Of a stretch of 64,000 nt of DNA, positions 1 through 64,000 are shown piece after piece. The notes under the pieces were generated by a model. It ran no database searches, was not told the DNA's origin, and saw only the letters and a list, made by a program, of their open reading frames with translations. The stretch covers positions 1,479,001 to 1,543,000 of the forward strand of contig NZ_BLPF01000001.1 of NCBI RefSeq assembly GCF_011764425.1. The letters run 5' to 3'. The translations under genes and the position numbers were made by a program. The stretch is from Phytohabitans houttuyneae. GTDB taxonomy: Bacteria; Actinomycetota; Actinomycetes; Mycobacteriales; Micromonosporaceae. How positions within the stretch are numbered: position 1 is the first letter of the stretch; each line of letters opens with the position of its first letter.

Positions 1-962
1 CCCGCCGCGAGGCCGTACACCGCCAGGCGGCCGAGGACCACGGCGTCGGCGCCCAGCGCGATCGCCTTGACCACGTCGGCGCCGTTGCGGATGCCGCTGT
101 CCAGCGCCAGCTCGACAGCGGGGCCGACGGCGTCGCGGATCTCGGGCAGCGCGTCGAGTGAGGCGCGCTGGCCGTCGAGCTGGCGGCCGCCGTGGTTGGA
201 GACCACCAGCGCGCTCGCGCCGGCGGCGACCGCCGCGCGGGCGTCGTCGGCGGTCATGATGCCCTTCGCCATCCACGGCAGGCCGACCTGGGCGAGCAGC
301 CCGCCCAGCCGGCTCCACGGCCAGACCGGGGTCTCCCGCTCGATGAGCTGGCCGAGCTGGCGGAACGCCTCGTCGATCGTCGCGTAGTTGCCACCGAACA
401 GGGCGTAGTCCGGCAGGTACCGGTTGCGCAGGTCGCGCTCGCGCCGCCCCATGATGGGCACGTCGCAGGTGACACAGATCGCGCGGTAGCCGGCCTCCGC
501 GTACCGGCGCACGATCCTCAGGAAGCCCTCGTCCGTCCCCAGTGGATGGACCTGCCCGAAGGCCGCCGCGCGGGGTGCGGCCGCGGCGATCCGTTCCAGC
601 GAGTGGCTGCCGGCCTCGGGCACGATGCTCACCGTGCCGGTGGCCGCGTTGGCCCTGGCGACCGCGACGTGCCCGTCCGGGTGGAAGAGCCCGTCGGCGC
701 CGAAGGGCGCGGTCAGGATCGGCAGCGCGAGCTCGACGCCGAGAAAGCGGCTCGCGGTCGCGGGGGTGGGCTGGCCGCTCATCACGCGCGGCACGAACGC
801 CCACCGCTCGAAGGCCCGCCGGTTGCGCCGGAGCGTCGTCTCGTCGCCCGCCCCGCCCTCCAGGTAGTCGCTCGCGGCGTCCGAGAGCTTCCCGAGAGCC
901 GCCTCGCGGATCTCGTCGAGCGTGGCGAACTCCGTCGCGCCGTTGTCGTCGCTTTGTCGCAT
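1..962 (-). CDS. FMN-dependent alpha-hydroxy-acid oxidizing protein, 3' end cut by window
   Basis: Reading the complement from an ATG at 962 gives a continuous frame to the window edge (about 320 codons). The N-terminus runs FATLDEIREAALGKLSDAAS, followed by DYLEGGAGDETTLRRNRRAF and a WAFVPRVMSG stretch. This is the usual start of FMN-dependent alpha-hydroxy-acid oxidases such as lactate 2-monooxygenase or glycolate oxidase. Near the window edge the frame reads LALDSGIRNGADVVKAIALG and AVVLGR, matching the family's FMN-phosphate-binding region. The family oxidises 2-hydroxy acids to 2-oxo acids with FMN. The substrate cannot be read from sequence. The gene diverges from the LuxR-type regulator that begins about 140 bp away. 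Confidence 0.85.
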   Translation of the reverse strand, partial: MRQSDDNGATEFATLDEIREAALGKLSDAASDYLEGGAGDETTLRRNRRAFERWAFVPRVMSGQPTPATASRFLGVELALPILTAPFGADGLFHPDGHVAVARANAATGTVSIVPEAGSHSLERIAAAAPRAAAFGQVHPLGTDEGFLRIVRRYAEAGYRAICVTCDVPIMGRRERDLRNRYLPDYALFGGNYATIDEAFRQLGQLIERETPVWPWSRLGGLLAQVGLPWMAKGIMTADDARAAVAAGASALVVSNHGGRQLDGQRASLDALPEIRDAVGPAVELALDSGIRNGADVVKAIALGADAVVLGRLAVYGLAA

Positions 963-1102
963 GGTGGACAAGGTTGCGCCGACCCAGCGGGTCGCCGCAT
1001 CGGGACATCGCCCAGGCATCGCGGGTCAAAACCTTAGAAACCCATCCGCGGGTACTTAGAGCCGCGCTTGACCGGAGCGATGGTGGGCGATTTGCTGGCG
1101 GC

Positions 1103-4100
1103 GTGGGGGTGAGACGTCTCGTCGGCCGGGAGGGTGAGCTGGCCCTGATCGCGGCCGCGGTCCGGCAGGCGCGCCGGCTGGTCCTGGTGACCGGCGACGT
1201 CGGCATCGGCAAGACGCGGCTGGTCACGGAGGCGGCGCGGGCGGTCCGGAGCGAGGGCGCGGTGGTGGTCGAGGCGGCGTGCCTGCCGCTGGACGTGCGC
1301 CTGCCGCTCCTGCCCGCGATCGACATGCTCCGCGGCCTCGACAAGGCACTGGGCCGCCAGGCGTTCGCCGAGGTCCTCGCGGCGCTCCCGCCGTACTCAG
1401 TGGATGAGCTGGCCCGGCTCGTGCCGGAGGTGGTCGGTCGCCAGGCCGGCCCCGACGCGGTCCCGGAGGGTGAGTGGAAGCGGCAGCGCATGTTCGCGGC
1501 CGTCGAGCAGGTGCTGGCCCGCGCCGCCCGTGGACGCCCCGTCGTGGTGGTGGTCGAAGACCTGCACTGGGTGGACGGGGCGACCCTTGACCTGCTGACC
1601 TACCTGCGGGCGTCGGCGAGCGGCCCGTTCAGCCTGGTCGTGACCTGCCGCAGCGACGAGGCCCACCTCGATCCGGCGGTCGCGCGCTGGGTCGAGCAGG
1701 CCCGCCGGCCCGAGACGGTGCGGCTGGAGCTGGCCGGGCTGTCCCGACCGGCGATGGCCGAGCTGGCCGGGCAGATCCTGGACGGGCCGCCGCCCGAGGC
1801 CATGGTCGACGGGCTGCACCGGCGGACGGAGGGCAACCCGTACTTCGCGGAGGAGCTGATCGCGGCCGCGGTCGCCGCCGGCGACGGGAGCCAGGAGGTG
1901 GCGCTGACCCGCGAGCCGCCCCGCGCGCTGGCCGAGCTGCTGGTGGCGCGTTCGCGGCGGGTCAGCGGGCCGGCGCGAGCGGCGCTGGCGGTGCTCGCCG
2001 TGGCCGCCCGGCCCGTCCCCGAGAGCGTGGTCGCCCAGGTCACCGGGATGGCGGCGGCAGACGTCGCCGCCGCGGTGCACGAGCTGGTCGACGCCAAGCT
2101 CGCGCTACCCGACCGCGCCCGCCCGGAGTCCGGCTGCCGGGCGCAGCACGCGTTGCTGGCCGAGGCGGTGGCCGGCGACCTGCTGGCCGACGAGCGCCGC
2201 GGCGTGCACGCCGGGATCGCCGCCGCGCTGGAGGCGATGGCGGACCCGGCGCTCTCGGCCGAGATCGCCGGTCACTGGTCCGCCGCCGGCCGCCCCGACG
2301 ACGAGCTGCGGTGCCTGCTGGCGGCCGCGGAGCACAGCCACCGGATGCGCGCGTACTCGCCGGCCGCCGACCTCTGGCAGCGGGCGACCGCCATCCTGGA
2401 GCACCGCACCGGCGCAAACGGCGAGCCGGAGGTCGAGGCGGGCTGGCTGCGGGTCCGGACGATCGACGCGCTGCAGGCCTGCGGCCGTGACCTGGAGGCG
2501 GAGCTCCTCATCGAGGACGTCTACGCCCGGCACCGGGACACGACAAGCGGCGCGCTGCGCGCGGCCGTGCTGCACCGCACCGCCTGGAGCCGCGGCGTGG
2601 TCGGGCAGCGCGAGCCGCCGCCGAGCACCGCCTACGCCCTCTTCGAAGAGGCGACGCGCATCCACGAAGGGCTGCCGCCGTCGGCCGAGTACGCCCGCCT
2701 GCTCGCCGACTACGCGGCCTTCGTGTGGATGGACAGCTGCGACAGCCGCAGCGGAGCCATCTACCGCGACGCGCTCGACGCCGCCGAACGCTGCGGTGCC
2801 ACGCTCGTGGCCGCCCAGGCGCTGATCGGACTCGCCGAGGTCACGCTCCTGCACGGCGCGCCGTCCGAGGGTTTCGCGCTGCTGGACCGCGCCCGCGAGC
2901 GCGCCCGGTCCGGGCCGCACGGCGAGCTCGGCTTCCGGGTGGGCTTCCTGACCGCTGAGTACCACAGCAACGCGCTGCTCAAGATGGGTCAGCTGGCGCA
3001 GGCAGAGCGGATCGCGCGGGACGGCCTCGACCGCACCCGCGAGGCCGGCGCGGTCCACGGCCACGGGGCGGCGGTGCTGCACCACAACGCGACCGAGTCC
3101 CTCCTGGAACGTGGCCTCGTCGACGACGCCGCCGCGCTCATCGCCGGGGCGGGCGACGGCGAGCCACGGCTGGACGACTGGAACCTGCACCTGTGGCGGG
3201 CACAGATCGAGATCTGCCGCGGTGACGTCGAGGCGGCCGCCACCCGTTCCGCCGCTGTCGCCGCGCTCGGGCTGGCCGGTCCCCGCCTGTGGCTGTACGA
3301 ACGGCTCCGGCTCCTCCCCCGCGCCGCGCTGTGGGCCGGCGACCCCGCCACGGCGCTCGGCTACCTGGAGCCTGGGCTCGACGTGCTGGGCGGCTGCACG
3401 CTGGAGAGGTACTGCGGCGAGCTCCTCGCACTGGGCGCCCGCGCCGCCGCCGACCTGGCCGAGACCGCGCGGGCCCGCCGCGACCGCGACGCGGAGCTGG
3501 CCGCCGGCGCCGCCGTCGACCGCCTGCAGGCCGCTGTGGAACTGATGGACGGCCGCCCGTTCGTCGACCACCATTTTCTGGCGACCATCCCGGGCGACCG
3601 GGCCGACTGGCACGCCGAGCTGGGACGTGCCCGTGGCCGGCGCGACCCCGACGCGTGGGGCGAGGCGGCCGCCGCCTGGGAGCGCCTGGGCCGCCCGCAC
3701 CGCCGGGCGTACGCGCTGCTGCGGCAGGCGGAGGCGCTGCTGGCCACGTCCCGCAACCCGCTGACCGCCGCCGAGCCGCTGCGCGCGGCGGCCGGAGCGG
3801 CGAGCGGGATGGCGCCCCTGACCATGGCGGTACACCGGCTCGCGAGCAGGTCCCGCATCCCGCTCGACGCGGCGCCCCCGCCGGCACCACCGCCTACAGT
3901 GGACCCTTACGGCCTGACCGACCGGGAGCGGCACGTGCTGCGGCTGCTCGCCAAGGGCTACACGAACGCGCAGATCGGTGCCGAGCTGCTGATGAGCCCG
4001 AAGACCGCGAGCGTGCACGTGAGCAACATCCTCCGCAAGCTCGACGTCACCAACCGCGCCGAGGCGGCGGCGGTCGGCGTGCGCGCCGGCCTGACCGACT

Positions 4101-4105
4101 CGTAA
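1103..4105 (+). CDS. LAL-type LuxR transcriptional regulator with AAA ATPase domain
   Basis: About 1000 residues. An N-terminal ATPase module carries a P-loop (GDVGIGKTR, near residue 35) and a Walker B-like segment (VVVVVEDLHWVDGATL). A long alpha-helical TPR/MalT-like middle follows. The C-terminus is a LuxR/GerE helix-turn-helix (LTDRERHVLRLLAKGYTNAQ, then IGAELLMSPKTASVHVSNIL). This is the LAL (large ATP-binding LuxR) architecture common in actinomycete cluster regulators. The open frame extends upstream to 542, but that part is Arg/Pro-rich shadow over the opposite-strand oxidase, so I place the start at GTG 1103 or 1109, next to the conserved VRRLVGREGEL motif. The ABC exporter begins 20 bp downstream, so the two are probably co-transcribed. 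Confidence 0.85.
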   Translation: MGVRRLVGREGELALIAAAVRQARRLVLVTGDVGIGKTRLVTEAARAVRSEGAVVVEAACLPLDVRLPLLPAIDMLRGLDKALGRQAFAEVLAALPPYSVDELARLVPEVVGRQAGPDAVPEGEWKRQRMFAAVEQVLARAARGRPVVVVVEDLHWVDGATLDLLTYLRASASGPFSLVVTCRSDEAHLDPAVARWVEQARRPETVRLELAGLSRPAMAELAGQILDGPPPEAMVDGLHRRTEGNPYFAEELIAAAVAAGDGSQEVALTREPPRALAELLVARSRRVSGPARAALAVLAVAARPVPESVVAQVTGMAAADVAAAVHELVDAKLALPDRARPESGCRAQHALLAEAVAGDLLADERRGVHAGIAAALEAMADPALSAEIAGHWSAAGRPDDELRCLLAAAEHSHRMRAYSPAADLWQRATAILEHRTGANGEPEVEAGWLRVRTIDALQACGRDLEAELLIEDVYARHRDTTSGALRAAVLHRTAWSRGVVGQREPPPSTAYALFEEATRIHEGLPPSAEYARLLADYAAFVWMDSCDSRSGAIYRDALDAAERCGATLVAAQALIGLAEVTLLHGAPSEGFALLDRARERARSGPHGELGFRVGFLTAEYHSNALLKMGQLAQAERIARDGLDRTREAGAVHGHGAAVLHHNATESLLERGLVDDAAALIAGAGDGEPRLDDWNLHLWRAQIEICRGDVEAAATRSAAVAALGLAGPRLWLYERLRLLPRAALWAGDPATALGYLEPGLDVLGGCTLERYCGELLALGARAAADLAETARARRDRDAELAAGAAVDRLQAAVELMDGRPFVDHHFLATIPGDRADWHAELGRARGRRDPDAWGEAAAAWERLGRPHRRAYALLRQAEALLATSRNPLTAAEPLRAAAGAASGMAPLTMAVHRLASRSRIPLDAAPPPAPPPTVDPYGLTDRERHVLRLLAKGYTNAQIGAELLMSPKTASVHVSNILRKLDVTNRAEAAAVGVRAGLTDS

Positions 4106-4125
4106 GCCAGGAGGTACCCGCCGTC

Positions 4126-6144
4126 ATGCATCCCGGTCCCGGTCCTGGCCCTGGCCCTCACATGATGCGCGGGTTCGGGGCCGACCCGTCGGTGACCAAG
4201 CAGCGGGTGCGGCGGGGCACGATCGCCAGGATCGCGAGGTACGCGCGCCCCTACCGCTGGGACCTGGCGATCTTCCTGCTGGCCGCCGCGCTGTCCGCGC
4301 TGATCATTGTGGCGATCCCGGTGCTGCTCGGGGTCGTCATCGACCGCGGCGTCCTGCCGAAGCGGGTCGACGTCGTGGTCGGCATCGCCGCCCTCGTCGC
4401 CGGCCTCGCGATCCTCGACGCGTTCCTCAACTTCGTCCAGCGCTGGTACACCGCCCGCGTCGGCGAGGGCCTCATCTACGACCTGCGCACGCAGGTGTTC
4501 GCCCACGTGCAGCGGCAGCCGATCGCCTTCTTCACCCGGGCACACACCGGCTCGCTGGTCAGCCGGCTGAACGGCGACGTGATCGGCGCGCAGCAGGCGC
4601 TGACCACCACGCTCGTGTCCACAGTGTCCAGCGCGCTGCAGGTGATCCTCGTGCTTGTCGCGATGGTCTACTTCTCGTGGCTGGTCACGGTCGTCGCGCT
4701 CGTGCTGATCCCGCTGTTTCTGCTCCCGGCGCGCCTCGTCGGGCGCCGGCTGCAGCGGCTGAGCCGGGAGTCGATGCAGCTCGACGCGGCGATGGGGTCG
4801 ACGATGACGGAGCGGTTCAACGTCGCGGGGGCGATGCTGGCGAAGCTGTTCGGCCGGCCGAGGGAGGAGCTGGGCCTCTTCGCCGGGCGGGCGGCCAAGG
4901 TGCGGGACGTGGGCGTGCAGCGGGCGATGTACGGCAGCTCGCTGTTCATCTCGCTGACCCTGCTCGCCACCCTGTCCACGGCGGTCATCTACGGCGCGGG
5001 CGGTGCGCTCGTCGTGCACGGCACCTTCCAGGTCGGCACCATGGTCACCCTTGCCCTGCTGGTCAACCGCCTGCACGGCCCGATCACCGCACTGTCCAAT
5101 GTCCAGGTGGACGCGATGACGGCCCTGGTCAGCTTCGACCGGGTCTTCGAGGTGCTCGACCTGCGGCCGCTGATCGAGGACCGGCCGGGCGCGGTGCCGA
5201 TGCGGCTCGCCGGGCAGGACGGCGGGGCGGCGGCGGACATCGTCTTCGACCACGTGACCTTCCACTACCCGGCCGCCTCCGAGGTCTCGCTCGCGTCGCT
5301 GGAGTCGATCGCCCTGCCAGTGCCCGAGCGCACCGGGGTGCGGATGAGCGTGCTGCACGACATCAGCTTCACGGCGCCGGCCCGGCAGCTCACCGCCCTC
5401 GTCGGCCCGTCGGGAGCGGGCAAGACGACGATCACCCACCTTGTGACCCGGCTGTACGACCCGAGCGAGGGCGTGGTGCGCGTCGGCGGGTACGACCTGC
5501 GGGACGTGACGCTGGAGTCGCTGCACGACGCGGTCGGGGTGGTGACCCAGGACGCGCACATGTACCACGACACGATCCGGGCCAACCTGGTGTACGCCCG
5601 TCCCGACGCGACCGAGGCCGAGCTGGTCGAGGCGTGCGAGGCCGCCCGCATCTGGGGCCTGATCTCGGAGCTGCCCGACGGCCTCGACACGATCGTGGGC
5701 GACCGCGGGTACCGGCTGTCCGGCGGCGAGAAACAGCGGATCGCCCTGGCCCGCCTGCTGCTGAAGGCGCCGGCGGTGGTGGTGCTCGACGAGGCCACCG
5801 CGCACCTGGACTCCGAGTCGGAGGCGGCCGTGCAGCGCGCGCTCAAGACCGCCCTGTCCGGCCGCACCTCGCTCGTCATCGCCCACCGCCTGTCCACCAT
5901 CCGCGAGGCCGACCAGATCCTGGTCATCGACGAGGGCCGCATCCGCGAGCGCGGCCGGCACGACGAGCTGCTCGCAGCCGGCGGGCTGTACGCCGACCTG
6001 TACCGGACCCAGTTCGCCCGTCAGGAGCCGGTCGACGTGGGCCGGCGGCCGGGCCCGCCGGGCAGGCACCTCCCGCCGCCGCACGGGCATCGCCTGCCTC
6101 CGCCGGGAGGCCCCCGCCACGAACATCCCGGTCCCGCCTGGTAG
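4126..6144 (+). CDS. ABC exporter, fused membrane and ATPase domains
   Basis: 672 residues from ATG 4126, with an AGGAGGT Shine-Dalgarno 10 nt upstream. Residues about 45-330 form an ABC-exporter membrane domain with about six hydrophobic segments (for example LAIFLLAAALSALIIVAIPV). The ATPase half has Walker A (GPSGAGKTT), the signature LSGGEKQRIALARLLL, Walker B (AVVVLDEATAHLD) and the H-loop (IAHRLST). This is a half-transporter of the MsbA/multidrug type that would work as a homo- or heterodimer in the plasma membrane. A glycine/proline-rich N-terminus (GPGPGPGPH) precedes the membrane domain, so the start could instead be ATG 4162. Substrate unknown. A copy of the dispersed palindromic repeat lies just after the stop. 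Confidence 0.9.
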   Translation: MHPGPGPGPGPHMMRGFGADPSVTKQRVRRGTIARIARYARPYRWDLAIFLLAAALSALIIVAIPVLLGVVIDRGVLPKRVDVVVGIAALVAGLAILDAFLNFVQRWYTARVGEGLIYDLRTQVFAHVQRQPIAFFTRAHTGSLVSRLNGDVIGAQQALTTTLVSTVSSALQVILVLVAMVYFSWLVTVVALVLIPLFLLPARLVGRRLQRLSRESMQLDAAMGSTMTERFNVAGAMLAKLFGRPREELGLFAGRAAKVRDVGVQRAMYGSSLFISLTLLATLSTAVIYGAGGALVVHGTFQVGTMVTLALLVNRLHGPITALSNVQVDAMTALVSFDRVFEVLDLRPLIEDRPGAVPMRLAGQDGGAAADIVFDHVTFHYPAASEVSLASLESIALPVPERTGVRMSVLHDISFTAPARQLTALVGPSGAGKTTITHLVTRLYDPSEGVVRVGGYDLRDVTLESLHDAVGVVTQDAHMYHDTIRANLVYARPDATEAELVEACEAARIWGLISELPDGLDTIVGDRGYRLSGGEKQRIALARLLLKAPAVVVLDEATAHLDSESEAAVQRALKTALSGRTSLVIAHRLSTIREADQILVIDEGRIRERGRHDELLAAGGLYADLYRTQFARQEPVDVGRRPGPPGRHLPPPHGHRLPPPGGPRHEHPGPAW

Positions 6145-6154
6145 TGCGCTTTCC

Positions 6155-6216
6155 CACCGCGAAGGGTGAGGCCGCGGGAGCAACGGTCCGGACCACGGCG
6201 GACGTCGCGGTAGCTC
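6155..6216. repeat. Dispersed palindromic repeat R, copy 1
   Basis: A roughly 60-bp element lies in the short convergent gap between the ABC exporter and the sulfotransferase. Its core is the perfect palindrome GGTCCGGACC, flanked by CCGCGG-type blocks and ending in imperfect inverted ends (GAGCTACCGCG versus CGCGGT). The same sequence, on the opposite strand, recurs at 46960-47022 and 50421-50484, with a partial copy near 50925. Its position at gene 3' ends suggests a bidirectional terminator or REP-like element (inference). Confidence 0.8.
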
Positions 6217-7177
6217 AAAGCCTTTGTTTTGTGGTGTCCTCGCGGTGCAGCCACTCCCGCATGCCGGGCGGGGCGAGGCGGGCGGCGCGTGCGTGGTAGG
6301 CGGCCAGCTCGCCGGCGCTGAGGATCTCGCGCGCGGCTCCCGACGTGCCCCGGCGGAAGAAGCGGGAGGGTTCGGGGACGATGCCCGGCGGCGGCGGGAC
6401 GAGGATGTCCTTGCGCTCCCTCATCCGCGCGAACGTGGCCGCACCGGCGAGCGCCGGCCACGACCGCTCCGCGACGGCGGTGCCGAGCCTCGCGTCGAGC
6501 CGGCGCATCTGGCCTTCGAGGTCGGTGAGCAGGTCGTCGTAGTGCACCAGCACCACGTTCGGCTCGTCGCGCCTGCTCCACGCCTCGGTCAGGTGCCGCA
6601 TCACGTCGGGCAGGGCGCCCGCGGGCGCGCGGGGGCGGTCCTCGCCGGCGATCCACGCGACGAGGGCCTCGTGCAACCGCTCGGGTGAGACCGCCTCCGG
6701 CCCGCGGGGCGTGGGCGGCGGCCCCGGGGGCGGCAAGAGCCACGGAGGTCCGGGCGCTTCGGGCTGGCCGGGCGGCGGCGGGCCCGGTGGGGGGCCGATC
6801 ATCTGATCCTGGTGGTACAGCGACACGAACGCGTCGAGCGGGTGCCGCGCGGTCACGATGTAGGTGACCTCGGGGTGGGACGGGATCTCGCGCAGTGGAG
6901 CGTGTGTCTTGATGAAGCGCCGGTGCCGCTGCGCGGCCAGGTGGGCGTACACGTGCTCGCGCGGCGCGCCCGGACTGTCGAGCCACGGCGAGAGGCGCCA
7001 CAGCGGCTCCGGCAGGTCGGGCGACTGAAAGATCAACAGCGCGCAGATCATCTGCATCCAGGTCGTCCCCGACTTGGGCGGCGTGCTGATCACGATGTCG
7101 CCGGCCCGGAAGCGGAAGCCGAGCCACCGCCCGCCGTCCTCGCCGGGTGGCTGAAAGCGGATCGGGGTCGAGGCCAC
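6215..7177 (-). CDS. PAPS-dependent sulfotransferase domain protein
   Basis: About 320 residues from GTG 7177. The 5'-phosphosulfate-binding loop is present as STPPKSGTTWMQMICALL near residue 30. The 3'-phosphate-binding region is ARHPLDAFVSLYHQDQ, preceded by FIKTHAPL with the family's conserved Lys-Thr-His. These mark cytosolic-type sulfotransferases, which move sulfate from PAPS to a hydroxyl or amine. A proline-rich insertion follows (GPPPGPPPPGQPEAPGPP). The frame stays open to 7345, but the extra N-terminus has no family match. It lies convergent to the ABC exporter and divergent to the type III PKS, suggesting tailoring of a small molecule (inference). Confidence 0.85.
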   Translation of the reverse strand: MASTPIRFQPPGEDGGRWLGFRFRAGDIVISTPPKSGTTWMQMICALLIFQSPDLPEPLWRLSPWLDSPGAPREHVYAHLAAQRHRRFIKTHAPLREIPSHPEVTYIVTARHPLDAFVSLYHQDQMIGPPPGPPPPGQPEAPGPPWLLPPPGPPPTPRGPEAVSPERLHEALVAWIAGEDRPRAPAGALPDVMRHLTEAWSRRDEPNVVLVHYDDLLTDLEGQMRRLDARLGTAVAERSWPALAGAATFARMRERKDILVPPPPGIVPEPSRFFRRGTSGAAREILSAGELAAYHARAARLAPPGMREWLHREDTTKQRL

Positions 7178-7333
7178 GCGGTGAGCGTAGCGGGGTCCGT
7201 CACTGCCCAGGTGGCGAGACGATTGGCGTACAGCAATGGCCGAGCGGAGCATGTTGCCTCGGTCGACCGCATCGTACGCTGGCGCCGTCCGGGTGCCTGA
7301 GGCCCGGCCATCGACACGGGGGAAGACCTTTCC

Positions 7334-8439
7334 ATGCTGACTCATGGCAGCACTCGTTACCCGCCTTCTCTGGGGGCGGGACAGCGGTTATCGCTGCCGT
7401 CGGGAGCGCATTTCCAGACCGATCCTATTCGCAGGAAGAGGTCGGCGAGCTGCTCGGCCTGGAAAACCGCGCCGTCAAAAAGCTCCTCGGTTCCGCACAC
7501 ATCCAGCGGCGGCATCTCTACCTTCCGGAAAAGGACCCGCGCACCGGTCGCGCGCGGGCCGAGTCCGCGGCTGAGCTGCACGCCAAGTTTCGCGACGGGT
7601 CGCTCGAGATCGGATCGCGGGCCATCCACGACGCGCTCGACGCGGCGTCGCTGTCGCCGGCCGACGTCGACTACCTGCTTTGCGTCACATCAAGCGGCTT
7701 CATGGTGCCCGGGCTCAGCTCGCTGTTTTCCCGGGAGCTCGGATTCAGGCGCGACCTGCACCGGGCGGACGTCGTCGGCATGGGTTGCAACGCCGGCCTG
7801 AATGGGATGAGCCCGCTCGTGCAGTGGGCGAGAAATCATCCGGGCCGGTCGGCACTCCTGGTCTGCTGCGAAGTCAACTCCGCGATTTACCTGGTCGACG
7901 AGACAGCGCGCACCGGCATTGTCAACAGTCTTTTCGGCGATGGCGCGGCAGCGGCGGTAATCACCGGACACCGCGGTGACGGCACCGTTCTCGCGGGCCC
8001 GCGCGTGGTCGATTTCGAAAGCTTCTGCATTCCGGAGCAGTGGGCGGCCATGCGTTTCGACTGGGAGGCCGGCCCCGGAAAGTGGAGCTTCTTTCTCGAC
8101 CGTGACATTCCCTATGTCATCGGCTTCAACATCCGCGAGCCCGTGGAGACGCTGCTCAAGCGAAACGGGCTCGATCTCTCTTCGGTCGCGCACTGGGTGC
8201 TGCACACGGGCGGCGGCGTGGTGATCGATTCCGTCAAGCTCAGCCTCGGCCTCGACGAGCACGACGTCCGGCACACGCGCTCCGTGCTGCGCGACTACGG
8301 AAACATCTCCAGCGGCAGCTTTCTCGTCAGCCTCCAGCGCCTGCTCGCCGAGGGCCGCACATCGGCCGGTGACCTCGGCGTCATGGTCACGATGGGCCCC
8401 GGCGCCCAGATCGAAACCGCGCTCCTCGAATTCGGATAG
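7334..8439 (+). CDS. Type III polyketide synthase, DpgA-like; frameshift near the start
   Basis: The body (from about 7389) reads VIAAVGSAFPDRSYSQEEVG, and the active-site cysteine sits in VVGMGCNAGLNGMSPLVQW. Later come VNSLFGDGAAAAVI, a His in WVLHTGGGV and a C-terminal GNISSGSFLV stretch, where the family has its catalytic Asn. This matches the chalcone-synthase fold and most resembles DpgA, which builds 3,5-dihydroxyphenylacetyl-CoA from malonyl-CoA. The coding frame has no ATG, GTG or TTG near its N-terminus. A good start (ATG 7334 after a GGGGGAA Shine-Dalgarno) is in another frame and would join if one G were added to the G run at 7372-7376. The listed span therefore is not a multiple of three. 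No dpgB, dpgC or dpgD neighbours are present, so the product is probably not dihydroxyphenylglycine. Confidence 0.8.
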
Positions 8440-8457
8440 CCTGCCAGAGGAGGGTAA

Positions 8458-10146
8458 ATGTCCGAAACGATCACCCCCAGCTCAGACCGGAGTTCGCCCT
8501 ACACCGGCACAGTCCTTCCGCAAGGCCGGCCGTTCTGGATCGTCGACGGACGCGCGTACGACTTCACCGAGTGGATGAGCCTTCACCCCGGTGGCGCGAT
8601 GTGGTTCAGGCAGACCGAGGGCCGGGACATCAGCGCCCTCCTGCACACGTACCACCGAGATCCGGAGCGGGCGCGGCGATTCCTCGCGAAGTACGAGATC
8701 GCGGAGCTCGCCGGGAAAACCGTGCGGCCGAAGGTCATCGTGCCGCCCCGGGTCAGCGAAGGCGGCGCGCCACGGCCACCCGACGGACCACCGCCGATCT
8801 CCGAACACGACGTGCTCCCCAAGCTCGGCATTCCGCCTTTCCTGCTGGCGCCCGACTTCGACGCGCGCACAGATCTGCCAAAGCTCGACTACCGCGACCC
8901 GGGGAGCCTGCTCGCGCAGATCCGCACCAAGCTGAACGCGAGGTTCTCCAAGCGCGACCTGAAGCGGTACGACCGCGCGTTCGACGCCGTGACCTGGATT
9001 ATCGGCGCCGCGCACGTCGCCGCGCTGGCGCTGCTGATCGCCGGTTTCCTGCCCGCCTGGGCATTCGTCGTCATCATGGTCGTCACGCGCACCTCGCTCG
9101 CCGGCTCGGGCCACTACCACCTGCACCGAAAGTGGAAAGACCAGCGCCGCTACACGATGCCGCTCGGCAAGGCGCTCTTCGACATCAACTACGTGGGCAC
9201 GAGCCTCATCGGATCCGACGGCCACGTGCTCCTGCACCACCCTTATCTGGGCTCCGGCGCCGATGTGAAGAAGACGTTCTTCGACAGCATGCTGCAACTG
9301 CACCCGGCACTGCGCATCCCCGGCTACACGCTCCACAAGTTCGGCATCTGCCTGACCGGGCTGCCCTTCCGGGCGAGGGAGATCGCCAAGTTCGAGCGCC
9401 CCAGGCGCAACCGGCCGGAGGCCGCCTCCGCCACCCCGGACGCGATCCGCACCGACTTCTGGCTGATCCGCGCGTGGATCGTCGTCGAGTTCATCGCCTG
9501 CCTGGTCACCGGGCACATCCTGGCGTGGGTGGTGCAGTTCGTCATCACGCTGTGGTTCAACACGTTCCTCGTCGTCGCTAGCCACGACTTCGAGGAGACG
9601 ACCACGGAGCAGGAGCTCGCCGCGATCCCCGAGCCGCTGCGCGAGGACTGGGCGGCACAGCAGATCTGCCTGAGCTACGACTTGACCGTCGTCGGCAACC
9701 GCTGGGTCGACCTTTTCCTGAGCGCCGGCTTGAGCCCCCACCGCGTACACCACGTGCTGCCGTGGCAAGGCTCCGGCTTCGCCAACCTCGCCAGCGAGAA
9801 GACCGTGAGGGAAGCCTGCGCCGAGGCCGGCATCCCCTGGGAACGGCCCCGCAGCCTGATCTTCAACCGCTTCCCCGCCGTCATGAAGCACTACCTGCTG
9901 TGCCCCGCCAAGCCAGCGCCGCCCCCGCCCCACCGTTCGCCCCGGCCAGCCTCCGCCCCCGCCGCCCCCGGAAGCCATGCTGGCGCCGCCGCCCGCGACG
10001 ATCGGGGGCCAGGTGCGCACCCTCTTCCGATACTCAGTGGACGGCTGGCGGGGGGTCGGCGTCTGATCACATGCAGGGCCGCTCCCCCACCCGGCTGGGC
10101 TTGCGTTCAACAACGAGGCGGTCCTGTGCGGCGCGGCTACGCCTGA
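8458..10146 (+). CDS. Cytochrome b5 / fatty-acid desaturase fusion
   Basis: Starts at ATG 8458 after AGGAGGGTAA, 18 bp behind the type III PKS stop. Residues about 15-85 form a cytochrome b5 domain with the haem-ligand motif HPGG and a second His in LLHTYHRDP. Residues about 165-470 are a membrane desaturase with three histidine boxes: HYHLH, HVLLHH and HRVHH, plus hydrophobic stretches (AALALLIAGFLPAWAFVVIM; ILAWVVQFVITLWFN). Such front-end-type enzymes introduce double bonds or hydroxyls into acyl chains using electrons from the fused b5 domain. After about residue 480 the frame becomes Pro/Arg/Ala-rich. A high-GC3 alternative frame from about 9935 ends at 10066, so the true C-terminus may lie there after an indel in the C runs at 9920-9932. 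Confidence 0.82.
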   Translation: MSETITPSSDRSSPYTGTVLPQGRPFWIVDGRAYDFTEWMSLHPGGAMWFRQTEGRDISALLHTYHRDPERARRFLAKYEIAELAGKTVRPKVIVPPRVSEGGAPRPPDGPPPISEHDVLPKLGIPPFLLAPDFDARTDLPKLDYRDPGSLLAQIRTKLNARFSKRDLKRYDRAFDAVTWIIGAAHVAALALLIAGFLPAWAFVVIMVVTRTSLAGSGHYHLHRKWKDQRRYTMPLGKALFDINYVGTSLIGSDGHVLLHHPYLGSGADVKKTFFDSMLQLHPALRIPGYTLHKFGICLTGLPFRAREIAKFERPRRNRPEAASATPDAIRTDFWLIRAWIVVEFIACLVTGHILAWVVQFVITLWFNTFLVVASHDFEETTTEQELAAIPEPLREDWAAQQICLSYDLTVVGNRWVDLFLSAGLSPHRVHHVLPWQGSGFANLASEKTVREACAEAGIPWERPRSLIFNRFPAVMKHYLLCPAKPAPPPPHRSPRPASAPAAPGSHAGAAARDDRGPGAHPLPILSGRLAGGRRLITCRAAPPPGWACVQQRGGPVRRGYA

Positions 10147-10335
10147 CATCGGCGAGGCCTCGCCCGGCCGGGCCGCCTGCCTGATCCAGGTGGAGACGAC
10201 GTTCACCCGTCCCGAACCATCCGGGTTAGCCGCGCACAGCGGCGCTCCAGCGTCGCCACCTGGCTGTCCCAGCCGGCCGCATGGGCTGGTCCCTACATCG
10301 GCCCTCTCCGCGCTCGTGGTGTACATAAAATCAAG
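10067..10335 (+). other. Coding-like remnant, no intact gene
   Basis: One forward frame (10103-10210) has strong G/C third-position bias and reads AFNNEAVLCGAATPDIGEA, then CLIQVETTFTR. It has no start, and it is in the same frame as the short alternative C-terminus of the desaturase, separated from it by a TGA at 10064. It looks like a decayed or frameshifted gene piece. I recognise no family. Confidence 0.3.
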
Positions 10336-10725
10336 CTAATTGACGAATCCCCACCTCACCTCAGGGCCAGGCGGCCAAGGACCCGCGTACTCGAACAATG
10401 ACGGCGCGTCCGCTGCTCGAACCGCCTCTCGCCATGCCGGCTCGCCGGAGACAACGAAACTGAGTGGCGGCCCGTCATTAAGAATAAACACATAGTCCGT
10501 GTCCGGCTCAATACCATATTGATCGAAAATCAGTTGCCGTTCGTCCTCCGAGGCGCGCCTTATATTCATGCCCTCCAACAGAGGGCGCACTGCAAGGTAC
10601 TCGACGTTGCCGAAGTAGACCTCGATGCGGGCTGTCGACCCGGGCCTATTCTCCGGGTCGCTCCTCAGCCAAAAGGGATTGTCCAGCTTGTATTTCTGAC
10701 CCTGCCAGTACCAATCAATCGTCAC
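10336..10725 (-). CDS. Putative immunity protein of the upstream Hint toxin
   Basis: 129 residues, starting at GTG 10725, which overlaps the stop of the upstream reading frame by four bases (GTGA), a sign of translational coupling. The sequence (VTIDWYWQGQKYKLDNPFWL and YFGNVEYLAVRPLLEG) is acidic, with no membrane segment or signal peptide, as expected for a soluble cytoplasmic protein. I do not recognise a named family. The role is inferred from its place directly behind a Hint-toxin C-terminus, where cognate immunity genes normally sit. It is apparently intact while the toxin is broken. Confidence 0.55.
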   Translation of the reverse strand: MTIDWYWQGQKYKLDNPFWLRSDPENRPGSTARIEVYFGNVEYLAVRPLLEGMNIRRASEDERQLIFDQYGIEPDTDYVFILNDGPPLSFVVSGEPAWREAVRAADAPSLFEYAGPWPPGPEVRWGFVN

Positions 10726-11734
10726 CCAGTCACGTCTCCGAGCCGAACAGTACGTCCCACCGCAGCGAGTTCCCAAGCCGTCCCATTCCCCTGCCCTGCG
10801 CCGAGTCGCCAGTCCCCGGCCATCGGAAGCCCTCTCTCGTAGTTGACCTCGAAGGCTTCCTGGGGCGTCGTGGCGGCAGTTTCGCCATCACGCCCATACA
10901 AACAATCGAGCGTGAAGGATATAAGAGTACTGCGACTCTTTGCGGCCCCGCTTACACCGTCCATCCACAGTGGCCGACCGCCGATTGTTTGACGGCTTTC
11001 CCACTGCCCACGATTAAACGTGTGCCCACCGATTTTCTTGGCAAGCCTGGCGGAAAATTGCTGACACCAAGACAAACATGGTCGCAGCTCCGATGGATTG
11101 CCTTTGCGCCTCCCGATTCACCAACGTCACAGTTGTGTATCAGGACCGGCTCGGTGCCGGCGAGCACATAGTAGGTGTGGATGTCGGCGACCGTCAGGTC
11201 GTGCATCGACTCTTCGCCGACGTGGTTGTCAACCTTGACGACCGTCACCTCGACCGGTGGGCCACCGCCACCGCTGCCGGCACCCGAGCCGTCGCCCTAC
11301 AGGCGCTGGTCGTCGTGCACCAGCAGGCGGTGACCCGGCTTCAGCTCACCCGCGTCGACCCAGCGGCCATCCGTCGCATCCCAGAACGGGTGGTGCTGCG
11401 TGGTCTCCAGCGTGATGGTCTGGCCGGTGTCGCTGACACGGACCGTGACGTTGGTCAGGTCGGCGTCCAGGTTGATGTGCAGGCGGGTCACCTGGCGCGG
11501 ACCGCTCACCCCGGACCGCGGATCCGTCGCCACGACCTCATCGCCCAGCACGGTGTCCTCGATTGGCTTGGCGCTGCCGTCCGCCATCAGCACCAGCGTG
11601 GCCGGGTCGAAGCTGTGTCTACGCCCCCGTCCCGCGCAGCCCGGGTCGCCGCCACCACCGTCACGGCGCGGACCCACGGCCCGCAGGGCTCGGGTCGCCC
11701 CCACCGGAACGCGTGGCGCGTCATCAACGGTATG
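10722..11734 (-). pseudogene. Polymorphic toxin C-terminus with pretoxin Hint domain, broken
   Basis: The complement of 11296-11640 encodes a Hint autoprotease domain: FDPATLVLMADGSAKPIEDT, then TTQHHPFWDA. In the same frame beyond an internal TAG at 11297-11299, the text continues VTVVKVDNHVGEES, HTYYVLAGTEPVLIHNC. YVLAGxxPVLxHNC is the standard end of pretoxin Hint domains, which cleave off the C-terminal toxin. After HNC the frame stops at 10952, and a second frame (10722-11075: FSARLAKKIGGHTFNRGQWE, GVSGAAKSRSTLISFTLD) carries the probable toxin tail of unknown activity. The N-terminal body is missing because an IS is inserted at 11735. Truncation, amber codon and frameshift together mark a pseudogene. 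Confidence 0.75.
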
Positions 11735-11803
11735 GAGCCATTTTCATCGTGGGTTGGGGCCGTTGGAGTCCTGGTAGCGAGGTGTGTCGGTGCTCCACAT
11801 AGG

Positions 11804-11863
11804 ACGAGACTCCCGGTAGGACAGCAGTCGACCAAGAACGACAGCCCTGTCCAGGAGTCTCGT
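11804..11863 (+). promoter_or_regulatory. ISa leader hairpin covering the transposase ribosome binding site
   Basis: ACGAGACTCC (11804-11813) pairs with GGAGTCTCGT (11854-11863), with an inner AGGACAG/CTGTCC pair. The right arm contains the AGGAG Shine-Dalgarno and the first base of the TTG start codon. The same arms are seen in copies 2 and 3. Hiding the ribosome site in read-through transcripts is a known way for ISs to limit transposase; that role here is inferred. Confidence 0.6.
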
Positions 11864-12645
11864 TGCTCACGTATGTTGCCACCATCCCGTTGTCCACGCG
11901 TAGCCTGACGCGCCTTGCCGAGCTGATCCGAGCCCGACGTGTTGAGCTGGGTGGACGATGGCGGCGGCTGCCAGCGCATGAGCAGGCGTTGATGACGCTG
12001 GCCCACCTGCGCAACGGCGACACCCTGGTGAGGCTGGCGGTCGGGTTCGCGGTGTCGGTCAGCACCGTGTGGCGGTACCTGCGCGAAGCGATCGACCTAC
12101 TCGCCGCCCTGGCCCCTGACCTGTCCCAGGCGGCCGATCGGGCCGGTCGGCTGGCGTACGCGATCATCGACGGCACACTGATCCCGATCGACCGAGTCGC
12201 CGACCAGCGGCCTTACTACTCGGGAAAGCACAAACGGCACGGTGTAAACGTGCAGGTCCTGGCCGACGCGGCCGGCCGGCTCGTGTGGGCCTCGCCAGCA
12301 CTGCCCGGCGCGGTCCACGACCTGACCGCCGCCCGTACCCACGGCCTGATCAACGCCCTGACCAGGGTGAACGTGATGACGTTCGCGGACAAGGCGTACC
12401 AGGGCGCCGGCGGCACTATCTGGACGCCGTTCAAACGACAGCCGAACCGGCCGCGGCTGTCCAAGCGGCAAAGATCAGTCAACCGCCAGCACGCCAAGAT
12501 CCGCGCGCTTGGCGAACGTGCGGTAGCCACCCTCAAGACCTGGAAAGTGCTGGCCAAGCTGCACTGCAGCCCACACCGCGCCACCGCCATCGTCCAAGCG
12601 ATCCAGGTCCTCCAACACACCGAAGACGACCGCTACCCACGATGA
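11863..12645 (+). CDS. ISa transposase (DDE_4 / IS5-type), copy 1
   Basis: 260 residues from TTG 11863. An N-terminal helix-turn-helix region (NGDTLVRLAVGFAVSVSTVW) precedes the catalytic core. Likely DDE residues lie in AYAIIDGTLIPIDRVADQRP, in NVMTFADKAYQGAG and in the C-terminal helix near VNRQHAKIRALGERAVATLK. The PYYSGKHKRHGVNVQ motif is typical of DDE_Tnp_4 (HARBI1-like) transposases. Length is normal and the gene is intact. It is identical to the gene at 35451-36233, which suggests recent movement. Confidence 0.9.
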   Translation: MLTYVATIPLSTRSLTRLAELIRARRVELGGRWRRLPAHEQALMTLAHLRNGDTLVRLAVGFAVSVSTVWRYLREAIDLLAALAPDLSQAADRAGRLAYAIIDGTLIPIDRVADQRPYYSGKHKRHGVNVQVLADAAGRLVWASPALPGAVHDLTAARTHGLINALTRVNVMTFADKAYQGAGGTIWTPFKRQPNRPRLSKRQRSVNRQHAKIRALGERAVATLKTWKVLAKLHCSPHRATAIVQAIQVLQHTEDDRYPR

Positions 12646-12654
12646 AAATGGCTC

Positions 12655-12880
12655 AGTGCGGTTGCCGGCCTGCTGGGCTCCATCGTCACGGCCGTGGCAA
12701 CGATCATCGCTAGCCGGTAGAGGCACCGTGGTTCGCACGGCAGTAGGCAGTGATGGCGTTGCGCTGCTCCTGGACCGTGTTGCGCCACTGCTCGTAGCGA
12801 GAGTGCCTGTTGTCCAAGAAGCCTTGAGGCGTTGCGTCGTACGCGGAGGACGCGGCGAGAGTTGCCCGTCTTCAACGACA
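12655..12880. pseudogene. Gene tails on both strands beside ISa copy 1
   Basis: On the + strand 12657-12718 reads AVAGLLGSIVTAVATIIASR-stop, a hydrophobic C-terminus cut off by the IS. On the - strand 12711-12870 reads DATPQGFLDNRHSRYEQWRN, then TVQEQRNAITAYCRANHG, before a stop. That frame has normal codon bias but no start. Both are fragments of unrecognised genes. Confidence 0.35.
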
Positions 12881-13059
12881 CAGGGCGCCTGTAGCTGTTC
12901 GGCATCCGCTATTCGGCAAATCCGTGCGTTGGTGTGGCGACGTGGCCGTGTTTGCGGATGAACGACCACGTCGCTGACCCATCAACCTACCGTCGTCGAC
13001 ACCAGCTGCGTGCATGCCGACCCGAGTACCACCAAGGGTCTACCGCTGTCCACGCTGCC

Positions 13060-13480
13060 CGGATGACCCGTCGCCACCTCCGCGGGATCGCGCCGCCCAC
13101 CGCGCCAGTGCACCAGGGCGCCAGTCCCGTCGGCCAGATCGCCGGCACCATGCACCGCCACGTCGAGTTGCTGACCGAGGCGATGGACGGCGAGCGGGAC
13201 GCATGCACCGACTTCCGCAAGCATGTGGCGTGGTACCTGGCGGGCTTTCCGGTTGGGGCCGACCTGCGCCGCCGGCTCGCCGTGATCAGCAGCCGGGTCG
13301 AGCTGGCCGCCCTGCTGGGCCAGCTCGATCCAGAGGGGCCCTTTCCTGTTGACACGCTCGGTGCGGCCGCGGGGCCGCACCGACTTGCCCGGCAAGGTGT
13401 TCCTGCCGGATGGGTGGCTGGCCGACCGGGGTGGCGAGGCCGTGCCCGAGGGAGGGGAGCTACCGGGTTCAGGAGGGTAG
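13060..13480 (+). pseudogene. tRNA-dihydrouridine synthase (DusB) C-terminal remnant
   Basis: The frame ending near 13370 reads MHRHVELLTEAMDGERDACT, then DFRKHVAWYLAGFPVGADLR and LAALLGQLDP. This is the C-terminal helical domain of actinobacterial DusB, which reduces tRNA uridines. The text continues in another frame as KVFLPDGWLADRGGEAVP to a stop at 13480, so there is a frameshift near 13360-13375. The whole catalytic TIM barrel is missing upstream. It is a 5'-truncated, frameshifted piece, probably a relic of transfer or deletion. Confidence 0.75.
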
Positions 13481-14758
13481 AAAGTGCCGCTTCTGGATCA
13501 CGCCGTGTACGCCGACGGTCCGGTCGACCACTTGCGAGACCTCGAAGTCGGATGCCGCGGACAGGTACGCGTACGCCACCGCCCGGTCCATGCCGAGGTC
13601 GTGCTGTAGGAAGTCGAGGGCGTTGACCACCGCCCGCCGCATTGCGATGTCGAGGTCGTTGACCTGCCCGTTCTGGGCACCATCCGGGTCGGACAGGCCG
13701 ATCGGCACCCACGCGTCGGGTGTCTCGGCGAACGGGTACCGGAACGCTACCGAGGGTGCGCCATCAGAGCCGGCCTTGCAGACGGTGAGCCGGAACGTTC
13801 CCCGTAGCGAGCCCTCCAAGGCGGTAAGCGCGACTTCACCGTCGCCCATCGCGAGGTGCGGATCGCCGACGTGGAACAGCGCGCCCTCGGCGAAGACCGG
13901 CAGGTAGAAGGTGGCACCCACGCCGAGCAGGTTTATGTCGATGTTGCCGCCGCCGAGCGTGGGCGGAATCGAGTTCAGCGCCGGGCCGGTGAGGCCGTCG
14001 CCGGCGGCGAAGGCAACTCCCATGATCCCCATGAACGGCCGCAGCGGAAACGCCACCGAGCCGCGCCGGCCGCGGGGAAGCACGCCGGTCAGCCCGCGCC
14101 GGCCCTGCCGTACCGGGGTGAAGATCGAGATGTTGCCGTACCGGATCGGGTCGCCAGTCGGCCTGCCGTCGGTGGCGACCGGCGGCATGATCTCGTCGAC
14201 CGTGATGCCGGCGGGCGCGGCGCCACCGGCCAGTTGCGGCAGCGCGCCCTTGCCGTGCCGGCTGGAGATCACCCCGTATGGCACCCGGGGCAGCATCGAC
14301 AGCATCTCGACCTTGAGTACGTCGCCCGGCTCCGCGCTGTCGACGTGGATCGGGCCGGTGACCACGTGCGGGCCGTCCACATCGAAGTTCCGGGTGGTCC
14401 GGTCGTACTCGCGGGCCACCGCGATCACGTCACTGAGCACCTGCTTGGCCGGTACGCCCTGCTTCGCGAAGTACGCCAGCGGGTCACGGCCCTGGTCCTC
14501 CAGGATGCCCTCGTGCGAGACCGTGTCGATGGTAACGGTCTCGCCGGACCGCACGCGCAGCACAGGCTCGCTGCGAAGCGACGGGAGATAGCCCCAGCGG
14601 ACCTGATCGGGCAGCGACGGCAGGTAATGCCGGCCGTGGATCGGGCCCTTGCCAGGCTGGAGGATGCCCCGGCCCGCGGCGGATGCCCGGCCAGCCAGCA
14701 AGGGAGACGAGGCGCCCAACGCGAGGGCGGCGCCTAGAAACCGTCGACGTCCGTTCAT
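13469..14758 (-). CDS. Secreted acetamidase/formamidase family protein
   Basis: 429 residues from ATG 14758. The N-terminus (NGRRRFLGAALALGASSPLL) is a twin-arginine-type signal ending near AGRASA, so the enzyme is probably exported folded. The body matches the FmdA/AmdA family: VRSGETVTIDTVSHEGI, NFDVDGPHVVTGPIHVDSAEPG and GVAFAAGDG. The family hydrolyses short amides such as formamide or acetamide; the substrate here is not readable. A C-terminal extension VVNALDFLQHDLGMDRAVAY is shared by longer family members. It is convergent with the DusB remnant. Confidence 0.85.
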   Translation of the reverse strand: MNGRRRFLGAALALGASSPLLAGRASAAGRGILQPGKGPIHGRHYLPSLPDQVRWGYLPSLRSEPVLRVRSGETVTIDTVSHEGILEDQGRDPLAYFAKQGVPAKQVLSDVIAVAREYDRTTRNFDVDGPHVVTGPIHVDSAEPGDVLKVEMLSMLPRVPYGVISSRHGKGALPQLAGGAAPAGITVDEIMPPVATDGRPTGDPIRYGNISIFTPVRQGRRGLTGVLPRGRRGSVAFPLRPFMGIMGVAFAAGDGLTGPALNSIPPTLGGGNIDINLLGVGATFYLPVFAEGALFHVGDPHLAMGDGEVALTALEGSLRGTFRLTVCKAGSDGAPSVAFRYPFAETPDAWVPIGLSDPDGAQNGQVNDLDIAMRRAVVNALDFLQHDLGMDRAVAYAYLSAASDFEVSQVVDRTVGVHGVIQKRHFLPS

Positions 14759-15009
14759 GCGGGAAACGTGGACCGCCGGGATTTCGGGCCCGTCAATGCG
14801 ACGTTAAATGATCAAATTTTGCGCGACTCCGCTACGGTGTCGCCGCGACGCTTCCCCAGGCGCTGACTGTCGCCGGCGTGACGATAATCCTGGCCACCCG
14901 CCGCTCCGCCACCCGTACGCTCGGTGGGGCCCGTGCCGCAGGCATCGCACGGCCACACCCCATGGTTGGGCGTCTTCCACCACGCCGGGTCCGTGTGCAG
15001 GCTGGCTCC

Positions 15010-15162
15010 ATGAGCCTCGTTGACGCTCTCCGCGCGAGGGCGGTGTTCGCCCCGTGGATCGAGACGTGGCGGGCCTTGGAAGCGTGGCAGGACCGCGACC
15101 GGCGAGCGCACCTGGCGGTGCACCATCACTACGCCACCCTCGCCGCCGCTCCGTGCAGCTGA
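15010..15162 (+). CDS. Small hypothetical protein
   Basis: 50 residues from ATG 15010: SLVDALRARAVFAPWIETWR, then ALEAWQDRDRRAHLAVHHHY. No signal or membrane segment and no family recognised. It has reasonable codon bias but no clear Shine-Dalgarno, so it may be spurious. The stretch 14760-15009 shows no convincing gene. Confidence 0.25.
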   Translation: MSLVDALRARAVFAPWIETWRALEAWQDRDRRAHLAVHHHYATLAAAPCS

Positions 15163-15300
15163 CGCAACCGGCAACCGCGCCTTCGCTACGTGCCAGACAT
15201 CCTTCACCCGCACAGCAGAGGCGCCGCTCACTCAGCGGCATGTGCGGGCGCCACGGGGCCGGAGGTGTGTCGTCGGCCGGAGGGCTGGCACGATGTTGCG

Positions 15301-15561
15301 GTGGGCCACCGGTTCAACCTTGACTCCGACGTCGAGCAACTCCTCGCCGACCTGTGCATCAGCTTGGGCTTCTGCCTGCCACCGGCCGAGATACGTCACC
15401 TATGTGAGGCGCCGCCGAAGACGGTGGACAGCTTCACCGACGCGGTCTTCGAAGCCGAAGGCATGGGCGACATGAGCTACACCGATCTTCGCCATCAAGT
15501 ACGGGAAGTCGTCGCGCGGCATATGAGCGGCTGGGCCGGCGAAGGGATCGCCGAACGGTAG
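15301..15561 (+). CDS. Small hypothetical acidic protein
   Basis: 86 residues from GTG 15301: GHRFNLDSDVEQLLADLCIS, LGFCLPPAEIRHLCEAPPKT, with an amphipathic C-terminus (YTDLRHQVREVVARHM). No signal peptide or membrane segment. Not recognised. The region 15562-15900 downstream holds no supportable gene. Confidence 0.45.
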   Translation: MGHRFNLDSDVEQLLADLCISLGFCLPPAEIRHLCEAPPKTVDSFTDAVFEAEGMGDMSYTDLRHQVREVVARHMSGWAGEGIAER

Positions 15562-15919
15562 GCCCGTTGGCATCTACGGTCATGCCCATCCGCACAACCG
15601 GACTTCCCAGGGAGCCGGCGACCAGCATCGCGGCAGAGATCCGCGGAGCGCACGCAGCGCGGCAGTTGAGCGCACCCGATCAAGGAGCTCGGGTCCTCGT
15701 CGCAGTGCACGAACGCCGGCATGAGCGGATGTCGATTGATCTGTTGGCGATGAGGTCGCTGTCCGACGCCCCTTACAGATACGCGCACGGGTATACAACC
15801 CGGACCGATTCGCCCCCTGCACTCGACAACAGCCCTTGCGCGGCCTGCCGAAGTAGGTCACCCGACGGGTTGTGCCGGGTCCGTACTGTTCGCCGTAGGG
15901 TTTGGCAGATTGGCGGACA

Positions 15920-16753
15920 ATGATCAAATCCATTGCGCGGGCGTCCGTTTTCGTCGCCTGCGCTGCGATCTGCGCGATCCTCACCTATCCCACCTGGCGC
16001 TCGATGCTGGCGCCGGCGCCGACCGAGTTGTCGCCGAGCGACAGCATCGTCTTCGTCTTCCCGCCGGACGGTCGCAGCGGCACGGCAAAGCTCACCATCC
16101 CCGGGGCGACCGGGGTGGTGGGCGCACGGCGGGAGTGGATCGGCGGCGAGAACGTCGACAGCGAACCCCACCTGTGGTTCGAGCGCCCAGCGACCCCCGC
16201 GTCCGCGGGCTTCGTGATCGCGTCGGGTCGCTTCGTGGCGCCGCTGGCCGAGTGCGCCGACGAGTCGGCGCGGAGCTTGTCGGTGGCCGGCGACATGCCC
16301 ACCGTCGTCGCCGCCGTATCCGAGGAGATCTCGAAGGAGACCAGGAACGCGAAGGTCTTCGCGCTGTCACCGGTCGACGGGCACATGCGGATTTCGTGCC
16401 GACTGCCCCGCGAAACGCTCTGGACGCAAGTGCGCCAGAAACACTACCTGACCGTGCCGGACATCTACGTCGCACGATACTTCACCATCGAATCGGACGA
16501 CGAGATAGCGATACACGAAGAAGTAGTGCGCATCCGTCGAAATGAGTCGTTGCGCGACTGCGTCAGCATCCAATACGTGACCGGACGGCGCGACCGGGTC
16601 GAGGTCACCGAGGCGTACGCGACCGAGGAACCGCCAGCGATGGCCGGCGCCCGGGAATGGAAATCGTGCGGCGACGGCCAGGGCAATCTGACGTCGATGA
16701 GCGCTTTTCGCATGCATATCTCGCCTACGCGCGGAACGGCGTGGGCCACATGA
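15920..16753 (+). CDS. Hypothetical membrane-anchored exported protein
   Basis: 277 residues from ATG 15920. One N-terminal membrane segment (ARASVFVACAAICAILTYP) is followed by a soluble, probably extracytoplasmic domain rich in beta-type sequence (SDSIVFVFPPDGRSGTAKLT; IPDIYVARYFTIESDDEIA-like). Not recognised. Just before this frame ends, the +1 frame (16690-17028) carries a second membrane segment (RDLFIGGAGLGLAGAFVVEA) and a basic tail. The original protein may therefore have had an N-terminal and a C-terminal anchor, now split by a frameshift near 16700-16740. Confidence 0.5.
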   Translation: MIKSIARASVFVACAAICAILTYPTWRSMLAPAPTELSPSDSIVFVFPPDGRSGTAKLTIPGATGVVGARREWIGGENVDSEPHLWFERPATPASAGFVIASGRFVAPLAECADESARSLSVAGDMPTVVAAVSEEISKETRNAKVFALSPVDGHMRISCRLPRETLWTQVRQKHYLTVPDIYVARYFTIESDDEIAIHEEVVRIRRNESLRDCVSIQYVTGRRDRVEVTEAYATEEPPAMAGAREWKSCGDGQGNLTSMSAFRMHISPTRGTAWAT

Positions 16754-17028
16754 TCGTCACCGATGTCCGGGCCGAAGGGCTAAACGAGCGGGACCTGTTC
16801 ATCGGCGGTGCCGGGCTCGGGCTCGCTGGCGCGTTCGTCGTCGAAGCGGTGGGCGTGACGATTGGACTCGCGGAGCGGTTCCTCCGGAGCCGGGCGAGGC
16901 CGGTCCAGCAGCGCCACCCGGTCGTGCGGCGCCGGATCACCCGGCGACGCGTCTCCCCGCCTCCGCCCACCGGCCGGGAGACCAGCGAACCAGCCACAGG
17001 ACCCACCAGGGATCCTCATCGAGACTGA
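16657..17028 (+). CDS. Probable C-terminal membrane tail of the preceding gene, out of frame
   Basis: This frame overlaps the end of the upstream gene. Its useful part reads GVGHMIVTDVRAEGLNERDL, FIGGAGLGLAGAFVVEAVGV, then a basic Arg/Pro-rich cytoplasmic-type tail. There is no Shine-Dalgarno for an independent start. I read it as the displaced end of the 15920 gene rather than a separate protein. 17029-17408 holds no clear gene except a short trace on the - strand near 17200-17260 (RGQTRIDTESDL) resembling the integrase N-terminus at 34130. Confidence 0.35.
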   Translation: MEIVRRRPGQSDVDERFSHAYLAYARNGVGHMIVTDVRAEGLNERDLFIGGAGLGLAGAFVVEAVGVTIGLAERFLRSRARPVQQRHPVVRRRITRRRVSPPPPTGRETSEPATGPTRDPHRD

Positions 17029-17408
17029 CCGTGGCAGGTGGTCAGCGGCTGGGTCTTGACCTCCACCAGCGGCGCACCAGCCAGACACCTCGATGGCCGA
17101 CGGTCGGTCGTACCGGGTACTTTGAGGTACTGCCGCATCGGCCCGGACAGGTGCAGGCTATATCCCTTGGACGCCGGGATGCGCGGCCCGCGGACGGACT
17201 ACTCCCGATGGTCCGATGAAGATCGGACTCGGTGTCGATCCTGGTCTGGCCGCGGCCAGATCCCGCCTCGGTCGCTGCCTGGTCTTCTCCGTCGCGGTGG
17301 CGGTCGTCGTCGCCGGCGTCAATGGACTTACGGGGCCGTCCGGGATGAGAGTTACGGAGTCCGCAGAGTGCGGTGCCGGACGTGTTCGTCCGGCACCGCA
17401 TTCGGTGG

Positions 17409-17732
17409 TCAGTAGACGCAGTACCAGCTGTATGGGTTGTTGTAGTTGGTGAAGCCGCCGTAGGCATTCGGGTTGTTGTACTGGGTGCGGCACTGCCGCC
17501 ACACGTCGATGTCGCCGTCGGCCACGGGCACGACGCCGGTCACGCATTTCCAGCCGTACACGTTGTTGGTCCTGACCCTGGCCACACGTCCCTGCCCCGG
17601 GTACTGGTTGTCGCACGCGGCCTGCATGCTGACAGACCCGGTCGCCGCCGATGCTGGGGCAGCGATGGCGCTAGCGCCGCCGAGGCCGATGAGCATGGCT
17701 GCTGTGATGGTCATGACTCGCGTTGTCTTCAC
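17409..17732 (-). CDS. Small secreted protein, unknown function
   Basis: 107 residues. A clear Sec signal (MKTTRVMTITAAMLIGLGGA, cleavage near APASA) is followed by a short mature domain with four cysteines (AACDNQYPG, WKCVTG, WRQCRTQY, SWYCVY) that could form two disulfides. The C-terminus is rich in Asn and Tyr (YNNPNAYGGFTNYNNPYS). No family recognised. It is transcribed away from the HTH-membrane protein next to it. Confidence 0.7.
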   Translation of the reverse strand: MKTTRVMTITAAMLIGLGGASAIAAPASAATGSVSMQAACDNQYPGQGRVARVRTNNVYGWKCVTGVVPVADGDIDVWRQCRTQYNNPNAYGGFTNYNNPYSWYCVY

Positions 17733-17858
17733 GATGCTGTCCTCTCTGGAGGGTAATCACCCGCGGCGTTGCGCTGGCGGACTCCATGTCATCGAGGACG
17801 GCTTTTGGCCACAAGGTTGTCCACGTTGGCCAATGCGACTCCAGCCATTGTGCGGCGG

Positions 17859-18779
17859 TCAGCGATGGCATGCGGTCGTCGCGGTGCCATCGCCGTGCGG
17901 CGACTTGACCTCGACGGTGATCTCGACGCATCCGGCAGTGTCGAGCAGAATGTTGCCGAAGACCGGCTGCCCGTCGAACTCCGTCATGTACGGGGTGCCG
18001 ACCGTTCCGGTTGCGGGACGATGCGCCGTGATCTTGACCGTGAACGGGCCCGGCAGGTATGTGAGGCGGTCGCTGGGCTCGAACCGACCCCACGACGCGT
18101 GACATTCTGCAGCATGCCGCAGCTGCGCGATGCCCAGCAGGTGTTCGTCAAGCGTGTTGACCTGGACCGCATCCAACGTGGTTACCTTCGCCGGATCTGC
18201 GGCGCAGCCGGACTTCTTCGGGTCGGCATTGTCAGCCAGCAACTCGGACCCACCGACAAACCGGGCCGGCGCCTCCGAGACCGGTCGGGACGCCGCCGGC
18301 GACGGTGACGTGGCTTCAGTGGCTGTCGGCTCGCTGGTGTACCAGAGCGCCCCACCGACCATGACGATGATCAGCACGACGGATCCGGCCCCGACCAACA
18401 ACGGGCGCCGGCGTCGGCCGAGCACGGCGGTCAAACGCAGCGCTAATGAAGGAACCTCGGACGCCAGCTTGACGGCGATCGGCTCCTCCGACTGCTGCGT
18501 CGGTATCGGATACCCGGCTTTCTCGCGGGCGGTTGTCCAAAGCTGGTGCCACTCCTCGACATCTCCGCCGCAGACCTGGACGTACGCCCGGGTGACCTCC
18601 CAGGTTGGCAGGCGGTGTCCCGCAGCGGCGGCCGAAAGGCTGGCCTTGGATGTATGCGCGGCGCTGGCCATGGTTCGGTATGGCGGGTTGCCCGCCTCCG
18701 CGCGAAGCTTGCGCAATGCGGCCGCAAACTGCTGGACCGGCCCTGCAGCTGGATCGATAGGACGTTCAGGCCGTGGCAT
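17859..18779 (-). CDS. HTH-domain membrane protein with DUF2690-like extracellular domain
   Basis: 306 residues from ATG 18779. Residues 1-90 are an actinobacterial helix-turn-helix (FAAALRKLRAEAGNPPYRTM; HTSKASLSAAAAGHRLPTWE; VTRAYVQVCGG). One membrane segment follows (RPLLVGAGSVVLIIVMVGGA) and then an extracytoplasmic domain with KSGCAADPAKVTTLDAVQVN, typical of DUF2690. Proteins of this shape couple a cytoplasmic DNA-binding-like domain to the cell exterior; their function is unknown. 18780-19017 holds no gene. Confidence 0.75.
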   Translation of the reverse strand: MPRPERPIDPAAGPVQQFAAALRKLRAEAGNPPYRTMASAAHTSKASLSAAAAGHRLPTWEVTRAYVQVCGGDVEEWHQLWTTAREKAGYPIPTQQSEEPIAVKLASEVPSLALRLTAVLGRRRRPLLVGAGSVVLIIVMVGGALWYTSEPTATEATSPSPAASRPVSEAPARFVGGSELLADNADPKKSGCAADPAKVTTLDAVQVNTLDEHLLGIAQLRHAAECHASWGRFEPSDRLTYLPGPFTVKITAHRPATGTVGTPYMTEFDGQPVFGNILLDTAGCVEITVEVKSPHGDGTATTACHR

Positions 18780-19017
18780 GGTCAGGATCTCCACTCATCT
18801 GTGATCTCACAGGGACTGCGGGCCACCGAATGACACCCATCAGACCCTCAAACTCACCCCAGGTCACTTCGAGTGTCAGAGGACAGACAATCGATGTGAA
18901 TCCGACCAACATGATGGCCACGTTTAGGTTGGCCAACCCGGACAACGTGTCAGCCAATCGAACGGTTTTGGTACCTATCGGAGTACATCAATCGGATGGC
19001 GCCAGAGAGGAACTCTT

Positions 19018-19958
19018 AGAGCGTGTTTGAGAAGGTCCGATGTGGACCGGCGTGGCGGCGTTTGGCGGGGTGTTGAAGCGGCCAGTGTGGTCCGGTGCCG
19101 ACGCCTCGACGTGGTTACCCGTCCGACTTGTCCGATACGCAGTGGGCGCTGATTGAGCCGTTGCTGCCCGATCCGAACACCGACGGGCGTCGGGAGAAAC
19201 ACCCGCGTCGGGAGATCGTCAACGCGATCTTGTACGTGGTGCGATCGGGGTGCCCGTGGCGTTACCTGCCCGCGGACCTACCGCCCTGGCAGACGGTGTA
19301 CTGGTATTTCAGCCGGTGGGAAGAGGCTGGCGTGACCGAGCAACTGCTTGGCTCGCTGCGGATCAAGGCCCGGGTTCAGCAAGGACGAAGCCCGGATCCG
19401 TCGGCCGGGATCATCGATTCGCAGTCCGTCAAGGGGGCCGACACGGTAGGCCGGGACAGTCGCGGCTACGACGCCGGCAAGAAGATCAATGGCCGCAAGC
19501 GATTCATTGTCACCGACACTCTTGGGCTGCTGGTTACCGTGTGGGTGTTGGCAGCGTCCTGGCAGGACCGCGACGGCGCCAAGGGCGCCCTGGTCGCCGC
19601 GACGCTGGCCGTGCCGTCCATGCGGCACGTGTTCGCTGATCAAGGCTTCGCCGGCCGGCTGGTCGACTGGGCGCGCGACACGCTGCGTACCACGGTCGAG
19701 ATCGTCCGTAAGCCACCGGACCAGCAGGGATTCGCGGTACACCCGCGCCGCTGGGTGGTCGAGCGGACCCTGGCCTGGCTGACCGCCTGCCGGCGCCTGG
19801 CTCGCGACTACGAACGCGTACTAGCGAACTCCGAGGCGATCATCCGCTGGGCCGCCATCGCCGGAACAGCTCGACGAATCACCCGCGGCGCCCCGACCCG
19901 ACGACAAACCCGCCGAACCTTCACCTGGACCTGACCAACACCCTCTCAAACACGTTCT
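19018..19958. mobile_element. ISb, IS5-family element
   Basis: About 940 bp with terminal inverted repeats AGAGCGTGTTTGAGAAGG on the left and an 18-bp near-match (AGAACGTGTTTGAGAGGG) read inward from the right. It contains a single intact transposase gene. Only one copy is in the window. The exact target duplication is unclear (TTA against TGA). Confidence 0.8.
19095..19934 (+). CDS. ISb transposase (IS5 family)
   Basis: 279 residues. The N-terminal domain YPSDLSDTQWALIEPLLPDP and SGCPWRYLPADLPPWQTVYW is diagnostic of IS5-family transposases. The catalytic core has AGIIDSQSVKGADTVGRDSR, YDAGKKINGRKRFIVTDTLG, HVFADQGFAGRLVDWARD and the Glu-bearing WVVERTLAWLTACRRLARDY. Normal length, no frameshift, and therefore possibly active. 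It is related to but clearly distinct from the transposase at 39291-40046. Confidence 0.92.
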   Translation: MPTPRRGYPSDLSDTQWALIEPLLPDPNTDGRREKHPRREIVNAILYVVRSGCPWRYLPADLPPWQTVYWYFSRWEEAGVTEQLLGSLRIKARVQQGRSPDPSAGIIDSQSVKGADTVGRDSRGYDAGKKINGRKRFIVTDTLGLLVTVWVLAASWQDRDGAKGALVAATLAVPSMRHVFADQGFAGRLVDWARDTLRTTVEIVRKPPDQQGFAVHPRRWVVERTLAWLTACRRLARDYERVLANSEAIIRWAAIAGTARRITRGAPTRRQTRRTFTWT

Positions 19959-19960
19959 GA

Positions 19961-20033
19961 GATGTGTCGCCTCGCTGTCAGTGCTGGGGTGCCATCTCGA
20001 TGTCAGCAGGACCCATCACAAAGGTGTCAGCGT
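19961..20033. repeat. Transposon-end repeat, copy 1
   Basis: Three TGTCAG motifs are spaced by about 25 bp. The whole 73-bp stretch closely matches 24288-24360 in the same orientation (shared GCTGGGGTGCC and CTCGATGTCAGC). It resembles one end of the Mu/Tn7-like transposon whose damaged transposase lies at 23497-24134. Confidence 0.6.
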
Positions 20034-20230
20034 CCGCCAAGGACGGCAGACCAGGACGCTGCGTTGCACCAGAGGTCGTCCCGTCGGGTACCCGGGCCTT
20101 CGGTGTTCCGCCGCTGGCGGCGTGGTGTACCGGCGTTGCCTCGGCACTGACGGAGCAGACGCGGTGCACCGGCTCGGAGGCAGCTGCGTGGCGGTGATAC
20201 GCCCCGGTGGCTCTTGAGGGTGGGGACCCG

Positions 20231-21385
20231 CTATGGCCCGGTGATCGGCTCGACCCCGAACGCAGAGTTGGCCAAGCCGAACTGGGACCAGTAGAGCACC
20301 GGGCCCGTCCACCCGCTGATGATGCCAAGCGCGATAACGTTGTCGCCGCTGTAGATGAACACCGGACCGCCGCTGTCACCGTGGCGCGCTGCAGGGTCGG
20401 GCCCGTAAGAGGCGACGAGGTTGTGGTAGCACTCAGAGTTGCCGTACGCGTCGGGACCGCAGACGGAGTAGGTGCCGTCGACGACCAGCCCGCCGCACTG
20501 GCCGCCGGTGTATGCGCCGGACGAGCAGACGAACATCGTTGGGTACGCCCAGTTCCACCCGGCCACACGGCGGCTGATGGGGGCGTTCAGCGGTCCGTCG
20601 AACACGAAGCCGCCGGCGTTGGTCTCGATTAGCAACAGTTCCCAGTCGGGGCGTTCGTAGGCGGCCCATCCAATCCAGTGCGTGAAGTTGCCGTTGTACC
20701 AGGGGCTCCCCACCCGTCCACAGTGTCCGACGGTCAGCAGGTACTCGCGCCCGCCCGAGCGGACTCCGAACCCGGCCGAGCAACCGGCTGTTACCTCGCC
20801 GTTCTCGATCCGGGCGCCGCCCCAGAAGGGCGCGTAGTCATCGACCCGGCCTGCCGCCTTGAACCGTTCGCGCTGCCCGGTTTCCGTGGCGACGCCCACG
20901 TCGGGCAGGCCGGTGGCGGCGAAAGTGACGGCCCGGTCGGTCATGACGACCAAGCCGTGCCCATCGGTTGGGATCTTGACCGAATGCGCCGGCCCGGCAG
21001 GGTTACCCCGGATGTGTGCAATGAGCCGGTCAGAGGCGGTCTGTAACTCCGCGTTACTGTAGCGGGCCTCGGCGACCTCGACCTTCGTAATCTTGCGGGC
21101 ACGCTCTACCGCCGCACTGACGGCCGTCGGGAGCGAGCCCTTGTACCAGAGGCGAACCGAGGTACCGACCAACTCGATGCCGCTATATCCACCGGGATCG
21201 CTGAGGTTGATGGCGCGGCGGATCTCGTTGGCCGCCGTGACCGCGGGCTGCTGGGCCTGCATTTTCGCAGCGACGTCTGGCGGCGCTGTCGATGGGCCCG
21301 GCGGCTTCGGCTTCGCGCCGGCCGTTCCCGGGATAGTTATGATGAGCGCGACGGCCACTGCCGTCAAGATCCGGGCCATCCTCAT
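20231..21385 (-). CDS. Secreted S1-family serine protease with pro-region
   Basis: 384 residues. An N-terminal signal (MARILTAVAVALIITIPGTA) is followed by a roughly 150-residue pro-region and a chymotrypsin-fold domain. The catalytic triad is visible: His in LLTVGHCGRVG, Asp in RPDWELLLIE and Ser in ARHGDSGGPVFIYSG. Cysteines pair up around CSAGFGVRS, GHCG, FVCSSG and QCGG. The arrangement matches streptogrisin/alpha-lytic-like proteases, which are secreted as zymogens. The last residues (NSAFGVEPITGP) are the typical C-terminal strand and helix. A 4-kb accessory block surrounds it. Confidence 0.85.
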   Translation of the reverse strand: MRMARILTAVAVALIITIPGTAGAKPKPPGPSTAPPDVAAKMQAQQPAVTAANEIRRAINLSDPGGYSGIELVGTSVRLWYKGSLPTAVSAAVERARKITKVEVAEARYSNAELQTASDRLIAHIRGNPAGPAHSVKIPTDGHGLVVMTDRAVTFAATGLPDVGVATETGQRERFKAAGRVDDYAPFWGGARIENGEVTAGCSAGFGVRSGGREYLLTVGHCGRVGSPWYNGNFTHWIGWAAYERPDWELLLIETNAGGFVFDGPLNAPISRRVAGWNWAYPTMFVCSSGAYTGGQCGGLVVDGTYSVCGPDAYGNSECYHNLVASYGPDPAARHGDSGGPVFIYSGDNVIALGIISGWTGPVLYWSQFGLANSAFGVEPITGP

Positions 21386-21594
21386 GGCACAGATCGTCCA
21401 CCGGCTATGACGCCCCGGACAGTCACCGATCGGACACGGTCAGCTTTGCGTTGGCTACCCGCCGGTCGTGTTCACCACTGTGCCGAGCTAGAGGCACCTG
21501 CCTCCCGGACTCAGTACCAGATCTCACACCCTTGCCAGGATGCTCTGCCAATGCCGCGCGACACGGTACAGGCGGCAGGGCCGGTCAACGTGTT

Positions 21595-21957
21595 TCAATC
21601 CGGCTGAATCTGCCGAAAGTTGTTGGTAGCGGTCCACCACTCCGCAGTTTCAGCCGGATTGAACACGTTGACCGTATGTCCTCGCAGGTAGCCGTCGGAG
21701 TACCAATAGCCGCGGTATTCCCCTTTCATGCCGGTCGGCCAAGTGATAGTGAACTCGATCCGGTTGCCGTTGACAGAGCCGTCGAGTTCTCCCTGGCGCC
21801 CGTCCCATTTGGCGCCACCCTGGAACGTTCCGGTCCCGTCGGGGCTGAGGGCGCTGAGGGACACGAGGATCTGCACCTCTACATCGTTTTCCGGTCCCTC
21901 GCCGGGTTGACGTTGGCGGATTACCCAGTCACCGCGGGGATCGACCACGAGCGCCAT
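21595..21957 (-). CDS. Hypothetical protein
   Basis: 120 residues starting at ATG 21957, which has GGAGG six bases upstream; an alternative ATG at 21969 contains that Shine-Dalgarno. The sequence (TFQGGAKWDGRQGELDGSVN; FTITWPTGMKGEYRGYWYSD) looks like a small beta-rich domain with no signal peptide. No family recognised. Confidence 0.55.
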   Translation of the reverse strand: MALVVDPRGDWVIRQRQPGEGPENDVEVQILVSLSALSPDGTGTFQGGAKWDGRQGELDGSVNGNRIEFTITWPTGMKGEYRGYWYSDGYLRGHTVNVFNPAETAEWWTATNNFRQIQPD

Positions 21958-22352
21958 CTGAGCCTCCATCGACAGCTACGTGCAAACGCAGGAAATTCAC
22001 GATACCAGGGAGAGCATGCCCAGCGATTCGGCGGAAACATCCGGTTACCGAATCATTTGGGGCTCTGGCAGTTGTCCGCCACGGCGGGGCGGGGCGAGGT
22101 CGAGCAGCATGGTGGAGGGCGCTGCGCGCGTGGTTGCGGGTCAGCGCTCGTCGGAGCGGTCGGCACCGGCCAGGGCCGCGTTGATGTTCGGGGTTGGGGA
22201 AGATCGGAGCAGGATTGAACGTTGCGGATGATCTTGGTGCGGTGACGGCGGGTGGCGAGATCGTCTCGCGCCCGCAGGGTTGGTGGGTTGGTTCCGTCCC
22301 GTGGGGGTGTCTGGCGGTACCACCCTGGCGCGTCCCTGGTCAGGACGCCGAG

Positions 22353-23078
22353 TCAGCGGCGTCGGCCGATGAGCCAGCCCGCCACGGCGGCAGCCGCCAT
22401 GGCGCCGACGAGAGTCGTCGCCGGGCGCCGTTGGGGCGGAGTGACAGCTTCCAAGGGATGCTGGATGGGCTCTGGTGTGGGCGGTCCGGACGCGACCGCC
22501 CTCCGGTACTCGTCGTTGACGATCGCCCCGAACCGCCGATAGATCGGCGGCTGATGCGCGAGCCAGTCTTGCGAGGCCGCCGCCCAGTGTTGTCGGCTGT
22601 CCGCTGCAGAGAAGTAGGCCGGGAGTACCTCGGCGCGAAGATTCTTCTCGTTAATGACCCCGCCTTCGTACCCGAGCCGGAAGTAGTTGAGCGCCATTAC
22701 GCAAAACAAGCGCCGGCGTAGCTGGGTAGGTGGCATCGCAGCAAATGCTGACCCGAACATCGGGCCATACGTGTCGTGGTCGTTGATGGCCAGCGTCATC
22801 AGCTGTTCGTGTTTGTCACGGGCAACCTGGATGCGGACGAGCCTCAGCTGCCGCCCCTGGTAGATAAGGCCAGCCGCGACTCCAGCGACGGCGAGGGCGC
22901 TGAATACGGCGGACGCTGCCCCATATGCCTGCCCAATGTCGGCGAGGCGCCGCCAGTCGGGCTGCCACCATCGGTCGATGATCGCGAGAGCGAGCGGGAA
23001 CCCAGCGGCGCAGGCGACGGCAAGGCCGGCCAGCGCCGCAGCTATAAGCGTGGTGCGGGTTGAGGTTGGCGTTCGCAT
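22353..23078 (-). CDS. DUF6082-like membrane protein
   Basis: 241 residues. Two N-terminal membrane segments (TLIAAALAGLAVACAAGFPL; ASAVFSALAVAGVAAGLIYQ) flank WRRLADIGQAYGA. A cytoplasmic domain with LVRIQVARDKHEQLMTLAIN and LNYFRLGYEGG follows, then a C-terminal membrane segment (TLVGAMAAAAVAGWLIGRRR). The arrangement of two membrane helices, GQAYGA and the RxxH.xL.xxAi helix fits DUF6082 proteins, whose function is unknown. 21970-22352 between this gene and the next holds nothing I can support. Confidence 0.6.
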   Translation of the reverse strand: MRTPTSTRTTLIAAALAGLAVACAAGFPLALAIIDRWWQPDWRRLADIGQAYGAASAVFSALAVAGVAAGLIYQGRQLRLVRIQVARDKHEQLMTLAINDHDTYGPMFGSAFAAMPPTQLRRRLFCVMALNYFRLGYEGGVINEKNLRAEVLPAYFSAADSRQHWAAASQDWLAHQPPIYRRFGAIVNDEYRRAVASGPPTPEPIQHPLEAVTPPQRRPATTLVGAMAAAAVAGWLIGRRR

Positions 23079-23142
23079 GGCGGCTCCGGGGGCGTTGAGG
23101 TAGCCAGGATGCGTGCGGCCCGCTTGACCGGGAGCCGTTGTT

Positions 23143-23497
23143 CTACCGGTCGGTTGGGAGCAGTTCGACGGCGCGGCGCCGGTCGGCGGCTGTGGGCAGG
23201 GTGTACCGGCGAGTTTGGTCGAGGCGGGCGTGGCCGAGCAGGTCGGCGACGACGACCAGGTCGGCGCCGCCGCGGATCATGACGGTGGCAAAGGTGTGCC
23301 GTAGTACGTGCGCGGGGGCATCGTCGTCCAGGGCGGCGCGGTCGAGGATCGCGGCGAAGACGTCGCTGGCGCCCCGTACGGATAGTCGGCCGCCGCGGTG
23401 GTTGAAAAACAGCGCCGGCGTGGTGTCGGCGCCGGGTAGGCCGGCGCGTTCGTCCAGCCACGCCTGGTATGCCTCGCGCAGCTCGGCAGCCCACCGG
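23143..23497 (-). pseudogene. Tyrosine recombinase C-terminal fragment
   Basis: The complement encodes LREAYQAWLDERAGLPGADT, RGASDVFAAILD, and the catalytic HVLRHTFATVMIRGGADLVV with LLGHARLDQTRRYT (His-x-x-Arg, His and Tyr of the family). The N-terminal half is missing. The fragment joins directly onto a truncated transposase at about 23497, so a deletion fused two unrelated genes. Confidence 0.75.
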
Positions 23498-24134
23498 CCG
23501 GCCCGTACGGCTCGTCGACGCCGATCGCCGCGCGCAGCGCGGCCAGGACGCTCTCCCGGCTTGGCGGACACGGCGTCACCGCCAACCCGAGCACCGCGTT
23601 TGTCGCGCAGTCGATGAACCAGGTCACCCACGGCTTCACCAACTGCCCGTCGACGTCGACCTCCACCGCAGCCTCGACGTGATCGCCTTCCCACGCCTCG
23701 TTGCGATACGACGGCGGCCGCTGCAGAAAGACGTCGTGTGCCCGAGCGGCGTACTCGCCCTTGCGTAGGCCAGCCAGCTCGCCCGGCGTCAGGGCCGCGC
23801 GGACCGCTCGCCGAAGCGTGGTCAGGCCCGGCGCAGGCGGGCCGCCCGCCGCCGCGGCGTCCACCAACTCCCGGTGCACCGCCGCGACGTTGCCCCGCCA
23901 GAACACCAGCCGGCCTCGCACCGGGTCCTCAAGAACCAGCCGCGCCCGCACCGCAAGCTCGGACCGACCCAACGCCCGAGCAACCCACCGCCACACCGTC
24001 CGGTCCGAGACCCTCAAGCCCTCCGCGACCAACGCAATCCGCTCGCGCGACAGGGGTCCAGCCTCGCTGAGCTCCACCAACCGGCGCACCGCAGCCTCAC
24101 GCAACGCACGCTGATCGGCGCCGCGCTGCGCCAC
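23497..24134 (-). pseudogene. Mu/TniA-type DDE transposase, 3'-truncated
   Basis: From GTG 24134 the frame reads LSRERIALVAEGLRVSDRTV and WRWVARALG (helix-turn-helix), FWRGNVAAVHRELVD, then HDVFLQRPPSYRNEAWEGDH with VDGQLVKPWVTWFIDCATNA. The Asp in GDH and the following Asp belong to a rve-type catalytic core. The gene stops matching at EPYGPAGG and the rest of the core, including the catalytic Glu, is lost. Such TniA/Mu-like transposases act at ends with repeated binding sites, which are present at 24186-24360. Confidence 0.75.
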
Positions 24135-24185
24135 CGGTCGCCTCCCCTTTGATCGAGCGATGAGCGCGATCAATCTACGGGAAGA

Positions 24186-24360
24186 GCACCCTTGCTGACA
24201 GCCCCGTGGCCGATCCGCTGACAACAAAGCGGCCGACCGCTGACAACGAGGCGGCGGCTCTCAGTAACGCGGCACCTCTCAGCGTGAGATGTGCCGCGTC
24301 GATGTCAGCGCTGGGGTGCCGTCTCGATGTCAGCGAGATCGGCCACGAGGCTGTCAGCGG
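24186..24360. repeat. Iterated transposon ends, two opposed arrays
   Basis: Left half (24195-24285): CTGACA/CTCTCAG motifs about every 20 bp. Right half (24288-24360): GATGTCAGCG twice and CTGTCAGCG once, about 25 bp apart and in the opposite sense. The two halves are imperfect inverted repeats (GATCGGCCACG block shared). This is how TnsB/TniA-like binding-site arrays look. The right half repeats 19961-20033. Confidence 0.6.
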
Positions 24361-24449
24361 TGGCCGCGCGCAGTCGTGTCGCCGACTGAGGTGTGGGCCG
24401 ATCCAGGCGGCCGGGGGCACCTTGGAAGGCGCGCGGGGTTGCGCGTCGC

Positions 24450-25058
24450 CTAGTAGGGGTAAACCTCGCGCTCGACGAGTCTTTGAAGTTGGTCGCGGGC
24501 CGCTTGAACATGCGAGCGAACCGTTGACTGGCTAACACCCATATAGTCTGCGATCTGGGTGGTTGTCCAGTCCTCCATGAAGTACAGGACGCTAACCGTG
24601 CGCCGATGCTGTGGCATGCGCCCGATGGCGTCGAGCACGACGCGGTGCAGGAGTGTCTGGTCGGCGGGAGCACCAGCGTGCCCCACAAACCCGAGATCGG
24701 AGGTCTCGTCGTCGAGGTCTCGGATCAACGAGGGAAGGTCGCGCAGCCACCTCCGTAGGTCCCGCGCTTCGGCGTCCCGCTTCTTTAGGAAGATCCGCAT
24801 CGCGACCGTCCGCAGCCAGGCCCAGGGCTGCTCGACACTTGACCATTGGCGGGTCAGCAACATCATCGCGTCCTGCGCTACGTCTCGCGCTTCTTCCCAC
24901 TCGGCCCCGGCAGAGCGCAAGTAGGCGCAGATCGCGCCGTACTCCCGGCGGTAGAAGTCGTCGAAGCCGCCCTCGGTGGGCACGTCTCGCGACGTGCCCA
25001 CCGTGGTGACCTCGCGGCCGTCGCTGGACTCCTTGGTACCGACGGACACCGTCAACAC
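24450..25058 (-). CDS. ECF-type RNA polymerase sigma factor
   Basis: 202 residues. Sigma region 2 is visible in FDDFYRREYGAICAYLRSAG and EEARDVAQDAMMLLTRQWSS. Region 4 is RTVSVLYFMEDWTTTQIADY followed by MGVSQSTVRSHVQAARDQLQ. No anti-sigma partner is obvious. A small membrane protein ends only 7 bp upstream and could fill that role (inference). The start may be internal, at the GTG before TTVGTSRDV. Confidence 0.8.
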   Translation of the reverse strand: MLTVSVGTKESSDGREVTTVGTSRDVPTEGGFDDFYRREYGAICAYLRSAGAEWEEARDVAQDAMMLLTRQWSSVEQPWAWLRTVAMRIFLKKRDAEARDLRRWLRDLPSLIRDLDDETSDLGFVGHAGAPADQTLLHRVVLDAIGRMPQHRRTVSVLYFMEDWTTTQIADYMGVSQSTVRSHVQAARDQLQRLVEREVYPY

Positions 25059-25065
25059 CCGTCCG

Positions 25066-25368
25066 TTACCACTCCAGCACGAAGCCGAAGTGGCCTCGCT
25101 CGGGTTTCAGCGCGCGCAGGGCCGCCCCGGCGGCCCGCTTGACCGTGGAGCCTGCGCTGCTCACGAGGGCCGCTACGATCTGCAGGCTGAGGACGGCCAC
25201 AGCAACATCGAGTGCTGCGCTCAAGTGCGGCCGGACCTCGGCCAACGCCGGGACCTTGATCGCCCAGACGATGATCACGATGATGATCGCGGGCACGCTG
25301 ATTCTTCGTGGGGTCGATGGACTCGTGTCAATACACGGCCACCATCGACCCGGGGTTTTGATGAACAC
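25066..25368 (-). CDS. Small membrane protein upstream of the sigma factor
   Basis: 100 residues with two hydrophobic segments (VPAIIIVIIVWAIKVPALAE; ALDVAVAVLSLQIVAALVSS) and a basic C-terminus (VKRAAGAALRALKPERG). It ends 7 bp before the sigma-factor start on the same strand, so the two are probably co-transcribed. Not recognised. The true start could be a GTG at RISVPAI. Confidence 0.5.
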   Translation of the reverse strand: MFIKTPGRWWPCIDTSPSTPRRISVPAIIIVIIVWAIKVPALAEVRPHLSAALDVAVAVLSLQIVAALVSSAGSTVKRAAGAALRALKPERGHFGFVLEW

Positions 25369-25394
25369 CCAGAGTCTCCTCGATATCCGAATGT

Positions 25395-25639
25395 CCCGCT
25401 CGCGCTCCTGCCTGAGTCAGAGACGGGTTGGGTGCAGTGTCCGCTTGGACTTCGGCCAGGTCAATCTCGCCGCAGCTTCGAGTGATCCCGGTCACTCGGC
25501 GTGTTTCGCGCTAGACACTGTGCCCGTGTGGCCTGCACTGATCGGTGTGGGCAGCCGTCTCAGTACCACTGCCCATGACGCGTTCCTCGCGTCCGAAGGG
25601 GTCCGCCGCTCGCGCTCCTGCCAAAGTAGTCAGAGACGG
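25395..25639. repeat. Direct repeat pair, about 30 bp
   Basis: CCGCTCGCGCTCCTGCC followed by AGTCAGAGACGG occurs at 25396-25426 and again at 25606-25639 with small differences. The second copy lies in a decayed transposase. The intervening DNA has no supportable gene. Confidence 0.5.
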
Positions 25640-25865
25640 CGGGCCCCGCACGCCCCACCTCGAGCCGCTCCCGGTGCGTCGCGAGTACGTTGCCCCGCCA
25701 GAATGTCAACCGTTGCCGCAGCTCGTCGGTGAACTCAACCGGGGCCGGGCGGTCCGCTCTGCCCTACCCTGCGCCGCCGCGACCCAGCCGCCAGACCGTT
25801 CGGTCTGAACGCCCAGGCCCTGAGCGACCAGCGGGATCTGCTGCGGCGGCGTCCAGTAGCGACGT
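25555..25865 (-). pseudogene. Second Mu/TniA-type transposase remnant
   Basis: Pieces of the complement in two frames read IPLVAQGLGV, then GGWVAAAQGR, and RLTFWRGNVLATHRERLEVG. They align with the IALVAEGL...WRWVARALG and FWRGNVAAVHREL parts of the transposase at 23497-24134. It is frameshifted and only the N-terminal part survives. Confidence 0.55.
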
Positions 25866-25871
25866 GACCGG

Positions 25872-26201
25872 TCAGAGCCGCCAGCCAGGAAGCCGGACGG
25901 GGAACTTCGATACGTGGATAGAGATGTCGACGTCGAGCGGGCCGCCGGCCACGCCGCCGGCAAGCATGGCGGTGTACTCGTGGTCGGGGGAGAAGAGCGT
26001 GAACCGGCGGCCGCGACGGTCGAAGACGAACAGCATTCCCCAGACAGCCGGCGGGGTGCCGACGTACGCGACGAGCCGCCGGGTGAGGTCATCGTTGAGT
26101 GAAGCGTGATTGATCTGTCCGTGCCCAGCGATGGTGATCGGTGGCAGGGGCGTGTCGGGCGAGCGGGTCCAGCGGATCAGACGTGCCACGGCTGCTCTCA
26201 C
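25872..26201 (-). CDS. Hypothetical protein downstream of the recombinase
   Basis: 109 residues from GTG 26201: RAAVARLIRWTRSPDTPLPP, TIAGHGQINHASLNDDLTRR, PPAVWGMLFVFDRRGRRFTL. A compact soluble domain, no signal or membrane segment, not recognised. It follows the intact tyrosine recombinase on the same strand with a 71-bp gap and may be part of the same module. Confidence 0.6.
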   Translation of the reverse strand: MRAAVARLIRWTRSPDTPLPPITIAGHGQINHASLNDDLTRRLVAYVGTPPAVWGMLFVFDRRGRRFTLFSPDHEYTAMLAGGVAGGPLDVDISIHVSKFPVRLPGWRL

Positions 26202-26272
26202 CGACCGTTGTCGAAGTCGGGGCGCCCATCGACGAGCTCGTAGAAGGGAACAGTGGTCAAGGCGTCGGTCCT

Positions 26273-27172
26273 TTATTCGAAGATCCGCTCGACGACCTCG
26301 GCCTGTTCGGCTGGGCCGGCGCGGAAGTATCGGGCGCTGGACTCGATGGAGGCGTGGCCGAGCAGGGCCTGGACGTGGGCGGGGTCGGCGCCGCCTTGGC
26401 GTAGCCGGGTGGCGTAGGTGTGCCGGAGCCGGTGGGGTCGTAGGCCGGGGATGCCGGCAGCGTCGCCGACGGCGAGCACGACCTGGGTGATGCCTGAGAT
26501 GGTCAGTGGGCCACGTTGCCCGGTCCACAGTGGTCCCGGCTGGTTGCCGCGGATGCGGATCCAGGCGCTGATCCGTTCTCGGGCGATCGCGGGCAGCGGC
26601 ACCCAGCGGACTTCGTCGCCCTTGCCGTGCAGCCGGATCTTGCCGGTGCGGGCGGTGATGGCGACGTCTTCGAGGTCGAGGCGGGCGCATGCCTCCGCGC
26701 GTGCACCGGCGTACAGCAGCACGTCGACGATCGCGGCGTCGCGTTCGCCGCGGCGGGCGGCGGCCCGGTCGACCGCGCCCTGCTGCTGACGCGTGAGGGC
26801 GTCCGGCTCGCCGGGCCTCGGTACCTGGGCGCGCTTGACGTCGATGCGCAGCCTGGCGGCGTGGTCGTACATGAGGGTGACCGCGGCGAGCGCTTGGTTC
26901 ACCTTCGCCGGGCTGGCCTTGGCGCGCAACAGGTGGCGGCGCCAGGCAGTGACGGCGGCCTCGGCGCCGACGACGTCGGCGAACGCGTCGGGGTGGGCGT
27001 CGGCGTGCCGGCCGAGCCAGGTGACGTAGGCGGTGCACTGCCGCCGGTACGCCTTGAGCGTGTTGGCGGCCAGCTTGCACCGGTCGAGGTAGCGCTCGAT
27101 CGCGGTCAACGCCTCGCCGGCGGCCGCGGTGACCGGCGCGGCAGGGCGAAGGGGAACAACCTGCGCGGTCAC
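26273..27172 (-). CDS. Tyrosine recombinase / XerC-like integrase, intact
   Basis: 299 residues from GTG 27172. An N-terminal SAM-like domain (ALTAIERYLDRCKLAANTLK; WLGRHADAHPDAF) precedes the catalytic domain. The active-site set is visible: Arg in YAGARAEACARLDLED, His-x-x-Arg in LRPHRLRHTYATRL, His in LLGHASIESSARY and the final Tyr in ARYFRAG. The start codon overlaps the stop of the upstream 104-residue gene (GTGA), so the two are translationally coupled. The gene is unbroken, unlike the other three recombinase fragments here, so it could act on the repeats at 27498-27600 or on a distant site. Confidence 0.88.
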   Translation of the reverse strand: MTAQVVPLRPAAPVTAAAGEALTAIERYLDRCKLAANTLKAYRRQCTAYVTWLGRHADAHPDAFADVVGAEAAVTAWRRHLLRAKASPAKVNQALAAVTLMYDHAARLRIDVKRAQVPRPGEPDALTRQQQGAVDRAAARRGERDAAIVDVLLYAGARAEACARLDLEDVAITARTGKIRLHGKGDEVRWVPLPAIARERISAWIRIRGNQPGPLWTGQRGPLTISGITQVVLAVGDAAGIPGLRPHRLRHTYATRLRQGGADPAHVQALLGHASIESSARYFRAGPAEQAEVVERIFE

Positions 27173-27483
27173 TGGGTACCGCCGGCATGTCCTTCCACCG
27201 GGGTCGGTCGCCCCGTCCAGTACGAATCGTGGCCGGACTCCACGTATCGGCGGGTGGCATCGATTGCGTCGCTCGGGCTGAAGTAGGTGCGGAACAACTT
27301 CCACCACGCGTCGTACTGCGCTTGCTGTTTCGGCGTCAGGGCGCGTGGTGAGCGCTGGTGGTGCTCCACCGCCGCCGACGCGACGGCGAACAACTCGGCA
27401 CGCGTCATGGCGGCGACCTGGCCCTCGGTAGGCGGCGCGCCGGGGCGTGGCGGCCGCGGGTGACCCCAGTCGACCTCGGTCAT
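27169..27483 (-). CDS. Small protein coupled to the tyrosine recombinase
   Basis: 104 residues from ATG 27483: DWGHPRPPRPGAPPTEGQVA, AMTRAELFAVASAAVEHHQR, QYDAWWKLFRTYFSPSDAID, ATRRYVESG. It is hydrophilic, with a Pro-rich N-terminus. No family recognised. The 4-base overlap with the recombinase gene and the iterated motif directly upstream suggest a recombination accessory or regulatory protein (inference). Confidence 0.6.
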   Translation of the reverse strand: MTEVDWGHPRPPRPGAPPTEGQVAAMTRAELFAVASAAVEHHQRSPRALTPKQQAQYDAWWKLFRTYFSPSDAIDATRRYVESGHDSYWTGRPTPVEGHAGGTQ

Positions 27484-27497
27484 GCCGATGGCTCCTT

Positions 27498-27596
27498 GTT
27501 ATCCGCTGAGTTTCGGCCCGGGTTTCGAGGCCGCTGGAACGACGTTATCCGCTGAGATCCAAGTCTCTCAGTGGATAAGAAGAGTTATCCGCTGAG
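27498..27596. repeat. Iterated 12-bp motif upstream of the recombinase operon
   Basis: TTATCCGCTGAG occurs three times in direct orientation (near 27498, 27546 and 27585) and once inverted with one change (CTCAGTGGATAA near 27567). The inverted pair encloses ATCCAAGTCT. It lies directly upstream of the 104-residue gene/recombinase pair. It may be an operator or a recombinase binding array. Confidence 0.7.
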
Positions 27597-27711
27597 TGTG
27601 GTTGGGCGGCGCCGAGGTGGCTTCGGCGGCCGCGGCCGGCATCCGGTGCGGACGCTTCCACGTCGAGGCGTCCGCGATGGCCCGTGCTCGGGCCTCGCGG
27701 ACGTCACAGGG

Positions 27712-28347
27712 TTACAGCACGATGAGCAGGAACGTGAGCACGCTCATCACCATCAAGACGATGCCGCTATGGGCGATGGCATCCAAGACGGTGCTGATCG
27801 CCATGACGATCGGGCCGAGGATCTCGGCGAGCTTGCTCAAGCCGCGGGCGCGGTGGGAGGACACGGTGCCGGGCGCGACGCCCATCGCCTCTCCGACCTC
27901 GGCGCGCGAGTGCTCGCCGCTGAGGGTCAGCTCGATGGCCTGGCGCTGCAGATCGGACAGCGTCCGCAGGGCGTCGGGCAGGGCCGCGCGCAGCAGCTCG
28001 TCGATCTCCCGCTCCAGGATGAGGTCTTCCATGGTGGGGCCGGGCTCGGCCAGCTCGGGCGTGTCGTCGTCGCTGAGCGCCAGCGCGCCGCTGCGGTTCT
28101 TCAGCTCGGCCACCTGCTCGAAGATGTACGGCAGGAGCACGGCGCCGAGCGCGAACCTGCCTGGGTCCTCGACCGTCGGCCATTTCTCGCACAGTTTGGT
28201 GTAGACGTGTTGCGCGGCGTCGTCGACCGTGGCCAGGCTTGCCGGTACACGTGCGTTGCTCAGCCTGCTGCGGGCGACGCGCCGGATCAGCGGTTCCCAG
28301 TCGGCCCAGAACTGGTCGAGGTCGGCGGTGGTGCGGCCGGTGGGCAC
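27712..28347 (-). CDS. Sigma-70-like factor with C-terminal membrane tail
   Basis: 211 residues from GTG 28347. Region 2-like sequence: LDQFWADWEPLIRRVARSRL and VDDAAQHVYTKLCEKWPTVE. Region 4-like helix-turn-helix: LSDLQRQAIELTLSGEHSRA followed by EVGEAMGVAPGTVSSHRARG. The last 35 residues are strongly hydrophobic (IVMAISTVLDAIAHSGIVLM, VMSVLTFLLIVL), so the protein may be membrane-tethered. This is unusual for a sigma factor. A perfect 13-bp hairpin sits immediately upstream of the start codon. Confidence 0.65.
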   Translation of the reverse strand: MPTGRTTADLDQFWADWEPLIRRVARSRLSNARVPASLATVDDAAQHVYTKLCEKWPTVEDPGRFALGAVLLPYIFEQVAELKNRSGALALSDDDTPELAEPGPTMEDLILEREIDELLRAALPDALRTLSDLQRQAIELTLSGEHSRAEVGEAMGVAPGTVSSHRARGLSKLAEILGPIVMAISTVLDAIAHSGIVLMVMSVLTFLLIVL

Positions 28348-28349
28348 TG

Positions 28350-28379
28350 GGGGGAACTCGAGCCGCCTCGAGTTCCCCC
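28350..28379. terminator. Perfect 13-bp hairpin between two genes
   Basis: GGGGGAACTCGAG, loop CCGC, CTCGAGTTCCCCC. It lies between the stop of the 74-residue gene and the start of the sigma-like gene, both on the - strand. It could be a terminator, an RNA switch or an operator. Confidence 0.6.
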
Positions 28380-28390
28380 TGCCCTGCTTG

Positions 28391-28615
28391 TCAGGCACCG
28401 TCGCCGGCCGTGATCGCCGGCGCTGCCGGCACCCGGATGTGCCAGTGGATGCCGCCGCGGCCGGTGCCGCTGATCTCGGTGCCGGGTGCCAGGGTGGCGA
28501 CCGCCCGGGCCAACTCGGCTCGGGCTCGCAGAGTCTTGGTCTCGGCGTGCGCGGTCGCCAGCCGTGCGGCGCCGTACCCGGCACCCAGGACCGCCGCGGT
28601 CAAGGGGTCGATCAT
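28391..28615 (-). CDS. Small hypothetical protein
   Basis: 74 residues from ATG 28615: IDPLTAAVLGAGYGAARLAT, AHAETKTLRARAELARAVAT, then GTEISGTGRGGIHWHIRVP. A weakly hydrophobic N-terminus precedes an Ala/Arg-rich helix. Not recognised. It is followed by the hairpin and the sigma-like gene on the same strand. Confidence 0.45.
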   Translation of the reverse strand: MIDPLTAAVLGAGYGAARLATAHAETKTLRARAELARAVATLAPGTEISGTGRGGIHWHIRVPAAPAITAGDGA

Positions 28616-28747
28616 CTTCTGTGGCCTCTCGGTCGTGCCCGCCGCGTCACGTGCAACGAGCTCAACATGTTGGGGCCACAGCGGCACCGGCGTTACCTCC
28701 ACCTCGAAAATCTTCGTGCCTTCTTCCGCAGCCCGGTCAGCGCGACG

Positions 28748-29019
28748 TCAGCGGGAAATCTGGCTCAGCGGGGGGCCATGGAACGATGCGGCCGTGTCGC
28801 GCAGCTGCTGCGCGCGTTCCCGCAGCCAATGGCCGATCTTGTCCGGGTCGTAGCTTTCCTGCGCCTGTCGGTCTGCGGCCTGGGCGAGGTTGTCGAAGAA
28901 GCGCGCCAGGTAGATCAGCGTGTCGGTCGCGCAGAGCATTGGTTCCTCAAGATTGATGCCGAGCGTGGCCGGCCGGTGCTCGGCTGTCGTCGCTTCGGCG
29001 AGCGCGGCCGCCGTCTGAC
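28748..29019 (-). pseudogene. Hypothetical gene cut at its 5' end by ISc
   Basis: The frame reads TAAALAEATTAEHRPATLGI, NLEEPMLCATDTLIYLARFF, DNLAQAADRQAQESYDPDKI, a helical acidic domain of unknown family. The beginning is missing at the IS junction (TTA at 29020-29022). Confidence 0.5.
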
Positions 29020-29022
29020 TTA

Positions 29023-29901
29023 GGCCGTGTCTCACTTGGTCGCCTTGAGCAGGCGGCGATAGGTGAGCAGGGTGCAGGCAAGGTCGGCGAAGGCTTGGAA
29101 ATGTTCGGCTTTGCGGTCGTAGCGGCGTACGAGGCGGCGGTTGCGTAGCAACCAGTTCAGGCATGCTTCGACGATCCAGCGGTGCCGGCCGAGGCGTTCG
29201 GAGGACTCGACGCCTTTGCGGGCGATCCGCACGACTATGCCACGGCGGCGGACCTCGGCGCGCAGGACCGGCTGGTCGTAGGCCTTGTCCGCGTGCAGCT
29301 TGTCCGGCCGCCATCGAGGCCGCCCCCGGCGTCCGCGGATCGGGGCGACAGAGTCCAGCAGCGGGATCAGCAACTGGGAGTCGTGGGTGTTCGCGGCGGA
29401 GATCAGGCAGGTCAGGGGTACACCACGGCGGTCACACAGTATGTGTATCTTGCTGCCTGGTTTGCCGCGGTCAACCGGATTTGGCCCGGTGAGGTCCCCC
29501 TTTTCTCGGCCCGTACCGAGATCGAGTCGACCACCGCCCGAGACCAGTCGATCTCGCTGATGACACCGAGTCCGTGCAGGAACTGCTGGTGCAGTTGCTC
29601 CCACAGCCCAGCGACGGTCCACTGCGTAAACCGGCGGTGTGCCGTGGACCGGCTGACGCCGAACAACTGGGCGGGCAGCTTCCACCACGAGCAACCGGCC
29701 TGAACCAGGTACACGATCGCCGCGAGCACGGCCCGATCGTCCGCACGACGCTTCCCGCCACCCTGCCGACGACGCGCCTGTACCGGGATCAACGGCTGCG
29801 CGACCTGCCAGAAGTCATCCGGCGCCCACGTCCGAATCATGTCCTCCACCACGAACGAGGATCATGCCGCAGCCCAGCGATCCTCCATCTAGGACACGCC
29901 C
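29023..29901. mobile_element. ISc copy 1 (IS5 family, two overlapping frames)
   Basis: 879 bp, same length as copy 2 at 40301-41179 but inverted relative to it. Ends are GGCCGTGTCTCACTT and, inward from the other side, GGGCGTGTCCTAGATGG. A TTA lies on both sides (29020-29022 and 29902-29904), consistent with a 3-bp target duplication. The right flank is the truncated group II intron; the left flank is an unrelated gene, so a deletion preceded or accompanied insertion. Confidence 0.88.
29032..29852 (-). CDS. ISc transposase, produced by frameshift of two ORFs (copy 1)
   Basis: ORF A (29412-29852) begins MIRTWAPDDFWQVAQPLIPV, with QAGCSWWKLPAQLFGVSRST, and carries the first catalytic Asp in DWSRAVVDSISVRAEKRGTS. 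ORF B (ending 29032) continues in the -1 frame: GPNPVDRGKPGSKIHILCDR, LHADKAYDQPVLRAEVRRRG and RWIVEACLNWLLRNRRLVRR with the remaining Asp and Glu. The frames switch at an A4G5 run (GAAAAGGGGGAC). The same run and both frames are preserved in copy 2, so a programmed -1 frameshift is likely, as known for several IS5 groups. Confidence 0.85.
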
Positions 29902-30287
29902 TTAGCAAGATCAGACTGTACGTGCGGGTGCGGGTGGCGTTGTTCATCAGCAAGCGGTACCGCCGCAGCCGGCACTTCGGCCGTCGGGCGTTGCTGCATT
30001 TCACGCCTAACGAGTTCGGTCTGATCAGCCTTTACGGGATCGTCGTGCAACCCAGGGCTGGCAAGCCCTGGCGGGACAAGCCGAATGCCGGCGGTGAACG
30101 ACGTCGGTAAGCCGTGTGCGGGAGAACCGCACGCACGGTTTGACGGGCGGGAGCTGGAAACGGAGCACCACCGCGGTCACGGCCACGGCAGTGGGACAGC
30201 CTGATGGGGAAACCTCAGGAATCGTGAAGGCTGCCGGGCCTACCACCACGGACACGCCACCGCGCCAGTTCCCGACCCTCCATCGTG
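29902..30287 (+). mobile_element. Group II intron 3' fragment (maturase end, domains V-VI)
   Basis: 29902-30110 encodes the last part of the intron protein (KIRLYVRVRVALFISKRYRR; GLISLYGIVVQPRAGKPWRD). Domain V follows at 30110-30141 as a hairpin starting AAGCCGTGTGCGG and ending CCGCACGCACGGTTT. The fragment ends at CCCTCC, immediately before ATCGTGGG of ISa copy 3. It matches the intact intron at 36351-38475, but its first 80 percent is gone, replaced by ISc. Confidence 0.82.
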
Positions 30288-30424
30288 GGTTGGGGTCGTT
30301 GGAGTCCTGGTCAGCGGGGGCGTGTCGGTGCTCCACATAGGACGAGACTCCCAATAGGACAGCAGTCGACCAAAACGACAGCCCTGTCCCGGGAGTCTCG
30401 TTGCTCACGTATGTTGCCTGTGAG

Positions 30425-30640
30425 GATGATCGGGCGCCGCTTCGAGTCTGGGTTTGACCCGTATGTTGCCTGGCCTTGATGGCCTTGATGGTGATCCGTC
30501 GGCCCGGTCTTGAGGCGGTGTATGGCGTGGCTGACTCGGCTCGGAGCGTGTCCGGATAGGGGCTTGGCCCTGGTGACCCGTCACAGGTCTGACCGCTCAC
30601 GGCCGACCGGCGCGCTGTCGACCCGTCGTCGTTCGGATCA
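30425..30640 (+). ncRNA. Putative IS110 bridge RNA
   Basis: In the noncoding left end, CGTATGTTGCC (30460-30470) equals the left target flank (30408-30418), and GATGGTG (30487-30493) is the complement of the right target flank CACCATC (31751-31757). Farther along, ATAGGGGC (30556-30563) equals the element's right end (31741-31748), and TCACA (30581-30585) is the complement of its left end TGTGA (30419-30423). This order (target left, target right, donor left, donor right) is the layout of known bridge-RNA guide loops. The RNA boundaries are guesses. Confidence 0.7.
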
Positions 30641-30655
30641 GGAGCAGCCCTCGCC

Positions 30656-31735
30656 GTGACCAGCATGCCGTCGAAACCTGAGCAATACCCGTACGTTGTC
30701 GTAGGCGTCGACACGCACAAGGACGTGCACGTCGCCGCAGTGTTAAGCCCGCTGGGCGCGCTGCTGGGCACTATGTCCTTCCCGACCACTAGGGACGGCT
30801 ACCTGGGGTTGGTCGAGTGGGCTACGGGTTTCGGGGTGGTGCGTCGGGCCGGCGTCGAGGGCACCGGCTCGTACGGAGCCGCGCTTGCCCGCGTGCTGCG
30901 CCAAGCCGGGATCGACGTTATCGAGATCAACCGGCCGGACCGGGCGGCGCGTCGCCGGCGTGGCAAGACCGACGCGGTCGACGCCGAGGCAGCAGCCCGA
31001 TCAGTGCTGGCTGGTCAGGCGAGTGTCATACCGAAGACCGGCGAGGGACCTGTCGAGGCGATCCGCGTGTTGAAGCTCGCCAAGGACTCGGCGGTCAAGG
31101 CTCGGGTGCAGGCCATCAACCAGATCCACGCGGTACTGGTCAATGCCGAGGCGGCTATGCGGGAGCAGCTGTCCTCGCTGAGTAACCGACGGTTGGTCGA
31201 GGCCTGCGCCCGGCTGGATCCGGCAGTCCACGACGGCGCGACCGCCGTTGTGGTCTACGCCCTGACGCGGCTCGCGCAGCGCATCCAGTTCCTCATGCAA
31301 GAGATCCGCGAGGTGCAACGACGGCTCACCGCCGCTGTCAAGGCCACCGCGCCCCGGCTCCTGGAGGTAAGTGGCATCGGTCCCGATTGCGCCGCCACGC
31401 TGCTCGTGGCGGCCGGTGACAACCCGCACCGGTTGGCCAGCGAGGCCTCCTTCGCAGCGCTGTGCGGAGTGAGCCCGGTTGAGGCATCGTCAGGCAAGGT
31501 CCAACGCCACCGTCTCAACCGCGGCGGCCACCGCCAGGCGAACGCCGCTCTCTTCCGCGCCGTGCTGACCCGCCTGCGGTGGGACACGCGAACACGCGAA
31601 TATTTGCAACGACGTACGACCGAAGGGCTCTCCAAACGAGAGATCATTCGCTGCTTGAAGCGATACCTCGCCCGCACCGTCTACAAGGTCATCTGCACCG
31701 CGATCCCCAACCCGACAACGGCCGCGACCACTTGA
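30656..31735 (+). CDS. IS110-family transposase (bridge-RNA-guided recombinase)
   Basis: 359 residues. The frame starts at 30656 (GTG), with an ATG at 30665 also possible. The N-terminal RuvC-like DEDD domain reads YPYVVVGVDTHKDVHVAAVL, with later acidic residues in VEGTGSYGAALARVLRQAG and the DAVDAEAAARSVL motif. The C-terminal Transposase_20 domain reads RLLEVSGIGPDCAATLLVAA and AALCGVSPVEASSGKVQRHR, including the catalytic-Ser region, then LNRGGHRQANAALFRAVLTR. Full length and unbroken. Enzymes of this family use a bridge RNA to choose donor and target. Confidence 0.92.
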   Translation: MTSMPSKPEQYPYVVVGVDTHKDVHVAAVLSPLGALLGTMSFPTTRDGYLGLVEWATGFGVVRRAGVEGTGSYGAALARVLRQAGIDVIEINRPDRAARRRRGKTDAVDAEAAARSVLAGQASVIPKTGEGPVEAIRVLKLAKDSAVKARVQAINQIHAVLVNAEAAMREQLSSLSNRRLVEACARLDPAVHDGATAVVVYALTRLAQRIQFLMQEIREVQRRLTAAVKATAPRLLEVSGIGPDCAATLLVAAGDNPHRLASEASFAALCGVSPVEASSGKVQRHRLNRGGHRQANAALFRAVLTRLRWDTRTREYLQRRTTEGLSKREIIRCLKRYLARTVYKVICTAIPNPTTAATT

Positions 31736-31750
31736 CATCTATAGGGGCAT

Positions 31751-32515
31751 CACCATCCCGTTGTCCACGCGCAGCCTGACGCGCCTTGCCGAGCTGATCC
31801 GAACCCGACGCGCCGAGTTGGGCGGCCGTTGGCGGCGGCTACCAGCACACGAGCAGGCATTGATGACGCTGGCCCACCTACGCAACGGCGACACCCTCAC
31901 GAGGCTGGCGGTCGGGTTCGCCGTATCAGTCACCACCGCCTGGCGGTACCTGCGCGAGGCGATCGACCTGCTCGCCACCCTCGCCCCGGACCTGGCGCAG
32001 GCGGCAGCTAGGGCCGCCGCGCTGGCTTACGCGATCATCGACGGCACGCTGATCCCGATCGACCGGGTCGCCGACCAGCGGCCCTACTACTCAGGAAAGC
32101 ACAAGCGGCACGGCGTGAACGTGCAGGTCCTGGCCGACCCAGCCGGCCTGCTGGTGTGGGCATCGCCCGCGTTGCCCGGCGCGGTCCACGACCTGACCGC
32201 CGCCCGTACTCACGGCCTGATCGACGCCCTGACCAGCGGCGAGGTGATGACGTTCGCGGACAAGGCGTATCAAGGCGCCGGCGGCACTATCTGGACGCCG
32301 TTCAAGCGACAGCCGAACCGCCGAGGCTGTCGAAGCGGCAACGATCAGTCAACCGGCAACACGCCAAGATCCGCGCCCTCGGCGAACGAGCCGTAGCCAC
32401 CCTCAAGAACTGGAAACTGCTGGCCAAGCTGCACTGCAGCCCACACCGCGCCACCACGATCGTCCAAGCGATCCTCGTCCTCCAACACACCGAAGACGAC
32501 CGCTACCCACGATGA
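31751..32515 (+). pseudogene. ISa copy 3 transposase, 3' part, frameshifted
   Basis: The frame from TTG 31761 matches copies 1 and 2 (NGDTLTRLAVGFAVSVTTAW; PYYSGKHKRHGVNVQVLADP; ADKAYQGAGGTIWTPFKRQP) until about 32327, where one G of the CCGG seen in copy 1 is missing. The rest continues in another frame (RLSKRQRSVNRQHAKIRALG). The first codons lie before the IS110 insertion. Confidence 0.85.
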
Positions 32516-32541
32516 AAACGGCTCAATATCAGGCGAGCACG

Positions 32542-33816
32542 TCAGTCAGCGTGTGGACTCTGTAAAGCAATGGGTCGTCTTAGTCCTTCTCGGAACACCT
32601 GCGGGTCGCCGAGCTCTGGAGGAGTGGATTCCAGCTGTATCTTGGAGAAGTCAACGGCGGCTCCGGCGAATAAGGCATTATCACATCGGACGCTTGTGCC
32701 CTTGAAGCGTGCGTTGCCGAAATCCACGACGCCGGAGTTGAACTCGGCATGGGTGAAGTCCACCTCGCCTCCTTGAAGGAGTGCGTCTCCGAAAAAGAGG
32801 TGGCCACCTGAAATTTCGGCTCCGTCCAGCTCTTCTCTACCGAACAGCAGCTTTCCATTGATGATCTCCGCGAGCCCAAAATCGACGCGACCGTCCGTGA
32901 ACTTGGCGCCGCGAAAGTCAACGAGTCCCCCGGTGAACTTGGCGAAGCCAAAATGGACTACGGCACCCGAAAATATAGCCCCACGGAAGTCCACCCTACC
33001 TGCGGAAAATGTCGAGTAGCCGATACGCACTCGTCCTCCGGAGAAGATGGCGCCAGTAAAATCGCCACCATCAAATGCCACTCCGGTAAAGTCGAAGTCA
33101 TGGCCCTGCCACGTAGACGTCGTCGACCGGAGATGCGCGGCGATCACTCGGATGACGGTGTGTCGCACTTCCCGATCATGGGCCCATGACAACGCCTCTT
33201 TCGCGTCCTCTGGTGGCTTGGTCGGGTATGGCATCCTGAGGTAGGCGCACAGCACGTCAATACAGGTTTGACGTTGCGCTGGCCAATCATCCGCTAAGCC
33301 CGCCATTGCGTAGACCCCCGCGAGGCGTACTGCGGCATTTTCGTCACCGAGCTGCGCAGATGCGGTGGCGAATCTTTCATTTAGCAAGCGGGTGCGCTCG
33401 CGATCCTCTTTTCGGTTTTCGAGAGTTGATGAAAATTCGGCTAGACGATTGCTTGCTTCAGCTACCCGTTGGCGGCGATACGCCACAACAAGGGCAACTA
33501 TTCCGCCCGACCCTGCGATTGTTGCGAATACCACCTTGAGTAGATCGAATATCGTTGCAGCGCTTGCCTTATCGGTCGCCGCTACCCCCGATATTCCCAA
33601 CGCGCGTAGGCCTATAACTATGAGAATTGCGGCGCTGCCCAAGACGCCGACGAACGCCAAGGCGATGACCACACCGATAGGCCATAGCCGGAGGGTGCTT
33701 AATGAGGGGGAGGGAGCGCTGCCTGTGTCGTCGAGGCTAGCCTCAGCGTCGCTGGTTCGTCCCGCTATCCGGCGGTCCATCGGCGAAGACATGACCTCCA
33801 TTGTGGCCGCTGGCAT
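32542..33816 (-). CDS. Membrane-anchored pentapeptide-repeat protein
   Basis: 424 residues. Two N-terminal membrane segments (WPIGVVIALAFVGVLGSAAI; LLKVVFATIAGSGGIVALVV) are followed by a helical region (LNERFATASAQLGDENAAVR, LAGVYAMAGLADDWPAQRQ) and then about 150 residues of pentapeptide-type repeats (FTGVAFDGGDFTGAIFSGGR; VDFRGAKFTDGRVDF; VDFGNARFKG). The repeats form a right-handed beta-helix in this family. LGDENAAVRLAGVYAMAGLADD is common to actinobacterial members; their function is mostly unknown. The gene lies against the right end of ISa copy 3. Confidence 0.8.
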   Translation of the reverse strand: MPAATMEVMSSPMDRRIAGRTSDAEASLDDTGSAPSPSLSTLRLWPIGVVIALAFVGVLGSAAILIVIGLRALGISGVAATDKASAATIFDLLKVVFATIAGSGGIVALVVAYRRQRVAEASNRLAEFSSTLENRKEDRERTRLLNERFATASAQLGDENAAVRLAGVYAMAGLADDWPAQRQTCIDVLCAYLRMPYPTKPPEDAKEALSWAHDREVRHTVIRVIAAHLRSTTSTWQGHDFDFTGVAFDGGDFTGAIFSGGRVRIGYSTFSAGRVDFRGAIFSGAVVHFGFAKFTGGLVDFRGAKFTDGRVDFGLAEIINGKLLFGREELDGAEISGGHLFFGDALLQGGEVDFTHAEFNSGVVDFGNARFKGTSVRCDNALFAGAAVDFSKIQLESTPPELGDPQVFREGLRRPIALQSPHAD

Positions 33817-34039
33817 CCACGGTGGTGCTTCACCTCGTCAGTGTGTTGAGGCATGTCTGTGGGCGATGCCGGCACCACGCGCGGCGGAACCCCAGGTTGC
33901 GGCGTTGCTCCTTCGTGATGCAACGCAGTCCGAGGTCGCCCTGGCATATGCCACATAAGATCTGCCACTCAAGATCCGCGCACTCAGCTGCCGGTGCGGG
34001 CGTGCTGGCGTTCATCGTCGCCGGCAACGCACGGTGTTG

Positions 34040-34322
34040 CATGGCTGCTTCTTCTGCTACTTCCGGCGTGACGCATCGCAGTGAGCTCGTTCTGCAGGTG
34101 GCGTCGGCTGCGTACCTGGGCCGCTACCGCGGCCAGACCCGGATCCACACCGAGTCCGATCTACGGGTCTTCCTACGCTGGTGCACCGCCATGGAGCTCG
34201 ATCCGCTCGCTGCGGTCCGCGCTGACATCGAACGGTACGTGCGCTGGCTGCAGGATGTCCGCTCTACCAGCCCTCGACAGCGTCGCGGCGGCTGTCGGTC
34301 GTGGTCGGCTTCTACCGGGTCT
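34040..34322 (+). pseudogene. Tyrosine recombinase N-terminal remnant
   Basis: The frame reads LVLQVASAAYLGRYRGQTRI, HTESDLRVFLRWCTAMELDP, RADIERYVRWLQDV, a SAM-like core-binding domain of integrases. After a frameshift it continues YQPSTASRRLSVVVGFYRVC, then ends at the edge of the IS21-like remnant. The catalytic domain is absent. 33817-34039 holds no gene. Confidence 0.65.
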
Positions 34323-34929
34323 GTCCTATGTGGCTTCGTTCGTGAGAACGAGCACCGAATGTTCGTGGGTTTCGGCGCCAGGTTTGGCCGGAAGCCGTGA
34401 TCAATGTCGGTGAGTTTTCGGCGCCACCTGATGGTCTTGCCGATCGTTGCGCGTCGGTCCTTGTGGCCCCGTGACGACGGTTCAGAAGGGCGGATCGGTG
34501 GCGGAGCCTGCGGTGGGGAGGCCTTGGGGTTGTGGGATTGGCGGGATGTCCTGGCTGGTGGGGTGGGGTCCAGGCGCCGATTGGGCGAGGGCGTGTTCGT
34601 GCTGTGGCGTCGATGGTGCCGGCGGGCCAGGGCAGCTCGACGCCGCTGATCACGAAGGTGGTCCCGTTGTTGTCCTGTTTGATGGTCAGGTAGGGGATGG
34701 CGTCGGGTGGGGTGAGGACGGCGCCGACCGATGGAAGGTGGCGCATGTCGCCGTCCCAGCGGACCTGGGTGGCGGCGTCGGCGAGTGCGAGGACGGCTTG
34801 CAGCGCCCAGCGGGTGCGTGCGGCGGGGTCGGCGGCGATCCAGTCGGGTAGCGGGGTGAGGGCGTCGAAGTCGTCGATCGGCTGGGTGAGGGCGTAGACG
34901 AACATGATGCCGCCGGACGGGTGGCTCAT
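34312..34929 (-). CDS. Hypothetical gene coupled to istB
   Basis: The first roughly 110 residues look genuine: IMFVYALTQPIDDFDALTPL, PDWIAADPAARTRWALQAVL, DAIPYLTIKQDNNGTTFVIS. The rest is Arg/Pro-rich and may be read-through into the IS end. The ATG at 34929 overlaps the istB stop by four bases (ATGA), so translation is coupled. It is probably an extra gene carried by the IS21-like element. Not recognised. Confidence 0.45.
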   Translation of the reverse strand: MSHPSGGIMFVYALTQPIDDFDALTPLPDWIAADPAARTRWALQAVLALADAATQVRWDGDMRHLPSVGAVLTPPDAIPYLTIKQDNNGTTFVISGVELPWPAGTIDATARTRPRPIGAWTPPHQPGHPANPTTPRPPHRRLRHRSALLNRRHGATRTDAQRSARPSGGAENSPTLITASGQTWRRNPRTFGARSHERSHIGQTR

Positions 34930-35450
34930 TGGTTGGTGTTGGCGAGCTGGTTGCGGGTGCGGGCGAGCCGGTAGGAGTCGGAGCCGGTCTCGATGATGTT
35001 GCCGCCGAAGGTGAGCCGGTCGACGATTGCGGCGCAGAGCCGCGGGTCGGTGAAAGTCTTGGTCCAGCCGGAGAACGCCTCGTTGGAGGCGATCGCGACG
35101 GAGGCTTTCTCCTCGCGTTCGGTCAGGACTTGGAACAGCAGCTCTGCGCCGCGCCGGTCAAATTCCATGTAGCCGAGCTCGTCGATGCAGAGAAGATCGA
35201 CGCGGCCGTAACGCGCGATGGTCTTGGTGAGGATCTTGTCGTCGGCAGCCTCGACGAGTTCGTTGACGAGTTTGGTGGCCAGCACGTAGCGGACCCGGAA
35301 CCCGGCCATCGCGGCTTCGGTGCCCAGCCCGATGAGCAGATGGCTCTTGCCGGTGCCGGAGTCCCCGATCAGGCAGAGCGGTAGCCCTTTCTTGACCCAG
35401 CCGCAGGTGGCGAGGGTGTGGATGATGGCGGGGTCGACATTGAGCCATTT

Positions 35451-36233
35451 TCATCGTGGGTAGCGGTCGTCTTCGGTGTGTTGGAGGACCTGGATCGCTT
35501 GGACGATGGCGGTGGCGCGGTGTGGGCTGCAGTGCAGCTTGGCCAGCACTTTCCAGGTCTTGAGGGTGGCTACCGCACGTTCGCCAAGCGCGCGGATCTT
35601 GGCGTGCTGGCGGTTGACTGATCTTTGCCGCTTGGACAGCCGCGGCCGGTTCGGCTGTCGTTTGAACGGCGTCCAGATAGTGCCGCCGGCGCCCTGGTAC
35701 GCCTTGTCCGCGAACGTCATCACGTTCACCCTGGTCAGGGCGTTGATCAGGCCGTGGGTACGGGCGGCGGTCAGGTCGTGGACCGCGCCGGGCAGTGCTG
35801 GCGAGGCCCACACGAGCCGGCCGGCCGCGTCGGCCAGGACCTGCACGTTTACACCGTGCCGTTTGTGCTTTCCCGAGTAGTAAGGCCGCTGGTCGGCGAC
35901 TCGGTCGATCGGGATCAGTGTGCCGTCGATGATCGCGTACGCCAGCCGACCGGCCCGATCGGCCGCCTGGGACAGGTCAGGGGCCAGGGCGGCGAGTAGG
36001 TCGATCGCTTCGCGCAGGTACCGCCACACGGTGCTGACCGACACCGCGAACCCGACCGCCAGCCTCACCAGGGTGTCGCCGTTGCGCAGGTGGGCCAGCG
36101 TCATCAACGCCTGCTCATGCGCTGGCAGCCGCCGCCATCGTCCACCCAGCTCAACACGTCGGGCTCGGATCAGCTCGGCAAGGCGCGTCAGGCTACGCGT
36201 GGACAACGGGATGGTGGCAACATACGTGAGCAA
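35451..36233 (-). CDS. ISa transposase, copy 2
   Basis: 260 residues from TTG 36233, identical to the protein at 11863-12645. The DDE-type motifs (AYAIIDGTLIPID; VMTFADKAYQGAG) are intact and the leader hairpin is present upstream. The 5' end of the element is separated from its outermost 11 bp by the intron, which would have to splice or be tolerated for the IS to move. Confidence 0.9.
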   Translation of the reverse strand: MLTYVATIPLSTRSLTRLAELIRARRVELGGRWRRLPAHEQALMTLAHLRNGDTLVRLAVGFAVSVSTVWRYLREAIDLLAALAPDLSQAADRAGRLAYAIIDGTLIPIDRVADQRPYYSGKHKRHGVNVQVLADAAGRLVWASPALPGAVHDLTAARTHGLINALTRVNVMTFADKAYQGAGGTIWTPFKRQPNRPRLSKRQRSVNRQHAKIRALGERAVATLKTWKVLAKLHCSPHRATAIVQAIQVLQHTEDDRYPR

Positions 36234-36488
36234 CGAGACTCCTGGACAGGGCTGTCGTTCTTGGTCGACTGCTGTCCTACCGGGAGTCTCGTCCTATGTG
36301 GAGCACCGACACACCTCGCTACCAGGACTCCAACGGCCCCAACCCACGATGGAGGGTCGGGAACTGGCGCGGTGGCGGTGTTCCAGCGGTAGGTCCGGCA
36401 GCCTTCCAGTTCCTGCGGTTTCCCGCCAGGGTGTCCCACTGCCGTGGCCGTGGCGTGGCCCCGCTCCGTTTCCAGTTCCCGCCCGTCA

Positions 36489-36520
36489 AACCGTGCATGC
36501 GGTTCTCCCGCACACGGCTT
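36489..36520 (-). ncRNA. Group II intron domain V
   Basis: Complement reads AAGCCGTGTGCGG, loop, CCGCATGCACGGTTT: a hairpin of about 32 nt with the conserved AGC triad near its base. It overlaps the end of the maturase gene. It is the catalytic centre of the ribozyme and matches 30110-30141 with one change. Confidence 0.8.
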
Positions 36521-37894
36521 ACCGACGTCGTTCACCGCCGGCATTCGGCTTGTCCCGCCAGGGCTTGCCAGCCCTGGGTTGCACGACGATCCCGTAAAGG
36601 CTGATCAGACCGAACTCGTTGGGCGTGAAATGCAGCAGCGCCCGACGGCCGAAGTGCCGGCTGCGGCGGTACCGCTTGCTGATGAACAACGCCACCCGCA
36701 CCCGCAGGTAAAGTCTGATCTTGCTGAAGCGTTGGGCCGAGTGCCCGTATCGGAAGTATCCGGTCCAGCCACGCAGGAACACGTTGATGCCCTGCACGAC
36801 CGCTTCAACAGGTAGCAGCAGCCTGCGGTGGGCCGTGAGGTCACGGATCCGGTCGCGGGCGTGCTGCATGGCCTTGTTCGCGGGCCAGCGGGCAAGGAAG
36901 GTGAACGGGCGTCGCCCATCGCGGGGCCGGGATCGCACCAGACGGTGGTGAAAGCCGAGGAAGTCCACGCCTTCCCCACCAACCTGCAGATGCACGATCC
37001 TGGTCTTGGCCTCCTTCGGCTGAAAACCGAGCTCGGCCAGCAGATCCCGAAGCCGTTGTAGAGCGGCCTCCGCCTGCTCGCGGGACTTGCACATCACCAG
37101 CACGTCGTCGGCATAACGGACCAGCACCCCGTGCTCACGCGTCGACCATTGCCGGTCCAGGCGGTGCAGGTAGACGTTACAGAGCAACGGCGAAATGACC
37201 CCGCCTTGTGGGCTGCCCGTTATCTCCCGACGGACCAGACCGTGCTCCATCACTCCCGCGCGCAGCATCACCCGCAGCAGCTTCAACACGGCCTGGTCGC
37301 AGACGCGTTCCTCAACCGCCTGCATCAACTCCTGATGCGGTATCGCCGAGAAGCAGTTGGCGATGTCCGTCTCGACCACCCACCGCCTACCCCGCGCGGA
37401 CTCCTCGATGAGCACCTGCAGGGCATCGTGCGCCGAGCGTTTCGGGCGGAACCCGAAACTGCACGGCAGCATGTCCGCTTCGAAGACCGGCTCGAGCACG
37501 ATCTTCACCGCGGCCTGCACGATGCGGTCACGCACCGAAGGGATCGACAGCGGCCTCAACTCGCTGCTGCCGGGCTTAGGGATGAACACCCGCCGCGCCG
37601 CAACGGCCGATACCTGCCGTCCGTCAGCTCGCTGGCCAGTTCGTCCAACAGCCGGGCGACGCCGTACTGCTCAACCTGGTCCAGGGTGGTCCTGTCGATG
37701 CCCGGGGCGCCGTCGTTACGGCGCACCGCGACCCACGCCCGCCACAAGACGTCTCTGTGACAGACCTTGTCTCGCAGCGCGTGGAACCGACGTCCGGGAT
37801 CGGCCTTGGCCGCCCGGTACAGCGCATGCTGCAAGGCACGAACCGGATCAAAGATTGATCCACCAGCGGCGGGACTAGCCGAAACGGCACTCAC
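36519..37894 (-). CDS. Group II intron reverse transcriptase/maturase, one-base frameshift
   Basis: The N-terminal part (start GTG 37894 after GAGGAGG; ATG 37912 possible) reads VRALQHALYRAAKADPGRRF, WVAVRRNDGAPGIDRTTLDQ. After a missing base near 37599-37601 it continues VFIPKPGSSELRPLSIPSVR, DRIVQAAVKIVLEPVFEADM, with the RT core EITGSPQGGVISPLLCNVYL and active site VRYADDVLVM. A maturase X domain and the C-terminal end GLISLYGIVVQPRAG follow. No HNH endonuclease domain is present. The frameshift may be a sequencing error. The listed span is one base short of a multiple of three. Confidence 0.88.
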
Positions 37895-38755
37895 CGGGCC
37901 CCTCCTCAACATCACACGCGTCGACGAAGCAGCGGCCCTTCCCTCACCGGCGGTTGTGTTGTCCGCTCGGCTCGATCGGTACTACGGCCGCCTCCGACTC
38001 CCTCCCGGCCGGTAATCCACTTCCCGAGGTCATCGGTTATAGGACACCACGCTTCCGGCAACAAACTCCGCAGGTTGCCGGGCCGGGGAGGGTCTCCTCA
38101 GTTCCCGCCGTCACTATCTGAACGTTCCGCGCCCCATACGCCGGAGAGTCCCTCGCGGCTGCAATCCAGGAGCTACACCGCTTCCATGGCCTTCACCCCG
38201 ATTCCGAAGGGCTCGGCACTCCCCACGCCACCCTCACAGGCAGCTGAGTAACGACGCCGCAGGCTTCGCTTCACGCTACGGACCGCTCAGTCGCTCCCCC
38301 TATCACAGGGCCTTCGACACTGGGCTCCGACCCCGCCCGTTTCCAGACGAGACCGCCAGTCTGCTACCGGGCCTCCTGGCAGCTACCCGGACCGGACTTC
38401 CACCGGCAAGCGACGACGAGCTTACGAACGAAGATCAACCTCCTACACGATCAACCTCCGCTCTGCTGGGCGCACGAAAATGGCTCATTGGAGTTGGCGT
38501 CGAAGTCGAAGGCGCGCAGGGGCTTGTCCCGGGGGAACGCGGCAGCCTTGATCCGGCGTTCGGAGCGGCGGCGGGCCCGGTCGTCGCACTCGGCCATGAG
38601 CAGCTCGGCGAGGAACCCGCGGTAGGTCATCTGTTCGCGGCTGGCGGATTCGGCGAGGTCGGGGAACTGGGACCGGATCGTGGGTAGGCGCAGTAGCCGG
38701 CAGGCGGAGTCGATCGCGGCGTCGGCGGCTTGTTCGGTGAGTCCACGATGGCGGG

Positions 38756-38881
38756 TCATGGCCTGTTCCCCTCTGCGGTGCGGCGGTGGCGGAGCAGTTG
38801 GTCGTAGGCGGTGACGGTGGGCAGCGGCCGGGTGTCGGCGGGCAGCTGCGCGAGTCGGCGCTGGGTCAGCGACACGACGTT
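38756..38881 (-). pseudogene. istA: IstA transposase, last 40 codons
   Basis: The complement encodes VSLTQRRLAQLPADTRPLPT, VTAYDQLLRHRRTAEGNRP and a stop that overlaps the istB start (ATGA). This is the usual C-terminus of IS21-family IstA next to IstB. Everything upstream is gone at about 38881, so the element cannot move on its own. Confidence 0.75.
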
Positions 38882-39275
38882 GCTGTGAAGAACCGGCACA
38901 GCACATCCAACCGCGCCTGCCCTTGCAGCTCACGGAGATCGACATCGAAGTCGATCTGCTCAGCCTCGTAAGGCCGAAAGATCGCAAGAACATCAGGCGT
39001 CGGCCAGACGTGCAACGCGATTCTCGCCTCGTCTCGACGGCTCAGCATGTCCTCGACCGCGGGAAGCTCGCCCGGCTCGCCGTCGACCCGGTACTCCCAC
39101 TGCCAGCCCTCCGCCTGCACCAGGGCGATCAGCGTCCGCCAGTCCTCAACGGTCGTCTCCGGCACGTGCACGTCCGGCAGCGTCCCGTTCAGGACAAGAT
39201 CGAACCACACCCGCACGTCCTCCCACCGCAACCCACTCACGTCGTCATGCTGCCGGAAGCCGATCTGTAAGAGCC
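38869..39275 (-). pseudogene. Hypothetical gene truncated at both ends
   Basis: The frame reads IGFRQHDDVSGLRWEDVRVW, FDLVLNGTLPDVHVPETTVE, DWRTLIALVQAEGWQWEYRV, LHVWPTPDVLAIFRPYEAEQ, IDFDVDLRELQGQARLDVL. Its 5' end is cut by ISd near 39272 and its 3' end by the IS21 remnant. Not recognised. Confidence 0.6.
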
Positions 39276-40150
39276 TGGTAAATAAGGGTTTCAGGTGGGT
39301 TGGTGGCGGGCGAGGCGTCGGGTCATGATGATGATCATGGCCCATTGGACCATCGCGGCGTGGTGGGCGGGCAGCCGCTCGTAGTCGCGGACGGTGCGGC
39401 GGCAGCGGTTGATCCAGGAGAAGGTGCGCTCCACGCACCATCTGCGGGGTAGGACGACGAAGGTGGTCTGTCCGGCGAGTTTGGCGACGATCTGGACGCT
39501 CAACGCCAGACGGGTGGCGGCCCAGTGGACGAGTTTGCCGGCGTAGCCGCTATCGGCCCAGGCCAGGGTGATGGTGGGAAAGCAGGCGCGTAGGGACCAG
39601 AGCAGCGGTCGGGCGGCGTCGCGGTCCTGCACGTTGGCGGCGGTGACCAGGATCGCCAGTAGTAGTCCGCAGGTGTCCACGGCTATGTGTCGTTTGCGGC
39701 CGTTGATCTTCTTGCCGGCGTCGTAGCCGCGGCTGTCGCGGCTGACTGTCTCGGCGCCCCGGATGCTCTGGGAGTCGACTACGGCGGCGGTGGGCTGCTG
39801 GTTACGGCCCTCGACCTGGGTACGGACCTGTTCGCGCAGGCTGTTGTGCATTCGGTTGAGGGTGCCGTCGTCGGTCCAGGTCTTGAAGTAGTGGTAGACC
39901 AGCTTGTGGTGTGGGAAGTCGGCGGGCATGGCGTCCCATTGGCAGCCGGTGTGGTCCAGGTAGCGGATCGCGTCGACCACGTCCCGACGTGGGTAGATGA
40001 TCGGCCGGCCACGGCCGGTCCCAGCTGGCACGTGCGCAGCCAGCACGGCCCATTCGGCGTCGCTGGTGTCCGAGCGGTAGCGGCGCGGACGCGTGGTGGG
40101 CAGGTGATCGGCAGTGCTGGCCGGCGTGGCGGGTGCGGCGACACCGGCGA
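39272..40150. mobile_element. ISd, IS5-family element (right end uncertain)
   Basis: Contains one IS5-family transposase. The left edge is near GAGCCTGGTAAATAAGGG. I could not find a matching inverted repeat on the right, so that end is approximate and may be lost. Confidence 0.6.
39291..40046 (-). CDS. ISd transposase (IS5 family)
   Basis: 251 residues from GTG 40046. The N-terminal domain has DAIRYLDHTGCQWDAMPADF, PHHKLVYHYFKTWTDDGTLN. The catalytic region has AAVVDSQSIRGAETVSRDSR, YDAGKKINGRKRHIAVDTCG, LAWADSGYAGKLVHWA and WCVERTFSWINRCRRTVRDY. The same frame reads on upstream as RRYRSDTSDAEWAV, the normal family N-terminus, but without a start codon, so the 5' end may be damaged. Confidence 0.85.
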   Translation of the reverse strand: MLAAHVPAGTGRGRPIIYPRRDVVDAIRYLDHTGCQWDAMPADFPHHKLVYHYFKTWTDDGTLNRMHNSLREQVRTQVEGRNQQPTAAVVDSQSIRGAETVSRDSRGYDAGKKINGRKRHIAVDTCGLLLAILVTAANVQDRDAARPLLWSLRACFPTITLAWADSGYAGKLVHWAATRLALSVQIVAKLAGQTTFVVLPRRWCVERTFSWINRCRRTVRDYERLPAHHAAMVQWAMIIIMTRRLARHQPT

Positions 40151-40170
40151 CAAGGTATACAGACAGGGTT

Positions 40171-40220
40171 GGGCCTTCGGTCGTGCTGGTTTAGTCGCCT
40201 TTGCTCGTACCCGAAGGCCC
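40171..40220. repeat. Inverted repeat
   Basis: GGGCCTTCGG and CCGAAGGCCC, perfect 10-bp arms about 30 bp apart, lie between ISd and ISc copy 2. It could be a terminator or an IS-derived end. No gene is supported in 40151-40300. Confidence 0.45.
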
Positions 40221-40300
40221 TTCTGCATGTCACGCCACCACGCCGCGACGGCCGTGATCATCGATCTCCACCCGGACCACCAACCACCCGGAACCACTTA

Positions 40301-41179
40301 GGGCGTGTCCTAGATGGAGGATCGCTGGGCTGCGGCATGATCCTCGTTCGTGGTGGAGGACATGATTCGGACGTGGGCGCCGGATGACTTCTGGCAGGTC
40401 GCGCAGCCGTTGATCCCGGTACAGGCGCGTCGTCGGCAGGGTGGCGGGAAGCGTCGTGCGGACGATCGGGCCGTGCTCGCGGCGATCGTGTACCTGGTTC
40501 AGGCCGGTTGCTCGTGGTGGAAGCTGCCCGCCCAGTTGTTCGGCGTCAGCCGGTCCACGGCACACCGCCGGTTTACGCAGTGGACCGTCGCTGGGCTGTG
40601 GGAGCAACTGCACCAGCAGTTCCTGCACGGACTCGGTGTCATCAGCGAGATCGACTGGTCTCGGGCGGTGGTCGACTCGATCTCGGTACGGGCCGAGAAA
40701 AGGGGGACCTCACCGGGCCAAATCCGGTTGACCGCGGCAAACCAGGCAGCAAGATACACATACTGTGTGACCGCCGTGGTGTACCCCTGACCTGCCTGAT
40801 CTCCGCCGCGAACACCCACGACTCCCAGTTGCTGATCCCGCTGCTGGACTCTGTCGCCCCGATCCGCGGACGCCGGGGGCGGCCTCGATGGCGGCCGGAC
40901 AAGCTGCACGCGGACAAGGCCTACGACCAGCCGGTCCTGCGCGCCGAGGTCCGCCGCCGTGGCATAGTCGTGCGGATCGCCCGCAAAGGCGTCGAGTCCT
41001 CCGAACGCCTCGGCCGGCACCGCTGGATCGTCGAAGCATGCCTGAACTGGTTGCTACGCAACCGCCGCCTCGTACGCCGCTACGACCGCAAAGCCGAACA
41101 TTTCCAAGCCTTCGCCGACCTTGCCTGCACCCTGCTCACCTATCGCCGCCTGCTCAAGGCGACCAAGTGAGACACGGCC
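40301..41179. mobile_element. ISc copy 2
   Basis: 879 bp, opposite orientation to copy 1 with the same ends. The flanks are TTA on the left and TAA on the right, so a clean duplication is not seen. It removes the start of the integrase gene beside it. Confidence 0.88.
40350..41170 (+). CDS. ISc transposase, produced by frameshift (copy 2)
   Basis: ORF A 40350-40790 and ORF B ending 41170 have the same protein sequences as in copy 1. The switch point is the A4G5 run at 40698-40706 (GAGAAAAGGGGGACC): 0 frame AEKRGTSPG, -1 frame EKGDLTGPN. The joined protein has DSISV, LHADKAYDQ and VEACLNWLLRNRR as catalytic blocks. Confidence 0.85.
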
Positions 41180-41957
41180 TAAGACGCTGAGCACCCGGAC
41201 CCTGGGCGACCTTCTCGCCATCGGTAACCGCGCCACCAACCGCGCCATGGCACGCGACAAGGTAAGACGAAACGTCTTCGCGCTCTGCAAGGTCCCCAAA
41301 GGGCAACCCGGCCGGCCATCCAAGTCCCTCACCCTCGAACAGACCCGGGCTCTACTTACCGCCGCCGAGGGCGATCCGATGGAGGCGTACATAGCCGCAT
41401 CGGTGTTGGTCGGTGCCCGGACTGAGGAGCTGCGCGCACTGGGCTGGGACCATACCGACCTAGACGGTCGGCCCGACGAACAGCCGCCCGCACCGCCGGC
41501 CGTGATGGTCTGGCATTCGGTCCGGGAGGGCGGCGACACCAAGACCAAGAAGTCGCGGCGGTCCCTCGCGCTTCCGCTCCGCTGCATCGCAGCTCTCCGA
41601 CGTCGCCGGGAACAGCAGGATCGGGACCGCGACCGGGCGGGTGACCGGTGGCAGGAACACGGCCTTGTATTCACCACGCGGATCGGTACCCCGTTGGATG
41701 CGGCTAACGTCCGTCGCGGGTTCCGGCGGGTGGTCAAGAAGGCCGGGCTAGACGCCAAGGACTGGACCCCTCGCGAACTGCGCCACAGCTTCGTGTCCCT
41801 GCTCTCCGACAGCGGCGTCAGCATCGAAGACATCGCCGACCTGTGCGGGCACTCCGGCACGACCGTGACCGAGGCGGTGTACCGACACCAGCTCCGACCG
41901 ATCCTGCTCCGCGGCGCGACCACCATGGACGCGATCTTCGGTCCCGGCGGGTCGTAG
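41180..41957 (+). pseudogene. Site-specific integrase beside tRNA-Val, 5' end lost
   Basis: About 258 residues remain: LLAIGNRATNRAMARDKVRR, GRPSKSLTLEQTRALLTAAE, with the catalytic Arg in VLVGARTEELRALGWDHTDL, His-x-x-Arg in WTPRELRHSFVSLLSDSGVS, His in LCGHSGTTVTEAVYRHQLRP and Tyr in AVYRHQ. The arm and most of the core-binding domain were removed by ISc. It is probably the integrase that brought in an element at the adjacent tRNA; it is unlikely to be active now. Confidence 0.82.
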
Positions 41958-41986
41958 TCACTCAGATAGATACTCGGAGACGAAAA

Positions 41987-42017
41987 GAGGGCATATCCAT
42001 CGATGGATAATGCCCTC
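41987..42017. terminator. Strong hairpin between integrase and tRNA-Val
   Basis: GAGGGCAT.ATCCAT, loop CG, ATGGATAATGCCCTC: a near-perfect 14-15 bp stem. It could terminate both the tRNA (- strand) and the integrase (+ strand). Confidence 0.6.
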
Positions 42018-42026
42018 TGACCTCGG

Positions 42027-42098
42027 TGGGCGATACTGGGATCGAACCAGTGACCTCTTCGGTGTGAACGAAGCGCTCTCCCGCTGAGCTAATCGCCC
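42027..42098 (-). tRNA. tRNA-Val (CAC)
   Basis: Complement begins GGGCGATTAGCTCAGCGGGA and ends TCGATCCCAGTATCGCCCA. The anticodon stem-loop is CTTCG-TTCACAC-CGAAG, giving anticodon CAC for GTG codons. The acceptor stem (GGGCGAT/ATCGCCC) and T arm pair fully. CCA is not encoded. Its 3' end faces the integrase fragment 70 bp away, the classic attachment-site arrangement. Confidence 0.95.
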
Positions 42099-42238
42099 TC
42101 AGCGCGCACGACTGTACCCGATCCGCTCCCCGCCGCGCACCTCGGATCCCCCGCGCGTCGCGAACAACGCCGAGCACAAGCAAGGAGCAGCGCGGCAGAG
42201 GACCAGCAGAGGAGCAGGGACGGGCGACAGGAGCAGAG

Positions 42239-42802
42239 TCAGAGGCGGTTGAGGACCTCAGTCACCAGGTTGACGTCGAAGCTCAGCCACACCGACGCCC
42301 ACACCACCGCGCTCACGAAGATCATGCCGAAGATGCCGATCGCGATGCGGACGGTCCACGACTGGCGGCCCACCCAGCGTGTCCACAAGCGAAGGTTGCG
42401 GCGGGTGAAGGTGAGCAGGCGCCGGGCCCAGGAGAACTCGATCGCCCAGATGCCGAGTCCACCCAGGACGATCAGCCAACCCGGGCCGGGCAAGGGGATC
42501 AGCAGCGCGCCCACCGCGACCACCATGAGGCCGGCCAGGCCGACCACGACCTTCAGCGCAACACGGCCGGTGGGGTTGGCGCGGATGACGTCGAGCGTCG
42601 TGCCCATGCGGTCGCGCCAGCGCGGCTTTCGAAGCAGGTCGGTGTCGGCGCCGGCTGCACCGTCCTCCTGTGGGTCGCCGCCCGAAGGTCGGCCCGCTCC
42701 TGTGGCGTCCACCACGTCTGTCCCCGTCATCGCCGGTCCACTCCCCGAAACCACGGCGGGGCGCCCCATACCGTCACCCAGTATGGCCTCTTTTGGGGCC
42801 AT
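42239..42802 (-). CDS. TIGR02611-like PGPGW membrane protein
   Basis: 187 residues. A polar N-terminus precedes VALKVVVGLAGLMVVAVGAL and LIPLPGPGWLIVLGGLGIWA, which holds the PGPGW motif, then FSWARRLLTFTRRNLRLWTR and a last membrane helix (IAIGIFGMIFVSAVVWASVW). Function unknown. It is divergent from the ssgB-like gene. Its presence marks the return to chromosome-like content. Confidence 0.82.
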   Translation of the reverse strand: MAPKEAILGDGMGRPAVVSGSGPAMTGTDVVDATGAGRPSGGDPQEDGAAGADTDLLRKPRWRDRMGTTLDVIRANPTGRVALKVVVGLAGLMVVAVGALLIPLPGPGWLIVLGGLGIWAIEFSWARRLLTFTRRNLRLWTRWVGRQSWTVRIAIGIFGMIFVSAVVWASVWLSFDVNLVTEVLNRL

Positions 42803-43080
42803 TTCGCCTCCGCAGTCTCGTCCCGCCCGTCACTCATCCGGACCACTGGACGTTACCGGAGTGAGTCGACGTCTGAGCCACACCCGACGCCGGGCGGCAA
42901 CCACCACGAAAAAAGAACCGGACATCCTATCCGAAAGCGGTTCATTCTTGTGGCAAATCGGGGCCGTCTTCCCACTACTGGGTGAGATCAGCGTATGGCG
43001 GAGCGTAATCAGGAGTATCCACTGAGTATGGGAGACGCGGGGCAAATGCGTCCCGCAGCGGTGCCGGGGGGAGAACGTCC

Positions 43081-43512
43081 ATGAGTGTCATCCGACCGAC
43101 GACCGTAGAGGTCGAGACGTCGCTGCGGCTCGTCGCACCGGATGCGACGGCGCTGCCGGTACGGGCCAGCTTGCGCTACGACCCGGCCGATCCGTACGCG
43201 GTCCACGTTCTGTTCCACGCCGAGTCGGCGGGCGGTGAAGCGGTCAGCTGGTCCTTCGCCCGCGAGCTGCTCGTCACCGGGCTGGACGAGCCGGCCGGGA
43301 TCGGCGACGTGCGGGTGTGGCCCTGGGCCACGCCGCGCGGGGACTTCGTCGCGCTCGCGCTGTCGTCACCAGACGGCAACGCGCTCTTCGAGGTGCCACG
43401 CAGTGTGCTGGTGCGGTTCCTGCGGCGGACCTACGTCGTGGTGCCGCGAGGCCGTGAAACCGACCACCTCGACGTCGACGCGGCGGTCAACCGCCTGTTG
43501 GCGGGGCGCTGA
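43081..43512 (+). CDS. ssgB: SsgA/SsgB-family sporulation and cell-division regulator
   Basis: 143 residues from ATG 43081: VETSLRLVAPDATALPVRAS, LRYDPADPYAVHVLFHAESA, SWSFARELLVTGLDEPAGIG, DVRVWPW, and the tail FLRRTYVVVPRGRETDHLDV. The pattern LRYDxADPYAV and DVRVWP is diagnostic of SsgA-like proteins, found in sporulating actinomycetes, where SsgB helps position FtsZ at septa. I assign ssgB rather than ssgA because it is the most conserved family member; that choice is an inference. Confidence 0.85.
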   Translation: MSVIRPTTVEVETSLRLVAPDATALPVRASLRYDPADPYAVHVLFHAESAGGEAVSWSFARELLVTGLDEPAGIGDVRVWPWATPRGDFVALALSSPDGNALFEVPRSVLVRFLRRTYVVVPRGRETDHLDVDAAVNRLLAGR

Positions 43513-43570
43513 CCGCGCCACAAACAGGCGCGACGCCGACCGCGCCACGGCCGGAACGCTGACCGCGCCA
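43511..43570. repeat. Short direct repeats after ssgB
   Basis: GACCGCGCCAC occurs three times (near 43512, 43541 and 43561), starting at the ssgB stop. A stretch rich in CAACACCA follows. No gene is supported in 43513-43822. Confidence 0.55.
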
Positions 43571-43635
43571 CGGACCACCCACAGAACAAAAGCACCAAGA
43601 CAACACCACAGCACCAACACAACACCACAAAACAA

Positions 43636-43668
43636 GCGCCGCGCGGAGCTGCCGTCTCCGCGCGGCGC
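43636..43668. terminator. Hairpin terminator candidate after ssgB
   Basis: GCGCCGCGCGGAG, loop CTGCCGT, CTCCGCGCGGCGC: a perfect 13-bp GC-rich stem without a T run, as is common for actinomycete terminators. It is 124 bp past the ssgB stop. Confidence 0.65.
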
Positions 43669-43822
43669 ACTTGCGTGCGGGCACAAGACATCGACACATC
43701 CCTCTTGTGAGCTGGTTAACACCTACGCTACCGTTCAGTAACATAATCGTGGTGGCGCCACCGCGGCTCGCTCGCCGGACCCGGCCGTCCTCCGGGTCCG
43801 GCCAGTCCCCCGCGAGGTCACC

Positions 43823-45360
43823 ATGGCCCACTCCCGACACGAGCCCGCCACACCCCGGCGGGCAACCCCGGCATGGATCAAGCGGCTCCTCACGGCCGTA
43901 CTCGGAATCCTCACCCTGCTCGCCGCGGCGCCGGCTCCCGCGCTCGCGGCGCCGACCACCGCGTTCCGTCTGGTCGACCTGCCCGCCCGCGACGGCGCGG
44001 TCCTCAAGGCGAACCTCATCTCTCCCACCACCCCGGCCCGCACCCGGCGATCGTCTTCATCTCCAGCTGGGGCCTGAACGACGCCGAGTACCTCGCACAG
44101 GCCCGCTCCCTCGCCACCGCCGGTTACGTGGTCCTCTCGTACACCGCGCGCGGCTTCTGGGCCTCCGGCGGCCAGATCGACACGGCCGGCCCGAAGGACA
44201 TCGCCGACGTGTCCGCCGCGATCGACTGGCTCGACGCCAACACGACGGCCGACCCGGCGCGGGTGGGGCTGGGCGGCGTCTCGTACGGCGCGGGCATCTC
44301 CCTCATCGCCGCCGGCCAGGACCCCCGCGTGCGCGCGGTGGCCGCGCTGTCCGGGTGGAGCGACCTCGTCGAGTCGCTGTACGCGGGCCAGACCCGCCAC
44401 CCGCAGGCGGTGTGGCTGCTCCAGGCGGCCGCGCGGCTGGTGGGGCGGCCGAGCGCCGAGTTCGAGCAGATCGTGTCCGACTACTTCGCCAACCGGAACA
44501 TCGGCGGCATCACCGCGTGGGGGCAGCTGCGTTCGGCGGAGACGTACCTTGCGGGCCTGCGCGCCAACCAGCCGGCCATCCTGCTCGCCAACGCGTACGG
44601 CGACTCCATCTTCGGCCCCAACCAGCTTGTCGAGTTCTTCGGCGACCTGACGGGGCCCAAGCGGTTGGAGCTCTCGCCCGGCGACCACGCGATCCCCGAG
44701 CTGACCGGCCTCGCCGGCCTCCCCAACGAGGTGTGGGCGAGCACGCGGCAGTGGTTCGACCAGCACTTGCGGGGCGGGGCGGCGGGCGGGGCGCCGGTGG
44801 TGCTGCGCGTGCGGGGCGGCGGCGTCGAGTCGTACGCGGACTGGGCGGACGTGACCGGCACCTCCAACCGGTACCCGCTCTCCGCCGCCTCCTTCCGCGC
44901 CAACGGCGACACGGTCGCCAACGCCGGCGTCGTGCTGCTCACCAACGGACTGGAGGCGCTCACCGGCATCCCGCCGCTCGCGTGGCTCCCGGCCGTCGAC
45001 CGCTCGCGGGCCGCGGTGTGGCAGACCGGGCTGCTGCCCGGCGGCGCGGCGGTGCGCGGCATCCCACGGGTACACCTCACCGTCACGCCGGGAGCCTCGA
45101 CCGGCACGGTCGTCGCCTACCTGTACGACGTGGACCTGCTGGGCACGGGGCGGCTGGTGACGCACGCGCCGTACACGTGGCTGTCGGGCGGCCAGCAGGT
45201 GATCGACCTGGCGCTGCCGGCAACGGCGTGGAACGTGCCGGCCGGCCATCGGCTCGCGCTCGTACTCGACACGGAGGACCCGCTCTACCTCGACGCCAAC
45301 CCGTACGGGGCGGCGGTCTCGGTCGGCGGGTCGAGCTGGGTGGACGTGCCGCTGCGCTGA
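43823..45360 (+). CDS. Secreted alpha/beta hydrolase (CocE/S15-like), one-base frameshift
   Basis: The signal peptide KRLLTAVLGILTLLAAAPAP ends near ALA and is followed by VDLPARDGAVLKANLISPTT. The frame then shifts near 44031-44040; one G restores PGPHPAIVFISSWGLNDAEY. Later motifs are GYVVLSYTARGFWASGGQID, the nucleophile elbow VGLGGVSYGAGISLIAAGQD (Ser in GVSYG), ANAYGDSIF and the His in SPGDHAIPELTGLAG. The C-terminal jelly-roll part (VVAYLYDVDLLGTGRLVTHA) is typical of X-Pro dipeptidyl-peptidase/cocaine esterase proteins. The missing base may be a sequencing error. The listed span includes the frameshift, so the two parts are in different frames. Confidence 0.82.
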
Positions 45361-45421
45361 GCGACCGGCAGCTTTGCGCCAGGGCGTGCGAGGTCACGCG
45401 GCTGCGGCTACGGTCGGTTGG

Positions 45422-46459
45422 ATGGTCGGTTTCGGTCACTTCGCTGGTGGGACTGGTCCCGCCGGGATCGCCACCGCCACGCTGCGTGATCTCGCGCCAC
45501 ACAGTGCGTCCATCTTGGACCATCACCTGCTCATGCTGGTGACCAAGGGGCACGGGACGCACGAGGTCGACTTCGAGATGTTCCAGTGCCGGCCCGGCAC
45601 GCTCGTCTGGGCGCGACCGGGCCAGCTGGTCCGCCCCGGCGGCCAGCCGGGCCTCGACGCCACGCTTGTCTGCTGGACGCCCAGCCCGTGGCCGGCGAGG
45701 GGCGGTGCGGCGAACGAGGGCGACGGCGTCCCCGACCTGCCGGACGGCGGCCCGACCCACCGCCAGCTCGCCGGCGAAGACGAGGACGCGGTCATCAACG
45801 AGGTGAGCCAGCTCGTCGTCGACTGCGAGCGGGAGCTGTCGCCGGAGCTGCTGCGGCAGCAGCTCGCCACCCTCCTGCTCCGCATCCGCCTGCTCGGGCC
45901 GCAGCCCACCGAGGGGCACGTCCCCGACCCCGACGGCGCGCTGCCCGCGGACGGCCCGCGGGGTCCGTGGCCGGTCGAGGGCCACGAGGACGACACGTTC
46001 GCCCGCTTCCACGCCGACCTCGAAGCCGGGTACGCGCGCTCCCGCCGGGTCGAGGAGTACGCCGACCGGCTCGGCTGCTGCGTGCGCACGCTCACCAGGG
46101 CCAGCCTCGCCGCCACCGGCCGCAGCGCGAAGCAGGTCATCGACGACCGGGTGACGCTCCAGGCGAAGCGGCTGCTGGCCGGCACGGACCTCCCGGTCGC
46201 GGAGATCGGGCGGCGGCTGGGCTTTCCGGAGCCGACAAACTTCGGCCGTTTCTTCCAGCGCGAGGCCGGTCACAGCCCCGGCGCGTTCCGCGCGTGGGCG
46301 GCCACCTCACCCACGAGTCACCCCGCCGACCCGATCAACGCCGGCGCCGCCGAGGCCGCCGAGGTCCCGCCACAGGGCGGCGAGCCGACCGCCGCCCGAG
46401 CGGGTGTGCCGGCGCCACGACCACCCCTCGACCCGGTAACTGGGTTCGTACAGGCATGA
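45422..46459 (+). CDS. AraC-family transcriptional regulator
   Basis: 345 residues from ATG 45422. The N-terminal cupin-like sensor (HHLLMLVTKGHGTHEVDFEM, CRPGTLVWARPGQLVRPGG) is followed by the C-terminal pair of helix-turn-helices: RRVEEYADRLGCCVRTLTRA, KQVIDDRVTLQAKRLLAGTD and EIGRRLGFPEPTNFGRFFQR. The final 45 residues are Pro/Ala-rich. It is 61 bp from the hydrolase and 7 bp from the Rrf2 gene, all on one strand. The ligand is unknown. Confidence 0.85.
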   Translation: MVGFGHFAGGTGPAGIATATLRDLAPHSASILDHHLLMLVTKGHGTHEVDFEMFQCRPGTLVWARPGQLVRPGGQPGLDATLVCWTPSPWPARGGAANEGDGVPDLPDGGPTHRQLAGEDEDAVINEVSQLVVDCERELSPELLRQQLATLLLRIRLLGPQPTEGHVPDPDGALPADGPRGPWPVEGHEDDTFARFHADLEAGYARSRRVEEYADRLGCCVRTLTRASLAATGRSAKQVIDDRVTLQAKRLLAGTDLPVAEIGRRLGFPEPTNFGRFFQREAGHSPGAFRAWAATSPTSHPADPINAGAAEAAEVPPQGGEPTAARAGVPAPRPPLDPVTGFVQA

Positions 46460-46466
46460 TGTAAGC

Positions 46467-46922
46467 GTGCAAATCTCCGCCCGCGGTGATTACGCGGTGC
46501 GAGCCGCGCTCAGTCTCGCTGCCGCCTACCCGTCACTCATGTCCGCACAGGCGATCGCGCATGAGCAGGACATGCCACGCAAGTTCCTCGAGGCGGTCCT
46601 GGCCGACCTGCGCCGCGCCGGGATCGTGCGGGCCCAGCGGGGGGCCGAGGGCGGATACACGCTGGCCCACGCGCCGCGCGAGGTGACGATCGGCTCGATC
46701 CTGCGCGCGGTCGACGGCCCGCTCGCCGGGGTGCGCGGGCTGCGGCCGGAGGAGACCAAGTACGAGGGCGCGGCGGAAAACCTCCCCCGCCTGTGGGTCG
46801 CCGTCCGCGCCGCGGTGCGCGAGGTGGTCGACGAGGTGAGCCTCGCCGAGATGGTCAGCGGCAAGATGCCGGCCCACGTCCGCAAGCTGGTCACCCGCCC
46901 CGACGCCTGGGAGCCCCGCTGA
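46467..46922 (+). CDS. Rrf2-family transcriptional regulator
   Basis: 151 residues from GTG 46467. Winged helix-turn-helix: ISARGDYAVRAALSLAAAYP, SAQAIAHEQDMPRKFLEAVL, ADLRRAGIVRAQRGAEGGYT. No cysteines are seen in the usual Fe-S cluster segment (after VRGLRPEETK), so it probably does not bind a cluster as IscR or NsrR do. This subgroup is often annotated only as Rrf2/YwnA-like. It follows the AraC gene closely and is probably co-transcribed with it. Confidence 0.82.
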   Translation: MQISARGDYAVRAALSLAAAYPSLMSAQAIAHEQDMPRKFLEAVLADLRRAGIVRAQRGAEGGYTLAHAPREVTIGSILRAVDGPLAGVRGLRPEETKYEGAAENLPRLWVAVRAAVREVVDEVSLAEMVSGKMPAHVRKLVTRPDAWEPR

Positions 46923-46959
46923 CGCAGGCCGGCGCCAGGAGATCCAAACCATAGATCCG

Positions 46960-47022
46960 GGCTACCGCGATGTCCGCGGTGGTCCGGACCGTTGCTCCCG
47001 CGGCCTCACCCTCCGCGGTGGC
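46960..47022. repeat. Dispersed palindromic repeat R, copy 2
   Basis: Begins GGCTACCGCGATGTCCGCGG and contains GGTCCGGACC, ending CTCCGCGGTGGC. It lies in the convergent gap between the Rrf2 gene and the gene ending at 47028. Differences from copy 3 are few. Confidence 0.8.
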
Positions 47023-47027
47023 GCCGC

Positions 47028-47900
47028 CTACGGCAGCGCGATCACCACGTCGCCACCCAGGCGGCCGCGGTCCGGGTCGCGGGTCACAGTGCCGGCGGCG
47101 AGCAGCGCGTTGAGGACGCGGACCGTGTCGGAGGCGCGGTACACCGTCTGGGTCAGCGTGAACTCCCGCAGCTGCGTCACCGTCCGCGCGCCGGCCGAGC
47201 CCAGGTGGGCCAGGATCTCGCGGCGCAGCGGGCCGGGGTGCGGGCTGAGCGAGATGTCCAGCAGGTGGCCCTCGGGGTCGCGGGGGTCGCGGTAGCGGAC
47301 ACCCGCGTACTCGTCGACGGCCCACAGGGCGTTTTTGAACGCCTCCAGCCCCTTGCCCGCCGTCGTCGCGAACGTGACCAGGCGCGCGCCGCCGTCCCCC
47401 GCCACAAGGTCCACGTGTGCGGTCAGTGGCATCGGGGCGGCCGGCTGACCGCCGGTACCGGAAACGAGCAGGACCTCGGCGGGCTTGCCGGTGCCGGCGG
47501 CCGCGAGGGACGCGGGCCCGGCGCCGTCCAGGAAGGCCAGCAGCGGCGCGCCCGCCGCGCCCGCGGCCTTGAGCGCGGCGGGCAGGCGCTCGTCGAGCGG
47601 GCCCTCGACCGGGTAGACGCCCAGCTCGGGCGGCGTGCCCAGCTCGGCCTGCACCGCGTCGAGGCGGGCGGCGACTGCGGCGGTCGACGGGCCGACCAGC
47701 ACGACCGCGAGGCGGCGGCCGCGGAGGCGGTCGGCAAACTCGGCGAACACCCGCAGCGCGGCCTCGGCCGTCGCCTCGTCGGGCGCGCCGGCCCAGCCAT
47801 AGGCGAACGTGGCGCCGCGCGCCCCGTGCACCGCGCCCGGGGTCCAGGCGTCGAGGTAGCGCACCAGCAGCTCCCGCAGGGCGCCGGCGATCGCGGTCAT
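47028..47900 (-). CDS. Hypothetical protein with C-terminal winged-helix-like region
   Basis: 290 residues from ATG 47900. The middle has alternating beta/alpha sequence (LRGRRLAVVLVGPSTAAVAA; GAPLLAFLDGAGPASLAAAG; PAEVLLVSGTGGQPAAPMPL). The end reads REILAHLGSAGARTVTQLRE, then VYRASDTVRVLNALLAAGTV, resembling a winged helix. No family named with confidence. An actinobacterial conserved hypothetical. Confidence 0.7.
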   Translation of the reverse strand: MTAIAGALRELLVRYLDAWTPGAVHGARGATFAYGWAGAPDEATAEAALRVFAEFADRLRGRRLAVVLVGPSTAAVAARLDAVQAELGTPPELGVYPVEGPLDERLPAALKAAGAAGAPLLAFLDGAGPASLAAAGTGKPAEVLLVSGTGGQPAAPMPLTAHVDLVAGDGGARLVTFATTAGKGLEAFKNALWAVDEYAGVRYRDPRDPEGHLLDISLSPHPGPLRREILAHLGSAGARTVTQLREFTLTQTVYRASDTVRVLNALLAAGTVTRDPDRGRLGGDVVIALP

Positions 47901-47917
47901 GCGCTAAGTCTGACCCA

Positions 47918-48448
47918 TCAGGCCGGCACGGAGATACCCACTCCGCCACGGGTGGTGGCGCCGTACCGCTCCTTTTCGCGGGCGATGTCGAGCGGGCGGA
48001 TGCGCTTGCGGGCCTCCAGCGCGGCGGGGTCCAGCAGGTCGGCCGGGATCAGCCAGACGACCTCGAACTCCAGACCGTCCGGATCTTTGCCATAGAGGCT
48101 CTTCGTGGTCCCGTGGTCGGAGGTGCCGACCAGCGCGCCGGCCTCCGCCAGCTTGCCGGCGACCCGCTCGAGCTCGTCGAGCGTGTCGACCTCCCAGGCG
48201 AGGTGGTAGAGGCCGACCGTGCTCCGGCCGGCGGGTGAGGGTCCGGCGCCCTCGCCGATCTCGAAGAGGCCGAGGTCGTGGTCATTGGTGGAGTCGGGTG
48301 CCTGCAGGAAGGCGGCGCCCTTGAAACCGTCCGGGGTCATCGCGATCGGGCGAAAACCCAGGACGTCACGGTAGAAGGCGACGCTACGGTTGACGTCGCG
48401 GACGAAGAGGACGGCATGGTTGAGCCGATGTACACCCATGACCATCAC
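47918..48448 (-). CDS. VOC-family (glyoxalase/extradiol dioxygenase-like) protein
   Basis: 176 residues; internal ATGs at 48445 and 48439 are also possible. Two beta-alpha-beta-beta-beta modules are visible: RLNHAVLFVRDVNRSVAFYR, DVLGFRPIAMTPDG, and VGLYHLAWEVDTLDELERVA, ...KDPDGLEFEVVW. Metal ligands are the His in LNHAV, His in LYHLAW and the Glu in GLEFEV. The family includes glyoxalase I, ring-cleavage dioxygenases and resistance proteins. It is divergent from a MarR regulator with a palindrome between, suggesting MarR control. Confidence 0.82.
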   Translation of the reverse strand: MMVMGVHRLNHAVLFVRDVNRSVAFYRDVLGFRPIAMTPDGFKGAAFLQAPDSTNDHDLGLFEIGEGAGPSPAGRSTVGLYHLAWEVDTLDELERVAGKLAEAGALVGTSDHGTTKSLYGKDPDGLEFEVVWLIPADLLDPAALEARKRIRPLDIAREKERYGATTRGGVGISVPA

Positions 48449-48460
48449 GGTACCCGGATA

Positions 48461-48474
48461 GTTGAGCGCTCAAC
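48461..48474. promoter_or_regulatory. Palindromic operator between VOC and marR-like genes
   Basis: GTTGAGCGCTCAAC, a perfect 14-bp palindrome, 22 bp before the MarR start and 13 bp before the VOC start. MarR proteins bind such sites, so autoregulation and control of the VOC gene are likely (inference). Confidence 0.65.
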
Positions 48475-48495
48475 AGTATTGTTAGGCTTTCTCAC

Positions 48496-48960
48496 ATGAC
48501 CCGGTGGCTGAACGACGAGGAGCAGCGCACCTGGCGCGCGTTCCTGCACGCCTCCCGGGCGCTGTGGGACACGCTCGACCGCGAGCTCCAGCGCGACGCC
48601 GGGATGCCACACGCGTACTACGAGATCCTCGTCCGGCTATCCGAAGCACCCAACCGCATGCTGCGGATGAGCGACCTCGCCGAAGCCACGTCATCGTCCC
48701 GCAGCCGCCTGTCGCACGCCGTGGCACGGCTGGAGGAGTACGGGTGGGTGCGGCGCGAGGACTGCCCCACCGACCGCCGCGGCCAGCTGGCCGTCCTCAC
48801 CGACCAAGGCTTCTCCGTGCTCGCCGATGCCGCGCACGGGCACGTCGAGGGGGTGCGCACGCACCTGTTCGACCAGCTCACGCCCGAGCAGGTGGCCCAG
48901 CTCCGCCAGATCAGCGAGGCCATGTTGGACCATCTCGATCCAGGCAGGGCCTTGTACTGA
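48496..48960 (+). CDS. MarR-family transcriptional regulator
   Basis: 154 residues from ATG 48496. Helices HASRALWDTLDRELQRDAGM, PHAYYEILVRLSEAPNRMLR lead into the winged helix MSDLAEATSSSRSRLSHAVA, RLEEYGWVRREDCPTDRRGQ. A C-terminal dimerisation helix (VEGVRTHLFDQLTPEQVAQL) completes the fold. The inducing ligand is unknown. Confidence 0.9.
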   Translation: MTRWLNDEEQRTWRAFLHASRALWDTLDRELQRDAGMPHAYYEILVRLSEAPNRMLRMSDLAEATSSSRSRLSHAVARLEEYGWVRREDCPTDRRGQLAVLTDQGFSVLADAAHGHVEGVRTHLFDQLTPEQVAQLRQISEAMLDHLDPGRALY

Positions 48961-48979
48961 TCGTTGCCGGTCCAGCACG

Positions 48980-50401
48980 ATGAGGCAGATGTCTACAGGG
49001 CTGGCCGAAGTGACCGCGCGGGCGTACGACCTCTTCGAGGCGGGCGATCTCTCCGCGGCACAGTTGCTGCTCGGCGATGCGCTCGCGGCGGCGGACACCG
49101 ATCCCGACAACGCGACGTCCGCCCTCGCCGACGCCGCCAGCCTGCACTCGCGCGTGCTGGTGGGGCTCGGCGAGCCGCACTCGGCGCGGGCGTGGGCCAC
49201 TTTCGCGTACGAGGCGGAGAGCCGCCTCTACGGCCCCACCCACGAGCGCACGATCCGCGCCGCGGCCACGCTCGCCTCGGTGCTGCACCGCATCGGCAAC
49301 CACGCCGACTCGGCCAGCCTGTACAGCACGGTGATCGAGGGACTCACCGCGCTGGAGGGGCCGGAGTCGCCGCAGGTGCTCGCCGCGCACGCCGATCTGG
49401 CCACTGTGGAGTACGCGCGGGGCGAGTGCGACATCGCCCGCGCCCGCCTGGCCGAGGCGTGGGACATGACCCGCGAGGCGTACGGGGACGCCCACCCGGC
49501 CGGCATCCGCATGCTGGCCCGGCTCGGCGCGATGGAGCGCGACTGCGGCCGCTTCACCGAGGCCCACCAGCACCTCGCGCACGCGCGCGAGCTGACCCGC
49601 GCCTACCTGGAGCCGGACCACCCGCTCGTGGCACAGATAGCCGCGCTCTCCCGCGCCCCGGCCAACCCGCACCACAACTGCGGCGGTCCCGCGCTGCCGA
49701 CCGCGCCCGCGGACGACGAGGCGTACCCGGGGCTGCAGGGCCTGGACGGCTCCCCTCTCGACCTGCCCCCGGCGCCCGGCGAGGCCCCGCCCAACCGCCC
49801 GCAGTCGCCGGTGCCGCCCGACGTCGCCGTGCACTGGCCCCCGGACGAGTCGTCCGGCAACCTGCCCGTACACGTCCCGCGCCAGCACGGCCGCCGCCGG
49901 CGCGGCCCGGCCCCGCTGGTCACCGGCGCGCTGGTCGCCGCCGTGATCGGCGCGGTGGCGGTCGTGGTGGGACTCGCCGCGATCGACCAGGGCCAGACGC
50001 CGGACGAGACCGCCCCACCCGCCGCGAGCTGGCCACCGCCCCCGGCGACGAGCGCACCCCAGACCACCGCGCCAGCCGCCACCACCAGGCCACCGGCAAG
50101 CCCCACCGGCCCGGCACGCGCCCGCCCCGGCACGCCCCCCAGCCGCGTGACGATCAAGGACGATGGGGAGAGCATCACGCTGCGCTGGGCGTACCCGCTC
50201 GGTGCCGACGGCAAGGTCCGCGTCTCCGGCGCGCCGGAGGGGCAGCAGCAGCGCCCCTTCGAGGACCTGCCCGCGGGCACCACCAGCTACGTCGTGCACG
50301 GGCTCAACCAGACCGACGACTTCTGCTTCGAGATCGCGGTGGTCTATCCCGGCAACCGGCTCGGCAAGGCCAAGCCCGTCTGCACGACGCGCCAGGGCTG
50401 A
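48980..50401 (+). CDS. TPR membrane protein with fibronectin-like tail
   Basis: 473 residues from ATG 48980 (48989 also possible). Residues 1-215 are tetratricopeptide-type repeats (ARAYDLFEAGDLSAAQLLLG; LASVLHRIGNHADSASLYST; DLATVEYARGECDIARARLA). A Pro-rich stretch and one membrane segment (LVTGALVAAVIGAVAVVVGL) follow, then a Pro/Thr-rich linker and a small extracellular beta-domain (VTIKDDGESITLRWAYPLGA; FCFEIAVVYPGNRLGKAKPV). The architecture suggests a cytoplasmic scaffold linked to an exported domain. Function unknown. Confidence 0.75.
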   Translation: MRQMSTGLAEVTARAYDLFEAGDLSAAQLLLGDALAAADTDPDNATSALADAASLHSRVLVGLGEPHSARAWATFAYEAESRLYGPTHERTIRAAATLASVLHRIGNHADSASLYSTVIEGLTALEGPESPQVLAAHADLATVEYARGECDIARARLAEAWDMTREAYGDAHPAGIRMLARLGAMERDCGRFTEAHQHLAHARELTRAYLEPDHPLVAQIAALSRAPANPHHNCGGPALPTAPADDEAYPGLQGLDGSPLDLPPAPGEAPPNRPQSPVPPDVAVHWPPDESSGNLPVHVPRQHGRRRRGPAPLVTGALVAAVIGAVAVVVGLAAIDQGQTPDETAPPAASWPPPPATSAPQTTAPAATTRPPASPTGPARARPGTPPSRVTIKDDGESITLRWAYPLGADGKVRVSGAPEGQQQRPFEDLPAGTTSYVVHGLNQTDDFCFEIAVVYPGNRLGKAKPVCTTRQG

Positions 50402-50420
50402 GATCTCTTTCGGCGAGTTT

Positions 50421-50484
50421 GAGCTACCGCGACGTCCGCGGTGGTCCGGACCGTCGCTCCCGCGGCCTCACCCTCCGCGGTGGC
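50421..50484. repeat. Dispersed palindromic repeat R, copy 3
   Basis: Begins GAGCTACCGCGACGTCCGCG and contains GGTCCGGACC, ending CTCCGCGGTGGC. It lies 20 bp after the TPR gene stop. A partial fourth copy (GCGCCTCACCCTCTGCGGTC then GCCCAGCTCAA) lies at 50925-50956. Confidence 0.8.
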
Positions 50485-51122
50485 CAAGCTCCCGCGGGTG
50501 CGGGTAGGCCCCGACCCCTCACCGGCGACTCTGGTCACCCCCTTCTCCGGCGCCAATGGCCCGCTCGCGCTGACCCGGCCGGGCGCGCCGGCTAACGCGA
50601 GCTGCCGCACCCGCCTCGCCGCCCGCACCGATCCGGTGGCACTGGCCGCGCAGCTACGTGATCGCGCTGAAGGAGGAGTTCTCCACAAGATCGAAAGGCG
50701 AAGGGCGACGCGCGTGATCATGGCCTGAGCCAGTCCGCGGCCTCCCTCCACTTCCGGCAGGCCCACCCCAACAGCCGCCGCCACGCAGATCTAGGCGACT
50801 GACGGCTGCTATGGCCCACCTCGACCTTCGGAGTTTTCGTCGTCTGGAGTCCTCTCGCGGTCGGGGTGAGCCTTCTTGAAGTCCGACCCGAGTTGGATGT
50901 GTGCTGCCGCTGTGCCCGCAGTCTGGCGCCTCACCCTCTGCGGTCGCCCAGCTCAACCCAGGAGCCCGCTCCGGCAAGATCTTGGCAAGTTAGCGTCGAA
51001 ATAACGCGCAAACTCACCAAGATCTCGAAGCTCGCACCTCGTGCACCTGATCGACAGTCACAGAGCGCGACGACGGCGCCAGACGGCGGGCGGACTCGCG
51101 CACTCCCGCCTCGAAAGAATTC
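50485..51122. other. Gene-free stretch with repeat fragments
   Basis: No open frame here shows normal codon bias or family motifs. It holds the partial repeat R (50925-50956) and the inverted repeat at 50977-51025. Confidence 0.6.
50977..51025. repeat. Inverted repeat, AGATCTTGG stem
   Basis: AGATCTTGG (50977-50985) pairs with CCAAGATCT (51017-51025), extended inside by AAGTT/AACT and GCG/CGC. The hairpin is REP-like and may be a dispersed genomic repeat. Confidence 0.6.
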
Positions 51123-51244
51123 GCTAGTGCGGTGACCACTAACGTTTCCGGGTCCGCCCGCTGCGCGGGCGGACCCGGAAACCCTGCGCCCGGCAGGGCC
51201 TGGTTCGCCGGGGAACCCGGCGAACCATAGTGGTCACCGCACTA
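51123..51244. repeat. Perfect four-way palindromic (cloverleaf) element
   Basis: Closing stem CTAGTGCGGTGACCACTA (51123-51140) pairs perfectly with 51227-51244. Inside are three hairpins: 51143-51181 (18-bp perfect stem, loop TGC), 51181-51197 (CCCTGC/GCAGGG) and 51201-51225 (GGTTCGCCGGG, loop GAA, CCCGGCGAACC). The closing stem overlaps the stop codon of the histidine-kinase gene. It may be a terminator, a MITE-like insertion or a structured RNA. Confidence 0.85.
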
Positions 51245-52609
51245 GCTGGCGTCGTCGGGAGGGGGTGTCGCCGGGAGGCGGAGCTCGGCGCGCAAGCCGG
51301 GGCCTGGGCTGGCGTCGGCGAGGCGGACCGTGCCGCCGTGCTGGCGGACCAGCTCGCGGACGATGGCCAGCCCCAGGCCGGCGCCGCCGGCGTCGCGGGC
51401 GCGGGCGTCGTCCAGGCGGGTGAAGCGGTCGAAGACGCGCGCGCGGTCGGCGACCGGGATGCCGGGTCCGTCGTCGGTCACGGTCACCAGGTGGTGCTCG
51501 CCGTCGGCGCTCACCTCGACCTCGACGGTGGTGGCGGTGTGGCGCACGGCGTTGTCGACGAGGTTGGCCACCGCCCGGGCCAGCGCCTCCGGCTCGCCGG
51601 TGGTCCACAGTGGATCCTTGGGGACGGCGGCGGTGACCGGGGGTGAGGGGTAGCGCTCGACCAGCGCGGCGACCAGCTCGCCGAGCTCGACCGGTGCCGT
51701 ACGCAGCGCGCGCTGGCCGGCGTCGTCCGCGCGTGCCAGCAGGAGCAGGTCGTCCACCAGGCGGCTGAGCCGCTGGGTGTCGATCAGCAGGTCGTCGGCG
51801 ACGGCGGGCCAGTCGGTGCGGTCACCCAGGCGCTGGGCCACCTCGAGCTGGGTGCGCATGTTTGTCAGCGGGCTGCGCAGCTCGTGCGCCGCGTCCGCCA
51901 CGAACGCACGCTGCCTCGCCCGCGCCGCCTCCAGGCGGTCGAGCATGCCGTTGAGCGTGACGGCCAAGCGGTGAATCTCGTCTTGCGAGTCGGGCAGCGG
52001 GAGCTGGCCGGGTCGGGCGCCGCCGGTGATCTCCTCGGCCCCGGTGCGCAGGGCCTCGACCGGTCGCAGGGTGAGGCCGATCACCCGCCAGGCGACCGCG
52101 GCGAGGGCGATGAGCAGCAGCGGGAAAGCGATCATCAGGATGTTGCGCAGGAGCCGCACGCTCTGCGCGAGGTCGGCCATGGACCTCGCCACCAGTACCG
52201 TCTGCGTGCCGACCGGCTCCGCGACCACCCGCACCGGTCCGCGGATGCCGAGCCGGTTGCCCTCGATGGTGAGGGTCTCCCCCTTCTGGGCGCGCGGCAT
52301 CTCGTCCGGGTAGAGCACGGGCGTCATCCGGTCGGCGTCGATCGAGGCGAACAGGACCCGGTGCTGGTCGTCGACCACCTGCACCCGCACGTCGCCGATG
52401 ACCGGCAGCGGCTCGGGGACGATGTCGTCCTTGACCAGCGCCGCCACGCCCTCGGCGCTCTCCCGGGCCTCGTTGTCCGCGGTCGCCTGGAGGGCCAGGC
52501 CGAGCGCGAAGACCATCACCACGCCGCCGGCCGCGAGGCCCACGGCCAGGCCGGCGGTGCCGATGAACATCAGCCGGGCACGCAGGCTGATGCGGCGCCA
52601 CCACCTCAT
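51242..52609 (-). CDS. Two-component sensor histidine kinase
   Basis: 455 residues. Membrane segment 1 (TAGLAVGLAAGGVVMVFALG), an extracytoplasmic sensor of about 130 residues, membrane segment 2 (NILMIAFPLLLIALAAVAWR), a HAMP domain, then the HisKA box FVADAAHELRSPLTNMRTQL with the phospho-accepting His. The ATPase domain has N box VANLVDNAVRHT, G1 VTDDGPGIP and G2 GGAGLGLAIVRELVRQHGG. It follows the response regulator on the same strand with a 19-bp gap. The signal may concern the cell envelope, given the divergent LolA-like/ABC operon (inference). Confidence 0.92.
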   Translation of the reverse strand: MRWWRRISLRARLMFIGTAGLAVGLAAGGVVMVFALGLALQATADNEARESAEGVAALVKDDIVPEPLPVIGDVRVQVVDDQHRVLFASIDADRMTPVLYPDEMPRAQKGETLTIEGNRLGIRGPVRVVAEPVGTQTVLVARSMADLAQSVRLLRNILMIAFPLLLIALAAVAWRVIGLTLRPVEALRTGAEEITGGARPGQLPLPDSQDEIHRLAVTLNGMLDRLEAARARQRAFVADAAHELRSPLTNMRTQLEVAQRLGDRTDWPAVADDLLIDTQRLSRLVDDLLLLARADDAGQRALRTAPVELGELVAALVERYPSPPVTAAVPKDPLWTTGEPEALARAVANLVDNAVRHTATTVEVEVSADGEHHLVTVTDDGPGIPVADRARVFDRFTRLDDARARDAGGAGLGLAIVRELVRQHGGTVRLADASPGPGLRAELRLPATPPPDDAS

Positions 52610-52628
52610 CGCACGCGCTCGGATCTCT

Positions 52629-53285
52629 TCACGAGCTCAGCCGGTACCCGGCGCCGCGCACCGTCTCCAGCACGTCGCGGCCCAGCTTGCGGCGCAGGTA
52701 CCCCACGTAGACCTCCACGGCGTTCGGCGCGGTCTCGATGCTGGCGTCCCACACGTGGTCGAGCAGCTCGGTCTTCGATACCACCTCGCCGGCGCGGCGC
52801 ATGAGGTACTCCAGCAGCGCGTACTCCCGGGCGGTGAGCGTGATCTCGGCGCCGTCGAGCGTCACCCGCCGCTCGGCCGGGTCGAGGCGGAGCGCGCCCA
52901 CGGTGAGCACGGTCGGGCGCTGCGGCGCACCCCGGCGCAGCAGGGCGCGGAGGCGGGCCAGCAGCACCACGTACGAGAAGGGTTTGGTCAGGTAGTCGTC
53001 GGCGCCGCAGTCGAGGCCGTCGGCCTGGTCGTACTCCCCGTCCTTGGCGGAGAGCATGAGCACCGGCAGCCAGTGCTCCTCGGCCCGGAGCTGCCGCACG
53101 ACCCGGTAACCGGACAGACCGGGCAGCATCACGTCGAGGATCATGGCGTCGTAGCCGCCGTGGCGGGCCATCTCCAGGCCGGTCGGGCCGTCGCCGGCCA
53201 CGTCGACCGCGAAGCCCTCGCCCTGTAGCCCGCGCTGCAGGGCCGTGGCCAGCCGCGCCTCGTCCTCCACCACCAGCAACCGCAC
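52629..53285 (-). CDS. OmpR/PhoB-type response regulator
   Basis: 218 residues from GTG 53285. The receiver domain has the acidic pair in LLVVEDEARLATALQ, the phospho-acceptor Asp in YDAMILDVMLPGLSGY and the Lys in DDYLTKPFSY. The C-terminal winged helix reads ITLTAREYALLEYLMRRAGE, NAVEVYVGYLRRKLGRDVLE, TVRGAGYRLSS. It pairs with the kinase next to it and is divergent from the LolA-like gene. Confidence 0.93.
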   Translation of the reverse strand: MRLLVVEDEARLATALQRGLQGEGFAVDVAGDGPTGLEMARHGGYDAMILDVMLPGLSGYRVVRQLRAEEHWLPVLMLSAKDGEYDQADGLDCGADDYLTKPFSYVVLLARLRALLRRGAPQRPTVLTVGALRLDPAERRVTLDGAEITLTAREYALLEYLMRRAGEVVSKTELLDHVWDASIETAPNAVEVYVGYLRRKLGRDVLETVRGAGYRLSS

Positions 53286-53382
53286 GCAGACAAGCGTGCC
53301 ATCCTTGCTGAGTGAGGCCACAGGCACTCTCAGCGCACTCACAGGGCCAGTTGCGCACGATGAGTGCCAGGAGGTGCGAAAC

Positions 53383-54488
53383 ATGTCAGTTATGAAGGCC
53401 ATGAGCACCCGCCCCGCGCTCCGGTGGCTGGTCCCGCGGCGGCGGTGGCGGTGGTGGTCGGCGGAGGGGCCGCCGTCGGCACACTCGCCGCTACGGCGGA
53501 GCCGAGCCTTCCACCACGGACGGCACAGCAGCTGCTGGTCGACCTGCAGACGGCGCGGCTCGAGGGGCTGTCCGGCACGGTGGTGCAGTCGGCCGACCTG
53601 GGCCTGCCCAACCTGCCCAGCCTGAGCGGCGGCGGCAGCGGGACGGCGGACATCGCGTCGCTGCTCACCGACACCAACACGCTGCGCGTCTGGTATTCCG
53701 GGCCGGACAAGACCCGGGTCGCGCTGATGGGCACGCTCGGCGAGACGGACGCCATCCGCAACGGCAAGGACGTGTGGCTGTGGTCGAGCCAGCAGAACAA
53801 GGCCACCCACCGCACGATCAGTGACGCCGACACAAAGTCACACGCGCTCCCCAACGACCTGCCGGTCACTCCGCAGGAGGCGGCCGACCGGGCGCTCGCC
53901 GCGGTCGACCCCACGACCGAGGTGACCGTCGGCCGGTCGGCGACGATCGCCGGGCGCGACGCGTACGAGCTGGTGCTCGCCCCGCGCGACAAGGCCTCGC
54001 TGGTGGGCCAGGTGCGGATCGCGATCGACGCCAAGGAGCACGTGCCGCTGCGGCTGGAGATCTACCCGAAGGGCAGCGACCAGACCGCGTTCCAGATCGC
54101 GTTCACCCAGGTCGACTTCGCCCGGCCGGACGACGCCCAGTTCCGCTTCAACCCGCCGCCGGGCGCGGTGGTCGAAGAGGCCACGGGCACCCCGGCCAAG
54201 CCGGACGCCAGCCACGGCAAGACGCCTGAGGACGCCGGCTTCACGACGGTCGGCGAGGGCTGGACGACGGTCGCGGTCGTCAAGGGCGGCAAGGACGACG
54301 CGGATGCCGGCAAGACCGAAGAGGGCGCACAGATCCTCAGCCTGCTGACGCCGGTGAGCGGCGCCTGGGGCAGCGGTCACCTGCTCAGCGGCCGGCTCTT
54401 CAGTGTCCTGCTGACCGACAACGGCACCATCTACGCGGGGCTCGTGGCGCCCGAGAGGTTGTACGAGGTAGCACTGGAGAACAAGTGA
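53383..54488 (+). CDS. LolA-like / DUF2092 exported protein, frameshift in the signal peptide
   Basis: ATG 53383 follows CAGGAGGTGCG. The start MSVMKAMSTRPALRWLVP is in one frame; the rest (AVAVVVGGGAAVGTLAATAE and onward) is in another. One extra C in the run 53433-53435 joins them into a normal signal-peptide protein. The mature part reads QQLLVDLQTARLEGLSGTVV, NTLRVWYSGPDKTRVALMGT, VWLWSSQQNKATH, PLRLEIYPKGSDQTAFQIAF, typical of LolA-fold lipoprotein-binding proteins, probably lipid-binding outside the membrane. Its stop overlaps the ABC ATPase start (GTGA). The listed span is one base short of a multiple of three. Confidence 0.8.
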
Positions 54489-55417
54489 CCGCGTTCGCGG
54501 TCGAGAGTTGCGGTCTCACCAAGCGGTTCGGACGCCAGGTCGCGGTCAACGCCGTCGACCTGGCGGTCCCGCGCGGGGCGGTCTACGGGTTCCTGGGTCC
54601 CAACGGCTCAGGCAAGACCACCACTATCCGCATGCTGCTCGGCCTGATCCGGCCCACTTCCGGTGGCCACGCCCTGCTCGGTGAGCGGATGCCCGGCGGC
54701 GCGGCGAGGGTGCTGCCCCGCGTGGGCGCGCTCGTCGAGGGGCCCGGCTTCCACCCGTACCTGTCCGGCATGGACAACCTGCGGCGGCTCGACGCGGCCG
54801 ACCGCACCGCCCGACCGGCCACCGCGGACGTCCGGATCAGGGCGGCGCTGGACCGGGTGGGGCTGGGCGCCGCGGCGGGCAAGCGCTTCCGGGCGTACTC
54901 GCTGGGCATGCGGCAGCGGCTCGCGCTGGCCGCCGCCATGCTCGCCCCCCGCGACCTGCTGATCCTGGACGAGCCGACAAACGGGCTCGACCCGCAGGGC
55001 ACCCGCGAGGTGCGGGCGCTGATCGGCACGCTCGCCGGCGAGGGGGCGACCGTGCTGCTCTCCACCCACCTGCTGTCCGAAGTGGAGCAGGTGTGCAGCC
55101 ACGTCGGCGTCATGCACCAGGGCAACCTGGTGGCACAGTCCACACTGGAGGACCTGCGGGCCGAGGCGGCGCCGCGCGCGCAGGTGCGTACCGACCGCCC
55201 GGACGACGCGGCGCGGGTGCTGCGCGAGCTGGGCCTCACCGAGGTGACCCTCGGCGCCGACACCGCGACCGGCATGCTGGGCCCGGTGGCGCCGGAGAAG
55301 GTCGTCGCCGCGCTCGTGCACGACGGCGTGCCGGTGCGCGGCTTCGCGGTCGTCGCGGCCGACCTGGAGGAGCAGTTTGTGGCCTTGACCGGGGAGGGCT
55401 TCGATGTCAGCGGTTGA
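54485..55417 (+). CDS. ABC transporter ATP-binding protein
   Basis: 310 residues from GTG 54485. Walker A (FLGPNGSGKTTTIRM), Q-loop region (GALVEGPGFHPYLSG), signature YSLGMRQRLALAAAML, Walker B (DLLILDEPTNGLDP) and the H-loop (LLSTHLLSEVEQV). The C-terminal extension is the DrrA/CcmA-type regulatory domain. The start overlaps the upstream stop by four bases, and the permease start lies inside its end, so the three genes form one operon. Confidence 0.92.
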   Translation: MTAFAVESCGLTKRFGRQVAVNAVDLAVPRGAVYGFLGPNGSGKTTTIRMLLGLIRPTSGGHALLGERMPGGAARVLPRVGALVEGPGFHPYLSGMDNLRRLDAADRTARPATADVRIRAALDRVGLGAAAGKRFRAYSLGMRQRLALAAAMLAPRDLLILDEPTNGLDPQGTREVRALIGTLAGEGATVLLSTHLLSEVEQVCSHVGVMHQGNLVAQSTLEDLRAEAAPRAQVRTDRPDDAARVLRELGLTEVTLGADTATGMLGPVAPEKVVAALVHDGVPVRGFAVVAADLEEQFVALTGEGFDVSG

Positions 55418-56276
55418 CGTCACCGCGGCGCCATCGGCGACCGCCAAGGGCGCGCCACCGTTCCGCTTCCTCGCCTCGGAGCTGGGCCTGATCGCCCGCC
55501 GCCGGCGCAACCAGGCGGGACTCGCCGTCCTGGCAGCTGTCCCGATCATCATCGCGATCGCGGTGAAGGTGTCCAGCCCGACCTCGTCCGGCGGCGAGGA
55601 GGGCGCACCGCACTTCATCTCCTCGATCACCGGCAACGGCCTCTTCGTGGCGCTCGCCGCGCTGGCGCTGGAGATCCAGCTGTTCCTGCCGATCGCGGTG
55701 GCGGCCGTCGCGGGCGACGCGGTCGCCGGCGAGGCCAACGTGGGCACCCTCCGCTACCTGCTGACCGTGCCGGTGCACCGCACCCGCCTGCTCGCGGTGA
55801 AGTACGCGGGCATCGTGGTCGGCGCGTTCGTCGCGACGGTGACGGTGGCCGGTACCGGTGTGCTGGCGGGACTGCTGCTCTTCGGCGGCGGCGACGTGGT
55901 GCTGCTGTCGGGCACCACGATCGGGATGGGCGAGGGCCTGCTGCGGGTGCTGGCGATCTGCCTCTACCTGACCGCCTGCCTCTCCGCGCTCGGCGCGGTC
56001 GGGCTCTTCGTGTCCACGCTCACCGAGCAGCCGATGGGCGCCACGATCGCGATCGTCATGTTCACCATGGTCAGCTGGATCCTGGGTGTGATCCCGCAGG
56101 TCGACTGGCTGCACCCGTACCTGCTGACGCACTGGTGGAACAACTTCGGCGACCTGCTCCGCGACCCCGTGGCGTGGGACCCGCTGCGCAACGGGCTGCT
56201 GTCCGCCGCCATCTACGCGCTCATCTTCCTGAGCGCGGCCTGGGCGCGGTTCGGCACCCGCGACGTGACCTCCTGA
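55404..56276 (+). CDS. ABC-2 type transporter permease
   Basis: 290 residues, overlapping the ATPase gene by 14 bp. Six hydrophobic segments (GLAVLAAVPIIIAIAVKVSS; LFVALAALALEIQLFLPIAV; TVTVAGTGVLAGLLLFGG; TACLSALGAVGLFVSTLTEQ; ATIAIVMFTMVSWILGVIPQ; NGLLSAAIYALIFLSAAWAR). The GDAVAGEANVGTLRYLLTVP block is typical of ABC-2 permeases. It works with the upstream ATPase; the substrate is unknown. Confidence 0.88.
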   Translation: MSAVDVTAAPSATAKGAPPFRFLASELGLIARRRRNQAGLAVLAAVPIIIAIAVKVSSPTSSGGEEGAPHFISSITGNGLFVALAALALEIQLFLPIAVAAVAGDAVAGEANVGTLRYLLTVPVHRTRLLAVKYAGIVVGAFVATVTVAGTGVLAGLLLFGGGDVVLLSGTTIGMGEGLLRVLAICLYLTACLSALGAVGLFVSTLTEQPMGATIAIVMFTMVSWILGVIPQVDWLHPYLLTHWWNNFGDLLRDPVAWDPLRNGLLSAAIYALIFLSAAWARFGTRDVTS

Positions 56277-56319
56277 AGCTGGCCCGGGCCCTCAAGGACC
56301 TGAGGGCCCCGGGCACCGG

Positions 56320-57853
56320 CTATCCGGAGCAGGCCGCGCCGTTCTGGCTGTGGCTGCCGGACCAGAGCTGGTTGATCCGCTGGGCGTTCGCGAACGACCA
56401 GCTCACCGACCACGCGCTGATCGCCAGGTTGGGCGCGATCTGCACCTCGCCCTGGAACCCGCCCGGCCACGACCCGACGATCCGGTACGTCACCCGGCAC
56501 GAGCTCGGCGGCGGCGTGGTGGTGGGCGGCGGCGCGGAGGTCGGGTCTGACGTGGTGGGCACCACCGAGGGCGACGTGGTCGTGGCGGTCGGCGTCGCCT
56601 CGGTCTCGGAGGCCGACGGCCAGTCCACGTTGACGTGCATCTGGTGGCCGACACCGTCGATCGGCACACCCTCCGCCTCGAGCTGGCTCGCCAGGTTGTA
56701 GAGCTTGTCCCGCTTGGCGGCCACGTTGGTGTTGTAGTCGTTGATGTAGAGCTTCGCGGTCGGCGCGACCTCGCGGGTCACTCGGAAGGCGGTGCGGATG
56801 TAGTCGAGGCCGGCGATCTCGTACCAGCGGCTGCGGCGCAGCCCGTCCGCCTGGTTTTCGTCGATCACCTCGTTGACCACGTCCCAGGTCGCGATGTCGG
56901 TGCCGTAGTGACCGACCACGCCGCGGATGTGCGCCTCCAGCCGGGACAGCAGCAGCGCCTTGTTCGCGGCGGTGGCGGTCATCGGCTGGCCGCTCGCGTC
57001 CAGGAACACCCACGCCGGCGTCTGGTTGTGCCACACGAGCGTGTGCCCGCGCACCTCCATGCCGTTGGCCCGCGCGAAGTCGACCATCGCGTCGGCGTCG
57101 GTGAAGCGGAACGCGCCCTCGGCCGGCTCGGTCGCGTCCCACTTGAGCGCGTTGCCGGGCGTGACCGAGTTGAAGTGCTTGCTCAGCAGCCGCGCGTGCT
57201 CGCCCAGCGTCTGCGGCAGGCTGATCGCGGCGCCGATCGGGAAGTGGCCCGCGAGCACGGGCTTGACCGAGGGGATGTCGGTCTGGATCGGGGTGGCCGG
57301 CACGTACGACAGCTGGAAGTCGTCGATGTGCAGCGATGCCGTGCCGCTGGCCGTCTCCACGTACACGGTCAGCCACTCGACGTCCGTGGCGAGCGTGTAC
57401 TGCCCCTGGAGGTTGACCCATGAGCCGTCGGAGATGTTGGTGTTGCCGACCACCTGGTCGTAGCTGGCCGTGCCCGCGGTGCGCCGCTCGACGCTCAGCC
57501 GCGCCTGGGTCGAGCCGGAGCCGGCGGCGAGGCGGACCTACACCGAGATGGTGTACCGGACGCCTTTGTCCATTGTGTCCAGCACGTCGAGGGTCGGCCC
57601 TCCCACATGCGCGTCCGTCCACTGGCGAGCAGACTGCCGGTACCCCATGTGCCACGGCCGTGCTCACCGCGACGGTCTCGTCGGCGCGCGGAGCCCAGCC
57701 ATGGGTGTTGTTGTTCTCGAATGTGTGGTTGGCCACGACGACCGGCTCGGCGGCGCTCGCGGAGGGCGCCGTGGCCAGTGGCATCGCGACCGCGACGGAC
57801 GCCGCTAGCGCGGCGAGTGCGAACGGGAGCCCGCGGCGCGTGATTGCGCGCAT
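56320..57853 (-). pseudogene. GH10 endo-xylanase with CBMs, decayed
   Basis: From ATG 57853 a signal peptide (LPFALAALAASVAVAMPLAT) leads to a CBM4/9-like domain (VVVANHTFENNNTHGWAPRA). That domain is broken by at least two frameshifts (near 57600-57650) and by an in-frame TAG near 57538. The GH10 part then reads LAGHFPIGAAISLPQTLGEH, WHNQTPAWVFLD and the acid/base motif TWDVVNEVIDENQ, but after GVGHQMHVNVDWPSA it jumps into a Thr/Pro linker and a truncated CBM2. The segment with the catalytic nucleophile Glu is missing. It is inactive even if the frameshifts are sequencing errors. Confidence 0.8.
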
Positions 57854-58029
57854 GGTGATTCCTCTCGTGGGTGCGCGCGCTGCCAGCCACGTCTGCCCAG
57901 TCCATGGGTGGCGGCGCGAAGGTCGGCCCACGACGCGCGCCGGCTCCCGGGACACGCTCGGCCTAGATGGCGATCGATGTTAGGGGCGCCGGGCACACCC
58001 GTCAACGCGGATCATGCACACTCAACCCC

Positions 58030-58974
58030 GTGACAGTCCCATCGGCCGTGGTGGTCAACCCGTCGAAGGTCCTCGACCTCGGCGAGCTCCGCCAGACAGT
58101 CAACGCACTGCTGGCCGAGGCCGGCTGGCCGGAGCCGGCGTGGTACGAGACGACCGTGGCGGACCCGGGTCGCGGCCAGGCGCGCAAGGCGGTGGAGAGC
58201 GGCGCGCGGGTGGTCTTCGCGTGTGGCGGCGACGGCACCGTGCGCTCGTGCGTCAGCGAGCTCGCCGGCACCGAGGTCGCGCTCGCGGTCCTGCCGACCG
58301 GCACCGGCAACCTGCTCGCCGCCAACCTCGGCCTCGACCACGACCTGATCGGCGGCGTCGAGGTCGCGCTGGCCGGCGGGATGCGCCGGATCGACGTGGG
58401 CGCGGTCGACGGCGAGTGCTTCGCGGTGATGGCCGGCATGGGCTTCGACGCGCAGATGCTCGCCGCCACCAAGGAGACGACGAAGGCGCGGATCGGCTGG
58501 CCGGCGTACGTCTTCGGCGCCATGCGCCACCTCCGCGACCGCCCGATGCGGGTCTCCATCCGGATCGACGACCAGCCACCCCTGCGCCGCCGCGCCCGCA
58601 CGGTGCTGATCGCCAACGTGGGGCGGCTCAAGGGTGGGCTACGGCTGCTGCGGGACGCCGAGCCGGACGACGGCGCGTTCGACGTGGCGGTGCTCACCCC
58701 GCGCACGCTGGGCCATTGGGCCACGCTGGCCTGGGCGGTGGCCCGGCGCCGGCGGCGGGTGCCGCGGATGGAGGTCTTCCGCGCGCGGCGGATCCAGGTG
58801 ACCAGCAACCGCGCCCAGCCGCGCCAGCTGGACGGCGACGTGATCGCGCCGGGGCGGGTGCTGCGGGCGGAGATGCGGCCCGAGGCGCTGTGGCTCTGCG
58901 TCCCCGCCCGTCCTCGTCGCCGGACCTCGCGGACTCCGCGTAATTCGGTGGCGGACGGCGGCGAGCCGGGTTAA
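58030..58974 (+). CDS. Diacylglycerol kinase-like lipid kinase
   Basis: 314 residues from GTG 58030. The catalytic-domain motifs VVFACGGDGTVRSCVSELAG (GGDGT nucleotide loop) and LPTGTGNLLAANLGL are present, followed by AVMAGMGFDAQMLAATKETT and the C-terminal beta-sandwich DGAFDVAVLTPR. The family phosphorylates diacylglycerol or related lipids at the membrane; here it might also act in mannoside or sphingoid lipid metabolism. It is divergent from the xylanase pseudogene. Confidence 0.88.
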   Translation: MTVPSAVVVNPSKVLDLGELRQTVNALLAEAGWPEPAWYETTVADPGRGQARKAVESGARVVFACGGDGTVRSCVSELAGTEVALAVLPTGTGNLLAANLGLDHDLIGGVEVALAGGMRRIDVGAVDGECFAVMAGMGFDAQMLAATKETTKARIGWPAYVFGAMRHLRDRPMRVSIRIDDQPPLRRRARTVLIANVGRLKGGLRLLRDAEPDDGAFDVAVLTPRTLGHWATLAWAVARRRRRVPRMEVFRARRIQVTSNRAQPRQLDGDVIAPGRVLRAEMRPEALWLCVPARPRRRTSRTPRNSVADGGEPG

Positions 58975-59115
58975 CGTGGCCGCATGATCTCCTGACGACT
59001 CCTTTGAGACCGCGTTCACCCGCCTCTGTCTCGGGCGTCGTCCCCCTGTGGTTTCGCGCAGCTGCCGTCTCGGTGTGCGCGCCCGGGACTCCTCTTCCGG
59101 AAGGAGACATCCCTT

Positions 59116-59328
59116 ATGCCTGGCGAATTCTCCGTTCACGTCGATCCCGACGAGCTGGCCGCGCAGAGCGTCGCGGCCGCGTTCCAGCACACCGAGGACC
59201 AGAGCGGCGGCAAGGCCGCGAGGTCCGGCAGGACCGCGACGCGGTCCGGGGCGCCGCGCGCCAAGGCCGGCCCCGGTGGTGGGCAGAGCGCCGCGCAGCC
59301 GAAGCGTTACGCGTTCCGCCGCAGCTGA
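59116..59328 (+). CDS. Small hypothetical protein
   Basis: 70 residues from ATG 59116 with a GGAAGGAG Shine-Dalgarno. PGEFSVHVDPDELAAQSVAA, AFQHTEDQSGGKAARSGRTA, then a basic Gly/Ala/Ser-rich tail (PKRYAFRRS). Probably unstructured in its second half. Not recognised. A short hydrophobic frame (LALLFIVFWVAQTVDLARVP) ends at 59461 and may be a gene remnant. Confidence 0.55.
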   Translation: MPGEFSVHVDPDELAAQSVAAAFQHTEDQSGGKAARSGRTATRSGAPRAKAGPGGGQSAAQPKRYAFRRS

Positions 59329-59465
59329 GGCGCCGCCTGGGCCGGGTGTCCCCGTTCGGGGCACCCGGCCTATCGGTTTGGCGCTGCTCTTCATCGTGTT
59401 CTGGGTGGCACAGACGGTCGACCTGGCGCGGGTGCCGCGCGCCGCGCCCGAGGCGGTGTGACCTC

Positions 59466-60424
59466 TCAGGTGCGCAGGCGCGGGAGCAGCTCGCGCTCAG
59501 CCCAGTCGAGGAAGTCGGGCTGGCTCTCGCCGCCGACCTGTACGAACGCGACGTGCGTGAAGCCGGCGTCGACGTACTTGTTGAACGCCTCGACGTGCTT
59601 GTCGACGTCCGGGCCGCACGGCACGGTGCGCACCAGGTCCTCTTCCCGCACGAACTGGGTCGCCGCCGCGAACGAGTCGGGCCCGGGCAGCTCCGCGTTG
59701 ACCTTCCAGCCCAGCGGCGACCAGCGCCACTGGTCGAGCACCCGCTTTCGGCAGTCCGCCTCGTCCGGTCCCCAGCAGATCGCCACCTGCCCGAAGCGCG
59801 GCTTGCCACCGCCGCCGGCCTCGTCGAAGAGCTCCAGCACCTTGGCGTCCGGCTCGACGGCTATCACGCCGTCCGCGTACTCGCCGGCGAGCGCGCTGGA
59901 GGACGGGCCGGAGGCGGCCACCGCGATCGGTACGCCGCCGTCCGGCCGGTCCCACAGGTACGCCTCCGGCACGTCGTAGTACTCCCCGAGTACGTGACCG
60001 TCTCCCCGTCGAGCAGCGACCGCATGATCTGCAGCGCCTCCTCGAACATGTCGTGCCGCTGCTGCACGTGCGGCCAGGCGCCGACGACGTGCTCGTTGAG
60101 GTTTTCGCCCGCACCCACGCCGAGCGTGAACCGCCCGTCCGACATCAGCCCCACGGTGGCCGCCTTCTGCGCGACCACGGCCGGGTGGTAGCGCCGGATC
60201 GGGCAGGTCACGAACGACATCAGGTCGACCCGCGACGTGGTGTGCGCGACCGCGCCGAGCACCGACCACGCGTACGGCGAGTGGCCCTGGCTGTCGAGCC
60301 ACGGATAGTAGTGGTCGGAGATGACCTCGAAGTCGAACCCGACGTCCTCGGCGCGCCGCGCGTAGTCGACGAGCTCCTTGGGACCGGTCTGCTCGCACAT
60401 CAACGTGTAGCCAACGGCAACCAT
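59466..60424 (-). CDS. F420-type LLM oxidoreductase, one-base frameshift
   Basis: From ATG 60424: VGYTLMCEQTGPKELVDYAR, FDFEVISDHYYPWLDSQGHS, TLGVGAGENLNEHVVG, LLDGETVTYSG. Then, in the next frame, EYYDVPEAYLWDRPDGGVPI, VAASGPSSSALAGEYADGVI, FVQVGGESQPDFLDWAEREL. A missing G in the run at 59984-59987 separates the two parts. The pattern fits TIGR03557-like F420-dependent luciferase-type enzymes, which use coenzyme F420 for hydride transfer. The listed span is one base short of a multiple of three. Confidence 0.85.
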
Positions 60425-60525
60425 ACCTACCCCGCTCCGTCGCTCGGCGCTCGTCCACCGTCGGGTCGAGGCCCGCAGCCTCGCGACTCCCGCTCATGAC
60501 GGTGCCTTACCCCGCACTCACCCCG

Positions 60526-60807
60526 CTACACCCAGGGATCCCCGCTACACCCAGGGATCGTCGCCCGGGTCGGGCGCTCCCTCCGAGCCCGCCGCCGCGT
60601 CCCGCCCCGGCTCTGCGCCGCGGCGAGCGCGCCGACCGCCACCAGCATCACCAGGCCGGCGCCGGCGATGAACAGCATGTCTCCGTGCCCGCCCGAGGCG
60701 GGCGACGCCGTGCCCGGGACGGCCGCGGCGGCGGCCGCCGGCGGGGCGACGATCGCGAAGACCGCGATAGCCAGAACCGCCAGCCGCGATATCAGCCTGT
60801 TGCCCAT
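60526..60807 (-). CDS. Small membrane protein
   Basis: 93 residues from ATG 60807. A signal-like segment (SRLAVLAIAVFAIVAPPAAA) and a C-terminal membrane helix (MLFIAGAGLVMLVAVGALAA) flank a short Gly/Ser/Pro-rich exported loop. The basic tail TRRRARRERP may be out of frame: a parallel frame ends GSEGAPDPGDDPWV. A tandem duplication of about 18 bp (CTACACCCAGGGATC twice, 60527-60560) puts the same GDPWV/DDPWV end in both frames. Confidence 0.5.
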   Translation of the reverse strand: MGNRLISRLAVLAIAVFAIVAPPAAAAAAVPGTASPASGGHGDMLFIAGAGLVMLVAVGALAAAQSRGGTRRRARRERPTRATIPGCSGDPWV

Positions 60808-61114
60808 GGTGTTGCCCCTCCCGTTCACCGTGCATGCCCGGCCGCCATTGGCCGGAAACACGAAGGTAGCGCCACCTTCCGGGAAAATCCGGATTATCGG
60901 GTTCGGCGAATCCGCCCGGCGTCGCCGCACCTGACGCCTTCCCTGGGCAGGGAATTAGTTCTATCCTTGCCGGAGCGCTCCCATTGACAAAGTCTTCCGA
61001 CCGCCGTCGCAGCACCGTCGCGTCGGCGGTCGTCGCGTTTTCTCTCGACCTGTGTCCGGCGGGCGCGTACCATCCCGGATGCTTTACCGGTTCAGTAAAT
61101 GACCTTACGAACTA

Positions 61115-61204
61115 GGCCCTGTTGAAAAGGATTGTCGAGGCGAGCCGGAGTCCAAGCGGCGTCCGGGCCCGGCGCAGCCCGGCAAGGATTTCCAAACAGG
61201 GCCC
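61115..61204. repeat. MITE-like element, about 90 bp
   Basis: The ends GGCCCTGTTGAAAAGGATT and, on the complement, GGGCCCTGTTTGGAAATCC form imperfect inverted repeats. The interior is GC-rich, with CCGGGCCC/GCCCGG. No coding content. It sits in the gap before the GH5 gene. Confidence 0.5.
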
Positions 61205-61258
61205 AATACACACACGGCGCTGGCCGCGCTTTCCGGACGGCTTTGAGTTGGGGGCTCC

Positions 61259-62241
61259 GTGACGCACTACGGGTTCAATCTGCAGTGGCTCTTCATGCGC
61301 CCGGCCGGAGCGGCCGAGCCCGATCCCCGCGTGCTCGACACGATCGCGGGCTGGGGATTCAACTTCGTACGCCTGCCGTGCGACTACCGGTTCTTCACCG
61401 CTCCCCGCTGTACCCCGCGGCCGCCGAGCACGCGCTCGCCCGCGTCGACCGGATCCTCGACGCCTGCCGGGCACGCGGCCTGCACCTCTCGCTCAACCTG
61501 CACCGCGCTCCCGGGTACGTGATCACCGGCTGGGAGAGCGAGCCGCACAACCTTTGGACCGACCCGCCGGCGCAGGACGCCTTCGCCGCGCTGTGGCGCG
61601 GGTTCGCCGCACGCTGGCGGGACGTGCCCGCCGGCGCGCTCTCCTTCGACCTGGTCAACGAGCCTCCCGCGCTCGGCCTGCGCGGCTTCACCCGGGAGGC
61701 GCACGAGGCCGTGATCCGCCGTACGGTGGCGGAGATCCGCGCGGTCGACCCGCACCGGCCGATCGTGATCGACGGCCTCGACGGCGGCAACCTCGCGATG
61801 CCCGAGCTCACCGACCTCGGGCTTCTCCACAGTGGACGCGGGTACCAGCCGATGTCGGTCACCCACTACCGGGCGAGCTGGTGGCCGGGACACGAGCACC
61901 TGCCCGACCCGGTGTACCCGTGCGACTACGACGGCCGCTGGTGGGACGCCGGTTCGCTGCGCGACTTCTACAAGCCGTGGCGCGAGATAGCGGCCGGCGG
62001 CACGCTCGTCCACATTGGCGAGTTCGGCTGCTACGAGTACACGCCCGATGACGTCGCGCTGCGGTGGTTCACCGACCTGCTCGAGGTTTTCGCGGAGCAG
62101 CGGTGGGGTTACGCGCTGTGGGAGTTCGCCGGCGCGTTCGGCGTGGTGGGCCACCACCGCCCGGGCGGCCGCTTCGAGGCGCGCGACGGCTGGATGGTGG
62201 ACGTCCGCCTGCTCGAACTCCTCCAGGCATATCAGGTTTGA
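61259..62241 (+). CDS. GH5-family glycoside hydrolase, one-base frameshift
   Basis: From GTG 61259: THYGFNLQWLFMRPAGAAEP, GWGFNFVRLPCDYRFFTA. After a missing C in the run 61403-61406 it continues PLYPAAAEHALARVDRILDA, CRARGLHLSLNLHRAPGYVI. The catalytic acid/base lies in SFDLVNEPPALGLRG and the nucleophile in VHIGEFGCYEYTPDD, as in clan GH-A cellulases/endoglucanases. There is no signal peptide at this start, so the enzyme may be intracellular. The listed span is one base short of a multiple of three. Confidence 0.82.
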
Positions 62242-62331
62242 ACCCTTGCTCGCCGGCATCCGTATCCACCGATGCCGGCAGGGCGGGCGTCCGGCGGAAG
62301 TCCTCTGTTCGTTGTCATGGAAGGGACGACC

Positions 62332-62607
62332 GTGAGAAACGCCCACCGGGCACAAGGAACGCCGTTGTTGAGCCGCCGGAATGTGCTGCTCGGCGCGGCC
62401 ACCGTCGGAGTCGGCGGCGCCGTCGTCAGCGTGGCAAGCCTCAGCGAAGCGTTCGAGGAGGCCGGAGCGGCACCCGGCGAGAGCATCGTCGTGCAGGTCA
62501 AGGACCTGCGGACGGGCCGGCTCGACGTGTTCGCGGGAGAGCGGCGCATCGAGGTGCGCGACCGCGACCTGGCCGCACGCATGGCCAAGGCCGCTCGCCG
62601 CAAGTAG
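62332..62607 (+). CDS. Small protein with twin-arginine-type signal
   Basis: 91 residues from GTG 62332 (AAGGGA upstream; ATG 62317 possible). LLSRRNVLLGAATVGVGGAV is a Tat-type signal. The mature part (SIVVQVKDLRTGRLDVFAGE, RRIEVRDRDLAARMAKAARR) has no clear match. It lies 40 bp ahead of the DUF4331 gene, probably the same transcript, and could be a partner or exported subunit (inference). Confidence 0.6.
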   Translation: MRNAHRAQGTPLLSRRNVLLGAATVGVGGAVVSVASLSEAFEEAGAAPGESIVVQVKDLRTGRLDVFAGERRIEVRDRDLAARMAKAARRK

Positions 62608-62647
62608 CGCTTTCTCCCTTTCCCCAGCCTTGTGAGGTGGTTTCCGC

Positions 62648-64000
62648 ATGTCTTCTCATCGTGAGGCGCCGGAGATATCCAAGGATCCGGTGGCCGACAG
62701 CACCGACCTGTACGCGTTCGTCAGCCCCGACCGTCCCGACACGGTCACGCTGATCGCCAACTACGTGCCGCTGCAGATCCCGTCGGCCGGCCCCAACTTC
62801 TTCGAGTTCGGCGACGACGTGCTGTACGAGATCCACGTCGACAACAACGGTGACGGCCACGCCGACGTGACGTACCAGTTCCGCTTCCAGACGAAGCTGA
62901 ACGACGACAACACGTTCCTCTACAACACCGGTCCTATCGAGGCGCTGGACAGCGAAAACTGGAACCGGCGGCAGTTCTACAGTGTGACGAAGGTGGACGG
63001 CAACGGCCACGCGCGGGTGCTCGCCCGCAACGTGCCCTGCCCGCCGGCGAATGTGGGCCCGCTGTCCATCCCGGACTACAAGGGGCTGGCGGCGGACGCC
63101 ACGTTCAAGCTGAAGACCGGCGAGAGGGTCTTCGCGGGCCAGCGGGCCGAGGGCTTCTTCGTCGACCTCGGCTCGATCTTCGACCTCGGCACGCTGCGCC
63201 CGTTTCAAAACCTGCACCTGCTCGGCCAGAAGGCCTTCCAGAAGGCCGGTGACGCGGTAAACGCCACCGACAGGGTCAACGTGCACAGCATCGCGCTCCA
63301 GGTGCCCATCAAGGACCTGCGCGGCAAGTCAAGCCCGGTCATCGGCGTGTGGACGACCGCGAGCCGGCGGCAGGTGCGCGTGCTGCACGGACACAACCAC
63401 GACGACGTGTACGTGGGGCCGAACGTGCAGGTGTCCCGGCTCGGCAACCCGCTCTTCAACGAGGTCATCGTGCCGATGTCCAAAAAGGACCTGTGGAACA
63501 GCCTCCCGCCGACCGAGGACAAGAACTTCGCCCAGTTCGTCGAGCAGCCCGAGCTGGCGCGGCTCCTGCCCGTGCTGTACCCAGGTGTCTTCGACAACCT
63601 GGAGGCGCTCAACAAGGCGAGGACGCCCCGCGCGGACCTCGTGGCGGTGCTGCTGACCGGCATCCCCGAAGGGCTGATCGACGGCTTCACCAACAGCACC
63701 GGCGAGATCCAGGCGGACATGCTGCGCCTCAACACGGACATCGCGCCGAGCAAGAAGGAAAACCGCCTAGGCGTGCTCGGCGGCGACCTCGCCGGCTTTC
63801 CCAACGGCCGGCGGGTGCGGGACGACGTGGTCTCGATCTCCCTCCGAGCGGTGGCGGGCGCCACGTTTGCCCTGGTGGACAAGGACTTCAAGCCCGACGA
63901 CGCGGTGGCGATCCTGGAGCAGGGGCTGAGCGCGGACGACGTGACTGCACCCTTCCTGGCCCGCTTCCCGTACCTGGGCGTTCCCTACGACGGCTTCAAC
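62648..64000 (+). CDS. DUF4331 domain protein, 3' end cut by window
   Basis: 451 codons visible from ATG 62648. It opens SSHREAPEISKDPVADSTDL, YAFVSPDRPDTVTLIANYVP, the hallmark of DUF4331, followed by NFFEFGDDVLYEIHVDNNGD and later LNTDIAPSKKENRLGVLGGD, LAGFPNGRRVRDDVVSISLR. Function unknown; members occur widely in bacteria and are often found with small exported proteins. Confidence 0.88.
   Translation, partial: MSSHREAPEISKDPVADSTDLYAFVSPDRPDTVTLIANYVPLQIPSAGPNFFEFGDDVLYEIHVDNNGDGHADVTYQFRFQTKLNDDNTFLYNTGPIEALDSENWNRRQFYSVTKVDGNGHARVLARNVPCPPANVGPLSIPDYKGLAADATFKLKTGERVFAGQRAEGFFVDLGSIFDLGTLRPFQNLHLLGQKAFQKAGDAVNATDRVNVHSIALQVPIKDLRGKSSPVIGVWTTASRRQVRVLHGHNHDDVYVGPNVQVSRLGNPLFNEVIVPMSKKDLWNSLPPTEDKNFAQFVEQPELARLLPVLYPGVFDNLEALNKARTPRADLVAVLLTGIPEGLIDGFTNSTGEIQADMLRLNTDIAPSKKENRLGVLGGDLAGFPNGRRVRDDVVSISLRAVAGATFALVDKDFKPDDAVAILEQGLSADDVTAPFLARFPYLGVPYDGFN

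Follow-up and report, generated by a model that had tools for sequence, protein, structure and literature searches.

The window, by which we mean the whole stretch of 64,000 nucleotides analysed here, contains an IS110-group element that interrupts a copy of another insertion sequence, ISa, and the non-coding left end of this element carries short segments matching the site it occupies. The locus thus raises the question whether these segments are the guides of a bridge RNA (seekRNA) aimed at that site. Judging from the sequence comparisons described below, the left end almost certainly encodes such an RNA, matched to the ISa insertion site. The segments named in the original prediction were all recovered at their places, correct to the base, and its bridge-RNA reading is supported by guide-flank covariation over 53 guide sets and by a covarying target-loop stem.

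The insertion itself is described by three features.

30302..30418, plus strand: left piece of an ISa copy, from alignment to ISa
30419..31750, plus strand: IS110-group element, from the split ISa alignment, its single copy and IS110 Pfam domains; the C common to both junctions is at 30418 or 31751
31751..32527, plus strand: right piece of the ISa copy, from the ISa alignment, with HTH_Tnp_4 and DDE_Tnp_4 domains (Pfam)

The element occurs in one copy in the 11.3-Mb, 5-contig genome. ISa, which we take to be of IS5 type and whose transposase shows HTH_Tnp_4 and DDE_Tnp_4 domains, has 15 matches in the same genome, five of them near-full-length and uninterrupted (L055-L059; two lie inside the window). 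In the interrupted copy, positions 1-115 of the ISa query align to 30302-30418 and positions 115-892 to 31751-32527. Since these parts overlap at position 115 only, a single base, C, is common to both junctions. The empty site leads to the same result: CACGTATGTTGCCACCATCCCG is present in 5 of 5 uninterrupted near-full-length copies, the form CACGTATGTTGCCACCATC is likewise kept by them, and compared with these copies the two junctions again have one C in common, as in a site-specific insertion with a short common core.

The coding part of the element consists of one open reading frame.

30656..31735, plus strand: DEDD recombinase, 359 aa, with GTG as the listed start (Pfam; PDB alignment)

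Its product matches PF01548, the DEDD RuvC-like domain, with an E-value of 2.8e-22 and PF02371, the C-terminal domain, with 1e-19, both being domains of IS110 transposases. It aligns with the solved IS621 transposase (PDB 8wt6) across both halves and with the ISCro4 transposase (PDB) in the C-terminal part. The DEDD and Ser positions were taken from the alignment, the roles of these residues being those usual in the family. As in the IS110 group generally, the non-coding left end is longer than the right one, with 237 nt (30419-30655) against 15 nt (31736-31750). Within it, the following candidate features were located.

30419..30655, plus strand: non-coding left end; predicted bridge RNA, modelled over 30430-30617, from a conserved scaffold in 21 left ends and a covarying fold
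30435..30458, plus strand: 5' arm of the target-loop stem (helix 1, 22 pairs; positions via alignment A2)
30460..30471, plus strand: left target guide CGTATGTTGC with core CT, identical to the left flank 30408-30418 over 11 nt
30472..30484, plus strand: short hairpin GGCC-TTGAT-GGCC between both target guides (helix 2, three of its pairs; single-sequence fold)
30487..30493, plus strand: right target guide GATGGTG, complement of CACCATC in the empty ISa site, starting 16 nt after the left guide
30498..30520, plus strand: 3' arm of the target-loop stem (helix 1; positions via alignment A2)
30556..30563, plus strand: left donor guide ATAGGGGC, identical to the element's right end at 31741-31748; varies with the right end in relatives, where placement partly depends on that
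30581..30586, plus strand: right donor guide TCACAG, complementary to CTGTGA at the left end (30418-30423); varies with the left end in relatives

The segment equal to the left target flank reads CGTATGTTGCC at 30460-30470. How often such matches arise by chance was counted on one strand at 62321 other positions of the window, taken as mock junctions. A left match of at least 11 nt to the left end was found at 6 of them and a right match of at least 7 nt at 992, and both occur jointly at one mock junction, which is the intact ISa copy at 11880. The right score of 4 given in this count for the true junction is an error from a C entered twice; the intact copy, identical in sequence, scores 7.

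A stronger test is provided by relatives in other sites. They were collected by searching the proteins of 151, 397, 394 and 354 genomes (sets that overlap), and a scan of genome contigs yielded two. The nearest relative, L070, has 71% protein identity (69% over 346 columns in another alignment). Element ends were placed by matching donor guides to ends, with the target guides unused, and the target guides were then read at anchors in the scaffold; as an exception, the upstream of two possible left ends of L009 was picked by hand. In this way, 76 of 107 loci and 8 of 9 in a later set were placed, together 84 of 116. With earlier versions of the procedure, the yield had been 50 of 55 loci whose ends were recognised, 61 of 107 and, in an overly strict form, 26 of 107. 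The 31 of 107 dropped loci had an unrecognised donor guide, an unmatched end, an unplaced left end or no loop anchors; they include L023, L052 and L053, in which the target loop can be aligned by eye, and L023 sits in an IS3 gene. The locus dropped from the later set, L131, has a stop codon in its ORF and an altered donor guide. Repeats were excluded (L042, L045, L046, L049, L051, L035, L139, L141 and L142), and the left ends of L101 and L091 are doubtful. The left guide was read one base off in L119-L122 and across a one-base offset in L076 and L137, all of which count against the test.

Over 53 distinct guide sets, left guides match their own flank in 6.58 of 8 positions on average and the flanks of others in 3.03, and right guides in 3.68 of 5 compared with 1.36; neither own-flank value was reached in 100000 permutations (0/100000 each). 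The own flank is best or tied for 39 left and 34 right guides out of 53, and the cases in which another flank does better (14 left, 19 right) count against the reading. Within the window's clade alone (21 sets), the values are 6.76 of 8 against 3.04 and 4.33 of 5 against 1.50, again with 0/100000 permutations. Resolved by position in 34 sets, own matches clearly exceed those of others at -8 to -1 and +1 to +5. Control readings over 47 sets, with the guide shifted by one base or compared with the wrong flank, gave no signal. The right guide is poor in many elements of the sister clade, e.g., 0 of 6 in L009 and L017 and 1 of 6 in L079 and L109. The original prediction further implied that the same guides should not recur unchanged in other sites; no such case was found among the relatives, and L070 has both a different guide and a different target. 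Coincidence of the left end and its flanks in GC-rich sequence has a next to negligible probability: 7-nt right matches alone are common among the mock junctions, yet the only joint match is the intact target itself, and the swap of flanks over the 53 guide sets refutes it, as relatives with other flanks carry other, matching guides.

The donor guides vary along with the element ends as well. The left donor guides ATAGGGGC, ATAGGAGC, ACAGGGGC, ACAGGAGC, AGAGGAGC and TGAGGAGC each appear both at the guide position and at the right end, and the left ends CTGTGA, CAGTGA, CAGAGA, CTGCGA, CAGTAA, CGCTTA, CGGTGA and CATTGA each go with a matching right donor guide. The arrangement expected of a bridge RNA, i.e., a target loop and then a donor loop, with guides that covary, is found here, with the donor covariation partly built in because the placement demanded a near match.

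Alignment A2 of 21 left ends from the window's clade gives a consensus fold in which a long stem surrounds both target guides and the short hairpin between them. In the target-loop stem, 13 of 22 pairs are changed on both sides. For the full structure of 41 pairs, 93.5% of the cells pair compared with 87.2% in shuffles (0 of 500 as good), and sliding the structure by 1-3 columns reduces this to 34-47%. Both target guides appear as variable blocks within an otherwise conserved loop. In the donor half (helices 3-6), 3 of 16 pairs are changed on both sides, so that support comes from conservation more than from covariation. The expectation that the guides lie in stable loops holds in part: the target guides are unpaired in a loop closed by a covarying stem, but the window RNA folded singly has an unremarkable stability (z -1.46; 14 of 200 shuffles do as well), which counts against the reading. 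A search of Rfam at the gathering score gave no match within the element. An extra TG behind the left guide, also found behind the left junction, was first read as a sign of copying; this reading was dropped because relatives with other guides carry [CT][CT]G[AG]C at that place.

It is very improbable that the left end merely picked up a piece of ISa or of the flanks, the segments then not being guides. Over 11 nt, the left segment does equal the target, as a captured piece would, but the right segment is the reverse complement and no copy. Moreover, both segments occupy fixed places of a conserved loop in relatives with different flanks, and the matches include mismatches and end near -8 and +5, as short guides should.

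The bridge-RNA reading suggests the following course of events. The element would be excised as a circle, in which a promoter would arise where the right and left ends meet and drive transcription of the left end. Two motifs are candidates for its parts.

31732..31737, plus strand: TTGACA, -35-like, in the right end and overlapping the stop codon; TTGAC recurs in relatives' joined ends
30422..30427, plus strand: GAGGAT, -10-like, in the left end, 17 nt from TTGACA once the ends are joined

By sequence alone, TTGAC is found in 78 of 84 joined ends and lies 19-21 nt from the common C in 76. A promoter across joined ends has been published for IS110 elements (PMC11208160). The resulting RNA would bind the DEDD recombinase, as expected from the family. 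The target loop would pair with CGTATGTTGC-C-ACCATC at the start of the ISa transposase gene, its left guide binding the bottom strand and its right guide the top strand, while the donor loop would pair with ATAGGGGCAT-C-TGTGA, the joined ends of the element itself. At the single common base C, target and donor would then be joined by the recombinase. Transcription, recombinase binding and catalysis are proposed here by analogy, and the element may still be active at present.

The core deserves separate comment. The donor reads C-T and the target C-A, so that CT is found at the left junction and CA at the right one. Donor and target have the second core base in common in 11 of 84 placed elements, which speaks against the reading in so far as it departs from the published IS621 core. 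We therefore regard the common core as one base here; a CT core as in IS621, with the same dinucleotide in donor, target and guides, was not observed. Of the one or two core bases proposed initially, one common C stands and a matched dinucleotide does not, the next base being T on the element side and A on the target side.

The relatives also allow us to ask what such elements hit. In a protein tree of 61 rows, the window element falls into a clade of 24 rows (support 100/98). An adjoining group of five rows (100/100) hits IS3 orfB, with rve families above the cut-off for L020, L021, L092 and L094. In the window's clade, 16 of 21 guide sets have at least one copy that lies inside the transposase gene of another IS or no more than 10 nt away from it, the criterion being a transposase Pfam family above the cut-off in a flank piece at most 10 nt from the junction. 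Six transposase types are hit according to Pfam on the flank pieces.

HTH_Tnp_4 or DDE_Tnp_4: the window element, L070, L004, L005, L072, L136
DDE_Tnp_1: L074, and L112 as a copy of the L075 guide set
OrfB_IS605: L007
DDE_3: L071, L096
HTH_Tnp_1: L076, L137, L135
DDE_Tnp_IS240: L006, L138

Two further cases are weak, namely L095, which has no Pfam match and is IS6-like by eye, and the L133 set, which enters via L140 with DDE_Tnp_IS240 under the cut-off; adding both gives 18 of 21. The sites of L095, the L133 set, L006 and L138 resemble what we take to be the terminal-repeat motif of IS6-type elements. For L097, L101 and L132, Pfam on the flank pieces found no IS. In the sister clade, a transposase match was obtained in 2 of 28 contexts (L012, L091). 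Comparing 16 of 21 with 2 of 28 gives a Fisher p of 6.8e-7, which is not to be read as a probability because the rows are related and the clades were scanned differently: pieces for the window's clade were picked by eye with E up to 0.01, those for the sister clade by length (at most five junction-touching pieces of at least 45 aa per context) with E up to 0.001.

The window element and L070 occupy the same position close to the start of ISa-like genes that have diverged (LTYVA/TIPLSTRSL and IAYRA/MLDVPREL), and the left guide of each, TATGTTGC and TATCGTGC, respectively, equals its own target in 8 of 8 positions. L131 (69%) has the right flank CACGATCCCGTTGTCC, again an ISa-like start, and its right guide GATCGTG is the exact complement of this flank over 7 nt; its left end is unplaced.

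Taken jointly, these findings might mean that the window's clade is an RNA-guided transposon lineage specialised on other transposons, repeatedly re-aimed and following the divergence of its host ISs, a proposal on which we are evenly divided. On this view, the bridge RNAs of the clade would be directed to conserved codons or to terminal repeats in many types of IS, namely IS5-type (three places), a second IS5-like type, IS3 orfA, IS630, TnpB and IS6, and would have the window element, L070 and L131 (right side only) on diverged ISa-like genes with correspondingly diverged guides. If so, the elements of the clade would double as guide-directed transposon suppressors, since insertion breaks the transposase gene or the end of the host IS.

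For this clade pattern, another account is possible, if rather doubtful: ISs are dispensable, clustered and multiplying, so that insertions into them survive and hitchhike, and the guides have no special aim at ISs. The rows are indeed related and not independent, and one copy of the G369 element (L075) lies in a stretch without a Pfam match. Four copies of a 66-68% relative, G006 (L035-L038), sit in the same host IS; being 99.6-99.8% identical over about 2264 bp including that IS, they look like hitchhikers carried by it. Against this account, the guides match conserved IS codons or ends, elements inserted in different IS types have different guides, and the sister-clade elements come from the same searches and rarely show a transposase context, though they were scanned differently. 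The clade pattern, with guides that track a diverged host IS, is less expected than the element itself.

A separate observation concerns the sister clade, where the left guide of many IS110 elements ends in TGA and the insertion lies directly behind a TGA. The triplet is found just left of the core in 25 placed elements, in 13 of which (L013, L018, L019, L047, L048, L079, L083, L123, L124, L125, L127, L128 and L129) the frame is open for at least 170 codons with a third-position GC of at least 0.88. Such a long open frame with high third-position GC makes the TGA a probable stop codon, and the insertion would spare the gene that it ends.

Among known systems, IS4321 and IS5075 are reportedly of the IS110 family and aimed at part of a different mobile element, as the window element is. 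For IS110 elements, bridge RNAs that covary with target and donor have been published by Durrant et al. 2024 (PMC11208160), on the basis of 2,201 donor and 5,511 target pairs. Compared with IS621 as described there, the window element has the same DEDD recombinase with PF01548 and PF02371, a long left end, a target loop ahead of the donor loop, left guides of top-strand sense with right guides of the opposite sense, and, as a candidate read from sequence, a promoter across the joined ends. It differs in its target, REP elements for IS621 and the start of an IS5-type transposase gene here, and in its core, CT there and one common C here with the next base differing between donor and target. An IS110 element of Kocuria is mentioned in PMC12500396.

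That the pair of guide and target is aimed at another IS is supported by the site in ISa, but such targeting is not new: according to Siddiquee et al. 2024 (PMC11187229), ISEc21 is an IS110 element that targets codons of an IS3 transposase. The window element resembles ISEc21 and ISMch6, which belong to the IS110 group and are likewise aimed at a conserved stretch in the transposase gene of a different IS. Their target is the IS3 family around the second D of DDE, with a relative that is naturally re-aimed; here, host IS and codons are others, and the hits of a single clade cover at least six transposase types. With bridge RNAs and IS-targeting IS110 elements such as ISEc21 already published, the element belongs to a known kind. 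An IS110 clade aimed at many IS types was not found in the literature searched, a weak negative as the search covered few subscription papers and no bioRxiv preprints. The locus offers a natural guide-target pair together with five empty target copies in one genome, in a clade whose guides, scaffolds and targets can be compared stepwise. In such a setting, it is testable how a natural bridge RNA gains a new target and whether the RNA follows a drifting one. A one-base core and many natural guides should be useful to builders of bridge-recombinase tools.

Finally, some observations were made on the surroundings of the interrupted ISa copy. Its right piece contains two overlapping ORFs (211 and 119 aa) at 31761-32515 where an intact copy has one of 260 aa, and thus looks frameshifted besides interrupted. 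Upstream of the copy, the 3' end of a group II intron (RF00029, barely over the gathering score) was found at 30107-30177, and a further group II intron match (RF02003, 99.2 bits) lies on the minus strand at 38271-38409. The stretch 29901-30418 matches 36729-36216 at 92.5%, which indicates an upstream context common to two ISa copies. Another IS-like stretch is present in two copies of opposite orientation, 29019-29905 and 40297-41183, which are 99.9% identical over 887 bp.
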